In this document: positions 1 through 64,000 of the stretch, piece after piece
How positions within the stretch are numbered: the first letter of the stretch is position 1
Layout of the letters: every line of letters begins with the position of its first letter
Source of the DNA: Streptomyces cadmiisoli
Lineage (GTDB): Bacteria > Actinomycetota > Actinomycetes > Streptomycetales > Streptomycetaceae
DNA length: 64,000 nucleotides
Reading direction: 5' to 3'
NCBI RefSeq assembly: GCF_003261055.1
Contig: NZ_CP030073.1
Coordinates: 3,844,001-3,908,000, forward strand
Program-made: the position numbers and the translations under genes
Notes under the pieces: generated by a model
Database searches by the model: none
Seen by the model: the letters and a program-made list of their open reading frames with translations, nothing else
Told to the model about the DNA's origin: nothing

Positions 1-273
1 GGCGGTCATGGCCCCATCCTCCCGGATGACCGGGTCATGGTTCCAATCCGGGTGGCCGGGACCCCGCCGCCCGTATCCGCCCATGATCGGTGATGTTGCA
101 CTTGCACAACACATCCGGAATGCGGCTGGACAAGCCGACGGTGGCTGAAGAACGATTATCGCAACAGTGTCGCGGACAGTACCGGGGGGACGAACCGCAT
201 CTGTAGGACCTTCCTCCGAATCCGGCCGCGCGTCGTCCCCGCACTCCAGAGGCAAAACGGAGGAAAGACCGCC

Positions 274-882
274 ATGAGTTTCGGCGACCCGAACAACCCC
301 TACGGGCACGGGCAGCCGCCCCAGCAGCCCCCCGCCCCCGGATACGGGTACCCCCAGCAGACGCCGCCCGGCGCCCCCCAGCAGGGCTACGGCTACCCGT
401 CGGCCCCGCCGCTCCAGCAGCCGTACGGCGGCGGCTACGCCCCGGGCGTGCCCGCCCAGATGCCGGGCGTCACCCGCGCCTCGCAGATCATGCTCGGTGT
501 GATCGCGCTGGCCCACGCGGTGATCGCGGTGCTGTACGGGGTCGCGCTCAGCGAGTGGGACAAGACCATGGCCGACGCGGGCGTCACCGGTGACTCGGAG
601 GCGGAGGCGATCGCCGACCTGGGCAAGGGCGTCGTGGTCTTCCTGCTCGGTCTGGCGGCCGTCTTCGCGCTGCTCGGCCTCGCCCTGCTGGTCCAGTACG
701 CCAAGGGCGGCAACGGCGTGCGCGTCTGCTCGATCGTCTACGGCTCGTTCGCGATCGTCACGGGCATCGTCATGATCGCGGCGTACGGCATCGGGCTGAT
801 CATCATCGCGATCTCCATCCTCCTGATCGTCTTCTCCGCGAAGCGCGCCAGCGCAGAATGGTTCCGCCGCCCGCGCTACTGA
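274..882 (+). CDS. Pro/Gly/Tyr-rich N-terminus, four-TM membrane protein
   Basis: A 202-residue membrane protein of unknown function. Residues 1-66 are rich in Pro, Gly, Gln and Tyr and probably disordered in the cytoplasm. Hydrophobic segments follow at about 70-92, 119-143, 150-171 and 172-189, and the protein ends in a basic tail. The ATG is preceded by a good ribosome site (GGAGGAAAG at 259-267), which fixes the start. The arrangement (disordered Pro-rich tail plus a small helical bundle) is common in streptomycete membrane proteins near growth and envelope genes, but no enzymatic motif is visible. It stands alone, with 154 nt before the next gene on the same strand. Confidence 0.8.
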   Translation: MSFGDPNNPYGHGQPPQQPPAPGYGYPQQTPPGAPQQGYGYPSAPPLQQPYGGGYAPGVPAQMPGVTRASQIMLGVIALAHAVIAVLYGVALSEWDKTMADAGVTGDSEAEAIADLGKGVVVFLLGLAAVFALLGLALLVQYAKGGNGVRVCSIVYGSFAIVTGIVMIAAYGIGLIIIAISILLIVFSAKRASAEWFRRPRY

Positions 883-1036
883 TCGGCGGCGCCCGCGGCG
901 CCCGACGCGCTCACGCGACGGAACGGTTCGCGCCATTCACACCGAGGGCCGTGTCTCACCCGTGCAAGGGAGGGACGCGGCCCTGGTGCGTCGCCCTACT
1001 CTGATGCGGTAGCCGCCAGGCACGGGGAGAAGCACC

Positions 1037-1789
1037 TTGTACAGCATCATCGTGGTACCTCCGCCGAGCTCGCAGGACGAGCGGGACCGCACCGCCCAGA
1101 TCCGCCTCGCCCCCGGCGAGCGGCTCACCTTCGGCCGCGGCGCGGGCAACGACGTCGTGATCGCCCACGACGGCGTCTCGCGCCGCGCGGGTGAGATCGC
1201 CGCGCAGGGCGCCTTCTGGATACTCAGCAACCTCAGCCGGGACCAGACGTACGTCGTCGAGAACCCGGAGGGCGCGGGTGAGCACATCAAGGTGGCGCCG
1301 GGGCGGCTGGACGCGCCCGTGCCGTTCGAGTTCTCCCGGATCGTGCTGCCCGCGGCGGGCGACCTGCTGCCGGTCGACGTCTGGGCACCCCGCCACGACC
1401 ACCTGCGCCCCGAGGGCGGGCTGGACGGGGTGACCACCGCGCCCGCCTTCTCCCTGGACCGCAGCAAGCGCTACTACGCGGTGCTCGCCGCGCTGTGCGA
1501 GCCGCGGCTGCGCGGCGAACCGCACGCCCCGCTGCCCACCGTCGACCAGGTCGTCGAGCGGCTGCAACCGGGCTGGCCCGCCGCGTCCCGCACCTCGGTG
1601 CAGTGGAACATCGACTACCTGGCGGTCAAGCTGCGTCTGAAACCCGGCCCGGAGACCGCCGACAGCGGTCCGCGGCTCAACGGCAAGAAGGAGTCCCTGG
1701 TCTCCCTCGCCCTCCGCTTCGACCTGGTGCGGGAGGACGACCTCGCCGTCCTCGCCGCCGCCGTACCGGGCGGTGCGGGCAACCGGTGA
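1037..1789 (+). CDS. FHA-domain protein coupled to the downstream kinase
   Basis: A 250-residue cytoplasmic protein with a forkhead-associated (phosphothreonine-binding) fold at about 21-110. The diagnostic pieces are Gly33-Arg34 in the first loop and Ser48-Arg49 in the second; the His usually found three residues after that Ser is not conserved. Residues 141-250 look like a helical, winged-helix-like tail. The start is TTG at 1037, eight bases after GGGGAG; no better start is seen. Its stop overlaps the GTG of the next gene (GTGA at 1786-1789), so the two are translationally coupled. FHA domains typically dock phosphorylated kinases, so it is probably the reader or adaptor for the adjoining kinase (inference from context). 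Confidence 0.85.
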   Translation: MYSIIVVPPPSSQDERDRTAQIRLAPGERLTFGRGAGNDVVIAHDGVSRRAGEIAAQGAFWILSNLSRDQTYVVENPEGAGEHIKVAPGRLDAPVPFEFSRIVLPAAGDLLPVDVWAPRHDHLRPEGGLDGVTTAPAFSLDRSKRYYAVLAALCEPRLRGEPHAPLPTVDQVVERLQPGWPAASRTSVQWNIDYLAVKLRLKPGPETADSGPRLNGKKESLVSLALRFDLVREDDLAVLAAAVPGGAGNR

Positions 1790-3339
1790 CCGAGCCGTAC
1801 GCCGTACCGGTGCCCAAGGGGTACCGGGTGGGGTCCTGGGAGGTGCGGGCGCCGATCGCCACGGGTGCCTTCGGCAGCGTCTACGAGGCCCGGCGCACCG
1901 ACCCCCGGGAGGACCTGCCGCGCACCGCCGCCCTGAAGTTCCTGCCGACCGGCACCAACACCCCCCGCCATCTGTCCCACCTGCGGGAACTGGTCGACCG
2001 CGAGGTGGAGTTGCACCGCCGCCTCAGACGCCCGCGGCTGATCCGGATGTACGAGACCCTCACCGTCGACGACCCCGGCCGCCCCGCGCTCGACGGCGCC
2101 ACCGTCCTCGTACTGGAACGGGCGGAGGGCTCCTTGGCCGCCCTGCTGGCCGGTACGCCCCGGCCCGGGAACGGGCCGGCGCTGCTCGCGCAGATCTGTG
2201 AGGGCCTCCACCAGCTGCACGCGGCCGGCTGGGTGCACGGGGATCTGAAACCGGCCAATGTGCTGCTGATGCGGGACGGTTCGGCGCGGCTGGCCGACTT
2301 CAACATGGCCGCCGAGCTCGAGGGCACGCACGCGTACACGCCCGCCTTCTCCACCCCCGACTACACCCCGCCGGAACTGCTGTGGTCCGAGATCGGCGAG
2401 CGCGGCCGACGGATCCGCCCCTCCGCCGACGTCTGGGCCTTCGGGGTCCTCGCCCACCTCGTCCTGACCGGCTCCTTCCCGCTGCCCGGCGGCACCCCGA
2501 CGGCCCGCCGCGACGCGGCCGCCGCCTACGCCCGCGGCACCGAGGAACTGCGCCTGTCCCCCGGCCTGCCGGACGCCTGGCGGGACATCGTGCGCGCGTG
2601 CCTGGCCCGTACGCACGCCGAACGCATCACCACCGCGGCACTGCTGCGCCGGGTGTCCGCGGCCACCGGCACCGGCCGGCGGTCGCTGCGTCTGCCGCCC
2701 GGCCCGCGCCGCGTCTCCCGCCGCGGCGCCGTCGTGGCCGCCGCGGCCGCCACCTGCGCGGCGGTGGGCCTCGGCTTCGGCATCAGCGCCTGGGCCGACC
2801 GCGGCCCGGACGGCAGCCGGGGCAGCCGGGCCCGGGAGACCACCGCCGCCACCTACGGCGCCGCCGAACTCCGTACCGACAAGGGCGTCCCCGCCGCCTA
2901 CCGCCTGCTGATCGTCGAGACGGCGCACGACTGCGACCGGCCGGGTGTCACCCCGACGCTGATCGCGGCCATGCTGAAGGTGGAGAGCGGCTTCGACCCC
3001 GATCTGTCCGACCCCGCCAAGGACGAGTACGGCATCGCCCGCTGGACCCCGAGCGTGCTGCGCTGGTGGATGCATGACGACGGCACGCCCGCGGAGTCCG
3101 TCCCCGAGCCGCCCTTCCCTCCCGCCGAGTCGATCCCCGCGATGGGCCGGTATCTGTGCTGGATCGCGCCGCGCCTGGACGCCGACCTGCCCGGCGACCA
3201 CCGGGTGCTGATCGCCGCCGCCTACCGGACGTCCTACCGGAAGGTGAACGACGCGGGCGGGGTTCCCCCGAAGTACCGCGACTACGCCGCCCGCGTCGCG
3301 CACCACCTCAAGGAGTACACGCCGCGGGACCGGACGTGA
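1786..3339 (+). CDS. Membrane Ser/Thr kinase fused to a lytic-transglycosylase-like domain
   Basis: A 517-residue protein in three parts. Residues 13-290 are a Hanks-type kinase domain: glycine-rich loop TGAFGSVYE, Lys51 in the ALKF motif, and catalytic loop HGDLKPANVL (151-160), where HRD has become HGD. The metal-binding DFG is DFN at 171-173. A single TM helix spans about 314-336. Outside the membrane, residues 355-510 resemble a soluble lytic transglycosylase or lysozyme-like domain: the motif KVESGFDP puts a candidate catalytic Glu at 400, followed by a YGIARWTP segment in the place of the usual GLMQ motif. The GTG start at 1786 overlaps the FHA gene stop. The likely role is an envelope sensor-kinase that binds or cleaves peptidoglycan; kinase activity is uncertain given DFN. 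Confidence 0.85.
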   Translation: MTEPYAVPVPKGYRVGSWEVRAPIATGAFGSVYEARRTDPREDLPRTAALKFLPTGTNTPRHLSHLRELVDREVELHRRLRRPRLIRMYETLTVDDPGRPALDGATVLVLERAEGSLAALLAGTPRPGNGPALLAQICEGLHQLHAAGWVHGDLKPANVLLMRDGSARLADFNMAAELEGTHAYTPAFSTPDYTPPELLWSEIGERGRRIRPSADVWAFGVLAHLVLTGSFPLPGGTPTARRDAAAAYARGTEELRLSPGLPDAWRDIVRACLARTHAERITTAALLRRVSAATGTGRRSLRLPPGPRRVSRRGAVVAAAAATCAAVGLGFGISAWADRGPDGSRGSRARETTAATYGAAELRTDKGVPAAYRLLIVETAHDCDRPGVTPTLIAAMLKVESGFDPDLSDPAKDEYGIARWTPSVLRWWMHDDGTPAESVPEPPFPPAESIPAMGRYLCWIAPRLDADLPGDHRVLIAAAYRTSYRKVNDAGGVPPKYRDYAARVAHHLKEYTPRDRT

Positions 3340-3450
3340 CCCTGAGAGAACTGAGGTACCGGCCGCGCGGGCTCCTTGGGACGCTCGGACGTGCCGCCTC
3401 CCGCGGCCCGCACCCGCGTCCCCGCTGACCCTGATCCAGCGCGGACGCGC

Positions 3451-3490
3451 CGCGGCCTCCGGCCCCCTCGGGGGAGGGCCGGAGGCCGCG
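3451..3490. terminator. Terminator hairpin downstream of purH
   Basis: A perfect 15-bp stem: the arm at 3451-3465 (CGCGGCCTCCGGCCC) pairs with 3476-3490, with a 10-nt loop. It lies 18 nt beyond the purH stop on the minus strand and about 110 nt after the kinase stop on the plus strand, so it can end both convergent transcripts. There is no U-tract, which is usual in Streptomyces. Confidence 0.8.
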
Positions 3491-3507
3491 TGGGTGCCGC
3501 GCCGGTG

Positions 3508-5073
3508 TCAGTGGAAGAAGTGGCGCGTACCGGTGAAGTACATCGTGACGCCGGCCTTCCGCGCCGCCTCGACGACCTGCTCGTCACGGACCGAACCGCC
3601 CGGCTGGACCACGGCCCGCACACCGGCCTCGGTGAGGATCTCCAGCCCGTCGGGGAACGGGAAGAACGCGTCCGAGGCGGCGAACGAGCCCTCGGCGCGC
3701 TCGGCACCAGCCCGCTCGACCGCCAGCTTCGCGGAGTCGACCCGGTTGACCTGGCCCATGCCCACGCCGACCGAGGCGCCGTCCTTGGCCAGCAGGATCG
3801 CGTTGGACTTCACGGCCCGGCACGCCCGCCAGGCGAAGGCCAGCTCGCGCAGTTCCCCGTCGCTCAGTGCCTCACCGGTCGCCAGGGTCCAGTGGGCGGG
3901 GTCGTCCCCGTCGGCCTGGAGGCGGTCGGCGGCCTGGAGCAGGGCACCGCCGTCGATCGGCTTGACCTCGACCGGGTCGGCCGGGCCGTTGGGCGCCCTG
4001 AGCACGCGGATGTTCTTCTTCTTGGCGAGCGCCTCCAGCGCGCCGTCCTCGTAGTCCGGCGCGACGATGACCTCGGTGAAGATCTCGGCGACCTGCTCGG
4101 CCATCTCCTTGCTGACCGGGCGGTTCACCGCGATCACACCGCCGAACGCGGACAGCGGGTCGCAGGCGTGCGCCTTGCGGTGCGCATCGGCGACGTCCGC
4201 GCCGATCGCGATGCCGCAGGGGTTGGCGTGCTTGATGATCGCGACGCACGGCTCGTCGTGGTCGTACGCGGCACGGCGGGCGGCGTCCGTGTCCGTGAAG
4301 TTGTTGTACGACATCTCCTTGCCGTGCAGCTGCTCGGCCTCGGCCAGGCCGGACCCGGTGCCGTCGACGTACAGGGCGGCCGGCTGGTGCGGGTTCTCGC
4401 CGTAGCGCAGGGTGTTCTTGCGCTCCCAGGTGGCGCCGAGGAAGTCGGGGAAGCCGCTGTCGTCGACGGGGGCGTAGTCGCCGGCGAACCAGCTCGCGAC
4501 GGCCACGTCGTACGCCGCCGTGTGCTGGAACGCCTCCGCCGCGAGCCGCTTGCGGGTGGTGAGGTCGAAGCCGCCGTTGCGGACCGCGGCGAGCACGTCG
4601 CCGTACCGTGCGGGGCTGGTCACGACCGCGACGGACGGGTGGTTCTTGGCGGCGGCGCGGACCATGGACGGGCCGCCGATGTCGATCTGCTCGACGCACT
4701 CGTCGGGCGAGGCGCCGGAGGCGACGGTCTCACGGAACGGGTAGAGGTTGACGACCACGAGGTCGAACGGCTCGACACCGAGCTCGGCCAGCTGCCGCTG
4801 GTGGTCCTCCAGCCGCAGGTCGGCGAGGATGCCCGCGTGCACCTTGGGGTGCAGGGTCTTGACCCGGCCGTCCAGGCACTCGGGGAAGCCCGTCAGCTCC
4901 TCGACCTTGGTGACGGGGACGCCGGCGGCGGCGATACGGGCGGCGGTGGACCCGGTGGAGACGAGTTCCACGCCCGCCTCGTCCAGGCCACGGGCCAGCT
5001 CCTCCAGCCCGGTCTTGTCGTAGACGCTGACGAGCGCCCGTCGAATGGCCCGCTTGTTGCTCTCGGCGGTCAC
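3508..5073 (-). CDS. purH: Bifunctional AICAR formyltransferase / IMP cyclohydrolase
   Basis: Catalyses the last two steps of de novo IMP synthesis: formylation of AICAR with 10-formyl-THF, then ring closure to IMP. The 521-residue length is normal for the family. The N-terminal MGS-like cyclohydrolase domain begins with the SVYDKTG motif (16-22); the formyltransferase half contains the KHANPCG motif with its catalytic Lys-His pair and the [11 protein letters not shown] segment. The start is GTG at 5073, which overlaps the purN stop in a GTGA arrangement (5070-5073), so purN and purH are translationally coupled as in other actinobacteria. A strong hairpin follows the stop. Confidence 0.97.
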
Positions 5074-5699
5074 TGGATAACTACCTTTCGTCCCTCAATG
5101 CGATAGCCGTTGCGGGCGAGCAGCCCCACGACCTCGACGAGCAGCCTTCGCTCGACTTCCTTGATGCGCTCGTGCAGCGCACTCTCGTCGTCCTCGTCCC
5201 GGACCTCGACCACGCCCTGGGCGATGATCGGGCCGGTGTCGACGCCGTCGTCGACGAAGTGGACGGTGCAGCCGGTGACCTTGGCGCCGTACGCGAGCGC
5301 GTCGCGGACACCGTGGGCGCCGGGAAAACTGGGCAGCAGGGCGGGATGCGTGTTCACGAAGCGCCCGCCGAACCGGGCGAGGAACTCCTTGCCCACGATC
5401 TTCATGAACCCCGCGGAGACGACCAGATCGGGCTCGTACGCGGCGACGGCCTCGGCGAGGGCGTGGTCCCACTCCTCGCGGGTGGCGTGATCCTTCACCC
5501 GGCACACGAACGTGGGCAGCCCGGCGCGCTCGGCCCGCGCCAGCCCCTCGACACCGGCGCGGTCGGCTCCGACGGCCACGATCTCGGCTCCGTAGGTCTC
5601 GGCACCGGCGGCGGCGATGGCGTCGAGCAGCGCCTGGAGATTGGTGCCGGATCCGGAGACCAGCACGACAAGGCGCTTGGCCACGGGCTTGGCGGCCAC
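5070..5699 (-). CDS. purN: Phosphoribosylglycinamide formyltransferase
   Basis: Transfers the formyl group from 10-formyl-THF to GAR, the third step of purine synthesis. The 209-residue product has the typical features: [10 protein letters not shown] near the N-terminus for phosphate binding, [12 protein letters not shown] with catalytic Asn and His, and DDGVDTGPI with the catalytic Asp. The frame stays open for about 290 nt upstream, but homology starts at the GTG at 5699 (Met-Ala-Ala-Lys-Pro), preceded by GAGAAAGG, so I place the start there. It heads a two-gene operon with purH. Its 5' leader carries an imperfect palindrome and a plausible promoter (see separate entries). Confidence 0.96.
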
Positions 5700-5718
5700 G
5701 GTGGGGCCCTTTCTCGGG

Positions 5719-5748
5719 GAAGCGTTTGTACGGTCGTACGAATGCTTC
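5719..5748. promoter_or_regulatory. 30-bp imperfect palindrome in the purN leader
   Basis: The arms at 5719-5732 and 5735-5748 pair at 12 of 14 positions (GAAGC followed by a GTACG core on one side, CGTAC and GCTTC on the other), separated by two bases. It lies 20 nt upstream of the purN start and downstream of the proposed promoter, so it is either an operator or an RNA hairpin in the leader. Confidence 0.5.
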
Positions 5749-5767
5749 GCGCCCCGGGATACGGGGA

Positions 5768-5795
5768 AGTCTACGAAGCGGCCGACCGTCAGCAA
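5768..5795 (-). promoter_or_regulatory. Candidate housekeeping promoter of purN-purH
   Basis: On the minus strand, TTGCTG (5795-5790) and TAGACT (5773-5768) are separated by 16 bases, a good match to the streptomycete HrdB pattern. Transcription would start near 5760, leaving a leader of about 60 nt that contains the palindrome at 5719-5748. Confidence 0.5.
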
Positions 5796-6034
5796 CGATA
5801 CCGGCACACCGGGCGGCCCCCACGGGACGGGGGCGTGGCCGGAAGGTAGCGTCTGGGACGAGCGGGCTCGGGAACGCGGACGTGCGGTGGCGCGTTCACG
5901 AGAGGACGGCTCGCACCGGAGCGGTCGTGTTCGGCACGTCGGATCCGCACGCCCCGTCAGCACGCCGTGACCGCCAGCAGTGCCCACCAGCCGTATTCAC
6001 CAGTCGTATTCACCAAGGGGAAGACGCTCACTTG

Positions 6035-6844
6035 ATGTCGGACCGCAGCCTGCGACTCCTCATGCTCCCTCCGCAGTCGGCACCGGGAGGGGAGCGCACC
6101 GGCGTGCTGCTGCGGGAGCGCCCCCCGACGCCACCCGACGCGCCGTCGAACGGCGACGGCGACCGGCGGGGCGGGTCCACGCCGGACGACAATCCGTTCG
6201 CGCCGCCGCCCGAGGGCGCCCCGGACCGGCCCTGGCAGCCGCGCCGCCCGGCCGGCGACGGCGGGGACTCCTCCGACTCGCAGGGCTCCTCCGGCTCTCG
6301 GGGCGGGGGCGGCCGTCCGCTGTGGGGCAGCCAGTGGAGCGACCGGCAGCCCGGCCGCTCCTCCGGCGGCGGTTTCGGCGACCGGCCCGGCGGCGGCCCC
6401 GAGGGCCAGGGCGGCGGTCCGGGCCGCGGCGGAGTGCGCTGGGATCCGACGGACCCCGCGCAGCGCCGGGCGCGCTACGCCCTGCTGTCCGGTATGTGGG
6501 CGTTCTTCTTCGCCCTCTTCAGCTGGCCGTACGTGGCCCTGCTGCTGGGCGCGCTGTCCCTGTACTGGGGCATCAGCGCCCTGCGCACCAAGTCCCGCAC
6601 CCCCGACCCCGACACCCCTGCCGCCGCGAACTCGGCCACGGGGCGCCCCCAGACGACCGCCGCGGTCAGCGGTCTGGTGACCGCGTCCCTGGCGATCATG
6701 CTCGTGGCGGCTACCTTCACCGCGCAGTTCGTGTACCGCGACTACTACACGTGCACCAACGACGCCCTCACGAACGAGGCCCGGCAAGCCTGCAGCCAAC
6801 TGCTGCCGGACGGGCTGCGGAGCGTGCTGGGGGCCAACGCCTAG
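6035..6844 (+). CDS. Hypothetical membrane protein with long Gly/Pro-rich N-terminus
   Basis: A 269-residue protein. The first ~140 residues are Gly, Ser, Pro and Asp rich and probably disordered. Hydrophobic segments follow at about 150-190 ([20 protein letters not shown] and the next stretch, ending in SALRTKSRT) and about 208-232, then a short Cys-containing tail ([20 protein letters not shown]). This looks like a DUF4190-type small membrane protein. ATG at 6035 is used here; TTG at 6032 is an equally good alternative, because GGGGAAG at 6017-6023 sits 8 nt before it. It converges on the DUF6350 gene with only 24 nt between the stops. Confidence 0.7.
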
Positions 6845-6868
6845 GACCGCGGTTCCCGGGAGCCGGTC

Positions 6869-9424
<2,556 letters not shown>

Positions 9425-9529
9425 GACCGTCATGCTCCCAACGACACGCGCTTTATCCGCGTAACAGGCGAAGCTCGGATGTGTCGCCCAATATGTGTTT
9501 ATGTTCTTTTTCACGCGAAGGGGCGCCCT

Positions 9530-10825
9530 GTGAAGCAGAGCCCTGGAAACCCGCTTCCCCCGCCCGAGGAGCGCCGACGTCTGCGTGAGTCCCGCTCGCT
9601 GACAGAGGCTCAGCTGGCGGAGCGCCTCGGGGTCACCCCGCGGAAGGTGCGGGCGTGGGAGACCGGCCGCGCCGACCCGCGCGGCCGGAGACATGAGGCG
9701 TACGCGCAGTTGCTGCGCGAGCTGAGGACGGCCGCCGAAGCCGCCGCGCGGAGAGCCGATGTGACGGCAGGTCACGGCAGTCCCTCCGCCGGCAGATCCT
9801 CCGCCGGCAGATCCTCCGTCGGCAGATCCGCCGCCGGCAGATCCTCAGCCGGCAGCTCGTTCGCCGGCACCGCCGGTACCGCCGACGCCGCCACTGCCGA
9901 TCCCGACGACACGGCCGAACTGCCCCCCACCCCCGCCGCCCTCACGTCCGGCCCCGCGCCGGAGGGGGTGGGGGAGGCGGGGATGGAGTTCGGACCCGAC
10001 GTGCCCGACCTCGTTCCGTCCGAGACCGTCCTGACTCCCACTCAGGCCTTCGACGCCCTCTACGCGTTCTGCGCCCCCGGCCTCGTACGCCAGACCTACG
10101 TCCTCACCGGCCGGCGCGAACTGGCCCGCGAGTCGGTCGAGCGGGCGTTCCAACTGGCGTGGCAGCGGTGGCCCGAAGTGGCCGTCGACCGCGATCCGAC
10201 CGGCTGGGTGCGGGCCGCGGCCTACGAGTACGCCCTCTCCCCCTGGCACCGGTTCCGCCCGCGCTACCGCCACCCCGAGGCGCCGCCCTCCGACGCCTAC
10301 GACCGCACCCTGCTGAACGTGCTCCTGGAACTGTCCCCACCGCACCGCCGCACCCTGCTGCTCTACGACGGCGTGGGTCTCGACCTGCCCGAGACCGCGG
10401 CGGAGACGGAGGCGAGCACCCCGGCGACGGCGAACCGGCTGCTGAACGCGCGCCAGGCGGTCGCCGAGCGCCTGCCGGAGCTGTCCGACCCGGGCGAAAT
10501 GCACCGCCGCCTGTCCCGGCTGGCCACCGCGGAACGGCTGCGGGCGCCCAAACCGCTCGCGGTGCGCAGCGACAGCGAACGCCGCGCCCGGCTGTGGACC
10601 CGGGCGGCCATCGCCTTCACGGTCACCCTCATCGGGGTGACGGCCCTGACCCTGCGCACCGCCCCGACGCAGTACGAGCCGCCGGTGGCACCGGGCGAGA
10701 CGGTCCGCGGAGTACCGCCGCGGGCGGCACCGGGACCGCTGTCGGAGGACCAGCTGAAGCTGCGGAAGGCACTGCGAGAGGAGACGGCCAGCGGTCCGGA
10801 GAGACTCGTACCGCAGCCGAGATGA
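9530..10825 (+). CDS. XRE-type HTH plus sigma-factor-like membrane protein
   Basis: A 431-residue composite protein. Residues 15-58 form a helix-turn-helix of the XRE kind ([24 protein letters not shown]). Residues 86-112 carry a SAGRS-type repeat. Residues 171-240 resemble ECF sigma region 2 ([19 protein letters not shown], then [16 protein letters not shown]), and 257-316 resemble region 4 ([20 protein letters not shown]). A single TM helix follows at about 357-376, with a ~55-residue outer tail. The GTG start at 9530 has AAGGGG five bases upstream. A membrane-tethered regulator is a reasonable inference, but the sigma-like part may be only structural. The upstream 100 nt shared with the divergent gene is unusually AT-rich. 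Confidence 0.75.
9784..9870. repeat. 15-bp in-frame repeat in the HTH gene
   Basis: About five imperfect copies of a 15-nt unit (TCCGCCGGCAGATCC type) encode SAGRS-like pentapeptides in the linker after the HTH domain. The period is a multiple of three, so it is a coding repeat. Confidence 0.75.
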
Positions 10826-10886
10826 GGCCGGGGCGCTCCGAGCCGGGGGCGCACCGGAGCGGGGGCGTGCCGGAGCGACGGGCTGC

Positions 10887-10998
10887 CGGGGTGCCGGAGC
10901 GGCGGGGTGCCGAGCCGCCGGGGTGCCGAGCCGCCAGGGTGCCGGATCGGCGGGGTGCCGAGCCGCCAGGGTGCCGGATCGGCGGGGTGCCCCGGCGG
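10887..10998. repeat. Seven 16-bp tandem repeats between the HTH gene and sucD
   Basis: Seven head-to-tail copies of a 16-nt unit beginning CGGGGTGCC or CAGGGTGCC. The last seven bases alternate between GAGCCGC and GGATCGG forms. The period is not a multiple of three and no frame is favoured, so this is intergenic minisatellite-like DNA. It lies just beyond the sucD terminator. Confidence 0.85.
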
Positions 10999-11038
10999 GC
11001 GTGTGCGGCGGTGGGCCCGCCCCGCCGGTGTGAACGAC

Positions 11039-11073
11039 GGTGGGCCCGCCCCCACCCGGGGAGCGGGCCCACC
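11039..11073 (-). terminator. sucD terminator hairpin
   Basis: A perfect 11-bp stem: GGTGGGCCCGC (11039-11049) pairs with GCGGGCCCACC (11063-11073), with a 13-nt loop, starting 20 nt after the sucD stop. The left-arm sequence is duplicated at 11010-11020, giving an alternative, larger hairpin. Confidence 0.8.
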
Positions 11074-11093
11074 AGCGATCGGATCGGCCGAAC

Positions 11094-11978
11094 TCAGCCG
11101 GCCAGGATCTCGCGCGCGAGCTTCGCGGTCTCGGTCGGCGTCTTGCCGACCTTCACGCCGGCGGCCTCGAGGGCCTCCTTCTTCGCCTGCGCCGTGCCGG
11201 AGGAGCCGGAGACGATCGCGCCCGCGTGGCCCATCGTCTTGCCCTCGGGGGCGGTGAAGCCCGCGACGTAGCCGACGACCGGCTTGGTCACGTTCTCCTT
11301 GATGAACGCCGCGGCCCGCTCCTCGGCGTCGCCACCGATCTCACCGATCATCACGATCAGGTCGGTGTCGGGGTCGGCCTGGAACGCGGCGAGCGCGTCG
11401 ATGTGCGTCGTACCGATGATCGGGTCGCCACCGATGCCGACGGAGGTGGAGAAGCCGATGTCACGCAGCTCGTACATCATCTGGTACGTCAGCGTGCCGG
11501 ACTTCGAGACCAGGCCGATACGGCCCGGCTTCGTGATGTCGCCCGGGATGATGCCGACGTTGGACTGGCCCGGGGTGATGATGCCGGGGCAGTTCGGGCC
11601 GATGATGCGGGTCTTGTTGCCCTTCTTGCCGGCGTACGCCCAGAAGGCGGCCGTGTCGTGCACGGCGATGCCCTCGGTGATCACGACGGCGAGCGGGATC
11701 TCGGCGTCGATCGCCTCGACGACGGCGTCCTTGGTGAACTTCTCCGGTACGAAGATGACGGAGACGTTGGCGCCGGTCTTCTCGATGGCCTCCTTGACGG
11801 TGCCGAAGACAGGTACCTCGGTGCCGTCGAAGTCCACGGTCTGACCCGCCTTGCGCGGGTTCACGCCGCCCACGACGTTCGTGCCGTCACCGAGCATGAG
11901 CTTGGTGTGCTTCATGCCGGTGGCACCGGTCATGCCCTGGACGATGACCTTGCTGTCCTTGTTGAGCCAGATAGCCAT
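11094..11978 (-). CDS. sucD: Succinyl-CoA synthetase alpha subunit
   Basis: The alpha subunit (294 residues, standard length) of the TCA-cycle enzyme that interconverts succinyl-CoA and succinate with substrate-level phosphorylation. The N-terminal CoA-binding Rossmann domain begins [17 protein letters not shown]. The active-site His that carries the phosphate lies in the C-terminal [14 protein letters not shown] segment. ATG at 11978 is preceded by a GAGGAC-type ribosome site. It follows sucC with a 28-nt gap, so the two form one transcript ended by the hairpin at 11039-11073. Confidence 0.98.
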
Positions 11979-12006
11979 GGTGTGTTGATGTCCTCGTCCT
12001 CGGTGC

Positions 12007-13188
12007 TTACTTGGCGGCTGCGGCCAGCTCGGCGGCCTTGTCGGCCGCGCCGTCCATGGTGTCGACGCGCTGGACCAACGGGTGGTTGGCCTCGGTGAGG
12101 ATCTGCCGGCCGAGCTCGGCGTTGTTGCCGTCGAGACGGACGACGAGCGGCTTGGTGACTTCCTCGCCGCGGTCCTCCAGGAGCTTCAGGGCCTGGACGA
12201 TGCCGTTGGCGACCTCGTCGCAGGCGGTGATGCCGCCGAAGACGTTGACGAAGACGGACCGGACGTCCGGGTCGCCGAGGATGATCTCCAGACCGTTGGC
12301 CATGACCTGGGCGGAGGCGCCACCGCCGATGTCCAGGAAGTTGGCCGGCTTGACGTTGCCGTGCTTCTCACCGGCGTACGCGACGACGTCCAGGGTGCTC
12401 ATCACGAGACCCGCGCCGTTGCCGATGATGCCGACCTCGCCGTCGAGCTTGACGTAGTTGAGGTTCTTCTCCTTGGCGGCGGCCTCGAGCGGGTTGGCCG
12501 CGGCCTTGTCGTGGAGCTCCTCGTACTCGGGGTGACGGAACTCGGCGTTGTCGTCCAGCGACACCTTGCCGTCGAGGGCCAGGACCTCACCGGAGGCGAC
12601 CTTGGCCAGCGGGTTCACCTCGACCAGGAGGGCGTCCGACTTGAGGAAGGTGTCCCACAGCTTGACGAGGACGTTCACCACCTTGTCCGCGACCTCGGCC
12701 GGGAACTTGGCGGCCTCGACGATCTCGCGGGCCTTGGCCTCGTCCACACCGTCGATCGGGTCGATGGCGGTCTTGGCGACGGCCTCCGGGCGAGTGGCGG
12801 CCACCTCCTCGATGTCCATGCCGCCCTCGACGGACGCGATGGAGAGGAAGGTGCGGTTGGCGCGGTCGAGGAGGAAGGAGACGTAGTACTCCTCGACGAT
12901 CTCCGGAGCCGTCTCGGCGATCATGACCTTGTGGACCGTGTGGCCCTTGATGTCCATGCCGAGAATGTCCGTCGCGCGCGCCACGGCCTCGTCCGGGGTG
13001 GCGGCGAGCTTCACGCCACCGGCCTTGCCACGGCCACCGACCTTCACCTGCGCCTTGACGACGGACTTGCCGCCCAGACGCTCGGTGATCTCGCGCGCCG
13101 CCTCAGGCGTGTCGATGACTTCACCGGCCAGCACCGGTACATCGTGCTTGGCGAAGAGGTCCCTCGCCTGGTACTCGAACAGGTCCAC
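12007..13188 (-). CDS. sucC: Succinyl-CoA synthetase beta subunit
   Basis: The beta subunit (393 residues) of succinyl-CoA synthetase, with an N-terminal ATP-grasp nucleotide-binding domain ([19 protein letters not shown] start; [16 protein letters not shown] loop) and a C-terminal flavodoxin-like domain that pairs with SucD ([16 protein letters not shown]). The start is GTG at 13188 with GGACGGAAG just upstream. It is first in the sucCD operon. No strong promoter is evident in the 250 nt upstream; a CRP-like dyad sits at 13371-13384. Confidence 0.98.
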
Positions 13189-13370
13189 GCGCTTCCGTCC
13201 CTATCAGTGATCTCGCGGTTCGTTGGATGCGTGGGCGTGCCGCGAAGGGCAACGTGACGACCGCATGTGTCACAAGGGATGCGCACACGGTGTCCGAGCG
13301 CGCGGCATGTCCGTCTCGCAGGTTATCCCCGCTTCCGGGGGGTCTCTAAATCGCGGGTCACACCTGAGCG

Positions 13371-13384
13371 GTGATACCTGTCAC
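13371..13384. promoter_or_regulatory. CRP-like dyad upstream of sucC
   Basis: GTGATACCTGTCAC fits the streptomycete Crp pattern GTG-N6-GNCAC. It lies about 183 bp upstream of sucC. The pattern is short and should occur by chance several times in 64 kb, so this is a weak call. Confidence 0.25.
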
Positions 13385-13433
13385 ATGATGCCGCGTTCCC
13401 TGGCACGGCGTGCCCTCCGAACGGCGCGGGGCA

Positions 13434-13469
13434 GGGCCTCACCGGGCTGGGGTTGACCCGGTGAGGCCC
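13434..13469. terminator. Strong hairpin 1 in the sucC upstream region
   Basis: A perfect 13-bp stem: GGGCCTCACCGGG (13434-13446) pairs with CCCGGTGAGGCCC (13457-13469), with a 10-nt loop. It is the first of three closely spaced hairpins and probably separates sucCD from whatever is transcribed from the 14-15 kb side. Confidence 0.65.
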
Positions 13470-13483
13470 CTTCGACACCCCCG

Positions 13484-13508
13484 GGAGCCCGCTGTACGCG
13501 CGGGCTCC
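13484..13508. terminator. Strong hairpin 2
   Basis: A 9-bp perfect stem, GGAGCCCGC (13484-13492) with GCGGGCTCC (13500-13508), and a 7-nt loop. The stem extends with a bulge to flanking CC and GG. It begins 14 nt after hairpin 1. Confidence 0.5.
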
Positions 13509-13515
13509 GGCGGCT

Positions 13516-13555
13516 CGGTCCGGCGATCCCCACCCCAATGGGGACCGCCGGACCG
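13516..13555. terminator. Strong hairpin 3
   Basis: Arms of 17 nt (13516-13532 and 13539-13555) pair with one mismatch, leaving a 6-nt loop. It begins 7 nt after hairpin 2. The three hairpins together occupy 13434-13555. Confidence 0.55.
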
Positions 13556-14279
13556 TTACCGCAGGCTTCCGACCACCCGGAGGACCGATGGATTTCGGCC
13601 GCCCCGAGGGGTGGGGTCCTGCGGAGTTCTCAGCACCACGACCCCGGTGACCCGGTCGGCCGCGGCGACGAAAGCGGGGCTGCGGAGCAGCGACGCTGGG
13701 GGCTGCGGCGCTGCGGTGGGTGTGCGGTGGGTTGGGGGGTGCCCCCGGCGAGGGCTGTGTGCGGTGGGTTGGGGGGTGCGCCTCCGGCGGGGGCTGTGTG
13801 CGGTGGGTTGGGGGGTGCGCCTCGCGCGGGGGCTGTGTCTTCGGTGGGTGGGCGGTCGGCGGGGGCTGTCTCTCCGGTGGGTGTGCGGTGAGCGGGGGCT
13901 GCGCCTCCGGCAGGTGTGCGGCGGGCGGGACTGGCGTCCGTCGGCTGTGCCTCCGGCGGGAGCGCGGGTGCCGGGACCGCGGCGGGTGCCGTGGGCGGGG
14001 CGGGTCCCGTCGGCGGGCGGGTCCCGTCGGCGCGGCGCGTGCGGTGGGCGGCGGGGTGGCGGTGCGGCCGGTCGGGGCCGACGCGGTGGCCGCGGCGCGT
14101 GCCGTCGGCGGGGTGGTGGCCCTGCGGCCGGCCGGGGCGGGTGCCGTGGGCGGGGCAGCGGGTGCACCGCACCAGAGCGGGTGCCGCGCCAGAGCAGGTG
14201 CCGTGGCCGGAGCGGGTGCCCTCGCCGGGCCGTCCTGCTGTGCCCCCGCACGGAAGGCCGCGCCGGGAAAGTGCCTGCC
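13556..14279. other. Low-complexity stretch with no convincing gene
   Basis: A 724-nt very GC-rich region. Both strands stay open in several frames, but the translations are only Pro/Arg/His/Thr or Gly/Cys runs without a start site, domain or consistent codon bias. It contains tandem repeats (next entry) whose spacing breaks any frame. I do not call a gene here. Confidence 0.6.
13721..13850. repeat. 37/39-bp imperfect tandem repeat
   Basis: Three copies of a unit beginning TGTGCGGTGGGTTGGGGGGT start at 13721, 13758 and 13797, and a decayed fourth follows. Because the spacings are 37 and 39 nt, the copies are not in a common reading frame. Confidence 0.75.
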
Positions 14280-15479
14280 CTACCCGGGGAAAACGGGAAT
14301 GTCCCGGTGGCGGTCCTTCGTCCCGTCCACCTCGACGCCCTCGACGGCACCCGCGACGAGCGACAGCGGCGCCCGCGGGTTCACGGCGACGGCGTGCCCG
14401 TCGAAGTGCCGTGACGTGCCGTTGTCCGACGCCGAACGGTTGCCCAGCACTCCGTCACCATGACCGCCCGGCGCATGACGCACGGCCGCGTATTCGTCGC
14501 CGACGTGCGCCTGCCGCCCGTCGCCCTGAGACGTGACCCGCCCCGCCTCGCCGGTGGACTTGCCGAGACGCGGCCCGTGACCAGTACCCGCCCGCGCCGT
14601 ACCGCCATGCCCCGCCAAACCGACGTCAGCGGACGGCGACGTCTGCACCACTGTTCCCGGCCCGGACTCCCCGCCGACAGGCAGCGGAAGGATCTGCCCC
14701 GGGAGCTCGGGCAGGACCGGGAGCGCGGGTGTGGGATCGGACGGCTCGGCGGCGCCGGGCAGGTTCGGCAGGACGGGCAGGGTGGGTGACTCCGACAGAC
14801 CGGGGATCGGCAGCGGCAGCAGCGGCTCGGGCGTCTCCGCTCCGGCCCGCGCCAACCCCTCGGTCACGGTCTCCACCACGTCACCGACCGGCCGCACGAC
14901 CCGCTCGTCTACGGACGCGCCGAGCGACCCGACGAGAGGCTGGACGCCCGCCGAAACAGCCCGCCCGGTCACCGGGCGCACAACCTGCTCCACGCGCCCA
15001 CCGACACCGCTCCGGTTTTGCGGAGCACCGTCCCGGGGATGCCCTGCCGACTCCGGCGAGGATCCCGTGGCACGGTCAGCCGGCTCGGCGAAGTCACCCG
15101 GCGTCGAGAGGGCAACCGGCTCAGCAAGGTCAGTCAGTGTCGCAAGGCCAGCCGACTCGGCCAGGCCACCCGGCGTCGCGAGGTCACCCGGTGACGTGGG
15201 GTCGCTCGACCTCACACGGTCGGCGTCGTCCTCACGCCCGTCCGCATCCGTCGCTCCCGCGCCCCCCGTCGCACCGACCGTGGCCGTCACGATCGCCGAG
15301 ACCGGTGAGGTCACCCGTCCCGCGCCGGCAATGCCCTCGGCTGCCCCCGCCTGCTCGCCGTACAGCACGCCGAGGGCGAACAAGCCGCCCACCAGCAGTG
15401 CCAGCTGGAGCGCGCCACGGCCGGCCGCCGCGCGCAGCACACGCACAGCGGCACCGGACAGAGCAGCCGACCAGATCAA
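14280..15479 (-). CDS. Secreted or membrane-anchored Ala/Thr/Pro-rich protein
   Basis: A 399-residue protein of unknown function. A hydrophobic segment at about 22-47 (GALQLALLVGGLFALGVLYG, then AGAAEG) is a signal peptide or signal anchor. The rest is low complexity, with decayed short repeats such as LATPGGLAESAGLATLTDLA, Pro-rich runs and a His/Gly-rich C-terminus. The start is TTG at 15479, 12 nt after GGAGG. No enzymatic motif is seen. It is 190 nt downstream of the VWA gene on the same strand and may be expressed separately. Confidence 0.6.
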   Translation of the reverse strand: MIWSAALSGAAVRVLRAAAGRGALQLALLVGGLFALGVLYGEQAGAAEGIAGAGRVTSPVSAIVTATVGATGGAGATDADGREDDADRVRSSDPTSPGDLATPGGLAESAGLATLTDLAEPVALSTPGDFAEPADRATGSSPESAGHPRDGAPQNRSGVGGRVEQVVRPVTGRAVSAGVQPLVGSLGASVDERVVRPVGDVVETVTEGLARAGAETPEPLLPLPIPGLSESPTLPVLPNLPGAAEPSDPTPALPVLPELPGQILPLPVGGESGPGTVVQTSPSADVGLAGHGGTARAGTGHGPRLGKSTGEAGRVTSQGDGRQAHVGDEYAAVRHAPGGHGDGVLGNRSASDNGTSRHFDGHAVAVNPRAPLSLVAGAVEGVEVDGTKDRHRDIPVFPG

Positions 15480-15669
15480 GACGGGAAGGGTCCTCCGTGC
15501 GAGGGAACGAATCAGGTTGTGTCCGGCGCGGTACGGGCGAGTTGGGCCATTCGCGCCATGGACAAGGGTTCGATCCTCGCACGGGAGTCCCGAGGTTGCG
15601 CAAGCCCTCCGTTACCGATGGGTAGTCATATCCCCTTTCAGGGCGAACCCACCCGGTGCTCCCCGGTCG

Positions 15670-16851
15670 TCATGCGGTGTCCGGTATCGGAAGGGGACGC
15701 TTCTCGATGGCCGCCGCCATCACGTCCGGGAAGAGGTCGGGCGTACAGGCGAACGCCGGTGCGCCCAGTTCCGCGAGCGCCGCCGCGTGCTCGCGGTCGT
15801 ACGCCGGCGCCCCCTCGTCCGACAGCGCGAGCAGGGTCACGAACTGCACCCCGGACGCCTTCATCGCCGCGACCCGCCTCAGCATCTCGTTGCGTATCCC
15901 TCCCTCGTAGAGGTCGCTGATCAGCACGACAACCGTCTCGGCGGGCCGGGTGATCTGCGACTGGCAGTACGCCAGGGCCCGGTTGATGTCGGTGCCGCCA
16001 CCGAGTTGGGTACCGAAGAGGACGTCGACCGGGTCGTCGAGCTGGTCGGTGAGGTCGACGACCGCCGTGTCGAAGACGACGAGCCGGGTGCTGATCGACC
16101 GCATGGACGCCAGCACCGCTCCGAACACGGAGGCGTACACGACCGAAGCCGCCATCGAGCCGGACTGGTCGATGCAGAGGACGACCTCCTTCTTCACCGA
16201 CTGCGACGCCCGCCCGTAGCCGATGAGCCGCTCGGGCACGACGGTGCGGTACTCGGGGAGGTAGTGCTTGAGGTTGGCCGCGATCGTACGGTTCCAGTCG
16301 ATGTCTTGGTGGCGCGGCCGGTTCACGCGGGCGCTGCGGTCGAGGGCTCCGGTCAGGGTGGCCCGGGTGCGGGTCGCCAGCCGCTTCTCCAGGTCCTCGA
16401 CGACCTTGCGCACGACTGCTCGGGCCGTCTCCTTCGTCGTCTCCGGCATCGCCTTGTTCAGGGACAGCAGCGTGCCGACGAGGTGGACGTCCGCTTCCAC
16501 CGCCTCCAGCATCTCCGGCTCCAGCAGCAGGGCGGACAGCCCGAGCCGGTCGATGGCGTCGCGCTGCATGACCTGCACGACGGACGACGGGAAGTAGGTG
16601 CGGATGTCCCCCAGCCAACGGGCCACGGCCGGCGCCGACGCCCCGAGCCCCGCCGAACGGTCTTTCCCCGTCCTCGGTTTGTCCCCCTTTCCGTAGAGCG
16701 CGGCGAGCGTCCCGTCCATCGCGGCGTCCCGCCCGCCGAGCGCGCACCCCGTGCCGTCCGCCGCCTCACCGCCGAGCACCAGCCGCCAGCGGCGCAGCCG
16801 CTCCCGGGCGGCGTCGTCCGGCTCGGCCCCGGCTGTGGTCTGCGTCGTCAT
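15670..16851 (-). CDS. VWA-domain (CoxE-like) protein
   Basis: A 393-residue cytoplasmic protein. The N-terminal ~200 residues are helical. A von Willebrand A domain fills residues 221-390 with an intact MIDAS motif (Asp228-x-Ser230-x-Ser232 in LCIDQSGSM) and a later GGGTDINRAL Thr. VWA proteins of this type act as metal-dependent partners of MoxR-family AAA+ ATPases, and one is encoded two genes upstream. ATG at 16851 follows a GGAGGAGGA ribosome site; the longer open frame has no such support. It is the last gene of the minus-strand half of the divergent group. Confidence 0.88.
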   Translation of the reverse strand: MTTQTTAGAEPDDAARERLRRWRLVLGGEAADGTGCALGGRDAAMDGTLAALYGKGDKPRTGKDRSAGLGASAPAVARWLGDIRTYFPSSVVQVMQRDAIDRLGLSALLLEPEMLEAVEADVHLVGTLLSLNKAMPETTKETARAVVRKVVEDLEKRLATRTRATLTGALDRSARVNRPRHQDIDWNRTIAANLKHYLPEYRTVVPERLIGYGRASQSVKKEVVLCIDQSGSMAASVVYASVFGAVLASMRSISTRLVVFDTAVVDLTDQLDDPVDVLFGTQLGGGTDINRALAYCQSQITRPAETVVVLISDLYEGGIRNEMLRRVAAMKASGVQFVTLLALSDEGAPAYDREHAAALAELGAPAFACTPDLFPDVMAAAIEKRPLPIPDTA

Positions 16852-16927
16852 GCGTCCTCCTCCCCCGTGCACTCTCCCCGGTGGGCCGGCACGTCCGTCC
16901 CGCTCCCGCTGTCTCCGACTCGCCCGC

Positions 16928-19423
16928 TCATCCCGCCACCCCCACCAGCCCGGCGCCCTCGCCCGCTCCCGGCGCGTCCAGTCCCAACAGCAGCCGCACC
17001 ACCGGCTCCACACCCGCCGCGCGCTCCGCGTCGAGGTCCGGACCGAACCCGGGTGCGCCGGCTCCCGGGGCCGTCGTGCTCCCCCGCTGTCCCGGACCGC
17101 GCCGCACCAGCTCGCCGAGCGTTCTGCGCACGCCCGGTTCGTAGGCCGAGAAGGTGCGCCGCAGTAGCGGCAGCACATCCGTGAACGCCTCGGTGGACAC
17201 GCCGGTCAGCCAGCCGTCGACCAGCGCGAGCAGCCGCTCGTCGTGGATCAGCAGCATCCCGCCGCCTCCGCCGACGAAACCCTCGATCCACGCGGCGGAG
17301 TCCGCGGGTGGTGTACCGGCGGAAAGGGCGAGCCCCATCAGCCGGGCCGCCTCGTCCTGGGCCAGTTCCCCGTCGTCCAGCAGCAGCCGCACCGCACGCC
17401 CCTGGATGACTCCGGGAACCGTGTCCCGCGCCGACAGGATTCCGAGCACCCGGTGCCAGCGGTCGCGAAGGCCGCCGCCGTGTGCCGAGGCACGTCCGGG
17501 GCGGACGGTCTCGTCGAGCATCCCCACCGCGCCGTGCACCGCGTCCACATGGTCACGTATCTCCTGGGCCGCGTCCGTGTCGAGCGCCGCGCAGGCCGGG
17601 GGCAGACCGACGAAGATCCGCTCGGCGAGGCCGGCGGCGACGCCGGTCAGCGCCGAGGTGTCGGTGCCGCGCACATCGCCGTAGCGCAGTGACCGGACCA
17701 GGGCCGGCAGCGCCTGGGCGAGGTGGCCGACGTCCGTGTCGAGTGCCGCGCGGTCGGCGAGGATCCGCATCACCGCCGGGAGGGCGTCGGGCAGTTCGGC
17801 CAGCAGGCAGCGTTCGGCGAGCCCGGTGACCTCGGCCAGGCCCTGCGCCGAGGTGGCCTCGGTCTCCGCCCTGGCGGTCGCCGCGGCGAGCACGGTCGTC
17901 CCCCACACTCCGGCCTCCGCGACCCGGACGGACAACTCCGGCTCCCAGCGCAGCCGCCATGTCTCCCGGAAGGTTCCCGTGCTGCCGCGTGAGGCCACCG
18001 GCTCCCCCCAGGCGATGCCCAGCAGCCGCAGCCGGTGCAGCAGCCGACTGCGCCCGGCGTCCGTCTCCTTGCGCAGGTCGAGCTCCAGCTCCCGCTCCAA
18101 CGCCTCCGGTTTGAGCCGGAGCCGCCGCTGGAGCCGGGTGAGGTCGCGCTGCAACGGCACCGCCGGTGCCGCCTCCGGCACCTCGCCCAGTACGTCCCCC
18201 ACGACCAGCCGGTCGTGCACCAGGGCCAGCGGCACGTCCGAGCCCTCGCACATCACCGCCCGCACCGCGTCGGTGGTCTCGCCGAGACCGGCGAGCGGCC
18301 GTCCGCGCATCACGGCGAGCGTCTCGGCCAGCCGCACCGCCTCGATGACATGCGCCGAGGAGACGATCCGGTCCTCTTCGCGAAGCAGCCCCGCGACCTT
18401 GGTCATCCAGCGCGCCACCGGGCGGTCCGGGGCGGCGAACAGATGCCCGTACCACCCCGGCGAGTCGATGCCCGCGCCGTATCCGCTGGCCCGGGCCAGC
18501 CTGCGGTTGGTCCACGGCACCCAGGTCATGTCGACCTTGACCTTGGGCAGCCCCTTCACCAGGCTCCGGTCAGCGGTGACGGTGGTCCTCTGCCGCAGCG
18601 CCGGCACGTGCCACGCACCGCAGACCACGGCCACGCCGCTCTCGAACTCCCGCCGTGCGGCGCGGATCTGGAGCCGCATGTACGCCTCGCGCACCAGGTC
18701 GCGGTCGTGGCCGCCGCTCCCGTACACCTCGCGCAGGGCGGTCATGGCCTCCTCCAGCACGCCGAACGGTGCGAACGCGTCCTTCTCCCCCGGCCCTCGG
18801 TGCTCGACGACGTCCTCCCACCATCGCTCGGGGTCGTCGTACCCCGCGGTGCCGGCGAGCACGGCGAGCGGATCGACCCGGACGTCCACTTCATCGGCCG
18901 GGCTCCCGGCGCCACCCGCCGCTTCAGCCCTGTCCCCTTCCGCCTCGGTCCCCGCCTCCGCCTCCGCCTCCGCCTCCGCCTCCGCCTCCGTCTGCGTCTG
19001 CGTCTCCGCCTCGGGGGCGTCCCCGGCCGGGCCGTTGATCACCGGACCCGTCTCGGACTCTCCGTCCCACACCAGCGTGTGTGTGGCCGGCAGATCGATG
19101 AAGCGAGCGGGAACGTCGTGCTCCAGGGCCCAGCGGATCGCCACCCACTCGGGCGAGAACTCCGCCAGCGGCCAGAAGGCCGAACGGCCCGGTTCGTCCA
19201 CCGCGTGCGCGAGAAGGGCGACCGGTGGCCGCATGTCCTCCTCGGCGGCCAGCCCGATCAGCGCGTCGGCCTCGGGCGGCCCCTCGATCAGCACCACTCT
19301 TGGCAGAGCCGCGTCCAGTGCCGCCCGCACGGCACGGGCCGATCCCGGGCCGTGGTGCCGGACGCCGAGGAGCAACGGCTCCGCGGCGAGTCGCCCGGCT
19401 CGGGACTCCTCAGCGCCCGTCAC
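16928..19423 (-). CDS. DUF5682-family protein
   Basis: An 831-residue protein. The N-terminus (LLLGVRHHGPGSARAVRAAL, then VVLIEGPPEAD) has a TraB/EreA-like look, with paired His residues and a Glu that could form a catalytic or metal site. The rest is helical. Residues about 143-157 are a Glu-Ala repeat encoded by a CGCCTC-type hexamer run near 18952-18990. The start is GTG at 19423, preceded by GAGGGGGA. It sits between the MoxR ATPase (120 nt upstream) and the VWA protein (76 nt downstream), a conserved neighbourhood in many bacteria. Its molecular function is not established; from context it is a partner or effector of the MoxR-VWA pair. Confidence 0.82.
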   Translation of the reverse strand: MTGAEESRAGRLAAEPLLLGVRHHGPGSARAVRAALDAALPRVVLIEGPPEADALIGLAAEEDMRPPVALLAHAVDEPGRSAFWPLAEFSPEWVAIRWALEHDVPARFIDLPATHTLVWDGESETGPVINGPAGDAPEAETQTQTEAEAEAEAEAEAGTEAEGDRAEAAGGAGSPADEVDVRVDPLAVLAGTAGYDDPERWWEDVVEHRGPGEKDAFAPFGVLEEAMTALREVYGSGGHDRDLVREAYMRLQIRAARREFESGVAVVCGAWHVPALRQRTTVTADRSLVKGLPKVKVDMTWVPWTNRRLARASGYGAGIDSPGWYGHLFAAPDRPVARWMTKVAGLLREEDRIVSSAHVIEAVRLAETLAVMRGRPLAGLGETTDAVRAVMCEGSDVPLALVHDRLVVGDVLGEVPEAAPAVPLQRDLTRLQRRLRLKPEALERELELDLRKETDAGRSRLLHRLRLLGIAWGEPVASRGSTGTFRETWRLRWEPELSVRVAEAGVWGTTVLAAATARAETEATSAQGLAEVTGLAERCLLAELPDALPAVMRILADRAALDTDVGHLAQALPALVRSLRYGDVRGTDTSALTGVAAGLAERIFVGLPPACAALDTDAAQEIRDHVDAVHGAVGMLDETVRPGRASAHGGGLRDRWHRVLGILSARDTVPGVIQGRAVRLLLDDGELAQDEAARLMGLALSAGTPPADSAAWIEGFVGGGGGMLLIHDERLLALVDGWLTGVSTEAFTDVLPLLRRTFSAYEPGVRRTLGELVRRGPGQRGSTTAPGAGAPGFGPDLDAERAAGVEPVVRLLLGLDAPGAGEGAGLVGVAG

Positions 19424-19543
19424 GCCGTCCCCCTCGCCTGCGCGGCCACCCCAGGTCGTCCTCGCCCACTGCCCTCACTCCCCCCGTCACCACGGCCTGT
19501 CCTCTCTCCGTCCGACTCCCGTGCGCGAGACCCCCCTCGTCCG

Positions 19544-20743
19544 TCACGAGCTCACCTCACGGCAGGCCCGGTAGAAGTCCTTCCAGCCGTCGCGCTCCCG
19601 GACGACCGCCTCCAAGTACTCCTGCCAGACGACCCGGTCGGCCGCGGGGTCTCGCACGACCGCGCCGAGGATGCCCGCGGCCACGTCGCCGGCTCGCAGC
19701 ACGCCGTCACCGAAGTGCGCCGCCAGCGCGAGGCCGTTGGTGACGACGGAGATCGCCTCGGCCGTGGACAGGGTGCCGCTCGGCGACTTCACCTTCGTGC
19801 GCCCGTCGGCCGTGACTCCGTCGCGCAGCTCCCGGAAGACGGTCACGACGCGGCGGATCTCGTCGATGCCGTCGGGCACGGCCGGCAGATCCAGGGAGCG
19901 GCCGATCTGGTCGACCCGGCGCGAGACGATGTCGACCTCGGCATCGACGCTCTCCGGTAGCGGGAGCACCACGGTGTTGAAGCGGCGGCGCAGGGCACTG
20001 GAGAGGTCGTTGACCCCGCGGTCCCGGTCGTTGGCCGTGGCGATCAGGTTGAACCCGCGGACCGCCTGCACCTCCTGGCCCAACTCCGGTATCGGCAGCG
20101 TCTTCTCCGACAGGATCGTGATCAGCGTGTCCTGCACGTCGGCCGGGATGCGGGTCAGCTCCTCGACGCGCGCCGTCATCCCCTCGGCCATCGCCCGCAT
20201 GACGGGGCTCGGCACCAGCGCGTCGCGGCTCGGGCCGTGGGCCAGCAGCTGCGCGTAGTTCCATCCGTACCGGATCGCCTCCTCCGGTGTGCCGGCCGTG
20301 CCCTGCACCAGGAGGGTGGAGTCGCCGCTGACCGCCGCGGCCAGGTGCTCGGAGACCCAGGTCTTCGCGGTGCCCGGCACGCCGAGCAGGAGCAGGGCGC
20401 GGTCGGTCGCGAGGGTGGTGACGGCGACCTCGACGATGCGGCGCGGGCCGACGTACTTCGGTGTGATGACCGTGCCGTCGGGCAGTGTGCCGCCGAGCAG
20501 ATAGGTCGCCACGGCCCACGGCGACAGCTTCCAGCGGGCCGGCCGCGGCCGGTCGTCCTGTGCGGCCAGGGCGGCGAGTTCGTCCGCGAAGGCGTCCTCG
20601 GCGTGCGCGCGTAGCACTTCCGCCGCGGATGCGGATGCGTGCGCGTCCGCGCCCGCGGTGATGAGGGTGTCCGCACCCGGGTTCGCGGGCGCGGACCCGT
20701 TCTGGCTCGGGTCGACGGACGTCGGTTCTGCGGACACAGACAT
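19544..20743 (-). CDS. MoxR-family AAA+ ATPase
   Basis: A 399-residue AAA+ ATPase. Walker A is GVPGTAKT (121-128). The Walker B equivalent is ARVEELTR, with Glu-Glu rather than Asp-Glu, and sensor 1 is FNLIATANDRD. The first ~60 residues are disordered and Ala-rich. MoxR ATPases remodel or activate client proteins together with VWA partners. ATG at 20743 lies about 9 nt after GGAGGGGG, which rules out the longer frame. It is the first gene of the minus-strand operon MoxR-DUF5682-VWA. Its promoter region contains a TTGTCAGTG element that mirrors the one driving the divergent SWIM gene. Confidence 0.93.
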   Translation of the reverse strand: MSVSAEPTSVDPSQNGSAPANPGADTLITAGADAHASASAAEVLRAHAEDAFADELAALAAQDDRPRPARWKLSPWAVATYLLGGTLPDGTVITPKYVGPRRIVEVAVTTLATDRALLLLGVPGTAKTWVSEHLAAAVSGDSTLLVQGTAGTPEEAIRYGWNYAQLLAHGPSRDALVPSPVMRAMAEGMTARVEELTRIPADVQDTLITILSEKTLPIPELGQEVQAVRGFNLIATANDRDRGVNDLSSALRRRFNTVVLPLPESVDAEVDIVSRRVDQIGRSLDLPAVPDGIDEIRRVVTVFRELRDGVTADGRTKVKSPSGTLSTAEAISVVTNGLALAAHFGDGVLRAGDVAAGILGAVVRDPAADRVVWQEYLEAVVRERDGWKDFYRACREVSS

Positions 20744-20786
20744 GGCTGAGTCCCCCTCCAGCTCGGCCGGTTCTGATCTGCCCACA

Positions 20787-20869
20787 ACGGTGCACCACGC
20801 CACTGACAATGCGGTCTGACCTGCGGAAATGTCCACACGAGGTCGATTGTCAGTGGTGGGATCTACCTT
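20787..20869. promoter_or_regulatory. Paired divergent DNA-damage-type promoters (RecA-NDp motif)
   Basis: On the plus strand, TTGTCAGTG (20847-20855), 8 nt, then TACCTT (20864-20869) matches the actinobacterial RecA-independent damage promoter tTGTCRGTG-N8-TAnnnT exactly and places the start of transcription at the SWIM ATG (20877). On the minus strand, TTGTCAGTG (20809-20801), 8 nt, then CACCGT (20792-20787) matches except for the first T of the hexamer, and would drive the MoxR operon with a ~36-nt leader. The two elements form a perfect 11-bp inverted repeat (20800-20810 and 20846-20856). In mycobacteria this motif is read by PafBC. Confidence 0.8.
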
Positions 20870-20876
20870 CGATGTC

Positions 20877-22232
20877 ATGACTCAGCAGGGGGCGCGCTGG
20901 ACGGCGGACCAGGTGCTGGCACTGGCGCCTGACACCGCGTCACGCAAAGCGGGAAGCAAACTCGGCGCGGCGGGGCCGTGGTCCGAGGGGGGCAGTTCTG
21001 ACGAGGGGACGGTGTGGGGGCTGTGCAAGGGCAGCGGCAGCAAGCCGTATCGGACGGTCGTCGACATCGCGGACGCGTCGGGTCCCGCCTACAAGTGCAC
21101 CTGTCCGAGCCGCAAGTTCCCGTGCAAGCACGCACTCGGGCTGCTGCTGCTCTGGGCGAGCGGGGACGCCGCGGTGGCGTCAGGCACGGCGCCGGACTGG
21201 GCGGAGCAGTGGACAGAGGGGAGACGGAAGCGTTCCGCGGAAAAGCGTGCGGCGGGCGCGGACGGTTCCCCGGCCGGTTCGGCGGATCCGGAGGCCGCGC
21301 GGCGCAGGGCGGAGCGCCGGGCCGAGCGGATCACCGCGGGCGCGACGGAGCTGGAGCAGCGTCTGACCGACCTGTTGCGCAGCGGCCTGGCCACGGCCGA
21401 GCACGCGGGATACGGGCTGTGGGAGGAGACCGCGGCCCGCATGGTCGACGCCCAGGCACCCGGGCTGGCGGCTCGGGTGCGGGAGCTGGGTGCCATCCCG
21501 GCGTCCGGTCCCGGCTGGCCGGTGCGGCTGCTGGAGGAGTGCGCCCTGCTCCACCTCCTCGACCAGGGCTGGCTGCGCCGTGACGAGCTTCCCGAGGAGC
21601 TCGCGGCCACGGTCGGTTCCCGGGTCGGCCTGCCCACGTCGGCACAGGGCCCACCGGTGCGGGACCGCTGGCTGGTCCTCGCCCAGTACGACGTGGCGGA
21701 CGCCCGCCTGACGACCCGCCGGATCTGGCTGTACGGCTCAGACTCCGGCCGCACGGCTCTCCTTCTTTCCTATGGCGCGGCCGGCCGCGCTCCCGAACTC
21801 GCCCTGCCGGTGGGCCTCGCCCTGGAGGCGGATCTGCTGCCCTACCCGGGTGCGGGCCAACGGCGCGCGGCCCTCGGCGAGCAGTTCGCGACGGCCGCCC
21901 CGACCGCGGTACGTCCACCGGGAGTGACGACGACCCGTGCCGCCGTCGCCTACGGCGAGGCTCTCCGCACCGACCCGTGGCTCACCTCGGTGCCGGTGAC
22001 GCTGGACCGGGTCATACCGACGCCCGACGGCGACTCCTGGCAGCTGTCGGACGCCGACGAGGACGCTGCGCTCCCGCTGACGCCCGCCGCCCGCTCACGC
22101 CCCGGCCTCTGGCGACTCGTCGCGCTCTCGGGCGGAGCCCCCGTCAAGGTCTTCGGCGAGTGCGGCCATCAGGGCTTCACACCGCTGACTGCCTGGCCGG
22201 CCGGCGAGGGCATTCCGATCCACCTGTCCTGA
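20877..22232 (+). CDS. SWIM zinc-finger protein
   Basis: A 451-residue protein with a SWIM zinc finger near the N-terminus: Cys74-x-Cys76, then Cys83-x-His85 (YKCTCPSRKFPCKHALGLLL). SWIM modules bind DNA or protein and recur in MoxR/VWA gene groups. The C-terminal 300 residues are Ala/Glu-rich and helical, with no known catalytic motif. I place the start at ATG 20877. It has no ribosome site but lies about 7 nt after the -10 element, so the message is probably leaderless. It is first in an operon with the DUF5691 gene and divergent from the MoxR operon. Confidence 0.88.
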   Translation: MTQQGARWTADQVLALAPDTASRKAGSKLGAAGPWSEGGSSDEGTVWGLCKGSGSKPYRTVVDIADASGPAYKCTCPSRKFPCKHALGLLLLWASGDAAVASGTAPDWAEQWTEGRRKRSAEKRAAGADGSPAGSADPEAARRRAERRAERITAGATELEQRLTDLLRSGLATAEHAGYGLWEETAARMVDAQAPGLAARVRELGAIPASGPGWPVRLLEECALLHLLDQGWLRRDELPEELAATVGSRVGLPTSAQGPPVRDRWLVLAQYDVADARLTTRRIWLYGSDSGRTALLLSYGAAGRAPELALPVGLALEADLLPYPGAGQRRAALGEQFATAAPTAVRPPGVTTTRAAVAYGEALRTDPWLTSVPVTLDRVIPTPDGDSWQLSDADEDAALPLTPAARSRPGLWRLVALSGGAPVKVFGECGHQGFTPLTAWPAGEGIPIHLS

Positions 22233-22326
22233 ACGCCGCCCTCCCAGCACACCGGAAACCGTCCCCCTCCCACCCCGACCCACCCCACGCCGGCAGCCCC
22301 GAAAGACCACCCCCGAAAGGACCCTC

Positions 22327-24000
22327 GTGAACAGGACCTCCGCTCCCGCGGACTCGCCCACGTCGGGCGCCTGGGAGGAGCTCGTGACCACCGCGCTGCT
22401 CGGTACGGACCGGCGTACGCCGCCAGGCGTGGCGCCGGGCGTGGCGCCGGGCGTGGCGCCGGGCCGGGACGCCCCCGCGGCGCTGCTGGACGCCGCGGCC
22501 ATGGAGACCGTACGACGACGTGCGGGCCTGATCCCGGCGCGATCGGCTCCGCGCCCCGACCCGGCACCCGAGGACCCACGCCCCTCGCTGCCCGCCCCGG
22601 CGGCCCGCCGACTGGCGATGCTGCTGGCCGACCGCCCCGCCACCGCGGGCAGTGGGCGCAGAGGCACGGCACCCGACCTCGTGGAACTGCTGCCCCAATG
22701 GCTCGCCACGGCGAACGCCCGCGGTTTCACCGCACCGCCGGAGACCTTGCCGGCGCTGTTGGACGCGGCCCGGGGCCGTACGGACCTGCGGCCGTCGGCA
22801 CTGGCCTTCGCCGGTCCCCGTGCCCTGTGGCTCGCCCGGCTCAACCCCGAATGGCGGTTCGCGCTGCGGGCGACACCGGGCGGTGGAGCGTCGCTGCCGC
22901 ACCTCGACGACACCGAGAAGGTGCGAGAGCTGTGGCAGGAGGGCCTGTTCGCCGAACGCGTCGCACTCCTCGCGGCCATACGCGCCGACGCGCCCCGAGC
23001 AGCCCGCGAACTGCTCGCCACGACCTGGGCGACGGAACGGGCCGAGGACCGGCTGATGTTCCTCGATTCGCTGCGGGACGGTCTCGGTGACGAGGACGAG
23101 CCCTTCCTGGAGCAGTCCCTGGCCGACCGGAGCCGCAACGTCCGGGCCACGGCCGCTGAGCTGTTGTCATCGCTGCCGGGTTCGGCGCTCGCCTCCCGGA
23201 TGGCGGCCCGCGCCTGGGCCTGCGTGGCCGTCGACCACACCCGGGACACCCCGACGATCACGGTGGAAGCGCCGCACGAGTGCGACGCGGGGATGGAACG
23301 GGACGGCATCGCGGCCAAGCCCCCGGCCGGCCGGGGCGAGCGGTCCTGGTGGTTCGGCCAGTTGGTGGAGGCGACACCCCTGGGGACGTGGCCCGCGCGG
23401 CTCGGCAACCGGACACCGGAGGGCATCGTGGCGCTGCCGGTCGGCGACGACTGGCAGGGGGAACTGCACGCCGCATGGTGCCGGGCAGCCGTACGGCAGC
23501 GGAACGCCGTCTGGTCGCGGGCCCTGCTGGGAGCACCCTCGGCACCTGAGGCAGGCGGCCCCGGCGCGGTGTCGCTGGCCGAGCGGGCCAAGCTGCTGAG
23601 CACCCTGGAAGCCGACGAACGCGCCGAGTGGGTCGCCGGATTCATCGCGACGCACGGTCTGTCCGAGGCGTTTCAGCTACTGGGTGTGTGCCAGGTGCCA
23701 TGGGCACCGCCGCTCGGGCAAGCGGTCGTGGACGCGCTCAACATCGCGCGGGACGCGGGAAGTTATCCGTGGAGCTTCAGTGGGGTGATGGGGCTGGCCG
23801 AGCGCTGCCTGGACCCGGTGGCGGCCAATCCTCTGGACGGACTGCTGGCGGTACCGGAGGAACCTCAGGACGCGTCACCGGGCGCCGGTGGCTACTGGGC
23901 CGAGGCCTTCCAGCGCCTGGTCACCACGCTGCGGCTGCGTGCCGCCATGGCCCAGGAGCTGGGAGTGGAGCGGGAGGAGAGCCCGCCCGCCCACGACTGA
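22327..24000 (+). CDS. DUF5691-family protein
   Basis: A 557-residue helical protein that accompanies SWIM proteins in many genomes. The N-terminus reads WEELVTTALLGTDRR, then a VAPG repeat (about 22430-22466, 12-nt unit). The middle has HEAT-like segments (DRLMFLDSLRDGLGDEDEPFLEQ, then DRSRNVRATAAELLSSLPGS), suggesting a scaffold. GTG at 22327 follows GAAAGGA. It lies 94 nt downstream of the SWIM gene. The function is unknown; co-occurrence with MoxR, VWA, DUF5682 and SWIM suggests one multi-protein machine. Confidence 0.82.
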   Translation: MNRTSAPADSPTSGAWEELVTTALLGTDRRTPPGVAPGVAPGVAPGRDAPAALLDAAAMETVRRRAGLIPARSAPRPDPAPEDPRPSLPAPAARRLAMLLADRPATAGSGRRGTAPDLVELLPQWLATANARGFTAPPETLPALLDAARGRTDLRPSALAFAGPRALWLARLNPEWRFALRATPGGGASLPHLDDTEKVRELWQEGLFAERVALLAAIRADAPRAARELLATTWATERAEDRLMFLDSLRDGLGDEDEPFLEQSLADRSRNVRATAAELLSSLPGSALASRMAARAWACVAVDHTRDTPTITVEAPHECDAGMERDGIAAKPPAGRGERSWWFGQLVEATPLGTWPARLGNRTPEGIVALPVGDDWQGELHAAWCRAAVRQRNAVWSRALLGAPSAPEAGGPGAVSLAERAKLLSTLEADERAEWVAGFIATHGLSEAFQLLGVCQVPWAPPLGQAVVDALNIARDAGSYPWSFSGVMGLAERCLDPVAANPLDGLLAVPEEPQDASPGAGGYWAEAFQRLVTTLRLRAAMAQELGVEREESPPAHD

Positions 24001-24188
24001 CCGACGCGAAGCCGAAACACGGCCACCTGGCCACCCGGCACCGACCGCGGTCAACCGTGGGTCGGCCGCCCGGCCCCGACCGCGGTCACCCGATGGTCGG
24101 CCGCCCTGCACCGACCACGCCCAACCGACGGCCGGCCGTCCCCAACCACAGCCCTCCCCAACCCTCGGCTCTCGGTCCCAGCCCTAGC

Positions 24189-24224
24189 CCCCGGCCCCGG
24201 CCCCGGCCCCGGCCCCGGCCCCGG
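24189..24224. repeat. CCCCGG hexamer x6
   Basis: Six uninterrupted copies of CCCCGG in the intergenic stretch after the DUF5691 gene. About 40-150 nt upstream of it are three decayed ~35-bp repeats containing CGACCGCGGTCA. Confidence 0.8.
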
Positions 24225-24242
24225 CCCCGAACTGAGGATCCC

Positions 24243-24503
24243 GTCCCCCGAACAGCCCACCACCGAAGACAGTGACCCACTCAGCTCGCCCACCACAGAA
24301 CGACCCCATCAGCCCAACACCCAGCCCAGGGACCCGAACAGCCCAACACCCAGGACAAGGACCCGAACAGCCCACCACCGAACACAGGAACCCGATCAGC
24401 CCAAGACCTGGAACAAGGACCTCATCAGCCCAGCACTCAGGACAAGAACCCCATCAGCCCAACGCCCGGGACATGGACCCGATCAGCCGAACGCGCCGGA
24501 CGC
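24243..24503. repeat. Nine-copy 29-bp degenerate tandem array
   Basis: Nine consecutive units of exactly 29 nt start at 24243, 24272, 24301, 24330, 24359, 24388, 24417, 24446 and 24475. The best-kept part is ACCCnATCAGCCCAaCACC. There are no spacers, so it is not a CRISPR array, and 29 is not a multiple of three, so it is not coding. It ends 7 nt before the stop codon of the convergent B12-subunit gene. Confidence 0.9.
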
Positions 24504-24510
24504 CGGACGC

Positions 24511-24927
24511 CTACGCGCTCGCGACCTGGCGGACGTTCGCCCGTACCCACTCCACGATGGCCGTGGTCGTCGCCCCCGGCGTGAAGATCTCCGCGACACC
24601 CTTCTCCTTCAGCAGGGGGATGTCGTCCTCGGGGATGATCCCGCCGCCGAAGACCAGGATGTCCTCCGCTTCGCGCTCCTTGAGGAGGTCGATCACGGCG
24701 GAGAACAGCGTGTTGTGGGCGCCGGAGAGGATGGACAGCCCGATGGCGTCGGCATCCTCCTGGATCGCCGTGTCGACGATCTGCTCGGGCGTCTGATGCA
24801 GGCCGGTGTAGATGACCTCCATGCCTGCGTCCCGCAGCGCGCGGGCGATCACCTTCGCCCCTCGATCGTGGCCGTCGAGTCCCGGCTTCGCCACCACCAC
24901 GCGGATAGGACCGGCTGCCACACCCAT
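24511..24927 (-). CDS. icmB: Cobalamin-binding small subunit of acyl-CoA mutase (IcmB-like)
   Basis: A 138-residue stand-alone B12-binding domain, as in the small subunit of isobutyryl-CoA mutase, which interconverts isobutyryl-CoA and n-butyryl-CoA. The signature DGHDRG (Asp18-x-His20-x-x-Gly23) supplies the lower cobalt ligand. The SILSGAHN and FGGGII segments line the cofactor pocket. I use ATG at 24927 ([10 protein letters not shown]), five bases after GGAGG; ATG at 24939 is upstream of that ribosome site. No large subunit is encoded nearby, as in other streptomycetes where icmA lies elsewhere, so the exact partner is inferred. Confidence 0.9.
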
Positions 24928-24939
24928 CACTGCCTCCAT

Positions 24940-25504
24940 GAAGCGATTACATCCATCCGTACCGATAAGTACCGCACACCACGGTGCCCGCCAAGAGAAG
25001 GCAACCGGCCCCGAACCCAGCCGGGAAGTGAACGAACGTTATCTCCAGCATCCCGCAACCGGCAGTTTCGCGGTGCAGACCGAGGGGGAAATCACACAGT
25101 GGGACATATTCGCCGCGCAGTGTTCAGAGTTTCCCGAGGCCCACCGCGCACCCAGCGGAGGACGGGCTGCGGGGGGACACTCGCACTGGGAGCCGCAAAG
25201 AGGTCGCCGCACCTCCACGCCGCAGGCCGCGCGCCGTGGTGAAGCGGCGCATCGACCGGAACGAAGGGCAGAACAGCACAGAGGGCACACAGGGCAGGTC
25301 CTACCCACCGCCGACGGCGCCGAGGACGCCACCCAACCGGACCGGCTCGCGCAGGACGCGCACCCCGCGCAGGAAGCGCCGGACGCGCACGATGCGCCCC
25401 CGCCCGCAGACCCCACTCGCGCCAGTCATCGCCTCCACCGCGACTTCCACGGGCGCACACGGGGGAACAAAGTGGTCCTCCCGCGTGCCGACAGGAGGTC
25501 GGCC
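24940..25504. other. Gap without a supported gene
   Basis: Several short frames are open, but none has a ribosome site, domain or codon bias. Near 24968-24985 is a short dyad (GTAC arms) in the probable promoter region of the B12-subunit gene: TTGGCG, 17 nt, TACTTA on the minus strand. The part nearest 25505 is the lipase leader. I see nothing else. Confidence 0.5.
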
Positions 25505-26398
25505 ATGAAGGTCACACAGGTCACCAGGGCGCTGCTGCCCTTTCCGCTCTGCCAGCGTCTGCTCCCGAGCAGCTTGGCTGGACTCTCCCTGGCCATCCTG
25601 AAGGCGGCCGCCCTCGAGGTCGCGATCCTCGCGGGGCACCTCCTCCTCTACCCGTCGGGCATCATCCAGGAGCGCCGGTCCCCAGCCGCCCTGATCCCCT
25701 CCCAGGACGGCACGGACGGCACGGCACACCTGCCGACGGAGACCAAACCACCGGTCGTCCTCCTGCACGGCTTCATCGACAACCGCTCCGTCTTCGTCCT
25801 GCTGCGCCGTTCCCTGTCCCAGCACGGCAGGCAGCACGTCGAGTCGCTGAACTACTCCCCCATGACCTGCGACATCGCCACGGCGGCGAAGCTGCTGGGC
25901 CGGCACATAGAGGAGATCTGCGACCGCACGGGCAGCGAGCAGGTCGACATCGTCGGGCACAGCCTGGGCGGCCTCATCGCGCGCTACTACGTGCAGCGAC
26001 TGGGCGGCGACACCCGCGTGCGCACGCTCGTCACGCTGGGCACCCCGCACTCCGGCACGAAAGTGGCCCCGCTGGCGAACGCGCACCCCATAGTGCGCCA
26101 GATGCGCCCCGGCTCGGCGGTCATCGAGGAGTTGAGCAGCCCGGCGCCCGGCTGCCGTACGCAGTTCGTGAGTTTCTGGAGCGACCTCGACCACCTCATG
26201 GACCCGCTGGAGAGCGCCTGCGTCGACCACCCCGACCTGCTGGCACAGAACGTGCGGGTCAGCGGTATCGGCCATCTGGCCCTGCCCCTGCACCCCGCCG
26301 TGGCGGCCGGGATACGCCAGGCCCTCGACGGCGAATACGCAGCCGCGCGGAACGGCGCCGGGTCCGCGGCGCACCGTGACGGTCTCACCGTGGCCTGA
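25505..26398 (+). CDS. Membrane-anchored or secreted lipase, alpha/beta hydrolase fold
   Basis: A 297-residue triacylglycerol lipase-like enzyme. The N-terminus (about 22-50) is hydrophobic and acts as a signal anchor or signal peptide. The oxyanion motif is LLHGF (86-90), the nucleophile elbow is GHSLGG with Ser153, and a likely catalytic His is in GIGHLALPLHP near the C-terminus. The acid is probably in the FWSDLDHLMDP segment. ATG at 25505 is preceded by AGGAGGTC, an excellent ribosome site. It resembles the PGAP1/LipA-type hydrolases of streptomycetes; the substrate is not deducible. Confidence 0.88.
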   Translation: MKVTQVTRALLPFPLCQRLLPSSLAGLSLAILKAAALEVAILAGHLLLYPSGIIQERRSPAALIPSQDGTDGTAHLPTETKPPVVLLHGFIDNRSVFVLLRRSLSQHGRQHVESLNYSPMTCDIATAAKLLGRHIEEICDRTGSEQVDIVGHSLGGLIARYYVQRLGGDTRVRTLVTLGTPHSGTKVAPLANAHPIVRQMRPGSAVIEELSSPAPGCRTQFVSFWSDLDHLMDPLESACVDHPDLLAQNVRVSGIGHLALPLHPAVAAGIRQALDGEYAAARNGAGSAAHRDGLTVA

Positions 26399-26543
26399 CG
26401 ACCGCTCTCCGACAACTTGATTCAAGGCCTGTCAGAGCCAGTCGGTATCGAACAATCTTCGAACACAAAGCCAAACCCGTGCCCGCGGTCCCCCGAAACA
26501 CGGCCGAATGCCCGTTTCCTGCGAGCGCGAAACCTGCCGAAGA

Positions 26544-26573
26544 TTGTCGTGCCCGCGTACCGCCGGGTACAGT
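26544..26573 (+). promoter_or_regulatory. Candidate promoter of the M23 peptidase gene
   Basis: TTGTCG (26544-26549), 18 nt, then TACAGT (26568-26573). Transcription would begin near 26580. The -35 overlaps CGAAGATTG (26538-26546), which is the exact inverted partner of CAATCTTCG at 26453-26461. Confidence 0.45.
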
Positions 26574-26621
26574 CACCGCACTGCTCTGCCAGCCCCTGTT
26601 GTCGAGGCGAAAGAGAAGTTG

Positions 26622-28244
26622 GTGAACGATCGTCACCCGTCGGGGGCCATGACCTCCCCGGCTCCGGCTTCCGAAGCCGCTTCGGCGCATTACGCGTCCT
26701 ACGGCACACCGGAAGCCCAGTACGGCGACTTCACCACGTACGGCACCTACACCGCCAACGGTTTTGACACCAGCGGTCACGTCGCCGCGAGCGCCACCAC
26801 GAGCTTCGAGACCGACCCCCTCTTCGGCGATCTCGCGGCCGGCGGTCACGCCACCGGCGGGTACGACGCCACGCAGTGGTCCACCGGCAACCATCAAACG
26901 CTCAACTACGACCCGTACGCGGCCCAGCACCACGCCGCCTACGACAGCGGCGCCTACGACGCGACCGCCTGGTCCGGCGACCACCAGCAGCTCCCCCTCA
27001 TCCCGCAGCAGGCCGGCGCGCCCGATGTGAGCGGGCAGTGGGACGCGAGCGCATGGCTCCAGCCCGAGCAGGCGGCCGTTCCCGCCGACCGGACCCAGCA
27101 GTGGGACTGGGGCACGCAGGCCTACGACACCGGCGCGTACGACGCCACGCAGTGGAACTCCGACGGCACCCCGAACACGGGCTCCGATGCCTACGAGCAG
27201 CACGCCGAACCCTTTCCGCAGCAGGCCGGCCCCTACGAGCACCCCGCTGAGGAATTCGCCGCGCAGACCGAGTCCTACGACCACGCGGCCGAGGACTTCG
27301 CCGGGCAGGCCGATCCGTACGACCAGGCGAACACCCCCTTCGACCAGCAGGCGACCGCCACCTTCGAGCAGGTCGCGTACGGCGAATCGGCCGACGACGC
27401 CCGCGAGTCGACCGACTTCGCCGATCTGCCCACCATGACCGCGCCCCTCCTGGACGACCAGGAGGAGGTCACGCCGGCCCCTGTGTCGCGGACCGCCTCC
27501 CGCAGTGGTGCCCGCTCGCGGCGCCGGAGCCCCGCCAAGCGCTCCGCACTGCTGACGGTCGCCGTGCCCTCGGCGTGCGTGATGGGTGTGGCCGGCATCG
27601 CCGCCGCCTCCGTCGGCACGCTCGGCGGCGACGAGCAGGACACGAACACGACGGCGTCCGACGCGCAGCCGGTGAAGCCGTCCGCCGCCAACAACCAGCT
27701 CGACACCCAGCTCGAGAGCCTCACCGCCGAGGCCGACGACTTCGCCGACCGGGCCAGCCGTACGCAGGAGCGTATCGACCTCAAGGCGCAGCAGGAGTTG
27801 GAGAAGAGGAAGGCGGCGGAGGAGGCGGCCCGCAAGGAGCGGCTGCGCCCCAAGTTCGCCCTGCCGGTCGCGGGTGGGCTCAGCGCCTACTTCGGCCAGT
27901 CCGGCATCAACTGGATGTCGGTGCACACCGGTATCGACTTCCCGGTCCCGTACGGCACCACCGTGATGGCCGCGACCGACGGCACGGTCCGCACCCAGTG
28001 GAACAACGCCTACGGCAACATGATGATCGTGACGGCGATGGACGGCACGGAGACCTGGTACTGCCATCTGTCGAGCTACCAGGTTCCGTCCGGTACGACC
28101 GTCAAGGCGGGCACTCCGATCGCCTTCTCCGGCAACTCCGGCAACTCGACCGGTCCTCACCTTCACTTCGAGGTGCGTCCGGCGGGCGGTGCGGCGATCG
28201 ACCCGCTGTCCTGGCTGCGCAGCCACGGGCTGGAGCCGAGCTGA
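26622..28244 (+). CDS. M23 (LytM) family peptidoglycan endopeptidase
   Basis: A 540-residue membrane-anchored peptidase. Residues 1-290 are a low-complexity Gln/Tyr/Ala/Asp-rich cytoplasmic region with decayed repeats (YDATQWS, YDSGAYDATAWS). A TM segment lies at about 307-332, then a coiled coil (355-400). The M23 domain fills the C-terminus with all zinc ligands: His435 and Asp439 in HTGID, and His515 in HLHFE. His482 and His513 are the likely catalytic pair, so it should be active against peptide cross-links outside the membrane. The start GTG 26622 has a weak AAGAGAAG site; TTG at 26619 is possible. The long cytoplasmic tail is unusual for an M23 enzyme. Confidence 0.9.
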   Translation: MNDRHPSGAMTSPAPASEAASAHYASYGTPEAQYGDFTTYGTYTANGFDTSGHVAASATTSFETDPLFGDLAAGGHATGGYDATQWSTGNHQTLNYDPYAAQHHAAYDSGAYDATAWSGDHQQLPLIPQQAGAPDVSGQWDASAWLQPEQAAVPADRTQQWDWGTQAYDTGAYDATQWNSDGTPNTGSDAYEQHAEPFPQQAGPYEHPAEEFAAQTESYDHAAEDFAGQADPYDQANTPFDQQATATFEQVAYGESADDARESTDFADLPTMTAPLLDDQEEVTPAPVSRTASRSGARSRRRSPAKRSALLTVAVPSACVMGVAGIAAASVGTLGGDEQDTNTTASDAQPVKPSAANNQLDTQLESLTAEADDFADRASRTQERIDLKAQQELEKRKAAEEAARKERLRPKFALPVAGGLSAYFGQSGINWMSVHTGIDFPVPYGTTVMAATDGTVRTQWNNAYGNMMIVTAMDGTETWYCHLSSYQVPSGTTVKAGTPIAFSGNSGNSTGPHLHFEVRPAGGAAIDPLSWLRSHGLEPS

Positions 28245-28404
28245 AACCGCGGGCCATCGCCCCGCCCTGCCCCGAACCCTGGTAGCACCGCGCCCTCGGC
28301 GCACCCCGCCACGGGAGCACCGATCCCCTCACGCACCCCATCACCTCGTCCCGCGCCCCCGCGCGGCACGGTGGCGAGCCCCGCGCCCCCGCGCACCGCA
28401 CGAG

Positions 28405-28432
28405 TGAGCCCCCGCCGAACGGCGGGGGCTCA
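28405..28432. terminator. Bidirectional terminator between M23 gene and pcrA
   Basis: A perfect 12-bp stem, TGAGCCCCCGCC (28405-28416) with GGCGGGGGCTCA (28421-28432), and a 4-nt GAAC loop, placed between two convergent genes. Confidence 0.85.
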
Positions 28433-28452
28433 GTGCGCATCGTACGAAGCGG

Positions 28453-30927
28453 CTACAGCTTCTCGACCGGCGCGTACCTCAGCAGCAGACGCTTCGGCTT
28501 CGTGTCCCCGAAGTCGATGGTCGCCTCGGCGTTCCCGCCGGTGCCCTTCACCGCGACGACGGTGCCGAGCCCGAACTGGTCGTGGGTCACCCGGTCCCCC
28601 ACCGCGAGGGAGACCACCGGCTTCTCCGACGTCCTGCGGGTGGCGAACCCGGACGCGCCCGACGCCGACGAGCGGGACCGGGACGAGGACAGGGATGCCG
28701 CCACCGGCGAGACCGGGCCGGCCGGTGCCGCGCCGCCGCCCGTGCGCTTCCAGTCCACGTGCGCCGGGGGGATCTCCTCCAGGAACCGGGAGGGCGGGTT
28801 GTAAGACGGCTGCCCCCAGGCGCTGCGCATCGCCGAGCGGGTCAGATACAGCCGCTCACGCGCGCGCGTGATGCCGACGTACGCCAGGCGGCGCTCCTCC
28901 TCCAGCTCCTTGTTCTCGCCGAGGGCGCGCATGTGCGGGAACACGCCGTCCTCCATGCCGGTCAGGAAGACGACCGGGAACTCCAGGCCCTTGGCGGTGT
29001 GCAGGGTCATCAGGGTGATGACGCCGTCGCCCCCCTCGTCGTCCGGGATCTGGTCGGAGTCGGCGACCAGGGCGACCTGCTCCAGGAAGTCGGACAGCGT
29101 GCCCGACTCGCCCTCGCCGCGCTCCTGCTCGAACTCCAGGGCCACGGCGGCGAGTTCCTGGAGGTTCTCGATGCGGGTCTCGTCCTGCGGGTCGGTGGAC
29201 GCCTGGAGCTCGGCGAGGTAGCCGGTGCGCTCCAGCACGGCTTCCAGGATGGTGGCGGGTCCGGCGCCGGACTCGACGATCGTCCGGAGGTCCTCCATGA
29301 GCGTGTTGAAGCGCTTCACGGCGTTCGTGGAGCGGGCGGCCATGCCGTACGCCTCGTCGACCCGCTTCAGCGCCTGCGGGAAGCTGATCCGCTCCCGCTG
29401 GGCGAGGGCGTCGACCATCGCCTCCGCGCGGTCGCCGATGCCGCGCTTGGGGACGTTCAGGATGCGGCGCAGCGGGACCGAGTCCTCCGGGTTGGACAGC
29501 ACCCGCAGGTAGGCCAGGACGTCCCGGACCTCCTTGCGCTCGTAGAAGCGGACGCCGCCGACGACCTTGTAGGGCAGGCCGACGCGGATGAAGACCTCCT
29601 CGAAGACACGGGACTGGGCGTTCGTGCGGTAGAAGACGGCGACGTCGCCGGACTTCGCCTCGCCCGTGTCCGTGAGGCGGTCTATCTCGTCGGCGACGAA
29701 CTGCGCCTCGTCGTGCTCGGTGTCGGCCACGTAGCCGGTGATGCGGGCGCCGGCGCCCGCATTGGTCCACAGGTTCTTGGGGCGGCGGGACTCGTTGCGC
29801 TCGATGACGGCGTTGGCCGCGGTGAGGATCGTCTGGGTGGAGCGGTAGTTCTGCTCCAGCAGGATCGTCGTCGCGTCCGGGTAGTCCTCCTCGAACTGGA
29901 GGATGTTGCGGATCGTCGCGCCGCGGAAGGCGTAGATCGACTGGTCGGCGTCGCCCACCACGCACAGCTCGGCGGGGGGCAGGTCGTCCGGGCCGGGCGG
30001 TACGTCCTCGTCGTGCGTGCCGGTGCCGACGAGTTCGCGCACCAGGGCGTACTGGGCGTGGTTGGTGTCCTGGTACTCGTCGACGAGGACGTGGCGGAAG
30101 CGGCGGCGGTAGTGCTCGGCGACGTCCGGGAAGGCGCGCAGCAGATTGACCGTCGTCATGATCAGGTCGTCGAAGTCGAGCGCGTTCGCCTCGCGCAGCC
30201 GCGACTGGTACAGGGCGTAGGCCTGGGCGAGGGTCTTCTCGAAGCCGTCGGTGGCCTGGGCGGCGAAGTCCTCCTCGTCGATCAGCTCGTTCTTCAGGTT
30301 GCTGATCTTGGCGCTGAAGGACTTCGGCGGATAGCGCTTGGGGTCGAGGTCCAGGTCGCGGCAGACCAGGGCCATCAGGCGCTTGCTGTCGGCGGCGTCG
30401 TAGATCGAGAACGACGAGGTGAAGCCGAGCCTCTTGCTCTCGCGGCGCAGGATCCGCACGCACGCGCTGTGGAAGGTCATGACCCACATGGCGTTCGCGC
30501 GCGGGCCGACGAGGTGCTCGACGCGCTCCTTCATCTCGCCGGCGGCCTTGTTGGTGAAGGTGATCGCGAGGACCTGGCCGGGGTGCACCCCCCGCTCGGC
30601 GAGCAGGTACGCGATGCGGTGGGTGAGCACGCGGGTCTTGCCGGAGCCGGCGCCGGCCACGATCAGCAGCGGGGAGCCGGAGTGGACGACGGCGGCGCCC
30701 TGGTTGTCGTTGAGCCCCTCCAGGAGCGCGGCGGAGTCCACGGCGGGGCGCGGGGCGCCGTCGCGGTAGTACGCGTCGCGGTCCGGGGGCGCGTCGAACT
30801 TCCCGCCGAACAGATCGTCCGGGACCGGCTCCGGTACGTGATCGTCCTCGGGCGGCGGCGGGGGCTCCTCGTGGGCCCGCGGGGCCTGGAGGTCCGCCAG
30901 GAAGCTGTCGTCAAAGAGGCTGCTCAT
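28453..30927 (-). CDS. pcrA: ATP-dependent DNA helicase PcrA (UvrD/Rep family)
   Basis: An 824-residue superfamily-1A 3'-5' helicase that acts in repair, in replication restart and in removing RecA or RNA polymerase from DNA. Walker A is AGAGSGKT at about 91-98. The Q-motif segment LNDNQGAAV precedes it, Walker B is VLVDEYQDTNH, and later motifs include QNYRSTQTIL and VLTGMEDGVFPH-type sequence. The first ~60 residues are a streptomycete-type acidic extension, and the C-terminus ends with the RNA-polymerase-binding, Tudor-like segment (VGDRVTHDQFGLGTVVAV). ATG is at 30927. It is divergent from the NlpC/P60 gene and has its own terminator. Confidence 0.97.
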   Translation of the reverse strand: MSSLFDDSFLADLQAPRAHEEPPPPPEDDHVPEPVPDDLFGGKFDAPPDRDAYYRDGAPRPAVDSAALLEGLNDNQGAAVVHSGSPLLIVAGAGSGKTRVLTHRIAYLLAERGVHPGQVLAITFTNKAAGEMKERVEHLVGPRANAMWVMTFHSACVRILRRESKRLGFTSSFSIYDAADSKRLMALVCRDLDLDPKRYPPKSFSAKISNLKNELIDEEDFAAQATDGFEKTLAQAYALYQSRLREANALDFDDLIMTTVNLLRAFPDVAEHYRRRFRHVLVDEYQDTNHAQYALVRELVGTGTHDEDVPPGPDDLPPAELCVVGDADQSIYAFRGATIRNILQFEEDYPDATTILLEQNYRSTQTILTAANAVIERNESRRPKNLWTNAGAGARITGYVADTEHDEAQFVADEIDRLTDTGEAKSGDVAVFYRTNAQSRVFEEVFIRVGLPYKVVGGVRFYERKEVRDVLAYLRVLSNPEDSVPLRRILNVPKRGIGDRAEAMVDALAQRERISFPQALKRVDEAYGMAARSTNAVKRFNTLMEDLRTIVESGAGPATILEAVLERTGYLAELQASTDPQDETRIENLQELAAVALEFEQERGEGESGTLSDFLEQVALVADSDQIPDDEGGDGVITLMTLHTAKGLEFPVVFLTGMEDGVFPHMRALGENKELEEERRLAYVGITRARERLYLTRSAMRSAWGQPSYNPPSRFLEEIPPAHVDWKRTGGGAAPAGPVSPVAASLSSSRSRSSASGASGFATRRTSEKPVVSLAVGDRVTHDQFGLGTVVAVKGTGGNAEATIDFGDTKPKRLLLRYAPVEKL

Positions 30928-31149
30928 CGCTCTCCGAGTCTAGGGCGCCCCACCGACAACCCGGGGCCGCCCCGGGAACATCGCGGCGGGAACGTGTTCG
31001 ATCTTGAGCGGTGAGGCGGGCGTCACATCGCCCCCGGGGGCCGGCGACCTGCGGGTCCCTTCCGCCTCACCCTCCGGCGGCGCCCCGCTACCGCCCGCAA
31101 CCACTGACTGAAGGTCACGAAAATGTATCGGGCATATCACCCACCAACC

Positions 31150-31179
31150 TTCACACGCGCCACACGAGTTGGCTACCGT
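31150..31179 (+). promoter_or_regulatory. Promoter of the c-di-AMP-controlled hydrolase gene
   Basis: TTCACA (31150-31155), 18 nt, then TACCGT (31174-31179), placing the transcript start near 31186, just before the riboswitch. This gives a leader of about 215 nt. Confidence 0.55.
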
Positions 31180-31224
31180 TCCGGGCAGGCCGTACGACCC
31201 CCACCGGCGAACGACGCCGGGCCG

Positions 31225-31400
31225 TACGGCCTCCGCCGAATCCGGAGCCCACGCGGCAGCCGGAGCCGGGGACCCAACCGACTTTGGGGTGAATCGGTCC
31301 AACTCCTCCACGGGGAGGGACCGTAGGGCAACCCTTCCGAACCACCCGCCCGAACCCGACAGCTAACCCGGTAGGCGGCCCATGGAAGGAGTCGCCTCCT
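31225..31400 (+). ncRNA. ydaO-type c-di-AMP riboswitch
   Basis: The leader carries the conserved blocks of the ydaO/yuaA class in order: CCGAATCCGGAG (31236-31247), GCCGGGGACCCA (31265-31276), GGGGTGAAT (31286-31294), CTTCCGAACC-type sequence (from 31334), then CCGACAGCTAACCCGG (31356-31371). The closing stem pairs CCGCC (31233-31237) with GGCGG (31374-31378). This class senses c-di-AMP and in actinobacteria controls cell-wall hydrolase genes. Just after it, AAGGAG (31386-31391) and CTCCTT (31396-31401) form a hairpin around the ribosome site, a likely expression platform. Confidence 0.92.
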
Positions 31401-32588
31401 TTGGCGTCGCACCGCAAGTCGCGTCCCACGGGCGCGCGCGTCGCAGGCATACGCACCCCCGCGCTCGCGACGGCTGCCCTCACCTCGGTGGCCCTGCTCT
31501 CCCAGACGGCCGAGGCGGCTCCCTCGACCGACGACAAGCCGAGCCTCGAAGAAGTCGAGAAGAAGGTCGACGACCTCTACCGCCAGGCGGAGTCGGCGAC
31601 CGAGAAGTACAACGCGGCCAAGGAGAAGACCGCGAAGCAGCGCAAGCGCGTCGACACCCTCCTGGACGACGTCGCCCAGCGCACCCAGAAACTCAACGAC
31701 GCCCGCGAGGAGCTGGGCTCGTTCGCGGCGGCCCAGTACCGCACCGGGGCGTCCGCCCCCGACACCGCGACCTTCCTGCTCGCGGACTCGCCGCAGGACT
31801 ACTTCGACCAGACCCAGCTGATGGGCCGGCTGACCAGCCGGCAGAAGGACGCGGTCGACGACTACTTCACCGAGCAGTCCGCGACCATGAAGAAGCGCCA
31901 GGAGGCCGCCGACGGCCTCGGAACGCTCACCGAGTCGCAGAGCGATCTGCGGACGGCCAAGGCGACCGTCCAGCAGAAGCTCTCCGACGCGCGCGAACTG
32001 CTGTCGCGGCTGACCGCCGAGGAGAAGGCGCGGCTCGCGGCGATCGAGAAGGAGAAGCAGGAGGAGGCCGAGCGCAAGGCCGCCGAGCTCGCGCGCGTAC
32101 AGGCGGAGGAGCAGCGGCGCCAGGAGGCCGCCGCACAGGAGCAGCAGGAGCAGGAGACGGCCGGCAGCTCGTCGGGCGGCACCGAGACCGGCTCCGGCTC
32201 GGACACCGGCGCGTCCGACTCGGCCTACGGCACCAAGGCCGAGAGGGCGCTCGCCTTCGCCCGCGCGCAGATCGGCAAGCCGTACGTCTGGGGCGCGACC
32301 GGCCCCGACTCCTACGACTGCTCCGGCCTGACCCTGGGCGCCTGGAAGGCGGCCGGCGTGTCCCTCCCGCGCACCACGTACGACCAGGTGAACGCGGGCA
32401 CGACGGTCTCCCTCGCCGCGGCCCAGCCCGGTGACCTGGTCTTCTTCTACGACGACGTCACCCACGTGGGCATCTACATCGGCAACGGCATGATGATCCA
32501 CGCCCCGAAGCCCGGCACGTACGTGCGCGAGGAGTCGATCTACTACGACGGCGAGTCGTCCATCCACAGCGTGGTGCGACCGGCCTGA
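31401..32588 (+). CDS. NlpC/P60 family secreted peptidoglycan hydrolase
   Basis: A 395-residue secreted endopeptidase that cleaves stem peptides in peptidoglycan. A signal peptide covers about residues 1-40 (Arg/Lys-rich start, cleavage near AEAAP). A long coiled coil follows (50-260), rich in Lys, Glu and Ala, then a Gly/Ser linker. The C-terminal NlpC/P60 domain has catalytic Cys307 (YDCSGL), His355 (THVGIYIGNG) and a third polar residue near His367. The start is TTG at 31401, 9 nt after GAAGGAG. Expression is governed by the c-di-AMP riboswitch immediately upstream. It is a paralogue of the gene at 34693. Confidence 0.95.
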   Translation: MASHRKSRPTGARVAGIRTPALATAALTSVALLSQTAEAAPSTDDKPSLEEVEKKVDDLYRQAESATEKYNAAKEKTAKQRKRVDTLLDDVAQRTQKLNDAREELGSFAAAQYRTGASAPDTATFLLADSPQDYFDQTQLMGRLTSRQKDAVDDYFTEQSATMKKRQEAADGLGTLTESQSDLRTAKATVQQKLSDARELLSRLTAEEKARLAAIEKEKQEEAERKAAELARVQAEEQRRQEAAAQEQQEQETAGSSSGGTETGSGSDTGASDSAYGTKAERALAFARAQIGKPYVWGATGPDSYDCSGLTLGAWKAAGVSLPRTTYDQVNAGTTVSLAAAQPGDLVFFYDDVTHVGIYIGNGMMIHAPKPGTYVREESIYYDGESSIHSVVRPA

Positions 32589-32715
32589 CGAGGAGGGCGC
32601 GGGGCGCGCGCTCCGGGCGGGCCCGGCCCGTACCGGTGCCGCGCCCGCGTGGTTTTCCGCCGGTACGCGCGCGTGCCCCGGCCGCCGGGCCCGCGAAGAT
32701 CCATAGCATCGGCGC

Positions 32716-33708
32716 ATGTCCGGCACCTCACCCCTCCGCGCCTGGTGGGCGCGGCATCCACCGGCGGCCGGAGCCGCCGTCATGGCGACCGGCATCGTCT
32801 CGGTCGGCCTGTACCTGGAGGGCTACGAGGTCCTGTCCCTGGTCTTCCTCGCGGTCGCCTGCGCCGCGTGGCTCGCGCTGGCGGCACAGTTCCTCGTACG
32901 GCTGGTGCGGCAGCCGCAGCGCTGGATGAGCGAGGCGGCGACACCCGCGGCGCTCACCGCCGTCGCCGCGACCGCCGTTCTCGGCACCCGCTTCTCCGCG
33001 CTGGGGTGGCAGACCCTGGCCGCGGCGCTGCTGGCGTCGGCGGCCGTGCTGTGGGCGGTGCTGCTGACCGTCGCGGTGCGGCACCGGCGGCGCCGCATGC
33101 CGGGGTCGGTGTTCCTCGGCACGGTGGCGACCGAAGCGCTCGCCGTGCTCGGCGCGACCCTCGCGAAGGCCGAGTCGGCGGCGTGGCTCGCGCACGCGGC
33201 GCTCGTGCTGTTCTGGCTGGGCCTCGTGCTGTACGGCTTCGCCCTGGCCCGCTTCGACCTGCGGCAGGTGGTCGAGGGGGCCGGCGACCAGTGGATCGCG
33301 TGCGGCGCCCTGGCGATCTCGGCGCTGGCCGGAGCGCGGCTGATCGCCGCCGACGGGCCGGACCTCTACCTGTGGAACGACGACGCCGACGGTGTGCTGC
33401 GCACCATGACCGGCGCCCTGCTCGTACTCGATCTGGCCTGGTACGCGGTCCTTCTCGTCGCCGAGATCGTCCGGCCGCGTCCGGGGTACGACGTGCGGCG
33501 CTGGGCCACCGTCTTCCCGATGGGGATGACGGCGGCGGCGACATCGGCCGTCGCCTCCACGATGGACGTTCCGTGGCTCGACGTGCCCGGCGAGGTGCTG
33601 CTGTGGATCGCCGTGGCCGCGTGGCTCGCGGCGGCCGTCGGGACGCTCATGGCGGCCCGGGAGGCCGTCCGCGGCACGCCGCCCACGCCCCCGCGCGCCG
33701 GTCCGTGA
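32716..33708 (+). CDS. TehA/SLAC1-type transporter family membrane protein
   Basis: A 330-residue polytopic membrane protein with about ten hydrophobic segments, resembling the tellurite-resistance/dicarboxylate transporter (TDT) family (MATGIVSVGLYLEGYEVLS at the start of TM1; FWLGLVLYGFALARFD; FPMGMTAAATSAVASTMD). Such proteins are anion channels or exporters; the substrate cannot be read from sequence. No ribosome site precedes ATG 32716, but TAGCAT at 32704-32709 is correctly placed for a leaderless transcript. It sits between two NlpC/P60 genes. Confidence 0.82.
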   Translation: MSGTSPLRAWWARHPPAAGAAVMATGIVSVGLYLEGYEVLSLVFLAVACAAWLALAAQFLVRLVRQPQRWMSEAATPAALTAVAATAVLGTRFSALGWQTLAAALLASAAVLWAVLLTVAVRHRRRRMPGSVFLGTVATEALAVLGATLAKAESAAWLAHAALVLFWLGLVLYGFALARFDLRQVVEGAGDQWIACGALAISALAGARLIAADGPDLYLWNDDADGVLRTMTGALLVLDLAWYAVLLVAEIVRPRPGYDVRRWATVFPMGMTAAATSAVASTMDVPWLDVPGEVLLWIAVAAWLAAAVGTLMAAREAVRGTPPTPPRAGP

Positions 33709-33763
33709 GAGCGGGCCCCGGACACCTCCGCGGCCCCCGGCAGCCCTCGCTCGCCGGGCGCGC

Positions 33764-34117
33764 TCAGGTCCAGAGGACCGCGATGAAGACGTTCGCCGTG
33801 GTCAGCAGTCCGACCAGGCCGAACGCGCCCTTGTCCACCTTCTCCTCGTCGCGTTTCACATAGACGAGGCCGAGGATCACGATCAGCAGGGCCAGCTTCA
33901 CGCCGATCTTGATGTTGTTGACGGCCTGGTCGTCGGCCTCGTTGAGACCGACCAGGATCACGCCGGTGACCAGCATGGTCAGCGCACCGTGCAGCATGGC
34001 GGGGCCGAATCGGGCGGTGCCCTCGCCCATCGCCTTCATCTGGGTGAGGAAACCACCGAGGAGGGAGGCGATACCGATGATGTGCAGGCCGACGAAGAGG
34101 TGGATGAGTACGTCCAT
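33764..34117 (-). CDS. Small four-TM membrane protein
   Basis: A 117-residue integral membrane protein with hydrophobic segments at about 4-24, 42-60, 72-88 and 98-115, separated by short charged loops (GLNEADDQAVNN, then VYVKRDEEKVDKG). The function is unknown; similar proteins are widespread in streptomycetes. ATG at 34117 is preceded by TAGGCT seven bases upstream and no ribosome site, suggesting leaderless transcription. The longer frame upstream consists of repeats and is not coding. Confidence 0.75.
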   Translation of the reverse strand: MDVLIHLFVGLHIIGIASLLGGFLTQMKAMGEGTARFGPAMLHGALTMLVTGVILVGLNEADDQAVNNIKIGVKLALLIVILGLVYVKRDEEKVDKGAFGLVGLLTTANVFIAVLWT

Positions 34118-34692
34118 GGCCGGGAGCCTAATCAGCGGCCCGGACCCGGCCCGCACCGGGCTTCGGCTCCCCGCCCGCACCGGACATCGGCTCCCGGCCC
34201 GCACCGGTCGGCGCCCCCGTGCGCCGGCCGGGACCGGACGCCGCCGGGCAGGGAGCCGGGCCCGGCCGACTGGATGCATATATGCGCTCCATAGCACCTC
34301 CGGACTCACACCCGTCCCGGAACCGTGACATCGGTCATCGCTCAGCGTGAAGGCGTCCGCCGCGAATCGGGATCACGGTCACATACGGTCACCTCGCGCT
34401 CCCCTCACGCCAGTTCCGCACATCGCGTCACCGGATCGTCACACCCGGGTCTAGCGTCCTCCACCAGGTGACCGGCTCCCCAAGGCCGCCCGGGCCAGGG
34501 GCGGCAGTCGGACATCACCGCCGAGAAGGTCCGGCGGCGACCCAGCTCCCCCTGCGCGGGCCGCCGCCGGACGCGGACCGCGTCGGGGCGGACCGCGTCC
34601 GTCCGGTGGCCGTACCGACCCGGTGGTCGCACGGCCGCACGGCGGTCCGGCCGCACGGCCGTCGGAGACGTACGAAAGGACGTGCAGTCCAC
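34118..34692. other. 575-nt intergenic region upstream of the second NlpC/P60 gene
   Basis: Contains three imperfect 24-bp repeats (CCCGCACCG starts at about 34150-34220), an AT-rich palindrome GCATATATGC (34276-34285) and direct repeats of CGGTCAC near 34377-34393. A long, very GC-rich leader follows. No riboswitch of the ydaO class and no gene are visible. Confidence 0.5.
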
Positions 34693-35751
34693 GTGGCAGC
34701 CCACCGCAAGCCCCGGCAACGCTCGGCCCAGGGCGCCAAGGCCCGTACGGCGGCCACCATCGCCCTCGCCGGCGCGGCGACCGCGACGGGCGTCGACGGC
34801 GTCGGACACGCCGAGCCGCAGCTGACGCCGGGACAGGTCGAGGCGAAGGTGGACAAGCTGTACCAGGAGGCCGAGGTCGCCACCGAGAAGTACAACGGGG
34901 CGAAGGAGAAGGCCAAGGAAGCGGAGCGGCGTCTGGAGGCGCTGCGGGACGAGGCGGCCCGCAAGGAGGAGCGGCTCAACTCGGCGCGGGGCGCGCTGGG
35001 TTCGTTCGCCGCCGCGCAGTACCGGGGCGGCGGCCTCGACCCCGCCCTGCAACTCGCGCTGTCCGACGACCCCGACCGGTACCTCGACGGCGCCGCTTTC
35101 GCCGAACGGGCCGGCGACCGGCAGACCGCCGCCGTGACGCGGGTGCGCGGCCAGCTGCGGGAGATCGAGCAGCTGCGCGGCGCCGCACGCCTGGAACTGG
35201 CCTCGCTCCGGTCGCGGCAGGCCGAACTGAAACGCCACAAGAAGACCGTCACCGACAAGCTGGGTGATGCCCGGCGACTGCTGTCCCGGCTGACGGCCGA
35301 GGAGCGGGCGCAGCTCGCGGCGGACGGCGGCACCGACCGCGCCACCCGGGCCGCCGGGCAGCGGGACGGCCTGACCGCGCCGGGCACGGCCGAGGCGCCC
35401 AACGCCCGCGCCGCGGCCGCCGTCTCCTACGCCCACCAGAAGCTCGGCAGCCCCTACGTCTGGGGCGCCACCGGCCCGAACGCCTTCGACTGCTCGGGCC
35501 TGATCCAGGCCGCCTACCGCTCCGCCGGCGTCTCCCTGCCCCGCACCACCTACGCCCAGATCGACTCCGGCCGCCGCGTCTCCCGCTCCGAACTCCTCCC
35601 CGGCGACCTGGTGTTCTTCTACTCGGGGATCAGTCACGTCGGCATCTACATCGGCAACGGGCAGATGATCCACGCCCCGAACCCCTCGTCCCCGGTGCGG
35701 CTGGCCCCGATCGACCAGATGCCCTTCGCGGGGGCGACGCGGGTGGTGTGA
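34693..35751 (+). CDS. NlpC/P60 family secreted peptidoglycan hydrolase (paralogue)
   Basis: A 352-residue secreted hydrolase with the same plan as the 31401 gene: basic signal peptide (about 1-38), coiled coil (45-210), short linker, NlpC/P60 domain with Cys267 (FDCSGL) and His315 (SHVGIYIGNG). Both N-termini read AxHRKxR and both share TAEExAxLAA before the linker, so they are duplicates. GTG at 34693 follows GAAAGGA by 11 nt; the alternative upstream frame is unsupported. Unlike its paralogue it lacks a c-di-AMP riboswitch, so the two are probably regulated differently. Confidence 0.94.
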   Translation: MAAHRKPRQRSAQGAKARTAATIALAGAATATGVDGVGHAEPQLTPGQVEAKVDKLYQEAEVATEKYNGAKEKAKEAERRLEALRDEAARKEERLNSARGALGSFAAAQYRGGGLDPALQLALSDDPDRYLDGAAFAERAGDRQTAAVTRVRGQLREIEQLRGAARLELASLRSRQAELKRHKKTVTDKLGDARRLLSRLTAEERAQLAADGGTDRATRAAGQRDGLTAPGTAEAPNARAAAAVSYAHQKLGSPYVWGATGPNAFDCSGLIQAAYRSAGVSLPRTTYAQIDSGRRVSRSELLPGDLVFFYSGISHVGIYIGNGQMIHAPNPSSPVRLAPIDQMPFAGATRVV

Positions 35752-35809
35752 GCCGGGCGGGCGCGGCCCCCGGCCCGCCTTCCGTCCGGCGCCACGACCG
35801 GACCGCCCC

Positions 35810-36556
35810 TCACACCAGCCGTCGCGCCGTGGCCCACCGGGTCAGCTCGTGCCGGTTGGAGAGCTGGAGCTTGCGCAGCACCGCCGAGACATGGGACTCG
35901 ACCGTCTTGACGGAGATGAAGAGCTGCTTGGCGATCTCCTTGTACGCGTAGCCGCGGGCGATCAGCCGGAGCACCTCGCGCTCGCGCTGGGTCAGACGGT
36001 CCAGGTCCTCGTCGACGGGCGGCGCGTCCGTGGACGCGAACGCGTCGAGGACGAAGCCGGCCAGGCGGGGGGAGAAGACCGCGTCGCCCTCCTGGACCCG
36101 GAACACGGAGTCCACCAGGTCCGTGCCCGTGATCGTCTTGGTCACATATCCCCGCGCGCCGCCGCGGATCACGCCGATGACGTCCTCCGCGGCGTCGGAG
36201 ACGGACAGCGCGAGGAAGCGGACCGGCCGCTCGGCGTCGGCCATCAACGCGGCGCAGCGGCGCAGGACTTCGACCCCGCCGCCACCCGGGAGGTGCACAT
36301 CGAGGAGGACGACCTCCGGCCGGGTCGCGGTGATGACCGTGACCGCCTGGTCGACGTCCGCGGCCTCGCCGACGACCTCGACGCCGGTCTGCTCGGTGCG
36401 GCCGATCTCGGCCTGCACGCCCGTGCGGAACATGCGGTGGTCGTCGACGAGCACCACGCGCACGTGCCGCCGGGCCGCACCGCCGCCCGGCGACTGGGCG
36501 GGCTCGGCCGCCTCTCCCGCTCCCGCAGTACCGTTCGCCTCGGTCGGGTCGCTCAT
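35810..36556 (-). CDS. LuxR-family two-component response regulator
   Basis: A 248-residue NarL/LuxR-type regulator. The receiver domain (32-155) has Asp38-Asp39 and phospho-acceptor Asp86 (EVVLLDVHLPG); the conserved Lys is in GYVTKTI. The DNA-binding domain (about 185-240) reads LTQREREVLRLIARGY, then KTVESHVSAVLRKL. Its ATG overlaps the stop of the sensor kinase gene (ATGA at 36553-36556), so the two form a coupled pair. With the PspC-kinase upstream and the divergent PspC membrane protein, this resembles an envelope-stress LiaRS-type system. Confidence 0.95.
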   Translation of the reverse strand: MSDPTEANGTAGAGEAAEPAQSPGGGAARRHVRVVLVDDHRMFRTGVQAEIGRTEQTGVEVVGEAADVDQAVTVITATRPEVVLLDVHLPGGGGVEVLRRCAALMADAERPVRFLALSVSDAAEDVIGVIRGGARGYVTKTITGTDLVDSVFRVQEGDAVFSPRLAGFVLDAFASTDAPPVDEDLDRLTQREREVLRLIARGYAYKEIAKQLFISVKTVESHVSAVLRKLQLSNRHELTRWATARRLV

Positions 36557-37887
36557 GACGTCTTCTCCGCCCTCTCCATCTCCAGCTCGACCTCGGTGCC
36601 GCCGCCGGGTACCGCCCGCAGCCGGGCCGTACCGCCGTAGCGCTCCATGCGGCCGATGATCGATTCTCTGACGCCCATGCGGTCCGCGGGTATCGAGTCG
36701 GGATCGAAGCCGGGACCGCGGTCACGGACGGACACGAAGACCTTCTTCCCCTCGACTTCGGCGTAGACCTGCACGGCGCCGCCCTCGCCACCGTACTTGG
36801 CGGCGTTCACCATCGCCTCGCGCGCGGCCTGCATCTGTGCGCCGATCCTCTCGTCGAGCGGGCAGTCCCCGACCACGACGACCTCGATGGGGACGCCGTG
36901 CTTGTCCTCGACCTCGGCGGCGTTGTGCCGGACCGCGTCGGCCAGCGTGGTCGGCTCGTCCGCCTCGTCCTTGCCGGTGCCCTCGGGCTTGTACAGCCAG
37001 GTGCGCAGGTCGCGCTCCTGGGCGCGGGCCAGCCGGCGCACCTCGCCCGCGTTCTCCGCGTTGCGCTGGATCAGGGTCAGGGTGTGCAGCACCGAGTCGT
37101 GGACATGGGCGGCGACCTCCGCGCGCTCCTGGGCGCGGATGCGCATCAGACGTTCCTCGGACAGGTCCTGGGTCATGCGCACGAGGTAGGGACCGGCGAG
37201 CAGCGTGATGCCGACCAGGACCGCGAGGGCCGCCTGGAGGACGGAGCCGAGGTGGGCGGCGGAGCCCTGGAGCACGAAGATGCCGGTGACACCGGCGGTG
37301 ACCAGCAGGACGCCGCCCACCGCGCGCAGCAGGGTGAGGGTGCGTTTGCGGCGGCCGACCTCGACCCAGCGGGCCCGGCGGGCGTTGTCCGCCTGGCGCC
37401 ACACCAGGGCGACGCCCGCGCCGACGAGCACGGTGGGCCAGAGATAGGCCTGGGCGCCGCTGCCCAGATTGACGTTGCCCACGAAGACCATGGCCACCAC
37501 GACCATGAGCAGCAGGGCGACCATCTGGCCCTTGTCGGGCCTGCGGGCCACCAGCTTGCGGCGGCCGTCGGGAGCGGTCTCGGAGGTGACCAGGGAGGGC
37601 GGTTTCTGCGTCTCGACGCCGCCGACGCCGAGCGGCACGAAGAACCAGAACGCGGCGTACAGCAGCGCGCCGAGGCCGTCGGCCATGAACAGGCCGACGA
37701 AGACGAGGCGCACCCAGATCACGGGCAGCCCGAGATGCCCGGCGAGCCCCCGCGCCACGCCACCGAGCCAGCGTCCGTCACTGCTGCGGTAGAGCTTGCG
37801 CGGCGGCCGCGGTTCATCGAGTGGCGCTGCTGCGGTGGCGGCTTCCGGCATGCCATCGATGGTCACACGGTGGGCGGGCGGGAGCAT
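36553..37887 (-). CDS. PspC-domain histidine kinase
   Basis: A 444-residue sensor kinase. Residues 28-90 form a PspC domain (KLYRSSDGRWLGGVARGLAGH, then a TM helix), followed by about five more TM segments to residue 235. The HisKA_3 phosphorylation site is His263 (HVHDSVLHTL), and the HATPase domain has the N-box AREAMVNAAKYGG and G-boxes DRGPGFD and GVRESIIGRM. The PspC module suggests it monitors membrane integrity. ATG at 37887 has a G-rich ribosome site; ATG at 37851 is a possible alternative. It is the first gene of the pair with the LuxR regulator and is divergent from a second PspC gene. Confidence 0.93.
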   Translation of the reverse strand: MLPPAHRVTIDGMPEAATAAAPLDEPRPPRKLYRSSDGRWLGGVARGLAGHLGLPVIWVRLVFVGLFMADGLGALLYAAFWFFVPLGVGGVETQKPPSLVTSETAPDGRRKLVARRPDKGQMVALLLMVVVAMVFVGNVNLGSGAQAYLWPTVLVGAGVALVWRQADNARRARWVEVGRRKRTLTLLRAVGGVLLVTAGVTGIFVLQGSAAHLGSVLQAALAVLVGITLLAGPYLVRMTQDLSEERLMRIRAQERAEVAAHVHDSVLHTLTLIQRNAENAGEVRRLARAQERDLRTWLYKPEGTGKDEADEPTTLADAVRHNAAEVEDKHGVPIEVVVVGDCPLDERIGAQMQAAREAMVNAAKYGGEGGAVQVYAEVEGKKVFVSVRDRGPGFDPDSIPADRMGVRESIIGRMERYGGTARLRAVPGGGTEVELEMERAEKTS

Positions 37888-38029
37888 CAGGGTCGACCCC
37901 CTAGACTCCCCTGATCTTCGAGGTCGGGACCGTCGAACGCGCCCTGCGCGCCGGCTCAGGGTCGATATCAGGGTCCGTCCAGGGTCGTTCCGCCTCCCGC
38001 CGCGGCAGCTCGCCCGTCACCATGGACAC

Positions 38030-39706
38030 ATGACTGATCACCAGCACGACGCGGACGCCGCGCCCGACGCGGAGGACCCGCGCGACGCGGGCACGGCGTC
38101 CGGACCGGCGGACGCGAACGGCGCGGGTGAAAAGGCCCGCGCGCGCGAGGACGCGGGCGGACGGACGAGTGGGACCGGGGACGTGAACGGGGAGACGACG
38201 AGGGCCGCGGCCGGACCGGGGACGACCGACGGGCGGCGGGCCACCACCGACGGCACGGCACCCGCCGCCGCGAGCACGAACGAGAGCGCGGCCACCGCCG
38301 ACGGAACAGCCGCGGCCGGCGGCACAGCACGCGACGCCGCGAGCCGAGGCGCCGCCGAGACCGGCGGCACGGGCACGACCGGCGGCGCCGCCGAGACCGG
38401 CTCCGCGGCACCGGACGCCACCGCCACCAGCGAGCCGCCGCCGCGCTTCCGGCGCGACCGGCGGCACAAGACGTTCGCCGGGGTGTGCGCCGGGCTGGGC
38501 CGGCAGTGCGACATGGATCCGGTGATCTTCCGGATCACCCTGGCGGTGCTCTCCGCGACCGGCGGTCTCGGCCTGATCTTCTACGGCTTCGCCTGGCTCC
38601 TCGTCCCGTACGACGACGAGGAGGAGAACGAGGTCCGCAAGCTGCTCACCGGCCGCGTCGACGGGCAGGCGCTCACCGCGGTGCTGTTCGCGCTGGTCGG
38701 CTGCGGCGTCTTCCTGACGATGCTGAACAACGGCGGTGTGCTGACCTTCGCCGTGGTCCTGTCCCTCCTGCTGGCCGGCGCCGGGTACTGGTCGCAGCAC
38801 CGCGGCGCCCCCGACCCCGACCCGCTGGCCGCCCAGGCCGCCGCCGACGCCCCGCCGGAGGCCCAGGCGCCCCCGGTCCCCGCGGCGTACTCGTCGTGGT
38901 GGCGCGAGCCGATCGTCAAGGACGGCACGCACGTGGGCGGCACCGGCTATCTGTGGGGGCCGGGCGACTCCCGGGACCGGGACATCGCGGCGGCCGTGAA
39001 GATCGCGACGGGCACCCGCGGCAGCGCCCACGAGTACCGGGGCGCCCAGCGTCCGGCGCAACCCAGACCGCGCGGACCCCGCTGGATAGGCGGCTGGGTG
39101 TTCCTGGCCGCCCTGCTCGCCGGTGCCCTCGCCACCCGAGAGACCTGGGACGCGCGGCCGCTCGGCACCAGTCTCCAGACGGGCCTCGCCTGCGCGCTCG
39201 CGGTGATCGGACTGGGCATCGCGGTGAGCGCGTTCCTGGGCCGCACGGGAGCGGGCTCGGTCTTCCTCGCCGTCATCACGGCCGGGCTGCTGGCCGGGGC
39301 GGCGTCCCTGCCGAAGAACATCGGCACGGAGTGGATGCGGACGACCTGGCGGCCGGCCGCGGTGGCCGACGTGGCGCCGAGGTACGAGCTGGGCAGCGGC
39401 GTCGGCACCCTGGACCTGACCCGGCTGGATCCGGGCCGGGGGCGGACCGTCTCCGCGGACGTCGAGGTGGGCGCCGGCCGCCTGCTGGTGGTCGTCCCGC
39501 CGGACGTGACGGTGAAGGCCACCATCGACGTGGGGCTGGGCGACATCCAGTTGCCGGGCGAGAAGACGCAGGACGTGGACGTGCAGCCGGGCAGGTATCA
39601 GGAAGTGACGTTGAAGCCGCCCGTGGGCGTGAAGAACGCGGGCACCGTGGAGCTGGACCTCCGGGTCGGCCTCGGACAGGTGGAGGTCAGCCGTGCTGCG
39701 TCATGA
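38030..39706 (+). CDS. PspC-domain membrane protein with LiaF-like C-terminus
   Basis: A 558-residue membrane protein. Residues 1-140 are a low-complexity Ala/Thr/Gly/Asp region. The PspC domain (about 143-205) reads FRRDRRHKTFAGVCAGLGRQ, then TM. Four or more further helices follow. The last ~130 residues are a soluble beta-rich domain (GSGVGTLDLTRL, VEVGAGRLLVVVP, VGLGDIQLPG), as in LiaF/DUF4097-type stress proteins. It is probably the accessory or target of the divergent PspC-kinase system. ATG at 38030 has only a weak site; an ATG eight bases upstream opens a three-codon frame. Confidence 0.85.
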   Translation: MTDHQHDADAAPDAEDPRDAGTASGPADANGAGEKARAREDAGGRTSGTGDVNGETTRAAAGPGTTDGRRATTDGTAPAAASTNESAATADGTAAAGGTARDAASRGAAETGGTGTTGGAAETGSAAPDATATSEPPPRFRRDRRHKTFAGVCAGLGRQCDMDPVIFRITLAVLSATGGLGLIFYGFAWLLVPYDDEEENEVRKLLTGRVDGQALTAVLFALVGCGVFLTMLNNGGVLTFAVVLSLLLAGAGYWSQHRGAPDPDPLAAQAAADAPPEAQAPPVPAAYSSWWREPIVKDGTHVGGTGYLWGPGDSRDRDIAAAVKIATGTRGSAHEYRGAQRPAQPRPRGPRWIGGWVFLAALLAGALATRETWDARPLGTSLQTGLACALAVIGLGIAVSAFLGRTGAGSVFLAVITAGLLAGAASLPKNIGTEWMRTTWRPAAVADVAPRYELGSGVGTLDLTRLDPGRGRTVSADVEVGAGRLLVVVPPDVTVKATIDVGLGDIQLPGEKTQDVDVQPGRYQEVTLKPPVGVKNAGTVELDLRVGLGQVEVSRAAS

Positions 39707-39935
39707 GTTCCAGCCCGGAAGGCTGGTCGCCGGTTTCTTCCTGGCCGCCGCGGGCGTCGTCTACGCCGGTGACGCGGGCGGCGCCTGGGAGATCCCGTGG
39801 TTCGCGCTGATCCCGATGGTGGTGGGCGGTCTCTGCCTGGCCGGGGCCGTGGGGATGCTGAGCCACGGCATACGGCGACGGCGCCGCGCCGACCGCGAGC
39901 CCCGCCCGGACACGCCTGCGGGTGTGCCCCGCTGA
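39693..39935 (+). CDS. Small two-TM membrane protein
   Basis: 80 residues, with two hydrophobic segments (about 10-27 and 35-58) and a basic, Arg-rich tail. GTG at 39693 lies six bases after GGAGG and overlaps the end of the PspC gene by 14 nt, so it is translationally coupled to it and probably works with it. No known domain. Confidence 0.8.
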   Translation: MLRHEFQPGRLVAGFFLAAAGVVYAGDAGGAWEIPWFALIPMVVGGLCLAGAVGMLSHGIRRRRRADREPRPDTPAGVPR

Positions 39936-40000
39936 TGCTCGCGGCGCCGCCGTCGGCGGGGCACCGTCAGCGCTGACGGTGGCCCGCCGCCACCGTGGCC

Positions 40001-40528
40001 CTACCGGTAGCTCCGCCGTTGCCGTCGGTCCCGCAGCGCCGCGTCCACCGAGAGGAGGGGGGCGCCGGCGAGGACGAGCGGCAGCCAGGCCATGAGGTAG
40101 ACGAGGTCGTTGCCGTAGTAGTACGGGTCGGAGGCCCAGCTGACCGTCAGCCAGAGGCTGAGGGAGATCAGTGCGCCGCCGAGGGCCGCGAGGCGGGCGA
40201 GGAGGCCGAGCAGCGTGCCGATGCCGACGGCGATCTCACCGAGGGCGATGGCGTAGCCGAAGGCGACGGGGTTCTCCAGTGCCATGTCGACCATCGCCGG
40301 AATCGCCGAGGAACCGCGGACGGTTTCCATCATGCCGCCGATCGAGCCGGCGCCCGCGTCCTTCAGGAACGCGCTGTCGGTGAGCTTGTCCAGCCCGGCG
40401 TAGATGAAGGTGACGCCGAGGAAGACCCGCAGGGGCAGCAGGGCGTAGCGGGTGGCGGTGTCCCGCCAGTCGCCGCGGCTGCCGTCCAGGTGGGGGGTGT
40501 GCGTGTCCGTACGAATACTGTGAGTCAT
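40001..40528 (-). CDS. DoxX-family membrane protein
   Basis: A 175-residue four-TM protein of the DoxX/TQO-small-subunit type: RYALLPLRVFLGVTFIYAGLDKL at the first helix, then GYAIALGEIAVGIGTLLGL and ALISLSLWLTVSWAS. DoxX proteins are linked to redox or quinone processes and, in mycobacteria, to a membrane oxidoreductase complex. The streptomycete role is not established. ATG at 40528 is preceded by GAGAGGCGG; the longer frame is not supported. Confidence 0.85.
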   Translation of the reverse strand: MTHSIRTDTHTPHLDGSRGDWRDTATRYALLPLRVFLGVTFIYAGLDKLTDSAFLKDAGAGSIGGMMETVRGSSAIPAMVDMALENPVAFGYAIALGEIAVGIGTLLGLLARLAALGGALISLSLWLTVSWASDPYYYGNDLVYLMAWLPLVLAGAPLLSVDAALRDRRQRRSYR

Positions 40529-40629
40529 CGTTGATAGCCGCCTCTCGCACGCCGTGCCGTGGCCCTCATCAGACGATACGTATGAATGACGGGGCCCGCT
40601 CATCCTCGTGCGCCGCGAATTCCGGCGAC

Positions 40630-40648
40630 GCGCCCCGATGGGGCGCGG
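40630..40648 (-). terminator. Terminator hairpin downstream of the 40678 gene
   Basis: CGCGCCCC (40630-40637) pairs with GGGGCGCG (40641-40648) around a 3-nt loop, 29 nt beyond the stop of the minus-strand membrane protein gene. Confidence 0.65.
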
Positions 40649-40677
40649 AACAAGGGGCTCTAACGGCGGCTCAGCTG

Positions 40678-41967
40678 TTACTCCGTCACATCGATCACGT
40701 ACGCGTTCGTCTCCACCCCGGCCGCGGTGACGACGCGCACCTCCACCCGTCCGGGCTCCACGTCGACGGGCACGGGCACCGTCAGCAGGCCGTCGGTGGG
40801 GTTGCTGAAGCCGCCCGCCACGGGGACGAGGGGGACGTGCACATGAACGGTGCCGATGCGTACGACCATCCGGGACAGCCGCGCGGCGCCGTCGGCGCCC
40901 GGGGGCACGAAGCCCGCGCCGCGGATCTCGATGTCCTCGCCGGTGCGGATGGGCGCGTCGAGGTCGCCCGCCTCACGCGCGCGGACGACGGACAGGACGA
41001 CCGGGCGGCCGCCCTCTGCGTACTTGCCGGCCACATAGGTGGCCGCCGACACGAGCACGACCGCCGCGAGCCCCCACGGCAGGTCGGGCAGTTGGTCGGG
41101 GCGGCGGGCCAGCCGCACCGCCGCAAAGACCAGGGCGACGGCGCCGATGACCGCGTACTGGATGTCGGCGAAGGTGCCGCGCCCCGAATCGTCCGTCAGC
41201 AGGTCGGCCGCCCTCGGCCGGTCCGCGCGGACCTTCTGGAGCCGTTGCCCGAGCACGCGCGTGCCCACGAGGCGACGCACCAGGACCGCGATGGCGCAGG
41301 TCACGGCGAGGACGGTGACCACTCCGGCGCCGCGGGCGAGTTCGAGTCCGGCGATCAGCTCGTCACGCTCGCCGGGCGCGGAGGCCGCCGCCAGCTGCCC
41401 CGCCAGCACGAGGACCGCGTAGGCGACGAACAGCACCCACAGCGCGGCCACGGCGCGGGAGGTCGACAGGCGGTTGTCCTCACCGATGACCGGGGCCAGC
41501 ACTCCGCCGCGCGTGCGGTGGAACCAGGAGGCCGCCGTCAGGGTGCCGGCCACCACCAGCGCGGCGAGCAGTCCGGCGGTACGCGCCGCCGTCCAGCCGG
41601 CGCCGATCGCGGTCAGTGCCTGCACCAGCAGCAACAGCACCACCAGCGCCCACACCGTGCAGGCCGTACGGCGCCACAGGAGCGCCAGCCAGGCGTCGCC
41701 CTCGGCCCGGCCGCGTTCGGCGACCGCCGCCGCGGACTGGGTCAGTTCGTCGGAGACCCACTGGCGGGTCGCCGAGGCGGAGTGCGCGACCGCCGCCGGC
41801 AGCCCCTGCCCGGCCGCGAACCCGTCGCGTTTCACCAGGAACTCCGCCACCGCCCGGCGGTGCCCGGTGCGGGCTCCGTGCGGGCAGTCCCCGCAGGTGC
41901 AGCCGCCACCGTGGACGCCCGCGCGCGCACTCGCGTCCGCGCCCTGTCTCGCCTCCTGCACCGCCAC
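40678..41967 (-). CDS. Polytopic membrane protein with Cys-rich N-terminus
   Basis: A 429-residue protein of unknown function. The N-terminus carries GGCTCGDCPHG (Cys-x-Cys-x-x-Cys, about 22-32), a possible metal site. Hydrophobic segments lie at about 105-125, 133-150, 170-195, 215-235 and 272-318. The C-terminal ~110 residues are a beta-rich soluble domain (VVRIGTVHVHVPLVPV, then VDVEPGRVEVRVVTAAG). The start is GTG at 41967. Monocistronic, with a terminator and no clear relation to neighbours. Confidence 0.75.
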   Translation of the reverse strand: MAVQEARQGADASARAGVHGGGCTCGDCPHGARTGHRRAVAEFLVKRDGFAAGQGLPAAVAHSASATRQWVSDELTQSAAAVAERGRAEGDAWLALLWRRTACTVWALVVLLLLVQALTAIGAGWTAARTAGLLAALVVAGTLTAASWFHRTRGGVLAPVIGEDNRLSTSRAVAALWVLFVAYAVLVLAGQLAAASAPGERDELIAGLELARGAGVVTVLAVTCAIAVLVRRLVGTRVLGQRLQKVRADRPRAADLLTDDSGRGTFADIQYAVIGAVALVFAAVRLARRPDQLPDLPWGLAAVVLVSAATYVAGKYAEGGRPVVLSVVRAREAGDLDAPIRTGEDIEIRGAGFVPPGADGAARLSRMVVRIGTVHVHVPLVPVAGGFSNPTDGLLTVPVPVDVEPGRVEVRVVTAAGVETNAYVIDVTE

Positions 41968-42257
41968 GCCCGACGCCCGCCTTCCCGCGAATCCCCGTAG
42001 AACGGAGCCGTACGTACCAGGTGTACAACTCCTGTGCGATGACAGGGCATTGTGCCCTACGCCACGCCGGGCTCGTCCGCCAGGTCTGGTCAGCGCGGGT
42101 GAAAGGGCGACCGCCGTGTTGACCCGGCCGCGAGAATTCCCGTACGGCCGGGATCATCCAGCGTGACGGCACCTGGGCCTTCGACGGCAGCGCGGTCAGG
42201 ATCACCCCTCTGCCCGGTCCGCCGGTACCGGTCTCGGTCCGCTCCTCGGACGGCACG

Positions 42258-42797
42258 GTGTCCTTCGACGGTACGCAGGTGCGGATCGACTGGAGCGAGA
42301 TCTCCGACCGGGTCAAGCGCGCGACCGGCCCGCGGATCATCGCCGTCGGTGACCTGGTCCGGGTCGAGTGGCTGCCCGACTCCGGCTCCGAGGACGGCTT
42401 TCTGCGCTTCGTGACGCGGGAGACGGCGCACTCCGAGCTGCCGCCGGAGAAGGATCCGTACGCGCTGGACCTGTGGGGCAGCGCCCGGCGCGACCTGCTC
42501 ACCGCGCTCGTCGCCGCCGCCGTCACCGCCCGTCCGCCGCGCCCGTCCACCCGTACCGGCGCCGAGCCCGAGGACCGGCCGCCCCGTCCGGCGCCCGCCG
42601 TGCCGGCGCCGCCCGCCGACCACGACGTGCTGCTGCGCAGACTGCGGGAGCCGGCCGAGCTGTACCGGGACGGGGTGCTCACGGCCGAGGAGTTCGCACG
42701 GACGAAGGCGGCCGTGCTCCGGGACTTCTGTACCCCGCCCCACGGCCGAGGTCCCGCTGCGCCTGCTACGACAGCAGGTCCGGCTCGCTGCGGCTGA
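42258..42797 (+). CDS. DUF4429/SHOCT protein, shortened and possibly decayed
   Basis: The recognisable second PH-like half of DUF4429 (VSFDGTQVRIDW, then AVGDLVRVEWLP and DPYALDLWG) is followed by a Pro-rich linker and a C-terminal SHOCT motif (LLRRLREPAELYRDGVLTAE). The same frame continues upstream to about 42144 with the typical family N-terminus (IIQRDGTWAFDGSAVRI), but the codon expected to start it is ACG. That segment then joins directly to the second half, as if about 100 residues of the first domain were lost. I list the part from GTG 42258. The last ~20 residues overlap the convergent aldolase gene. The gene may be a remnant; full-length relatives are roughly 300 residues (family knowledge). 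Confidence 0.55.
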   Translation: MSFDGTQVRIDWSEISDRVKRATGPRIIAVGDLVRVEWLPDSGSEDGFLRFVTRETAHSELPPEKDPYALDLWGSARRDLLTALVAAAVTARPPRPSTRTGAEPEDRPPRPAPAVPAPPADHDVLLRRLREPAELYRDGVLTAEEFARTKAAVLRDFCTPPHGRGPAAPATTAGPARCG

Positions 42798-43560
42798 TGT
42801 CCTGCCAGAGCGGCTGGTAGTTGATCCAGGCCACCAGGTCGCCGCCGAGTTGCTCCCGGGTCGCCACCGCCGACTTGTGGTCGATGAGCACCGGACGCCC
42901 CGCCGCCTTCGCCGTGAGCTGCACCTGGCTGGAGCGTTCCATCGACAGGAACCACCAGGCCGCGGCGTCCACCGAGTCGCCGACGGTCAGCAGTCCGTGG
43001 TTGCGCAGGACGAGCGCCTTGCGGGTGCCGAGGGCGGTGGCGATCCTGCGGCCCTCCGCGATGTCGACGGAGACGCCGGTGTAGCTGTCGTACAGGGCGT
43101 GGTCCTCGTAGAAGGCGCAGCTCTCCTGGGTGATGGGTTCGAGCAGGTCGCCGAGGGCGGACAGGGCGCGGCCGTGCACCGAGTGGCAGTGGGCGACGGC
43201 GACCACGTCCGGGCGGGCGGCGTGCACCTGGACGTGCACGGTGAACGCGGCCTGGTTGACGTGGTAGCGCCCGTCGATCACCTGCCCGTCCTGGTTGGCC
43301 AGCACCAGGTCGCTCACGGTGACGTGCTTGAAGGGCATCCCGAACGGATTGACCCAGAAGCAGTCGGTGTGCTCCGGATCGCGTGCGGTGATGTGCCCGG
43401 AGACACCGTCCTCGAAGCCGAGGCGCCCGAAGATCCGCAGCGCGCCCGCGAGCCGTTCCTTGCGGTGCCGGCGTTCCTCGTCGACCGACTCGTACATCGG
43501 CGGCATCGCGAACTGGAGCCGGTCGGTGGGCAGGGGCTGGAGCGGGTTGAGCGCGGACAT
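42766..43560 (-). CDS. Class II aldolase/adducin family protein
   Basis: A 264-residue zinc-dependent aldolase-like protein. Metal ligands are likely in AVAHCHSVHG (paired His) and LRNHGLLTVG (third His); the N-terminal FGFEDGVSGHITAR-type glycine-rich segment (LGFEDGVSGHITARDP) binds the substrate phosphate in fuculose-phosphate aldolases. Residues 31-41 include MYESVDEERRHRKERL, typical of the actinobacterial class II aldolase/decarboxylase subgroup. The substrate is unknown. ATG at 43560 is five bases from GGAGG; a longer frame exists without support. Confidence 0.88.
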   Translation of the reverse strand: MSALNPLQPLPTDRLQFAMPPMYESVDEERRHRKERLAGALRIFGRLGFEDGVSGHITARDPEHTDCFWVNPFGMPFKHVTVSDLVLANQDGQVIDGRYHVNQAAFTVHVQVHAARPDVVAVAHCHSVHGRALSALGDLLEPITQESCAFYEDHALYDSYTGVSVDIAEGRRIATALGTRKALVLRNHGLLTVGDSVDAAAWWFLSMERSSQVQLTAKAAGRPVLIDHKSAVATREQLGGDLVAWINYQPLWQDISRSEPDLLS

Positions 43561-43686
43561 CGGTCCTCCGGCGCTGGGTTCCGGTACGGAGCGGAAGTTA
43601 CCGGCGGTCAGCGCAGGAGAACAGGGCTTCGGCGACATGTCTGAATCACGACAGCAGATGTCCGGTTTCGGCGGCACACTCGCCGT

Positions 43687-44160
43687 ATGGCAGCAAACTG
43701 GGCAACTTTCGTCGCCGCCGAACCGGACTTCGCCAAGACCGTCGAGGACCGTTTCGGCGCCTTCACCCACCACGTCCTCGCCACCCTGCGCAGGGACGGC
43801 TCACCGCGCACCACCGGTCTGGAGGTGCGGTTCCTGGACGGCGAGCTGTGGCTCGGCATGATGCCGGACTCCCTCAAGGCGCTCGACCTGCGCCGTGACC
43901 CGCGCTTCGCCCTGATGGCGAACCCCGGTGAGGGTACGGCGATGGGCGGCGGTGACGTCCGGATCGCCGGGCGGGCCGTCGAGGTCGACGATCCGCGGAC
44001 CAAGCGCGCCTACGGCGAAGAGGTGGAACCGCCGGAGCCGTTCCACCTCTTCCGCACCGAGTTGACGGAGGTCGTGAGGACCGGCGTCGAGGACGAGACG
44101 TATCTGGTCGTCCAGGTCTGGAAGCCCGGAGAGCCGGTGCGCACTCTCAAACGGACCTGA
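43687..44160 (+). CDS. Pyridoxamine 5'-phosphate oxidase-like (FMN/F420-type) protein
   Basis: A 157-residue split-barrel flavin- or F420-binding protein. The fold's signature elements are THHVLATLRRDGSPRTTGLEV in the first strand pair, LWLGMMPDSLKALDLRRDPR and DVRIAGRAVEVDD. Such proteins reduce small substrates or bind FMN/F420, and the specific reaction is not evident. ATG at 43687 has no ribosome site; a CACACT box seven bases before it suggests a leaderless message. It converges on guaA with 23 nt between the stops. Confidence 0.85.
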   Translation: MAANWATFVAAEPDFAKTVEDRFGAFTHHVLATLRRDGSPRTTGLEVRFLDGELWLGMMPDSLKALDLRRDPRFALMANPGEGTAMGGGDVRIAGRAVEVDDPRTKRAYGEEVEPPEPFHLFRTELTEVVRTGVEDETYLVVQVWKPGEPVRTLKRT

Positions 44161-44183
44161 CCCCGCGGCGGGGGCCTACCGGC

Positions 44184-45758
44184 CTACTCCCACTCGATGG
44201 TCCCCGGCGGCTTCGAGGTCACGTCGAGGACGACCCGGTTGACGTCGCGCACCTCGTTGGTGATCCGGGTCGAGATCCTCGCGAGGACGTCGTACGGCAG
44301 TCGGGACCAGTCGGCCGTCATGGCGTCCTCGGAGGAGACCGGGCGCAGCACGATCGGGTGGCCGTAGGTGCGGCCGTCGCCCTGGACGCCGACGCTGCGG
44401 ACGTCCGCGAGCAGCACCACGGGGCACTGCCAGATGTCCCGGTCGAGGCCGGCCACCGTCAGCTCCTCACGGGCGATGGCGTCGGCCTCGCGCAGCAGGT
44501 CCAGGCGCTCCTTGGTGACCTCGCCGACGATACGGATGCCCAGGCCGGGGCCTGGGAACGGCTGGCGCTGGACGATCTCCTCCGGCAGGCCGAGCTCCTG
44601 GCCGACCATCCGGACCTCGTCCTTGAACAGCTTGCGCAGCGGCTCGACGAGCTGGAACTCCAGGTCCTCGGGGAGGCCGCCGACGTTGTGGTGGGACTTG
44701 ATGTTGGCGGTGCCGGTGCCGCCGCCGGACTCGACCACGTCGGGGTACAGGGTGCCCTGGACGAGGAACTCGACGGCGGGGCCCTCGTCGGCGACGATCT
44801 CGGCCTGCGCCTGCTCGAAGACCCGGATGAACTCCCGGCCGATGATCTTCCGCTTCTCCTCGGGGTCGCTGACCCCGGCGAGCGCCTCGAGGAACCGCTC
44901 CTCGGCGTCGACCACCTTCAGCTGGACGCCGGTCGCGGCGACGAAGTCCTTCTCGACCTGCTCGGTCTCACCCTTGCGCATCAGGCCGTGGTCGACGTAC
45001 ACGCAGGTCAGCTGGGAGCCGATGGCCTTCTGGACGAGGGCGGCGGCGACGGCGGAGTCCACGCCGCCGGACAGGCCGCAGATGGCGCGCTTGTCGCCGA
45101 CCTGCTCGCGGATCGCCTGGACCTGCTCGTCGATGACGTTGCCGGTCGTCCAGGACGGGGTCAGGCCCGCGCCGCGGTAGAGGAAGTGCTCCAGGACCTG
45201 CTGGCCGTGCGTGGAGTGCATGACCTCGGGGTGGTACTGGACGCCGTACAGCTTCTTCTCGTCGTTCTCGAAGGCGGCGACCGGGACGACGTCGGTGGAC
45301 GCCGTGACGGTGAAGCCCTCGGGGGCGGCGGAGCAGGCGTCGCCGTGCGACATCCACACGGCCTGCTCGGCCGGGGTGCCCTCGAAGAGGGTGGAGGAGG
45401 ACTTGGCGACGTGCAGGCCGGTCCGGCCGTACTCGCGGGCACCGGTGTTGTCGACGGTGCCGCCGAGGACCTGGGCCATCAGCTGGAAGCCGTAGCACAT
45501 GCCGAAGACGGGGACGCCGGACTCGAAGATCGCGCTGCCCAGGCGCGGCGCGCCCGCCTCGTAGACGGACGAGGGGCCGCCGGAGAGGATGATCGCCGCC
45601 GGGTTCTTGGCGAGCATCTCCTCGACCGGCATCGTGCTCGGCACGATCTCGCTGTAGACCCGGGCCTCGCGGACGCGTCGGGCGATGAGCTGGGCGTACT
45701 GCGCACCGAAGTCGACGACCAGAACGGTGTCGGGGGCGGCGGGGGTCGCTGATGACAC
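44184..45758 (-). CDS. guaA: GMP synthase (glutamine-hydrolysing)
   Basis: Converts XMP, ATP and glutamine to GMP, the final step of guanine nucleotide synthesis. The 524-residue product has a class I glutamine amidotransferase domain (Cys88 in GMCYGFQLM, catalytic YHPEV His and Glu), an ATP pyrophosphatase domain (PP-loop [12 protein letters not shown]) and a C-terminal dimerisation domain ending in GTIEWE. I start at GTG 45758 ([18 protein letters not shown]), six or seven bases after GGAAGG; the frame continues upstream without homology. It is divergent from the Phe leader and chorismate mutase unit. Confidence 0.97.
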
Positions 45759-45849
45759 GGGTTGCCTTCCGGCGGCTTGTGAAGGGGCTGTGGGACCGAT
45801 TCTAACGGGGCTGCCGCGCCCGGCTCCCGTCTCACGATGCAACCCGGTG

Positions 45850-45878
45850 TGGACCGTCACCTCCGGTCACGGCATACT
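45850..45878 (+). promoter_or_regulatory. Promoter of the Phe leader transcript
   Basis: TGGACC (45850-45855), 17 nt, then CATACT (45873-45878). The transcript start is expected at about 45884-45886, at the leader ATG itself. The -35 lies inside GTGTGGACCGTCAC (45847-45860), which fits the Crp-like GTG-N6-GNCAC pattern. Confidence 0.5.
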
Positions 45879-45884
45879 GACCAC

Positions 45885-45956
45885 ATGTTCATGCGCTCGA
45901 CCTTCGTCTTTACCTATGGCACCCGGCCCGCCGGCTGCCATGGTCGTGACGCTTGA
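45885..45956 (+). CDS. Phe-rich leader peptide of the chorismate mutase attenuator
   Basis: A 23-codon frame, ATG at 45885 to TGA at 45954-45956, reading MFMRSTFVFTYGTRPAGCHG then RDA. It contains three Phe (2, 7, 9) and a Tyr (11) near the start, as expected for a leader that senses Phe-tRNA charging. It has no ribosome site but lies at the predicted transcript start, so it is probably leaderless. An alternative start is ATG at 45891. It is followed 19 nt later by a strong terminator hairpin and then by the chorismate mutase gene. Confidence 0.75.
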   Translation: MFMRSTFVFTYGTRPAGCHGRDA

Positions 45957-45975
45957 ACCACTGACAAGCGACTTC

Positions 45976-46017
45976 CCAGGCGCCCCGGGCCGACAAGGTC
46001 CGGGGCGCCTGGTTTTT
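45976..46017 (+). terminator. Attenuator upstream of the chorismate mutase gene
   Basis: A perfect 13-bp stem, CCAGGCGCCCCGG (45976-45988) with CCGGGGCGCCTGG (46000-46012), an 11-nt loop, then TTTTT (46013-46017): a textbook intrinsic terminator placed 57 nt before the structural gene. A competing hairpin, CGCTTG (45950-45955) with CAAGCG (45965-45970), spans the leader stop codon. Ribosome stalling at the Phe codons could favour readthrough. Confidence 0.85.
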
Positions 46018-46074
46018 CTCCGGATCCTGTCGCTCCGGGGCGGCCCCACCACCGTCCAGTGAGGAGCCCCCGAC

Positions 46075-46368
46075 ATGACCGCGACCGCAGCGGAGAAGAC
46101 CGGAGCGCACACGCCCGAGGCCGTCGACGTGATCACCGGCGCGCGTGAGCGCATCGACGCGCTCGACGACCGGATCATCGGCCTGATCCAGGAACGGATG
46201 GCCGTCTCGGCCGTGATCCAGGAGGCCCGGATCACCTCCGGCGGGCGCCGGGTCAACCTGTCCCGGGAGATGGAGATCCTCGGCCACTACCGCGAGGCGC
46301 TGGGCAAGCCGGGCACCGCGCTCGCGATGACCCTGCTGGAACTGTGCCGCGGGCGCATCGGGGGCTGA
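46075..46368 (+). CDS. Chorismate mutase (AroQ class)
   Basis: A 97-residue all-helical chorismate mutase that converts chorismate to prephenate, the branch point to Phe and Tyr. The AroQ pattern is clear: ARERIDALDDRIIGLIQERM in helix 1 with the active-site Arg, then a second helix beginning GGRRVNLSREMEIL with Arg and a final Arg/Gln-type segment (ALAMTLLELCRGRI). ATG at 46075 follows GAGGAG. The Phe-rich leader and attenuator upstream indicate control by phenylalanine supply. A hairpin at 46392-46433 ends the unit. Confidence 0.93.
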   Translation: MTATAAEKTGAHTPEAVDVITGARERIDALDDRIIGLIQERMAVSAVIQEARITSGGRRVNLSREMEILGHYREALGKPGTALAMTLLELCRGRIGG

Positions 46369-46391
46369 ATCGGCGTTCCGTGTACGTACGT

Positions 46392-46433
46392 GCGCATGAC
46401 CCCTCACCCGTACGGCGCGTGACCGTCATGCGC
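46392..46433 (+). terminator. Hairpin after the chorismate mutase gene
   Basis: GCGCATGAC (46392-46400) pairs perfectly with GTCATGCGC (46425-46433) across a 24-nt loop, starting 24 nt after the stop codon. Confidence 0.5.
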
Positions 46434-46439
46434 GAGCCT

Positions 46440-46863
46440 TCGTTGGTCCGGGTGTCCGTGCCAGCCAGGGGCGGGCCCGAAAGAACCACGCGTGGCTCGC
46501 TGGAGCGATGAGACGTACGGATCGTGCCGTGCGTCGTGGGACCTCGCTCCAGGGAAGTGACCGGACGGCAGGGGACAGCAGCCCGGTCACCCAAGAGAAC
46601 GGTCGGCTCCGGGGACGCTCGGGGCCGACCGGCGGGAAATGTCCAAGGCAGGACCCCATGGCCGCGAAGGCCACGGCGGTCCGGCGCGATGCGTGAACAG
46701 GCCCCACGTCCCGTCGCAGTGAGCGGCGTTGCCGTGCACCGGCACACCGCCGCAAGTCGAGACCAGCGGCGCAACCCCCCGGCGTCGCCCCCAGGCACCG
46801 GCGCTGCCCTGACGCCGGTGCTGACGAAAGAAGGGCCCCGCGGCTCCGCCCCGCGGGGCCCTT
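46440..46863. ncRNA. Candidate structured non-coding RNA
   Basis: About 420 nt with no credible reading frame but an ordered series of hairpins: TGGAGCGA/TCGCTCCA (46501-46551, with an inner GACG..CGTC stem), GTGACCGG/CCGGTCAC (46557-46590), GGTCGGC/GCCGACC (46601-46630), a two-part stem at 46723-46753, GCACCGGCG/CGCCGGTGC (46795-46821), and a terminator-like 13-bp stem at 46831-46863. I checked it mentally against RNase P, tmRNA, SRP, 6S, cobalamin and ydaO patterns without a match. The strand is not settled; the plus strand is favoured by the terminal hairpins. It could also be a long regulatory leader for the surface-protein gene at 47053. Confidence 0.45.
46831..46863. terminator. Strong hairpin ending the structured region
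   Basis: AAGGGCCCCGCGG (46831-46843) pairs perfectly with CCGCGGGGCCCTT (46851-46863) around a 7-nt loop. There is no U-run. Confidence 0.75.
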
Positions 46864-46890
46864 CGCATGCGCGGACATCCGTGCGAACGA

Positions 46891-46904
46891 GTGACTGAGG
46901 TCAC
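46891..46904. promoter_or_regulatory. CRP-like dyad upstream of the LAETG protein gene
   Basis: GTGACTGAGGTCAC fits GTG-N6-GNCAC and has a GTGAC/GTCAC symmetry. It is followed by an AT-rich segment (CATAAAAATC). It lies about 150 bp upstream of the surface-protein gene. Confidence 0.35.
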
Positions 46905-47052
46905 ATAAAAATCTCGTGAAGTGCCGGACAACCATTCACAGGCTTCGCCGATCAAACCTGCTGAATCAAGGGTTACCACCGCGCCCCACACGCGGGGCCC
47001 ACCGCCCACGCGTGCTGCCGCACCGCAGCACACCGGACTTCTTGAGGTCTTC

Positions 47053-48084
47053 ATGAAGCTTCGCCGTGCTCTGGCATCAGCGGCCGCGACGGCTGCCCTG
47101 GCCCCGATGGCGCTCCTCGCCGCCCCGGCCGCCCACGCCACCGACGACACGGACACCGCGTCCCCGATCGTGACCGCGACGGAGTCGGCCTCCGAGACGG
47201 CCACCACCGCGCCGTCGGAGACCGCCACCGCGACCGAGTCGGCCTCCGAGACCGCCACCGCGACCCCGAGCGACTCCGCGTCCCAGTCCACGACGGCGGC
47301 GCCGACCGAGTCGCAGTCGGCCACGGCGACGGCCACCCCGTCGGGTTCGGCCTCCACCACCGCCTCGCCGAGCCCGAGCACCTCCGCCCCGGAGGAGGAG
47401 CCCGACCTCTGCGAGGACGCCGAGGACGAGGTCGGCCTCAGCGAGGACCTGACCAGCGGTCTGTCCGGGCTGCCCGAGACGATCGTGGCCGGCAGCGGCT
47501 GGACCGGCTTCTCCTTCGACATCGCCAACCGCGGCGACGAGGAGATCAAGAACATCAAGCCGCTGATCGGCGTCGCCGCGGTCGGCTGGAACGAGCAGGA
47601 CTACTCGGGCGAGATCCGCGTCCAGGTCTTCGACAAGGCCACCGGCACCTGGCGCACGCTCGCGGACGCGGCCGGCGAGGGCGCGACGTTGACCGCGTTC
47701 TCGCTCGGCGCGGGCGAGTCGACCTCGTTCCGGCTGCGGCTGAGCGTCAGCGGCAAGGTGCCCGACGCCATCGGTCTGACCGGCGGCTTCGCGCAGTACT
47801 CGGACGCCGACGGCTGCTGGATGGCCGACGACCCCAACGGCTGGATCTACTTCTTCGACATCCTGGCCGCGGGCTCGGACGCCGGTGACCCGGACGACGC
47901 CGAGCCGCAGGGCGGAATGGGCGAACTGGACGACGTGAACTCGGTCAGCGCCACCGGCAGCCTCGCCGAGACCGGTGCCGGCTCCGCGCTGCCCATGATC
48001 GGCCTGGTCGGCGGTGTCGCCGTCGTCGCCGGTGCGGGCGCGGTGTACGTCGTGCGGCGCAACAGGGCCGGCGCGCAGGCATAA
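47053..48084 (+). CDS. Sortase-anchored (LAETG) surface protein
   Basis: A 343-residue secreted protein. A signal peptide covers 1-33 (MKLRRALASA start, cleavage after AHA). A Ser/Thr/Ala/Glu repeat region follows to about residue 115 (SETAT/TESASE units), then an acidic beta-rich domain of ~170 residues (GSGWTGFSFDIANRGDEEIK) with two Cys. The C-terminus has the sorting signal LAETG (304-308), a hydrophobic helix and Arg-rich tail, as recognised by streptomycete class E sortases. It is therefore probably linked to peptidoglycan; the ligand is unknown. ATG at 47053 follows GAGGT. A terminator with a U-tract follows. Confidence 0.88.
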   Translation: MKLRRALASAAATAALAPMALLAAPAAHATDDTDTASPIVTATESASETATTAPSETATATESASETATATPSDSASQSTTAAPTESQSATATATPSGSASTTASPSPSTSAPEEEPDLCEDAEDEVGLSEDLTSGLSGLPETIVAGSGWTGFSFDIANRGDEEIKNIKPLIGVAAVGWNEQDYSGEIRVQVFDKATGTWRTLADAAGEGATLTAFSLGAGESTSFRLRLSVSGKVPDAIGLTGGFAQYSDADGCWMADDPNGWIYFFDILAAGSDAGDPDDAEPQGGMGELDDVNSVSATGSLAETGAGSALPMIGLVGGVAVVAGAGAVYVVRRNRAGAQA

Positions 48085-48128
48085 CGCGCCCGACGCACGT
48101 CAGTGAGGCGTGCCGCAGAGCAGAGAGA

Positions 48129-48170
48129 GGGACCTGGGCTCGGAGGGGGGCACAGGTCCCTTTTTCTTTT
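48129..48170 (+). terminator. Intrinsic terminator after the LAETG protein gene
   Basis: GGGACCTG (48129-48136) pairs with CAGGTCCC (48153-48160), followed by TTTTTCTTTT (48161-48170). The U-rich tail is unusually long for this genome. Confidence 0.9.
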
Positions 48171-48220
48171 CCCGCTTTTCCTGTCCCGCTCTTTCTTGGG
48201 CGGCACCGCTTTCCTGCCCG

Positions 48221-49996
48221 CTACTTCTTGGGCGGCACCGACGGCATCCCGAGGAACGGCAGCCGCAGCGCGCCGAACGCCTCCGCGGGCACGGCCGGAC
48301 TGCGGGGCTCGACCGGCTTCAGGCGCTCGTAGGCCGCCCCCTGCGCCGGACGCGGGTCGGCCTCGTCCTTGTTCGGCCAGTACGACATGGCGCGCTCGGC
48401 CTGCGCGGTGATCGTCAGGGACGGGTTCACCCCGAGGTTCGCGGACACCGCGGCGCCGTCGACGACGGAGATGCCGGGGTGTCCGTACAGACGGTGGTAC
48501 GGGTCGATGACGCCGGTCTCCCCGGAGTCGCCGATCGGGCAGCCGCCGAGGAAGTGCGCGGTCAGCGGCGTGCCCATCAGCTCGCCGACGTTGCTGCCGG
48601 GGAAGCCGTTGATCTCCGCGGCGATCGCCGACGCGCTCAGGGAGGCGGCCTCGATCTGCTTGGGGTTGGGCGCGCCGTGGCCCTGGCGGGCGGTCAGCAG
48701 ACCCTTGCCCATGCCGCCCGGCTTCAGATACGTCGTCAGGGAGTTGTCCAGCGACTGCATCACCAGACCGATGATCGTACGCTCCGACCAGCGCCGGTTG
48801 GACAGGGAGCGCAGGACCAGCACGGGGTGCCGGGCGGCGTTGCGCAGCCACCCCAGAACCCGGGACGAACCCCGCGCGTAGGGCACCTGGAGGATCGACA
48901 GGCCGCCCATCGAGTTGGAGCCCTTGCCGTAACGCACCGGCTCGATATGGGTGTTCTCGTCGGGGTGGACGGACGACGTGATGGCCACGCCGCGTGTGAA
49001 GTCGGCCTTCCGCTCGCCGGTGGCCTTCCGGTAGCGCCGGTCGGTGGTCTGCGCGCCCACCAGGGCCTCGGAGTTGGTGCGGGTCAGCTCACCGAGCCGG
49101 TCGGACAGACGCGGGAGCATGCCGCGCGACTTCATCCGGTGCAGCAGCGTCTGGGTGCCGTAGGTGCCTGCCGCCAGCACGACCCACCGGGCCCGGTAGG
49201 TCCGGCCGGCGTCCTTGCGGTTGTCGGTGGGCAGGGTGGCGACGGCGTAGCCGCCGCGCGCGTCGTCGGTCACCGACACGACGGTCGTCATCGGGTGCAC
49301 GGCCGCGCCCGCCTTCTCGGCGAGGTACAGATAGTTCTCGTTCAGCGTGTTCTTGGCCCCGTGCCGGCAGCCCGTCATGCACTCGCCGCATTCGGCGCAC
49401 GCCCTGCGGGCGGGGCCGGCACCGCCGAAGTACGGGTCCGGCACGTCCTCGCCGGGTTTCCCGCGCGCCGCGCCGTCGGCGTCCTCGCCGTCGCCGAAGA
49501 ACACCCCGACCGGCGCGAGATGGAAGGTGTCGCCGACACCCATCCGCTGCGCGGCCGCCTTCAGATGGACGTCGGACGGCGTCATCGTCGGGTTCAGCCG
49601 CACGCCGAGCATGCGCCGCGCCTGGTCGTAGTACGGCGCCAACTCCTCCTGCCAGTCGGTGATGTCCCGCCACTGCGGGTCGTCGAAGAACGGCTTCGGC
49701 GGGACGTACAGGGTGTTGGCGTAGTTGAGGGAGCCGCCGCCGACGCCCGCTCCGGCCAGGACCATGACGTTGCCCAGCAGGTGGATGCGCTGGATTCCGT
49801 ACATGCCGAGCTTCGGCGCCCAGAGGTAGTTCTTCAGGTCCCAGGAGTTCTTGGGCAGCGAGTCCCGGGTGAAGCGGCGGCCGGCTTCCAGGACGCCTAC
49901 GCGGTAGCCCTTCTCCGTCAGGCGCAGGGCGGTCACCGAGCCGCCGAAGCCCGATCCGACGACGATGACGTCGTAGTCGTGGGTGTCCTGGGGCAC
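48221..49996 (-). CDS. GMC-family FAD oxidoreductase, ChoD/cholesterol oxidase-like
   Basis: A 591-residue FAD enzyme. The dinucleotide-binding motif VIVVGSGFGGSV (10-21) is followed by the GMC segment GNVMVLAGAGVGGGSLNYAN. A Cys cluster at 200, 203, 206 and 210 (CAECGECMTGCRHGAKNT) is typical of the actinobacterial ChoD-like branch and may bind an iron-sulfur centre or be structural. The C-terminal segment HFLGGCPIGDSGETGVIDPYH and VSANLGVNPSLTITA match the GMC C-terminus with its active-site His/Asn pair. It probably oxidises a sterol-like or other alcohol. GTG at 49996 follows GAGGAG. It is 147 nt downstream of the dehydrogenase gene and may share its transcript. Confidence 0.88.
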   Translation of the reverse strand: MPQDTHDYDVIVVGSGFGGSVTALRLTEKGYRVGVLEAGRRFTRDSLPKNSWDLKNYLWAPKLGMYGIQRIHLLGNVMVLAGAGVGGGSLNYANTLYVPPKPFFDDPQWRDITDWQEELAPYYDQARRMLGVRLNPTMTPSDVHLKAAAQRMGVGDTFHLAPVGVFFGDGEDADGAARGKPGEDVPDPYFGGAGPARRACAECGECMTGCRHGAKNTLNENYLYLAEKAGAAVHPMTTVVSVTDDARGGYAVATLPTDNRKDAGRTYRARWVVLAAGTYGTQTLLHRMKSRGMLPRLSDRLGELTRTNSEALVGAQTTDRRYRKATGERKADFTRGVAITSSVHPDENTHIEPVRYGKGSNSMGGLSILQVPYARGSSRVLGWLRNAARHPVLVLRSLSNRRWSERTIIGLVMQSLDNSLTTYLKPGGMGKGLLTARQGHGAPNPKQIEAASLSASAIAAEINGFPGSNVGELMGTPLTAHFLGGCPIGDSGETGVIDPYHRLYGHPGISVVDGAAVSANLGVNPSLTITAQAERAMSYWPNKDEADPRPAQGAAYERLKPVEPRSPAVPAEAFGALRLPFLGMPSVPPKK

Positions 49997-50143
49997 GGGT
50001 GTCTCCTCGTCGAGTTCTGCGTGCGGCCGTGTGTGCTGTCTCGCGCGGTCCCCGCCCCCGAGAGGCGGCCGGGGCCTGTCGTCACATCGCTGTCGTTGCC
50101 GGACGGCGGCGTCGCGGGGCGGGCGGGGATCTGACGACGGGCC

Positions 50144-51757
50144 CTAGCGGAACCGGAACGCCTTCATGACCCGCAGGCTGCGGCTCATGAACTGCGCGTA
50201 CTTCTCGTCGTCCATGCCGAGCGACGGGGCCATCGGCAGCAGCCGCTGCTGCGCCACCGTCTGGGCCTCCGTGTACTTGAGGATGCCCTCGGAGCCGTGC
50301 CGGCGGCCGAGGCCGGAGTCCTTCATGCCGCCCATCGGCGACTGGACGCTGCCGTAGGCGGGCGCGTAGCCCTCGTTGACGTTGACCGTGCCGGTGCGCA
50401 GCCGGGCCGCCACCGCTCGGCCGCGACGGCCGTCCTTCGTCCACACCGAGGAGTTCAGGCCGTACGGGGTGGCGTTGGCGTGCTCGACCGCCTCGTCGTC
50501 GGTGCGGAACCGGTAGACCGACACGACCGGGCCGAAGGTCTCCTCCGTGCACACGGCCATGGGCGCTTCGACGCCGTCGAGGATGGTGGGCTCGTAGAAG
50601 TACGGGCCGATGTCCGGGCGGGCCACCCCGCCGGCCACCAGCTTCGCGCCCTTGGCCACCGCTTCCTCGACGTGCCGTGTGACCGTCCGGAGCTGGCGCT
50701 CGCCGACCAGCGAGCCCATGTCGGCTCCGTAGGCCAGGGACCGGCCGAGCCGCATGCCCTTGGTGCGGGCGGCGAAGCGCTCCAGGAAGGCGTCGGCGAC
50801 CGACTCGTGGACGTACAGCCGCTCGATGGAGATGCACAGCTGGCCCGCGGAGGAGAAGCAGGCGCGCACCGCTCCCGCCGCCGCCTTGTCGATGTCGGCG
50901 TCCTCCAGCACCAGCATGGCGTTCTTGCCGCCCAGTTCGAGGGATACGCCGACCAGCCGGGCGGCGGCGCCCTGGGCGACCTCACGGCCGGTGCGGGTGG
51001 AACCGGTGAAGGAGACGTAGTCGGCGTGCTTGACGACCTCGGGGCCCACCACGGGGCCCTCACCGAGGACGACTTGGAAGACCTCGGCGGGCAGCCCCGC
51101 CTCGATCAGCAGGTCACGGGCCCACAGCGCGGTCAGGCAGGTCTCGGTGTCCGGCTTCATGACGACCGCGTTGCCCGCGACGAAGGCGGGGAGCGCGTCG
51201 CCCACCGACAGCTCCAGCGGGTAGTTCCAGGGAGCGATCTGGCCGACCACACCGCGCGGGTGGCGCAGTTCGGTGACGCGTGTGAGGGTCGGCATGGCCC
51301 CGGCGTGCCGCTTGGGGCGGAGGTAGGCGGGCGCCTTGCGGCCGTAGTGGCGGGCGGCCACCGCGACGGCCTGCACCTCCTCGTGCGCGTGCAGCCGCGC
51401 CTTGCCGGTCTCCAGCTGGATGAGGTCGAGGACCTCGGCCTGCCGTTCCAGCACCAGGTCGTGGAAGCGCAGCAGTACGGCGGCGCGCTGCCGCACCGGC
51501 CGCTGCGCCCAGACGGCCTGCGCGGCGCGGGCCGCCTCGAAGGCCTTCTGTACGTCCTCGGGCGTGGACTCGGGCAGATCCGCCAGCTTCTCGCCGGTGA
51601 GGGGCGTGTGGTTGGCGGTGCGGCCGGAGCCGACCACTCCCCTGGTGAGCTGGGCGACCAGCTCGGGGGTGACCACGTCCACGGCGGTGCGGGCGCCCTC
51701 GGGGGCGGGGGCGAGGGGATTCGTGCCGGTCTTCACCGGGGCCTGCGCGTCCGTCAT
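50144..51757 (-). CDS. Succinate-semialdehyde dehydrogenase (NADP+)
   Basis: A 537-residue aldehyde dehydrogenase of the GabD2/succinic-semialdehyde type, oxidising succinate semialdehyde to succinate. Diagnostic pieces are the cofactor motif IAPWNYPLELSVGDALPAF, FTGSTRTGREV, the catalytic Glu in SLELGGKNAMLV and catalytic Cys308 (SAGQLCISIERL). The C-terminal YTEAQTVAQQRLLP is typical of this subgroup. The ATG at 51757 has no ribosome site; a CATACT box (51772-51767) lies nine bases upstream. An exact 16-bp palindrome sits 75 nt upstream and is probably its operator. Feeding into the TCA cycle links it to sucCD functionally. Confidence 0.92.
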   Translation of the reverse strand: MTDAQAPVKTGTNPLAPAPEGARTAVDVVTPELVAQLTRGVVGSGRTANHTPLTGEKLADLPESTPEDVQKAFEAARAAQAVWAQRPVRQRAAVLLRFHDLVLERQAEVLDLIQLETGKARLHAHEEVQAVAVAARHYGRKAPAYLRPKRHAGAMPTLTRVTELRHPRGVVGQIAPWNYPLELSVGDALPAFVAGNAVVMKPDTETCLTALWARDLLIEAGLPAEVFQVVLGEGPVVGPEVVKHADYVSFTGSTRTGREVAQGAAARLVGVSLELGGKNAMLVLEDADIDKAAAGAVRACFSSAGQLCISIERLYVHESVADAFLERFAARTKGMRLGRSLAYGADMGSLVGERQLRTVTRHVEEAVAKGAKLVAGGVARPDIGPYFYEPTILDGVEAPMAVCTEETFGPVVSVYRFRTDDEAVEHANATPYGLNSSVWTKDGRRGRAVAARLRTGTVNVNEGYAPAYGSVQSPMGGMKDSGLGRRHGSEGILKYTEAQTVAQQRLLPMAPSLGMDDEKYAQFMSRSLRVMKAFRFR

Positions 51758-51831
51758 GAGGCGCAGAGTATGCCCGGGGGGAGCCTTTGTGTACCCGTCG
51801 GTAATGGGGATTCACGGAGTGCTCACACGCC

Positions 51832-51847
51832 GCCAGTGATCACTGGC
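51832..51847. promoter_or_regulatory. Perfect 16-bp palindrome upstream of the SSADH gene
   Basis: GCCAGTGATCACTGGC, a perfect dyad with no spacer, lies between the SSADH start and the stop of the kinase gene. With no room for a hairpin loop it is more likely a protein operator than a terminator. Confidence 0.65.
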
Positions 51848-51894
51848 AACAAATGCGCTGATCAGGGCGTCGAGGCGGGCGACCCGGCCGTACG

Positions 51895-53709
51895 TCAGTT
51901 CTCGCCGATCTTGAGCCGGTCGCGGGCGCCCCGGAACACGGCGGTGCCTGTGCGCTCCGCGGGCGTGCCCTTGGGCATGTCCACGCGCAACTCGTACATG
52001 CGCCCGTCGCCGGTCCTGACGATCAGCTGCATGACCCGGACCGGCCCGGCGTCCCTGTGGTGGGTGGTGTCGGCGAGCACCGCCTCCTGGCCGTCCAGCG
52101 TGGTCCGCGTGTACCGCGTGCGTGTGTCCCTCCGCTCCCAGCCGGAGTGGATCTCGTACGCCCGGGAGAGCGGCGAGCGGGGCGCGGCGTCCCACTGGGT
52201 CAGCCGTACCTCGACGTCGGCCCCGTTGCCGTAGACCACGATCCGGGGCTGGTCGGCCGCAGTGCCCTGCCGGACGGTCTCCGCGTACGGCTCGGGCAGG
52301 GACAGGACGGCGCCCATGTCCGGCTCGGGGTGAGCGGTCCAGGGCGCCGGCGCGGCACCCGCGCTCGGCACGCCGCGGTCCGCGCCGCGGCTGCCGCCGT
52401 GCCCTGCGGTGTCGTCGCCCCGGGCGCCGACGAAGGAGGAGGTGCCGAGCCAGATGCCGCCCACGAGGAGGGCGGCGAGGAGAGCGGCGGGGGCGGGACG
52501 TATCGGTACGCGAACGCGGGGGCGTGGACCGGGCTGGGGCTCGGGCTCGGGTCGTGGCCCGGACTCGGGCTCGGGTCGTGGCCCGGACCCTCGCTCGGCG
52601 TCGGGTCGTGGCCCGGACTCGGGCTCCGCGTCGGGTCGTTGCCCCGCCTCCGGGACGGATTCCTGGCCACCGGGTGCGCCGCCGGGTTTCGGTTCGGGTT
52701 CTTGGCCGGGTTCAGGTTTGTAGGCCCGCCCGGGTTCCGGCTGGGGGTCACTCCCGGATTCCGGCTCCGGGGCACGCCCGGATTCCGGCTGGGACTTCGG
52801 CTCGCGCTCCGGCGGGGACTTCGGCTCGGAATCCGGCAGGGACTTCGGCTCGGGCTCCGGCAGGGCGTCCGACTGGCACCCCTCGGCCGCGGCACGCAAC
52901 CCCGCCGCGACCTCCGACGGCTCCGGACGCCGCTCCGGGTCCTTCGCGAGCATCCGTACGATCAGCGGCCCGAGCATGCCGGCCTTCTCCGGCTCGGGCG
53001 GATCGGCGGCGAGGAGCGCGGCCGGCGTCGGCTCCGCGGTCGTACGCCGGAACGGGGACCGGCCCTCGACGGCGGCGTACAGCAGGACGCCGAGCGACCA
53101 CAGGTCCGAGGCCGGTCCGGCCCCCGGTCCTGACATCCGCTCGGGCGCGACGAACTCCAGCGAACCGACGAACTCCCCGCTCGGGGCGATGGATTCGTCG
53201 CCCTGCGCCTGAGCGATGCCGAAGTCGGTCAGGACGACCCTGCCGTGCGGCCCGAGCAGCACATTGGCGGGCTTGACGTCGCGGTGCACGATGCCGACGG
53301 AGTGCGCGGCGCGCAAGGCACCGAGGACGGCGAGCCCGATCCGGGCGGACTCGGCGGCCGGGACCGGCCCGCGCCCGAGGACCTCGTGGAGGGACTCGCC
53401 CCGGATCAGTTCCATGACGATCCAGGGGACTCCGTCCTCCTCGACGACGTCGTGGATGGAGACGGCGGAGGGGTGGTCGACGCGGGCGGCGGCGCGGGCC
53501 TCGCGGTACAGCCGGTGCGCGGCCCTGCGACGGGTCTCGTCCCCCGGGTCGCCCGGCAGCCGGGGCTGTTTGACGGCGACGTCCCGTCCGGCGAGTTCGT
53601 CCCGGGCGCGCCACACGGTGCCCGTCCCGGCGGCTCCGGCACGCTCGACCAGCCGGTAGCGCCCACCGATCAGCCGTCCCTCGCGCAGGAGTTCACCGCC
53701 GTCACTCAT
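51895..53709 (-). CDS. Membrane Ser/Thr protein kinase 1 (repeat-rich linker)
   Basis: A 604-residue kinase. The catalytic domain (17-275) is complete: Lys47 in DVAVKQ, HRDVKPANVL, DFGIAQ, APERM and SDLWSLGVLLY. Residues ~280-405 form a long linker of Pro/Glu repeats (PEPEPKS, PESGPRP types). A TM helix spans about 410-430, and the outer ~170 residues form a soluble sensor domain (LSLPEPYAETV, then AYEIHSGWERRDTRTRY). The ATG is at 53709. It is the last gene of a run of six kinases on this strand, 42 nt after kinase 2. In S. coelicolor, kinases of this cluster act on cell-wall synthesis proteins (family knowledge). Confidence 0.93.
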   Translation of the reverse strand: MSDGGELLREGRLIGGRYRLVERAGAAGTGTVWRARDELAGRDVAVKQPRLPGDPGDETRRRAAHRLYREARAAARVDHPSAVSIHDVVEEDGVPWIVMELIRGESLHEVLGRGPVPAAESARIGLAVLGALRAAHSVGIVHRDVKPANVLLGPHGRVVLTDFGIAQAQGDESIAPSGEFVGSLEFVAPERMSGPGAGPASDLWSLGVLLYAAVEGRSPFRRTTAEPTPAALLAADPPEPEKAGMLGPLIVRMLAKDPERRPEPSEVAAGLRAAAEGCQSDALPEPEPKSLPDSEPKSPPEREPKSQPESGRAPEPESGSDPQPEPGRAYKPEPGQEPEPKPGGAPGGQESVPEAGQRPDAEPESGPRPDAERGSGPRPEPESGPRPEPEPQPGPRPRVRVPIRPAPAALLAALLVGGIWLGTSSFVGARGDDTAGHGGSRGADRGVPSAGAAPAPWTAHPEPDMGAVLSLPEPYAETVRQGTAADQPRIVVYGNGADVEVRLTQWDAAPRSPLSRAYEIHSGWERRDTRTRYTRTTLDGQEAVLADTTHHRDAGPVRVMQLIVRTGDGRMYELRVDMPKGTPAERTGTAVFRGARDRLKIGEN

Positions 53710-53751
53710 GTCCCATGCCTACCGCGCGGCGGGCCCTCTTGTCGACGGGCG

Positions 53752-55473
53752 TCAGAGCTTGTCGACGTCCAGGTTCGCGATCGCCGTCCGCGCCACCTCG
53801 CGGCCCCGATCGGTGAAGTCGCCCTCGCCGGGATAGCTGACGGTGAGCTTGTACATGTCCCCGGTGGAGGTCTTGTAGTAGAAGATCTGCACCTCGCGGG
53901 GCCGCGGGTTCTGCGTGTCGTTCGTGACGTACGCGATCGTGTTCCTGGCGGCCTCCCGGCCCTGGAACGTGGCGTTCGCGTCGGTGACCGTCGACTTCGG
54001 GTCCGCGGGCATGTCAAGGTTGTACGCGCCGGACTCCTTGAAGCGGCCGTTGTCCTCGTGCATCTCGGCGTCCGCGGAGTCCCCGATCTCACCGCCGGTG
54101 TCCTCGGACTTCTTCTCCAGACTCAGCCCGACCCAGATGCTTCCGCTCGCGTCGGAGTACGTGACCCAGTGGCCGTCGTCCGTCTCCCGGTCGGGCCTGC
54201 TCGCCGTGTAGCCCTCGGGCACCGCCAGGGTCGCGGCGACGTCCTTCTCCCCGTGCGTCGCCCAGTCGTCGGGCAGCGGGCCCGCGAACGGGTCGGCGAT
54301 CACCAGGTACGCCGTCACCGCCGCGGCCGCGACCACCGCACCGGCCACCGCGCCGAGGCGGAACAGCGCCTTGCGGCCGATCCGGATGCCGCCACCCTGC
54401 CCGCCGTCGCTCGCAGTGACCGTTACCACCTGCGTCGGCACCGGCTCGGGCGGATGGGCGGCCGCCTCCAGCAGCGCGCGGACCCGGGCGGCGTTCGGGC
54501 GGTGCGCCGGGTCCTTCTGGAGCAGGCCGTTGATGGCGTCGGCGAGCGGGCCGGAGGCCGAAGCGGGCGGTGCGGGCGTGGCATTGAGGACGGACTGGAG
54601 GGTGGCCGGGGTGTTGCTGCGGCGGAAGGGCGAGACGCCCTCGGTGGCCGCGTACAGCACCACGCCCAGCGACCAGAGGTCCGAAGCCGGTCCCGGGCGC
54701 TGGCCGAGGACCCGCTCCGGCGCGATGTACTCGGGCGAGCCGACGAAGCCGCCGGTGTCGGTCAGATTGGTCTCGCCCTCGATCTGCGCGATACCGAAGT
54801 CGGTGAGGACGACGCGGTCGTGGCGGCCGAGGAGCACATTGTCCGGCTTGACGTCGCGGTGCAGGATGCCGGCGGCGTGCGCCGCCTCCAGCGCGCCGAG
54901 CACCTCCAGGCCGACCTTGGCCGCCTCGCGGGCCGACAGGGTGCCCTCCTGGAGGACGGCGCCGAGGGAGCGGCCCTGCACCAGCTCCATCACGATCCAC
55001 GGCCGGTCGTCCACGACGGCGACATCGTGGACGTTGACCACCGCGGGGTGGTCCAGACGGGCCGCGGCACGGGCCTCGCGGCGCATCCGCTCGTAGGCGT
55101 TGGCGCGTTCGCGGTCGGGAAGGTGGTCCGGGACCCTCGGCTCCTTGACCGCGACCTCGCGGTCCACCGTCTCGTCCTTGGCGCGCCAGACCGTGCCCAT
55201 GCCGCCGTGTCCGAGCTTGGCGAGCAGCCGGTAGCGCCCGTCGATCAGCCGCCCTGCCCCGGCGTCCTGCGCGGCGCGGGTCGGCGGTTGCGCGGGCGGC
55301 GGGGGCGCGGACCTGGGCCCGTCGTCGGGCGCGGACCGATGCTGCGGGACGACTCGTGTGGGAGTCGCGTACGGGTTGTCCGGATGCGGTACGGCCGCCG
55401 GTGGGTTCGGCGGTTGCAGACCGAAACTGGTGGGCTCGTCCGACCCGTGGTGGGCTCCCCCGTTGTCACTCAT
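53752..55473 (-). CDS. Membrane Ser/Thr protein kinase 2
   Basis: A 573-residue kinase. An N-terminal ~65-residue Pro-rich region is followed by a complete kinase domain: GHGGMGTVW, Lys in EVAVKEPR, HRDVKPDNVL, DFGIAQIEGE and SDLWSLGVVLYAATEG. A TM helix lies at about 370-392, then a ~150-residue outer domain (LAVPEGYTASRP, then SDASGSIWVGLSLE, TVSYPGEGDFTDRG). I start at ATG 55473 (MSDNGGAHHG); ATG at 55485 is four codons upstream. It is separated from kinase 3 by a 105-nt AT-rich gap that may hold its own promoter. Confidence 0.92.
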   Translation of the reverse strand: MSDNGGAHHGSDEPTSFGLQPPNPPAAVPHPDNPYATPTRVVPQHRSAPDDGPRSAPPPPAQPPTRAAQDAGAGRLIDGRYRLLAKLGHGGMGTVWRAKDETVDREVAVKEPRVPDHLPDRERANAYERMRREARAAARLDHPAVVNVHDVAVVDDRPWIVMELVQGRSLGAVLQEGTLSAREAAKVGLEVLGALEAAHAAGILHRDVKPDNVLLGRHDRVVLTDFGIAQIEGETNLTDTGGFVGSPEYIAPERVLGQRPGPASDLWSLGVVLYAATEGVSPFRRSNTPATLQSVLNATPAPPASASGPLADAINGLLQKDPAHRPNAARVRALLEAAAHPPEPVPTQVVTVTASDGGQGGGIRIGRKALFRLGAVAGAVVAAAAVTAYLVIADPFAGPLPDDWATHGEKDVAATLAVPEGYTASRPDRETDDGHWVTYSDASGSIWVGLSLEKKSEDTGGEIGDSADAEMHEDNGRFKESGAYNLDMPADPKSTVTDANATFQGREAARNTIAYVTNDTQNPRPREVQIFYYKTSTGDMYKLTVSYPGEGDFTDRGREVARTAIANLDVDKL

Positions 55474-55526
55474 GTGTCCATGCATATCGCGGCAAGTGCC
55501 CGCGCATCCACCACGATGGCCCGCCG

Positions 55527-55574
55527 GTCACAGACCCGTGACTCAGGTCGCCGCTTATTTACCATTTATAATGG
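55527..55574 (-). promoter_or_regulatory. AT-rich intergenic element between kinases 2 and 3
   Basis: Contains the dyads GTCAC/GTGAC (55527-55542) and CCATT/AATGG (55562-55574) in a TTATTTACCATTTATAATGG stretch that is exceptionally AT-rich for this genome. It is a candidate promoter and operator for kinases 2 and 1. The exact -10 is ambiguous. Confidence 0.35.
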
Positions 55575-55578
55575 CATG

Positions 55579-56631
55579 TCAGGTGTGCTGCGGGCCGAGC
55601 GGAGGGGACGGTGGCCCCGATGTGCTCACGGACGTCGTCGGCGACGGGCTCCGCGGCGGCCCGCTCCCGTCGTCCCCGCTCCCGCTGATCAGCAGCGCCA
55701 CCGCGGACACCCCGGCCGCCGCCATCGCCGCCACCAGCAGCGCCGTCACCAGCCGGTCGCGGGGGGTGCGTCGGGCGCGGGACGGTGCCGGTGGTGTGCG
55801 TCCGGTCTCCAGGTAGGCGCGCAGCATCCGCTCCGCCTGCCCCGCGTCCAGCCGTCGCTGCGGATCGCGCTCCAGCAGCCCTCGTACGACGGGCAGGAGC
55901 GGGCCCGCCTGCGGGGGCGGCCGTACCTCGTCGGACAGGACGGCGTGCACGACGCCGCCCAGCGAGTCGCGGTGGAAGGGCGACGTCCCGCCGACCGCGG
56001 TGCACAGCAGCGCGCCGAGCGACCACAGGTCGGAGGCGGGGCCGGTGCCGGAACCCGCGATCCGCTCGGGCGCGGTGTACTCCGGCGAGCCGACGAAGGA
56101 GCCGGACTCGGTGAGGGTCGTGGCGCCCTCGACCTGGGCGACGCCGAAATCGGTGAGGACGACCCGGCCGGTGCCGGACTCGATGAGGACGTTCGCCGGT
56201 TTGAGATCGCGGTGCAGTACCCCCGCCGCGTGGGCGGCGCGCAGGGCGCCGAGCAGGGCGATACCGATCCGGGCCGCCTCGTGCGCGTCGACCGGGCCCC
56301 GCCCGGCGATCCGGTCGGCCAGGGAACCGCCGTCGATCAACTCCATGACGATGCAGGGGCGTTCGTCGTCCTCGACGACGTCATGGACGACGATGACATG
56401 CGGATGGCGCAGTTGGGCCAGCGCCTGCGCCTCGCGCAGGGTGCCCGCGCGACGGGCCCGGATCTCGGCGGCCGTCCCGGAGTCGTCCTGGGCGATCTCC
56501 TTGACGGCGACCCGGCGGCCCAGCAGTTCGTCGGTGGCGCCCCACACGACACCCATACCGCCGCGGCCGAGTGTCTCCTCGAGCCGGTAACGGCCCGCGA
56601 TGATCCGCCCGCCCTCCCGCTCGCTCACCAT
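55579..56631 (-). CDS. Membrane Ser/Thr protein kinase 3 (no sensor domain)
   Basis: A 350-residue kinase: complete catalytic domain (GRGGMGVVW, Lys in VAVKEIA, HRDLKPANVL, DFGVAQVEGA, APERIAG), a short linker, a TM helix at about 290-312, then only a ~35-residue Ser/Pro/Gly tail outside. It is the only one of the six that lacks a folded extracytoplasmic domain, so it may take signals through partners. I use ATG 56631; ATG at 56640 or 56643 and GTG at 56628 are alternatives. The long upstream frame overlaps kinase 4 and is not coding. Confidence 0.88.
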   Translation of the reverse strand: MVSEREGGRIIAGRYRLEETLGRGGMGVVWGATDELLGRRVAVKEIAQDDSGTAAEIRARRAGTLREAQALAQLRHPHVIVVHDVVEDDERPCIVMELIDGGSLADRIAGRGPVDAHEAARIGIALLGALRAAHAAGVLHRDLKPANVLIESGTGRVVLTDFGVAQVEGATTLTESGSFVGSPEYTAPERIAGSGTGPASDLWSLGALLCTAVGGTSPFHRDSLGGVVHAVLSDEVRPPPQAGPLLPVVRGLLERDPQRRLDAGQAERMLRAYLETGRTPPAPSRARRTPRDRLVTALLVAAMAAAGVSAVALLISGSGDDGSGPPRSPSPTTSVSTSGPPSPPLGPQHT

Positions 56632-56756
56632 GCGCCCCATCATGCCCCGCCGGAGGCGGCCCTTCCGGGACGTGCGGACCGGGTTGGCCGACAACCGCCC
56701 CCGGCCGGCGCGCGCGGCGGGCGGCACTGAGTGAGCGGGACGGGGTATCGCGGCGG

Positions 56757-58370
56757 TCAGGACACCGTGCTGGGCCGCCAGCCCCGCAGCACCGCGTCGA
56801 ACTGCTCCCGGGTCGTCTCCCAGTCCTCCGCGGGACCGGACATGTAGAGGGCGTACTCGACGCCGTCCCGGGCGACGTACATCTCCTCGATCGCCCGCCG
56901 CGGGCCCGCGTGGATGCCGGGGTCTCTCTCCAGTGCCGTCCAGGTGTACTCCCACAGCGCGCCCTCGCGGTCCCGGTAGATGTTCTTCTCCAGGGTCACG
57001 CGCTCGTAGTCGACGAGCCGCTGAAGCTGCTGCTCCAGGTCGCGCTGGTGCTCGTAGGGCTCGGCGAAGTCGGGGGACTTGTCGACGGCGATGCGCAGCA
57101 AGTGGATGCCCTTGTCGGGCGTGTAGTCGATCTGGGTGAGGTCGCCGCTGACGCTGTAGACCTTGCGCTCCCAGTCGCCGCTGGGCACGGAGAGCCCGAA
57201 GCCCGCCGGGTCGTCGACCGGCACCCAGCTCTCCGGGCCGGACTGCGGGCTCGGGCCGGGGGGCTCGCTCGTCGGCGTCGGGCTCGGGGTGAGGGAGACG
57301 TCGTTCCGGGCGCGGCCGTCGTCCCACTGCTGGATCCCCACCGCGGCGGCCCCGCCGACGACCGCCGCGAGGGCGACCACCAGGGCCAGGGTGCGCAGTC
57401 GACGCCGTTTGGCCGGAACGGGTGCCGCGGTGGGCGCGGTCGGGGTCGGCCGGACCGGGGTGTCCTGGCTCACGGGCCGGGTGTCCGCCTGCCGGACCGC
57501 CGGCCCGTGCACCTGGGTCACCTGCGTCACCTGCGTCACCCGGGGCTGTCTTCCTTCGGCCGCCTCACCGAGCAGGCGTTCGGCCTCGGCGAAGTCGGGG
57601 CGCGACGCCGGATCCTTGCGCAGCAGCGCGGTGATGACGGGTCCGAGCGGGCCGGCGTTGCGCGGTTCGGCGGGATGCTCCTCCACCACGGCCTGCATCG
57701 TGGAGAGCGGCGAGGTGCGGCGGAACGGCGAGGTGCCCTCGACCGCCGTGTACAGCGTCGCCCCCAGCGCCCACAGGTCGGCGGCGGGCCCCGGGTCGTG
57801 CCCCCGGATCCGCTCGGGCGCCAGGTAGTCGACCGAGCCGACCACCTCGCCCGTGCGGGTGATCGTGCTGTCCCCCTCGATCTGGGCTATACCGAAGTCG
57901 GTGAGCAGGACGCGCCCGTCGTGGCCGAGCAGGACATTGCCGGGTTTGACGTCGCGGTGCAGGACGCCGGCGGTGTGCGCCGCGCGCAGGGCACGCAGCA
58001 CCCACAGGCCGATCCGGGCCGCCTCGGCCGGTTCGACACGGCCCGCGTCCTTCACCGCGTCGGCGAGCGAACGGCCCTCGACGAGTTCCATCACGATCCA
58101 CGGCCGGCCGTCGTGTTCGAGCACGTCGTGGACGGTGACGACGGCGGAGTGGTTGATCCGCGCCGCCGCGCGCGCCTCGGCCCGGGTACGGGCCAGCAGC
58201 ACCGCCTGGTCGCTCTCGGAGACGTAGAGTGCGGCGGTCAACTCCTTGATGGCGACGGCCCGATGCAGCACCTCGTCGTGCGCGCGCCACACGCGTCCCA
58301 TACCGCCGCTGCCGATGGCGTCGGTGAGCCGGTAGCGGCCCCCGAGGAGCAGGCCCTGCATCTGATTCAC
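56757..58370 (-). CDS. Membrane Ser/Thr protein kinase 4
   Basis: A 537-residue kinase with a very short N-terminus (MNQMQGLLLGGRYRL). The catalytic domain (13-270) is complete: GSGGMGRVW, Lys in AVAIKEL, HRDVKPGNVL, DFGIAQIEGD. A TVTQ-type repeat (RVTQVTQVTQV) and Pro-rich linker follow, then a TM helix at about 323-343. The ~175-residue outer domain reads FGLSVPSGDWERKVY, then WEYTWTALERDPGIHAG. GTG at 58370 has GGGGAA very close upstream; ATG at 58361 is the other option. It is 159 nt from kinase 5. Confidence 0.92.
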   Translation of the reverse strand: MNQMQGLLLGGRYRLTDAIGSGGMGRVWRAHDEVLHRAVAIKELTAALYVSESDQAVLLARTRAEARAAARINHSAVVTVHDVLEHDGRPWIVMELVEGRSLADAVKDAGRVEPAEAARIGLWVLRALRAAHTAGVLHRDVKPGNVLLGHDGRVLLTDFGIAQIEGDSTITRTGEVVGSVDYLAPERIRGHDPGPAADLWALGATLYTAVEGTSPFRRTSPLSTMQAVVEEHPAEPRNAGPLGPVITALLRKDPASRPDFAEAERLLGEAAEGRQPRVTQVTQVTQVHGPAVRQADTRPVSQDTPVRPTPTAPTAAPVPAKRRRLRTLALVVALAAVVGGAAAVGIQQWDDGRARNDVSLTPSPTPTSEPPGPSPQSGPESWVPVDDPAGFGLSVPSGDWERKVYSVSGDLTQIDYTPDKGIHLLRIAVDKSPDFAEPYEHQRDLEQQLQRLVDYERVTLEKNIYRDREGALWEYTWTALERDPGIHAGPRRAIEEMYVARDGVEYALYMSGPAEDWETTREQFDAVLRGWRPSTVS

Positions 58371-58529
58371 GTTTCCCCGCAATGTTCTTGACGGGCTCAG
58401 CCTAGGGACCGGGCCCCGAACGGGGAACAACGGGGCCCCACGGAGACGGCACTGTGATGGTTGTCGCTTTCGGGAACCGGAGGGAACCGCGGGGCGACCC
58501 GGCGCCGACGCGCGGCCGACACGCACCGC

Positions 58530-61325
58530 TCAGCCGGTGGCCCGGTACGTGGCCGCGGCCTGCTCGTAGAGCCGTGTCACCTCGTCCCGTTCGGACTCCG
58601 GACCCCGCAACTGCACCACGTGGTAACGGCCGTCGACGAGCATCGCCAGGTTGCGTACGAACAGTTCGCCGCCGCCCTCGCCGGTCCAGGTGAACTGCCC
58701 CTCGGCCATGGTCCGTCCGCCCACCTCGATGGTCTTCAGACCGGTGGAGGTGGCCCAGCTCGACTCGCGGTACGGCAGCAACTCCGGTTCCCGCTCCCGC
58801 TGGTACGTCATGGGGTCGCCGCCGTACTCGTCCGCGCCGTCCCGGCCCGGCACGACGATCAGTTCGAAGTCGCCCTTGCCGTAGACGACCCGGCCGTTGC
58901 CCTTCTCCGGGGTGCGCTGCCAGCCCTCGGCGACGGCGACACGGAAGCCCTCCGGATCCGTTCGCAGCTCGAAACCGTCGGCGACCTGAGGGGCGTCGGT
59001 CTGTGCCTCCGTCGAACCGGCGGACTCGGCCGGTTCGCCGGACGCGTTCTGATCGGGCCGCGGCTCACTGCTCGCCTCCGGCGTCCTTTCGGGCGCATTA
59101 CCGACCTGGCCCGCCGCCCCGGTCCGCTCCGGGCCGCCCGCACCTCCGCCGCCCTCACCGGCCTTGGGCATGAACAGCACGGCGTACGCTATCGCCCCGG
59201 CCATCGCGAGCAGCACCAGCACGAGCAGGGTGCGGCCCAGGCTGCGCGGCGAACCGGTCTTCTGCTTGTGCCGGTCCCGCTTGTGCCGCCCGTGCGCCGC
59301 GGGCAGACCGGCACGCCGCCGGCGCACCAGTTCGCCCTTGCGCCGCACGATCGGCAGCCGGCTCGCGTCGGCCGGCGGCGCGGCGACGACGTGCACCCCT
59401 GCCTCCGGCTCGGGCGCGGAACGCACCAGTGAGCGCAGCCAGCCGCGCAGTTCCTCGAAGTCGAGGCGCTCGGTGGGGTCCTGGCGCAGCAGCGACTCCA
59501 CGACCGGCCTGAGCGGTCCGCACTCCTCCGCGAACGCCGGCGGCTCGGCGCACACCATCTGCACCAGCTCGGCGGTGGACTCCTCCGGGTACGGCGCGTG
59601 TCCCTGCACGGCCCGGAACAGCAGCGCGCCCAGCGCCCACAGGTCGGTCGAGGGCCCGATGGGGGGCGCCAACCGCCAGTTCTCGTGCACCGGTCCGGCC
59701 TGCTCGGGCGCCCACCGCTCGGTCACCGGCCCGACCACGGCCATCCGCGCCTGCCGGGCCCGCTCGGCGGCCAGCGCGGTGGTCGGCCCGCGCCGCGCCA
59801 CCGGCGTCCCGGCGACGAGGTCGTCCCAACTGCTGGGCGCCGGCACCGGGTCGGTCCCACCGGACGGCAGAGCCGTACGGTCCGTCGGCACCGCGGTCCC
59901 GTGGCCGGGCGCGGGCGCCCCTTGCCGGGCGAGGCCGTCGCCGTGGAGCGCGCCCTGCCCGTACCGGTCGGTGCTCGCCGCGCCGCCCGGCCAGGGCGTG
60001 CCGCGTACACCGTAGGGGTCGGCGATCTGTCCCGGCGGCGCGCCGTCGGGCGTGTGGAGCCGGCCGGCACCGGGGGCGTACGGCTGCTCCGCACCGCCTT
60101 CGGAGGCGGGACGGGCGCCCGGCAACGCCGGCCGTCCGGTCTGCTGCTCGGCCTGACCCGAGGTGTACGGCGACTGCGCCCCGGCGCCCTCGGACCCCGA
60201 ACGTGCTTCCGGCAGCGCCGCGCGCCCGCTCTGCTGCGCTTCCTGGACCCGGGCCGCCGCGCGCGCCCCCGCCCGGTACGCGGCGATCGCCCCGGCCCGC
60301 TGGGCCCGGATGTCCCCTCCCGTCTCCTGCGCCCTGCGGGCCGGGACGGCCGATCCGCCGGGTGTGTGCACGCCGCTGCCTCCCGGCAGCGGCAGCCCTC
60401 GCGCCGCCCTCGCCTCGATGGCGGCGCGCCGCGCGGCCTCGGGATCGCCCCCGCCGACACCACCCGGCACCCCGGCTCCACGGGACCCACCGGTCCCACC
60501 GATCCCACCGGTCCCACCGGTCCCACCGGGTGCTACGGCCCCACGAGCCGCAATGGCCCCACCGGGCCCAAAAGTCGTACCCGGCCCGATGGCCGCACCG
60601 GCCCCACCGGCCGCGCCCGTCGCTCCGCTCGCTGCGGAACCCCCACCGGAACCCGGGCGACCGCCCGGGTCAGCGGCGCCACCGCCCTCGTCGGCGCCGT
60701 ACATCCACTCCGGCACCGGGTCGTACCCGCACAGCGCCTCCTCGGCCGCCCCGACCGCGAGGCCGGTCAGCATGACCCGTCCGTCGTCGCAGACGAGCAC
60801 CGTGCGAGCGGTGATGTTCCGGTGCACCCACCCGTGCGCGTGCAGCACCCGGAGCGCTGTCAGCACATCGGACGCGACCTCGGCCGCCCGGTACGGCGTC
60901 AGCGGCTGTTCGGCCAGCAGCGCCGCCAGCGGCCGGGACGCCACCCACTCGCTGACGATCCACAGCGAACCGCCCTCGGCGAAGACGTCGAAGACCTGGT
61001 CGAGCCGGGGATGGTCGGGGATCCGCGCCGCCGCCTGCGCGGCCTCCACCGCCCGCCGGACCGCGGGATCGGTCGGCCGCCTGGTCCCCGCACGGGGCGC
61101 CGGCGTCCGCCGTGCCCCGCGGTCCCTGGCCGTGAACCCGTCCGGCAGCCCCTCTGCGTCGAGCACCTCCGCCTCGACGACCTCGGGCAACGGCACCTGC
61201 CTGACCAGGACTTCCTGCCCGCTGTAGGTGTCGAAGGCCCTGGTCTCGGTGAGTTCGTACTCGTCGGACGGGGGCAGCGGCAGGCGGTAGCGGTCGGCGA
61301 GCACCCGGCCCGCGTAGTCCTCCAC
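58530..61325 (-). CDS. Membrane pseudokinase with large Gly-rich insert
   Basis: A 931-residue protein with a kinase-like fold that has lost its catalytic residues: the VAIK lysine is Arg (EVLVRQV), HRD is HRN at about 167 ([13 protein letters not shown]) and DFG is replaced by TGL (VMLTGLAVG). A ~330-residue Gly/Ala/Pro insert (TGGTGG and GGRPG runs) splits it from the C-lobe, which is kept ([17 protein letters not shown]). A basic stretch precedes the TM helix (about 695-717), and a ~215-residue outer region ends in a sensor domain like those of its neighbours. GTG at 61325 follows GGGGGAGG. It should act as a scaffold or allosteric partner. Confidence 0.88.
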
Positions 61326-61477
61326 GTTGCCTCCCCCGGCCGCCCGGCTGGTCAATTCCGTTCGTCTGGCGTCCCGTTCCGGATGCGTACGGTTCGCAAG
61401 CACTCACGATACGTGCCGGAGGCAACCTGCACACAGGGACGGGAGATCTCACGCCCCAAACGCGCCGGACGCCTCCG

Positions 61478-63517
61478 TCACGCCTTCGGTTCGAAGCTCT
61501 TCGCCAGTGTCTGCCAGGTGCTTCGGCGCAGCTCGCCGTCCCACTTCGCGGCCGGCGCCGTGTACATCAGCGCGTAGCCCTGGCTGTCGTTCACGACGAA
61601 CCCGCGGTCGATCGTCCGGTACTTCGTACCCCCGTCGACGTATGTGAACTCCCAGTCGGCCGTGTTCCAGCCGCGGTAGTCCACCTTCTCTATGCGGACC
61701 CGGTCGTACTGGGAGCGCATCATGCCGCGCTCCTGGTTCTCCCAGTCGGCGACGGGGTCGTCCTTGGGCGTGGTGGTCCAGGCGACGAGCAGCTTCTGTC
61801 CCTGCGGACCGGTGAACCGGTCGCCGGCCGCGTCCGACGACTGGTACTTCCAGCCCTTGGGCAGACCGATCGAGTAGCCCTGGCCGCCCTCGTAGGTGGA
61901 GGCCACCGACGCGCCCCCGGAGGAGTCCGAGGAACCCGAGGAATCGGAGGAGCCCGAAGAATCGGAGGACTCGTCCTTCGATCCGTCGCCCTCGCCCGAC
62001 GAGTCCGCGCCCGTGCCCGTCGCGTCGTCCTCCGGCCCGGACTGCTGCGCGTCTCCGTCCGCGCCGACCCCGCCCTCGTCGTCCTTCTTCGGGTCGGCGC
62101 TCGGGCCGGCACCGGCGGCCTTGTCACCGCCGCGACCGGACGGGTCGGAGCCGTCGTCCCCGCCGAGCGAGACGGCCAGGACGATGCCGAGCACGACGAC
62201 CAGCACCGCCACCGCCACGATGACCAGCGTGCGCCGGGGCACCACGTCGGTCAGCGGCGCCCTGGGCGCGGGACGCGACGGAAGGTCCGGAGGGGTCATG
62301 ACGGGCCAGCCCGAACTCCGGCCGCCAAAGCCCGCGTTCGCTCCCTGCCGGCCCTGGTCGCCCCGCGCCGCCCGGTCACCGGCGTCGGACGACGCCGAGG
62401 CGGTCACGGCCGTGTCCGGAGCGCCGGACCCGGCGGCGGTGCCGCCGTCCGCGGTCCTGGACTTGGCGCGGGCCGAGGTGGCCGCGCCCGCCGCGACGGC
62501 GGCGTTGCGCGCGGAACGAAGCGCACCGCGCAGCCGGTCGGCGCCCTCCTTGCCGGCACCGCCCGGCGCGCTCCCGCGCGGCTCGGGCGTGTCCGGCTGC
62601 GGCGGCAGCGGGACGACCTTGGTCGCGTCCGCAGGCTCGGCCGTCCTCGGGCCGGGCTCGTGGATGACGGCGTTGAGCATCGCCCGGGCACCGGCGTCGT
62701 CGAGGCGCTGGGCCGGGTCCTTGGTGAGCAGTCCGTGGATGACGGCGCTGAGCGGTCCCGCGTTCTTCGGCTCCTCCAGCGGCTCGGTCATCACCGCGGT
62801 GAGGGTCGCGATGGCGGAACCCTTGTCGTAGGGCGGGGCGCCCTCGACCGACGCGTACAGCAGACCGCCGAGCGACCACAGGTCGGCGGCCGGGCCGGGC
62901 TTGTGTCCGCGGGCACGCTCGGGGGAGATGTACGAGGGGGCGCCGACGAGCATGCCGGTCGACGTGATGGACGGGTCGCCCTCGACCTGCGCGATACCGA
63001 AGTCGGTGAGCACCACCCGGCCGTCCTCGGCGATGAGGACGTTCGACGGCTTCACGTCACGGTGCAGGATGCCCTCGCGATGCGCCGAACGCAGCACGTC
63101 GAGCACGGCGAGGCCGACCTCCGCGGCGCGCACGGGTTCGAGCAGACCGTCCTCGCGGATGACCTCGGCGAGCGACTTGCCCTCGACGAGTTCCATCACG
63201 ATCCACGGCCGGTCGTCCTCGTCGACCACGTCGAAGACCGTCACCGCGCTGTTGTTGCGGATCCGCGCGATGGCCTTGGCCTCGCGCAGAGTGCGCGTGA
63301 TCAGCCGCCGCTTCTCCTCCTCGTCGATGTTCGACGGGAACCTCAGCTCCTTGACCGCGACCGTGCGGCCGAGCGTCTCGTCCTCGGCGCGCCACACCGT
63401 GCCCATGCCGCCTCGGCCGAGCACATCTCCCAGCCGGTACCGCCCGGCGAGAAGGCGCTCGCTCTTGTCCTGACGAGTGTCCTGACGGGATGTCCCCGCC
63501 CGCTCCGCCTCCGACAT
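61478..63517 (-). CDS. Membrane Ser/Thr protein kinase 6
   Basis: A 679-residue kinase, first of the run. The catalytic domain (24-285) is complete: GRGGMGTVW, Lys in [35 protein letters not shown] ~140-residue linker precedes the TM helix at about 427-450 ([20 protein letters not shown]). Outside is an acidic Ser/Asp/Gly repeat stretch ([10 protein letters not shown]), then a ~140-residue sensor domain ([15 protein letters not shown], then [12 protein letters not shown]). I start at ATG 63517 (MSEAERAG), which follows AGGGGA; the longer frame lacks support. The next gene upstream on this strand is glpD. Confidence 0.93.
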
Positions 63518-63613
63518 GCGTCCCCTCATGCAACCCGCCCTGACAGAGCCTCCATTGTCCCTCACCCGACAAGTGCCCGACGCCCAGGGTGCCCTCCCGC
63601 TGCTGTTACCCCC

Positions 63614-64000
63614 TCAGAGGGGCACGATGTCCGGCGCCCCGAGGCGCGCCGCGTCCGCCGTGAGGTCGTCCGGCTGGCGCTGCGACTCGCGTTCCGCTTC
63701 CACCCGCTTCTCGTAGTGCTGGATCTCGCGCTCGATGTGGTCCTTGTCCCAGCCGAGCACCGGCGCCACCAACTCGGCGGCCTCCCGGGCGCTGCGGGTG
63801 CCGCGGTCGAAGGTCTCGATGGAGATGCGGGTACGACGGGTCAGCACGTCGTCCAGGTGCCGGGCGCCCTCGTGCGAGGCGGCGTACACGATCTCGGCGC
63901 GCAGATAGTCGTCGGCCGCGTGCAGGGGTTCGCCCAGTGAGGGGTCCCCGGCGATGAGTTCGAACAGCTCCTCCGCCATCGAGCCGTACCGGTTGAGCAG
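63614..64000 (-). CDS. glpD: Glycerol-3-phosphate dehydrogenase, C-terminal part
   Basis: The last ~128 codons of a gene that runs off the window. The sequence (RYGSMAEELFELIAGDPSLG, DDYLRAEIVYAASHEGARHL, DDVLTRRTRISIETFDRG) matches the C-terminal regulatory/DAO_C region of aerobic FAD-dependent glycerol-3-phosphate dehydrogenase, which passes electrons to the quinone pool. The tail (YEKRVEAERESQRQ onward) is the usual streptomycete extension. The catalytic N-terminal part is outside the window, so the symbol is assigned on this fragment only. Confidence 0.88.
   Translation of the reverse strand: MLNRYGSMAEELFELIAGDPSLGEPLHAADDYLRAEIVYAASHEGARHLDDVLTRRTRISIETFDRGTRSAREAAELVAPVLGWDKDHIEREIQHYEKRVEAERESQRQPDDLTADAARLGAPDIVPL

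Follow-up and report, generated by a model that had tools for sequence, protein, structure and literature searches.

The region between the divergent moxR and SWIM genes of Streptomyces cadmiisoli probably contains two promoters that stand back to back, act independently of each other and belong to the RecA-independent DNA-damage response of actinobacteria. They are placed over a five-gene set whose products probably form one machine. The analysis covered the window, which is the whole stretch of 64,000 nucleotides studied, the host genome of 10.2 Mb (two contigs), and relatives within and beyond the genus. The multi-protein system is conserved and uncharacterised, and it is evolutionary rather than single-site evidence that ties it to DNA damage. 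The first-pass annotation had already interpreted the elements as damage promoters, and this is supported by conservation in orthologues, by pafB and pafC genes near pafA and by the presence of the motif before many repair genes. The promoter kind was known before, also in Streptomyces; new here are CAGGTC as a conserved element and a spacer whose length is quantised in steps of about 12 bp.

The MoxR/SWIM intergenic region and its genes

The rightward element consists of TTGTCAGTG (20847-20855), eight nucleotides (20856-20863) and TACCTT (20864-20869), an exact match to TTGTCRGTG-N8-TANNNT in both its -26 motif and the 8-nt spacing to the -10, in a genome that encodes pafB and pafC and in which repair genes carry the motif upstream. 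The -10 is followed by 7 nt and the SWIM ATG (20877), in agreement with the predicted start at 20876-20877, and the SWIM-DUF5691 mRNA should therefore be leaderless; among the 80 loci with the exact motif (window included, L074 excluded), this gap is 7 nt in 78 and 6 nt in 2. On the minus strand, TTGTCAGTG (20809-20801) is followed by eight nucleotides (20800-20793) and CACCGT (20792-20787), which departs from TANNNT by a single mismatch, T to C. This element has the TTGTCRGTG -26 motif, and was kept out of the strict members because its -10 at N8 is CACCGT rather than TANNNT. The two copies of TTGTCAGTG point away from each other, and the perfect 11-bp inverted repeat that they form has the arms CCACTGACAAT (20800-20810) and ATTGTCAGTGG (20846-20856). 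The first-pass annotation had described an exact rightward element, a leftward one off by one base and an 11-bp inverted repeat, and each description held (Table 1).

Table 1. Promoter elements, associated features and genes in the window.
Feature	Position	Strand	Detail
PafBC-type / RecA-NDp promoter, SWIM-DUF5691 operon	20847..20869	+	-26 motif TTGTCAGTG, N8, -10 TACCTT
PafBC-like promoter, MoxR-DUF5682-VWA operon	20787..20809	-	TTGTCAGTG, N8 ending TG, -10 CACCGT (TGCANNNT subclass)
Conserved third element TTTCCGCAGGTCAGA	20815..20829	-	CAGGTC 9 nt before TGTC of MoxR promoter
11-bp inverted repeat formed by both motifs	20800..20856	.	37 bp between the two TTGTCAGTG
Shine-Dalgarno-like GGAGGGGGA	20751..20759	-	within predicted MoxR leader, ~37 nt
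Exact motif TTGTCGGTG-N8-TAGACT	30937..30959	-	9 nt 5' of ATG, UvrD/PcrA-like helicase gene (28453-30927)
MoxR-type AAA+ ATPase (AAA_5), 399 aa	19544..20743	-	
DUF5682 protein, 831 aa	16928..19423	-	
VWA_CoxE protein	15670..17178	-	open frame; true start internal, near DUF5682 stop
SWIM zinc-finger protein, 451 aa	20877..22232	+	first gene of plus operon
DUF5691 protein, 557 aa	22327..24000	+	

The window has two matches to TGTCRGTGN{7,9}TANNNT, where chance would give 0.03, and the motif before the uvrD-like gene, the other strict match in the window, served as an internal positive control. A chance match without function, for which only the small size of the motif speaks, is contradicted by this expectation as well as by conservation and position, and its probability is close to nil. 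Control by LexA and the SOS response, with the motif as an incidental feature, is extremely unlikely. It would fit a report that in several genes a RecA-NDp promoter is accompanied by an SOS box (PMC8223512), but a simplified SOS-box pattern, GAACNNNNGTTC with at most one mismatch, has no site within 20744-20876, although it has 28 in the whole window versus 17 expected. An Rfam search of 20500-21100 gave no match to a structured RNA.

The minus operon encodes MoxR, then DUF5682 and then the CoxE-type VWA protein, while the plus operon encodes SWIM followed by DUF5691. VWA_CoxE proteins are usual partners of MoxR-type ATPases. The best match of MoxR in a PDB sequence search was midasin, an AAA+ protein (6e-14), followed more weakly by NorQ (3e-8); DUF5682 had no match in this search and DUF5691 only chance-level ones. 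Pfam and PDB sequence searches of the five proteins found no link to a known repair protein. NCBIfam had no family for SWIM, DUF5691 or DUF5682, and matched MoxR to two models far below their cut-offs, and PADLOC gave 0 matches for 7 proteins; in both searches the VWA query was a wrong-frame ORF (15638-16747). Across 30 aligned DUF5682 sequences, GxRHHGPGSAR and PE are near-invariant and EGP, CGA and H272 invariant, and we take the conserved HH, E and H motifs to be reminiscent of TIKI/TraB-type enzymes. Deinobacterium chartae and a control genome of E. coli also have DUF5682 matches, and the E. coli yehLMPQ genes may be relatives; a literature search with the yeh names, judged by title and abstract, found no paper on their function. 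A second, divergent DUF5682 (97.7 bits) is part of a 1309-aa frame on the second contig of the host (L260, G000:C2:286800-288467). The open-access literature searched yielded no mention of DUF5682 or DUF5691, and no link between SWIM, MoxR and DUF5682/DUF5691 appeared among the papers listed by a literature search.

Conservation of the SWIM promoter and gene order outside Streptomyces

The 80 named loci compared with the window were the best 80 of 517 confirmed relatives, all of them from Streptomyces with SWIM proteins 77-86% identical, and the conservation count is therefore weighted to near kin. Of these 81 loci (80 fetched plus the window), 80 have an exact plus motif, the exception being L074, a draft in which the motif is broken and reads TTGTCATGG. 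In a class-wide sample, the motif was present with at most one mismatch in 27/27 same-genus loci, the window's own included (25 aligned, together with G206 and G223, whose SWIM starts did not align and whose motifs proved exact on a later check), and in 4 of the 25 it lies 28-110 nt, rather than 7, upstream of the aligned SWIM start. A SWIM match was found in 26 of the 27 other same-genus genomes of this sample, G512 being the one without.

In another actinobacterial family, f17, in which the SWIM protein is 36-46% identical where the start aligns, the motif was present with at most two mismatches 6-8 nt before the GTG in 15 of the first 18 loci, against a background in which 0.1% of 10,616 windows reach that level. 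Six further f17 rows, whose SWIM match had stopped short of the start or had not been retrieved, were added later and comprised five with at most two mismatches and one without the motif (G408); five of the six rows were searched over up to 1,200 nt, so that chance is larger there than in the first 18. In total, 20/24 SWIM genes of this family have the motif with at most two mismatches and 4/24 with 3-5, although several of the loci come from one genus and the 24 are therefore not 24 independent lineages. At the SWIM start, the 12 loci of families f4, f18, f26 and f42 show 3-7 mismatches; G511 (f18) has 3, and G395 (f4) has no motif at the start and a one-mismatch site without a nearby start codon. 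Six f18 loci (L203, L204, L206, L207, L211 and L282) carry TGTCGGAGG-N8-CANNNT at the SWIM start, with 3 mismatches, a possible local form of the motif. Absence of the motif from orthologous loci, set beforehand by the first-pass annotation as grounds for abandoning its reading, was not borne out by the counts for Streptomyces and f17, and the minus motif too is kept in all 81 Streptomyces loci, with the same single difference.

Gene order differs between the genus and its relatives. In 13 non-Streptomyces loci (8 of them f17), the genes follow the order SWIM, DUF5691, MoxR, DUF5682, VWA on one strand, with all five present in 12 (DUF5691 was undetected in L222, from f42), and in f17 a single motif stands before the whole row. 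The best matches upstream of the other four genes in these non-genus loci have 4-7 mismatches (10-12 starts per gene), compared with 0-7 upstream of SWIM, and a one-mismatch site in L219 lies inside the DUF5691 gene, away from gene starts. Seven larger Streptomyces loci and the window are all divergent. On the simplest reading, a single operon under a damage promoter was apparently divided in the Streptomyces lineage, and both halves would then have come to carry this promoter type. The five proteins probably form one machine, because in other families all five are encoded in a row under a single promoter of this kind and because both Streptomyces halves, after the presumed split, carry it. 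Since twin damage-type promoters drive halves that are kept together elsewhere behind one, the arrangement suggests that the machine belongs to the bacterial DNA-damage response.

The inverted repeat could also be read as an operator for a dimeric regulator of both operons, in line with its arms, which are perfect over 11 bp, and with their spacing, which is quantised in 82/87 loci as if phase mattered. The arms, however, are 569-631 bp apart in three Streptomyces (G494, G547 and G210) and 125-171 bp apart in two more, f17 has its single motif at the head of the gene row, and the 66 exact sites of the host genome include just one further pair standing back to back within 200 bp. In M. smegmatis, moreover, PafBC without RNA polymerase is reported not to bind promoter DNA (PMC11804915). 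Loci with distant arms keep the minus motif beside moxR (with one mismatch in L227 and L228 and two in L226); each promoter therefore appears to move together with the gene that it serves, and this speaks against an operator made of two arms. Because the arms are far apart in some relatives and other families have a single promoter, the repeat gives no sign of acting as a unit. The operator was rejected as very improbable, and two back-to-back promoters are preferred.

Outside the genus, the pattern TTGTCRGNG-N8-TANNNT has 61 sites versus 7 controls in 11 genomes, sparser than within Streptomyces. The same scan gave 46 versus 5 in eight f17 genomes; G454 had none, and G470 had no excess (2 versus 2). 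Of 20 f17 sites inspected (12 of 13 in G436, 7 of 10 in G537 and 1 of 10 in G519), eight precede relatives of genes under the motif in the host: radA-like and uvrD genes and the second SWIM gene, SWIM2 (two each), an AlkZ-like gene and a dinG-like helicase gene. One further site lies after rpsF and before what we read as an ssb-like gene, and the other 11 had no relative in the query set. In the host genome SWIM2 adjoins a DUF7824/DUF7825 protein and has the exact motif together with GCAGGTC (L132 / L244:7184-7205, minus strand); in two f17 genomes (L272 and L273), the exact motif is found 6-7 nt before its start.

The leftward -10 and the CAGGTC element

The minus motif is present in 81/81 Streptomyces loci, everywhere with CANNNT and never with TANNNT, and its -10 is TGCANNNT in 80 of them (L082 differs). 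The N8 ahead of this -10 is unusually conserved, mostly as GYGTGGTG. A scan for TTGTCRGTG-N8-VANNNT gave 38 sites versus 4 controls, and TGTCRGTG-N6-TGCANNNT gave 91 versus 7 in 13 same-genus genomes, the host included, and 18 versus 4 in 8 further genomes of the order. Nine TGCANNNT-type sites occur in the host genome, one of which is that of moxR. At each of the other eight an ORF begins between -2 and 32 nt away, with an ATG at about 6-7 nt in six cases; the genes concerned include those for NAD-dependent DNA ligase, Lhr helicase and a pentapeptide-repeat protein (six of the eight were Pfam-scanned). This enrichment and these gene positions identify the minus element as a variant promoter of a real subclass: judged from its distribution, the TGCANNNT -10 is a genus-wide subclass, and a reading as a decayed site is discounted. 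The base reported as missing by the first-pass annotation belongs to this -10 subclass.

It is rather unlikely that only the rightward element is a damage promoter, and that the leftward one, sharing nothing but the -26 motif, depends on a different sigma factor or activator or is constitutive. The invariable CANNNT, the conserved N8, the extra CAGGTC and the predicted presence of a leader on the leftward but not on the rightward transcript would all fit such a division. The enrichment of TGTCRGTG-N6-TGCANNNT and its place about 6-7 nt before the DNA ligase and lhr genes weigh against it, making the subclass look like the same promoter kind, and CAGGTC stands at the same distance before two canonical TANNNT sites as well. 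Two damage promoters, one of them with a variant -10, therefore remain the preferred reading.

The CAGGTC element, read as GACCTG opposite the moxR strand, is present in 101/109 spacers (a few genomes being included twice) compared with 1.7% of shuffled spacers. In 95 rows the distance from the moxR-side motif to GACCTG or GGCCTG is 8-9 nt, with outliers at 20 nt (4 rows from 3 genomes), 31 nt (2 rows from 1 genome) and 4 nt (one row), and in four loci CAGGTC is instead 8 nt from the SWIM-side motif. Elsewhere in the host genome, GCAGGTC is found 8-9 nt upstream of two exact TANNNT promoters, those of SWIM2 and a SUKH-4 gene, and 21 nt upstream of a third, that of an ABC transporter, while CAGGTC is found 8 nt upstream of the TGCANNNT promoter of lhr. 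No description of the TGCANNNT subclass or of a CAGGTC accessory element was found in the literature examined.

The spacer between the motifs varies in steps. Among 87 distinct Streptomyces loci, its length is 36-38 (34 loci), 48-49 (22), 59-61 (25) or 71 bp (1), so that 82 fall into four classes and never between them, the other 5 exceeding 120 bp. The steps are of about 12 bp (mean about 11.8), although the spacer sequence (20810-20846 in the window) diverges, and a quick SWIM tree with many weak forks implies at least 17 changes between classes. The exact pair occurs in 157/295 genomes, with spacers of 36-38, 47-50 and 60-61 bp by eye among the matches listed; the 138 same-genus genomes without an exact pair were left aside and the class-wide sample was used in their place. 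Codons of an extended SWIM frame were rejected as a source of 12-bp steps, since lengths also vary by single bases, and plain B-DNA helical phasing fits poorly (about 11.8 versus 10.5 bp). Inspection of the spacers by eye gave no clear case of a 12-bp duplication.

Genes under the motif and known damage-response systems

A genome-wide scan, proposed by the first-pass annotation, supported its reading: TGTCRGTGN8TANNNT has 66 exact sites in the host versus 1 for a backwards-read control pattern, many of them before repair genes. In 14 other same-genus genomes there are 671 sites versus 9 controls, with 29 to 76 per genome and an excess in 14/14. By raw count, an open frame with a GC3 codon signal (a simple streptomycete signal) begins no more than 80 nt downstream of 60/66 host sites, and no more than 14 nt downstream of 38. 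Pfam scanning at E <=1e-8 covered 2 + 50 downstream ORFs, with L019 scanned additionally at a looser cut-off; of the 66, five usable ORFs went unscanned and eight sites were left out (1 duplicate, 2 without an ORF, 5 with a doubtful ORF).

Sixteen repair or replication genes of the host are under the motif, including recA (with two sites), uvrA, uvrB, uvrD, xseA, dnaX, dnaE, ruvC, rarA/mgsA and the genes for a UvrD-like helicase, uracil-DNA glycosylase, an AlkZ-like glycosylase, O6-methylguanine methyltransferase, a RecD2-HHH protein, a PD-(D/E)XK nuclease and a RadA-like ATPase (assigned by its domains). The remaining motif genes are mixed or unknown and include an ABC transporter, phosphoglucomutase and folB. 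The pafB and pafC genes, called as a WYL gene and an HTH_PafC+WYL gene side by side, lie two genes and 1.8 kb after pafA (Pup_ligase), and a DEAD-box helicase gene 3 kb past pafC also has the motif.

Other motif sites stand near genes of different kinds. A DUF3375 gene, which we take to belong to the JetA family of Wadjet defence, has an exact motif 38 nt upstream and is present in two identical copies near both ends of the main contig (L001 and L140). A second back-to-back TGTCRGTGN8TANNNT pair, with C instead of T as its first base (L003, L004; L246:6762-6847), is flanked by a macrodomain gene and by a frame of 558 aa, in which residues 1-499 had no Pfam match. The motif is also found at a gene for a WGR-domain and beta-propeller protein on the second contig (L145, G000:C2:491848), and at TerD (L122) and SUKH-4 (L115) genes.

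The mechanism that we propose borrows its first steps from mycobacteria. Damage would produce single-stranded DNA, which PafBC would bind, allowing RNA polymerase with the housekeeping sigma factor to start at the TTGTCAGTG (-26) motif. Rightward transcription would give the leaderless SWIM-DUF5691 mRNA, and leftward transcription a leadered MoxR-DUF5682-VWA mRNA by way of the variant -10 TGCANNNT, with CAGGTC 8-9 nt upstream of the motif. Both operons would thus be induced by DNA damage through PafBC, and both halves of the system would rise together. The weakest step concerns the machine itself, which is probably engaged in damage-related protein remodelling, the MoxR ATPase and its CoxE-like VWA partner possibly working on DUF5682 or activating it, and SWIM serving as an adaptor that binds zinc. 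It is about equally easy to accept or to doubt that SWIM-DUF5691-MoxR-DUF5682-VWA is an undescribed core arm of the damage response, with a damage promoter that was retained and then doubled at the split, SWIM2 as a sister, TGCANNNT as a -10 subclass and CAGGTC as an accessory element upstream of the -26 motif. The same even balance applies to what such an arm would be, namely a damage-induced AAA+/VWA machine for which SWIM2 with DUF7824/7825, under the same promoter in two families, would represent a sister system.

The gene set resembles the MoxR-vWA ternary conflict systems (Kaur et al. 2020, PMC7159879) in combining a MoxR ATPase with a VWA partner, but the bpMoxR score here is 22.9 bits, below the cut-off of 27, which places MoxR outside that class. 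A term search of the main text of PMC7159879 returned no SWIM, DUF5682, DUF5691 or DNA damage, and profile searches of the five proteins found no beta-propeller. NorQ/NorD-type MoxR-VWA chaperones are similar in that MoxR matches NorQ in PDB and the VWA gene is CoxE-like, whereas the best PDB match here is midasin and the partners are DUF5682, DUF5691 and SWIM.

RecA-NDp promoters are reportedly the subject of work by Ahel in 2002 and Gamulin in 2004. Defined by TTGTCRGTG-N8-TANNNT, they lie upstream of repair genes, also in Streptomyces (PMC5087735, PMC9411070), and the S. coelicolor macrodomain gene SCO6735, which has such a promoter, rises five-fold after UV (PMC5087735). The elements described here share this motif and the same company of repair genes, and differ in that they form a back-to-back pair over a set of uncharacterised genes and in that the leftward one has a TGCANNNT -10 with CAGGTC upstream. 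A literature search on the motif gave unrelated papers among the matches listed.

PafBC of M. smegmatis, once activated by single-stranded DNA, joins SigA RNA polymerase at -26-motif promoters (PMC11804915), the motif being read by PafB on the housekeeping holoenzyme (PMC11804915, PMC8223512). The host likewise has pafBC genes near pafA, but it is a Streptomyces, whereas PafBC dependence is described for mycobacteria; among the papers listed by literature searches, none was seen to show it in a Streptomyces. A paper on LexA of S. venezuelae states that an initial search suggested the PafBC motif not to be conserved there, and that a RecA/LexA-independent response in Streptomyces remains to be shown (PMC9380542). 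In contrast to that suggestion, the motif is in excess in 14/14 same-genus genomes here, and a RecA/LexA-independent response in Streptomyces is likely, given these site numbers and, in the host, the position of sites before main repair genes.
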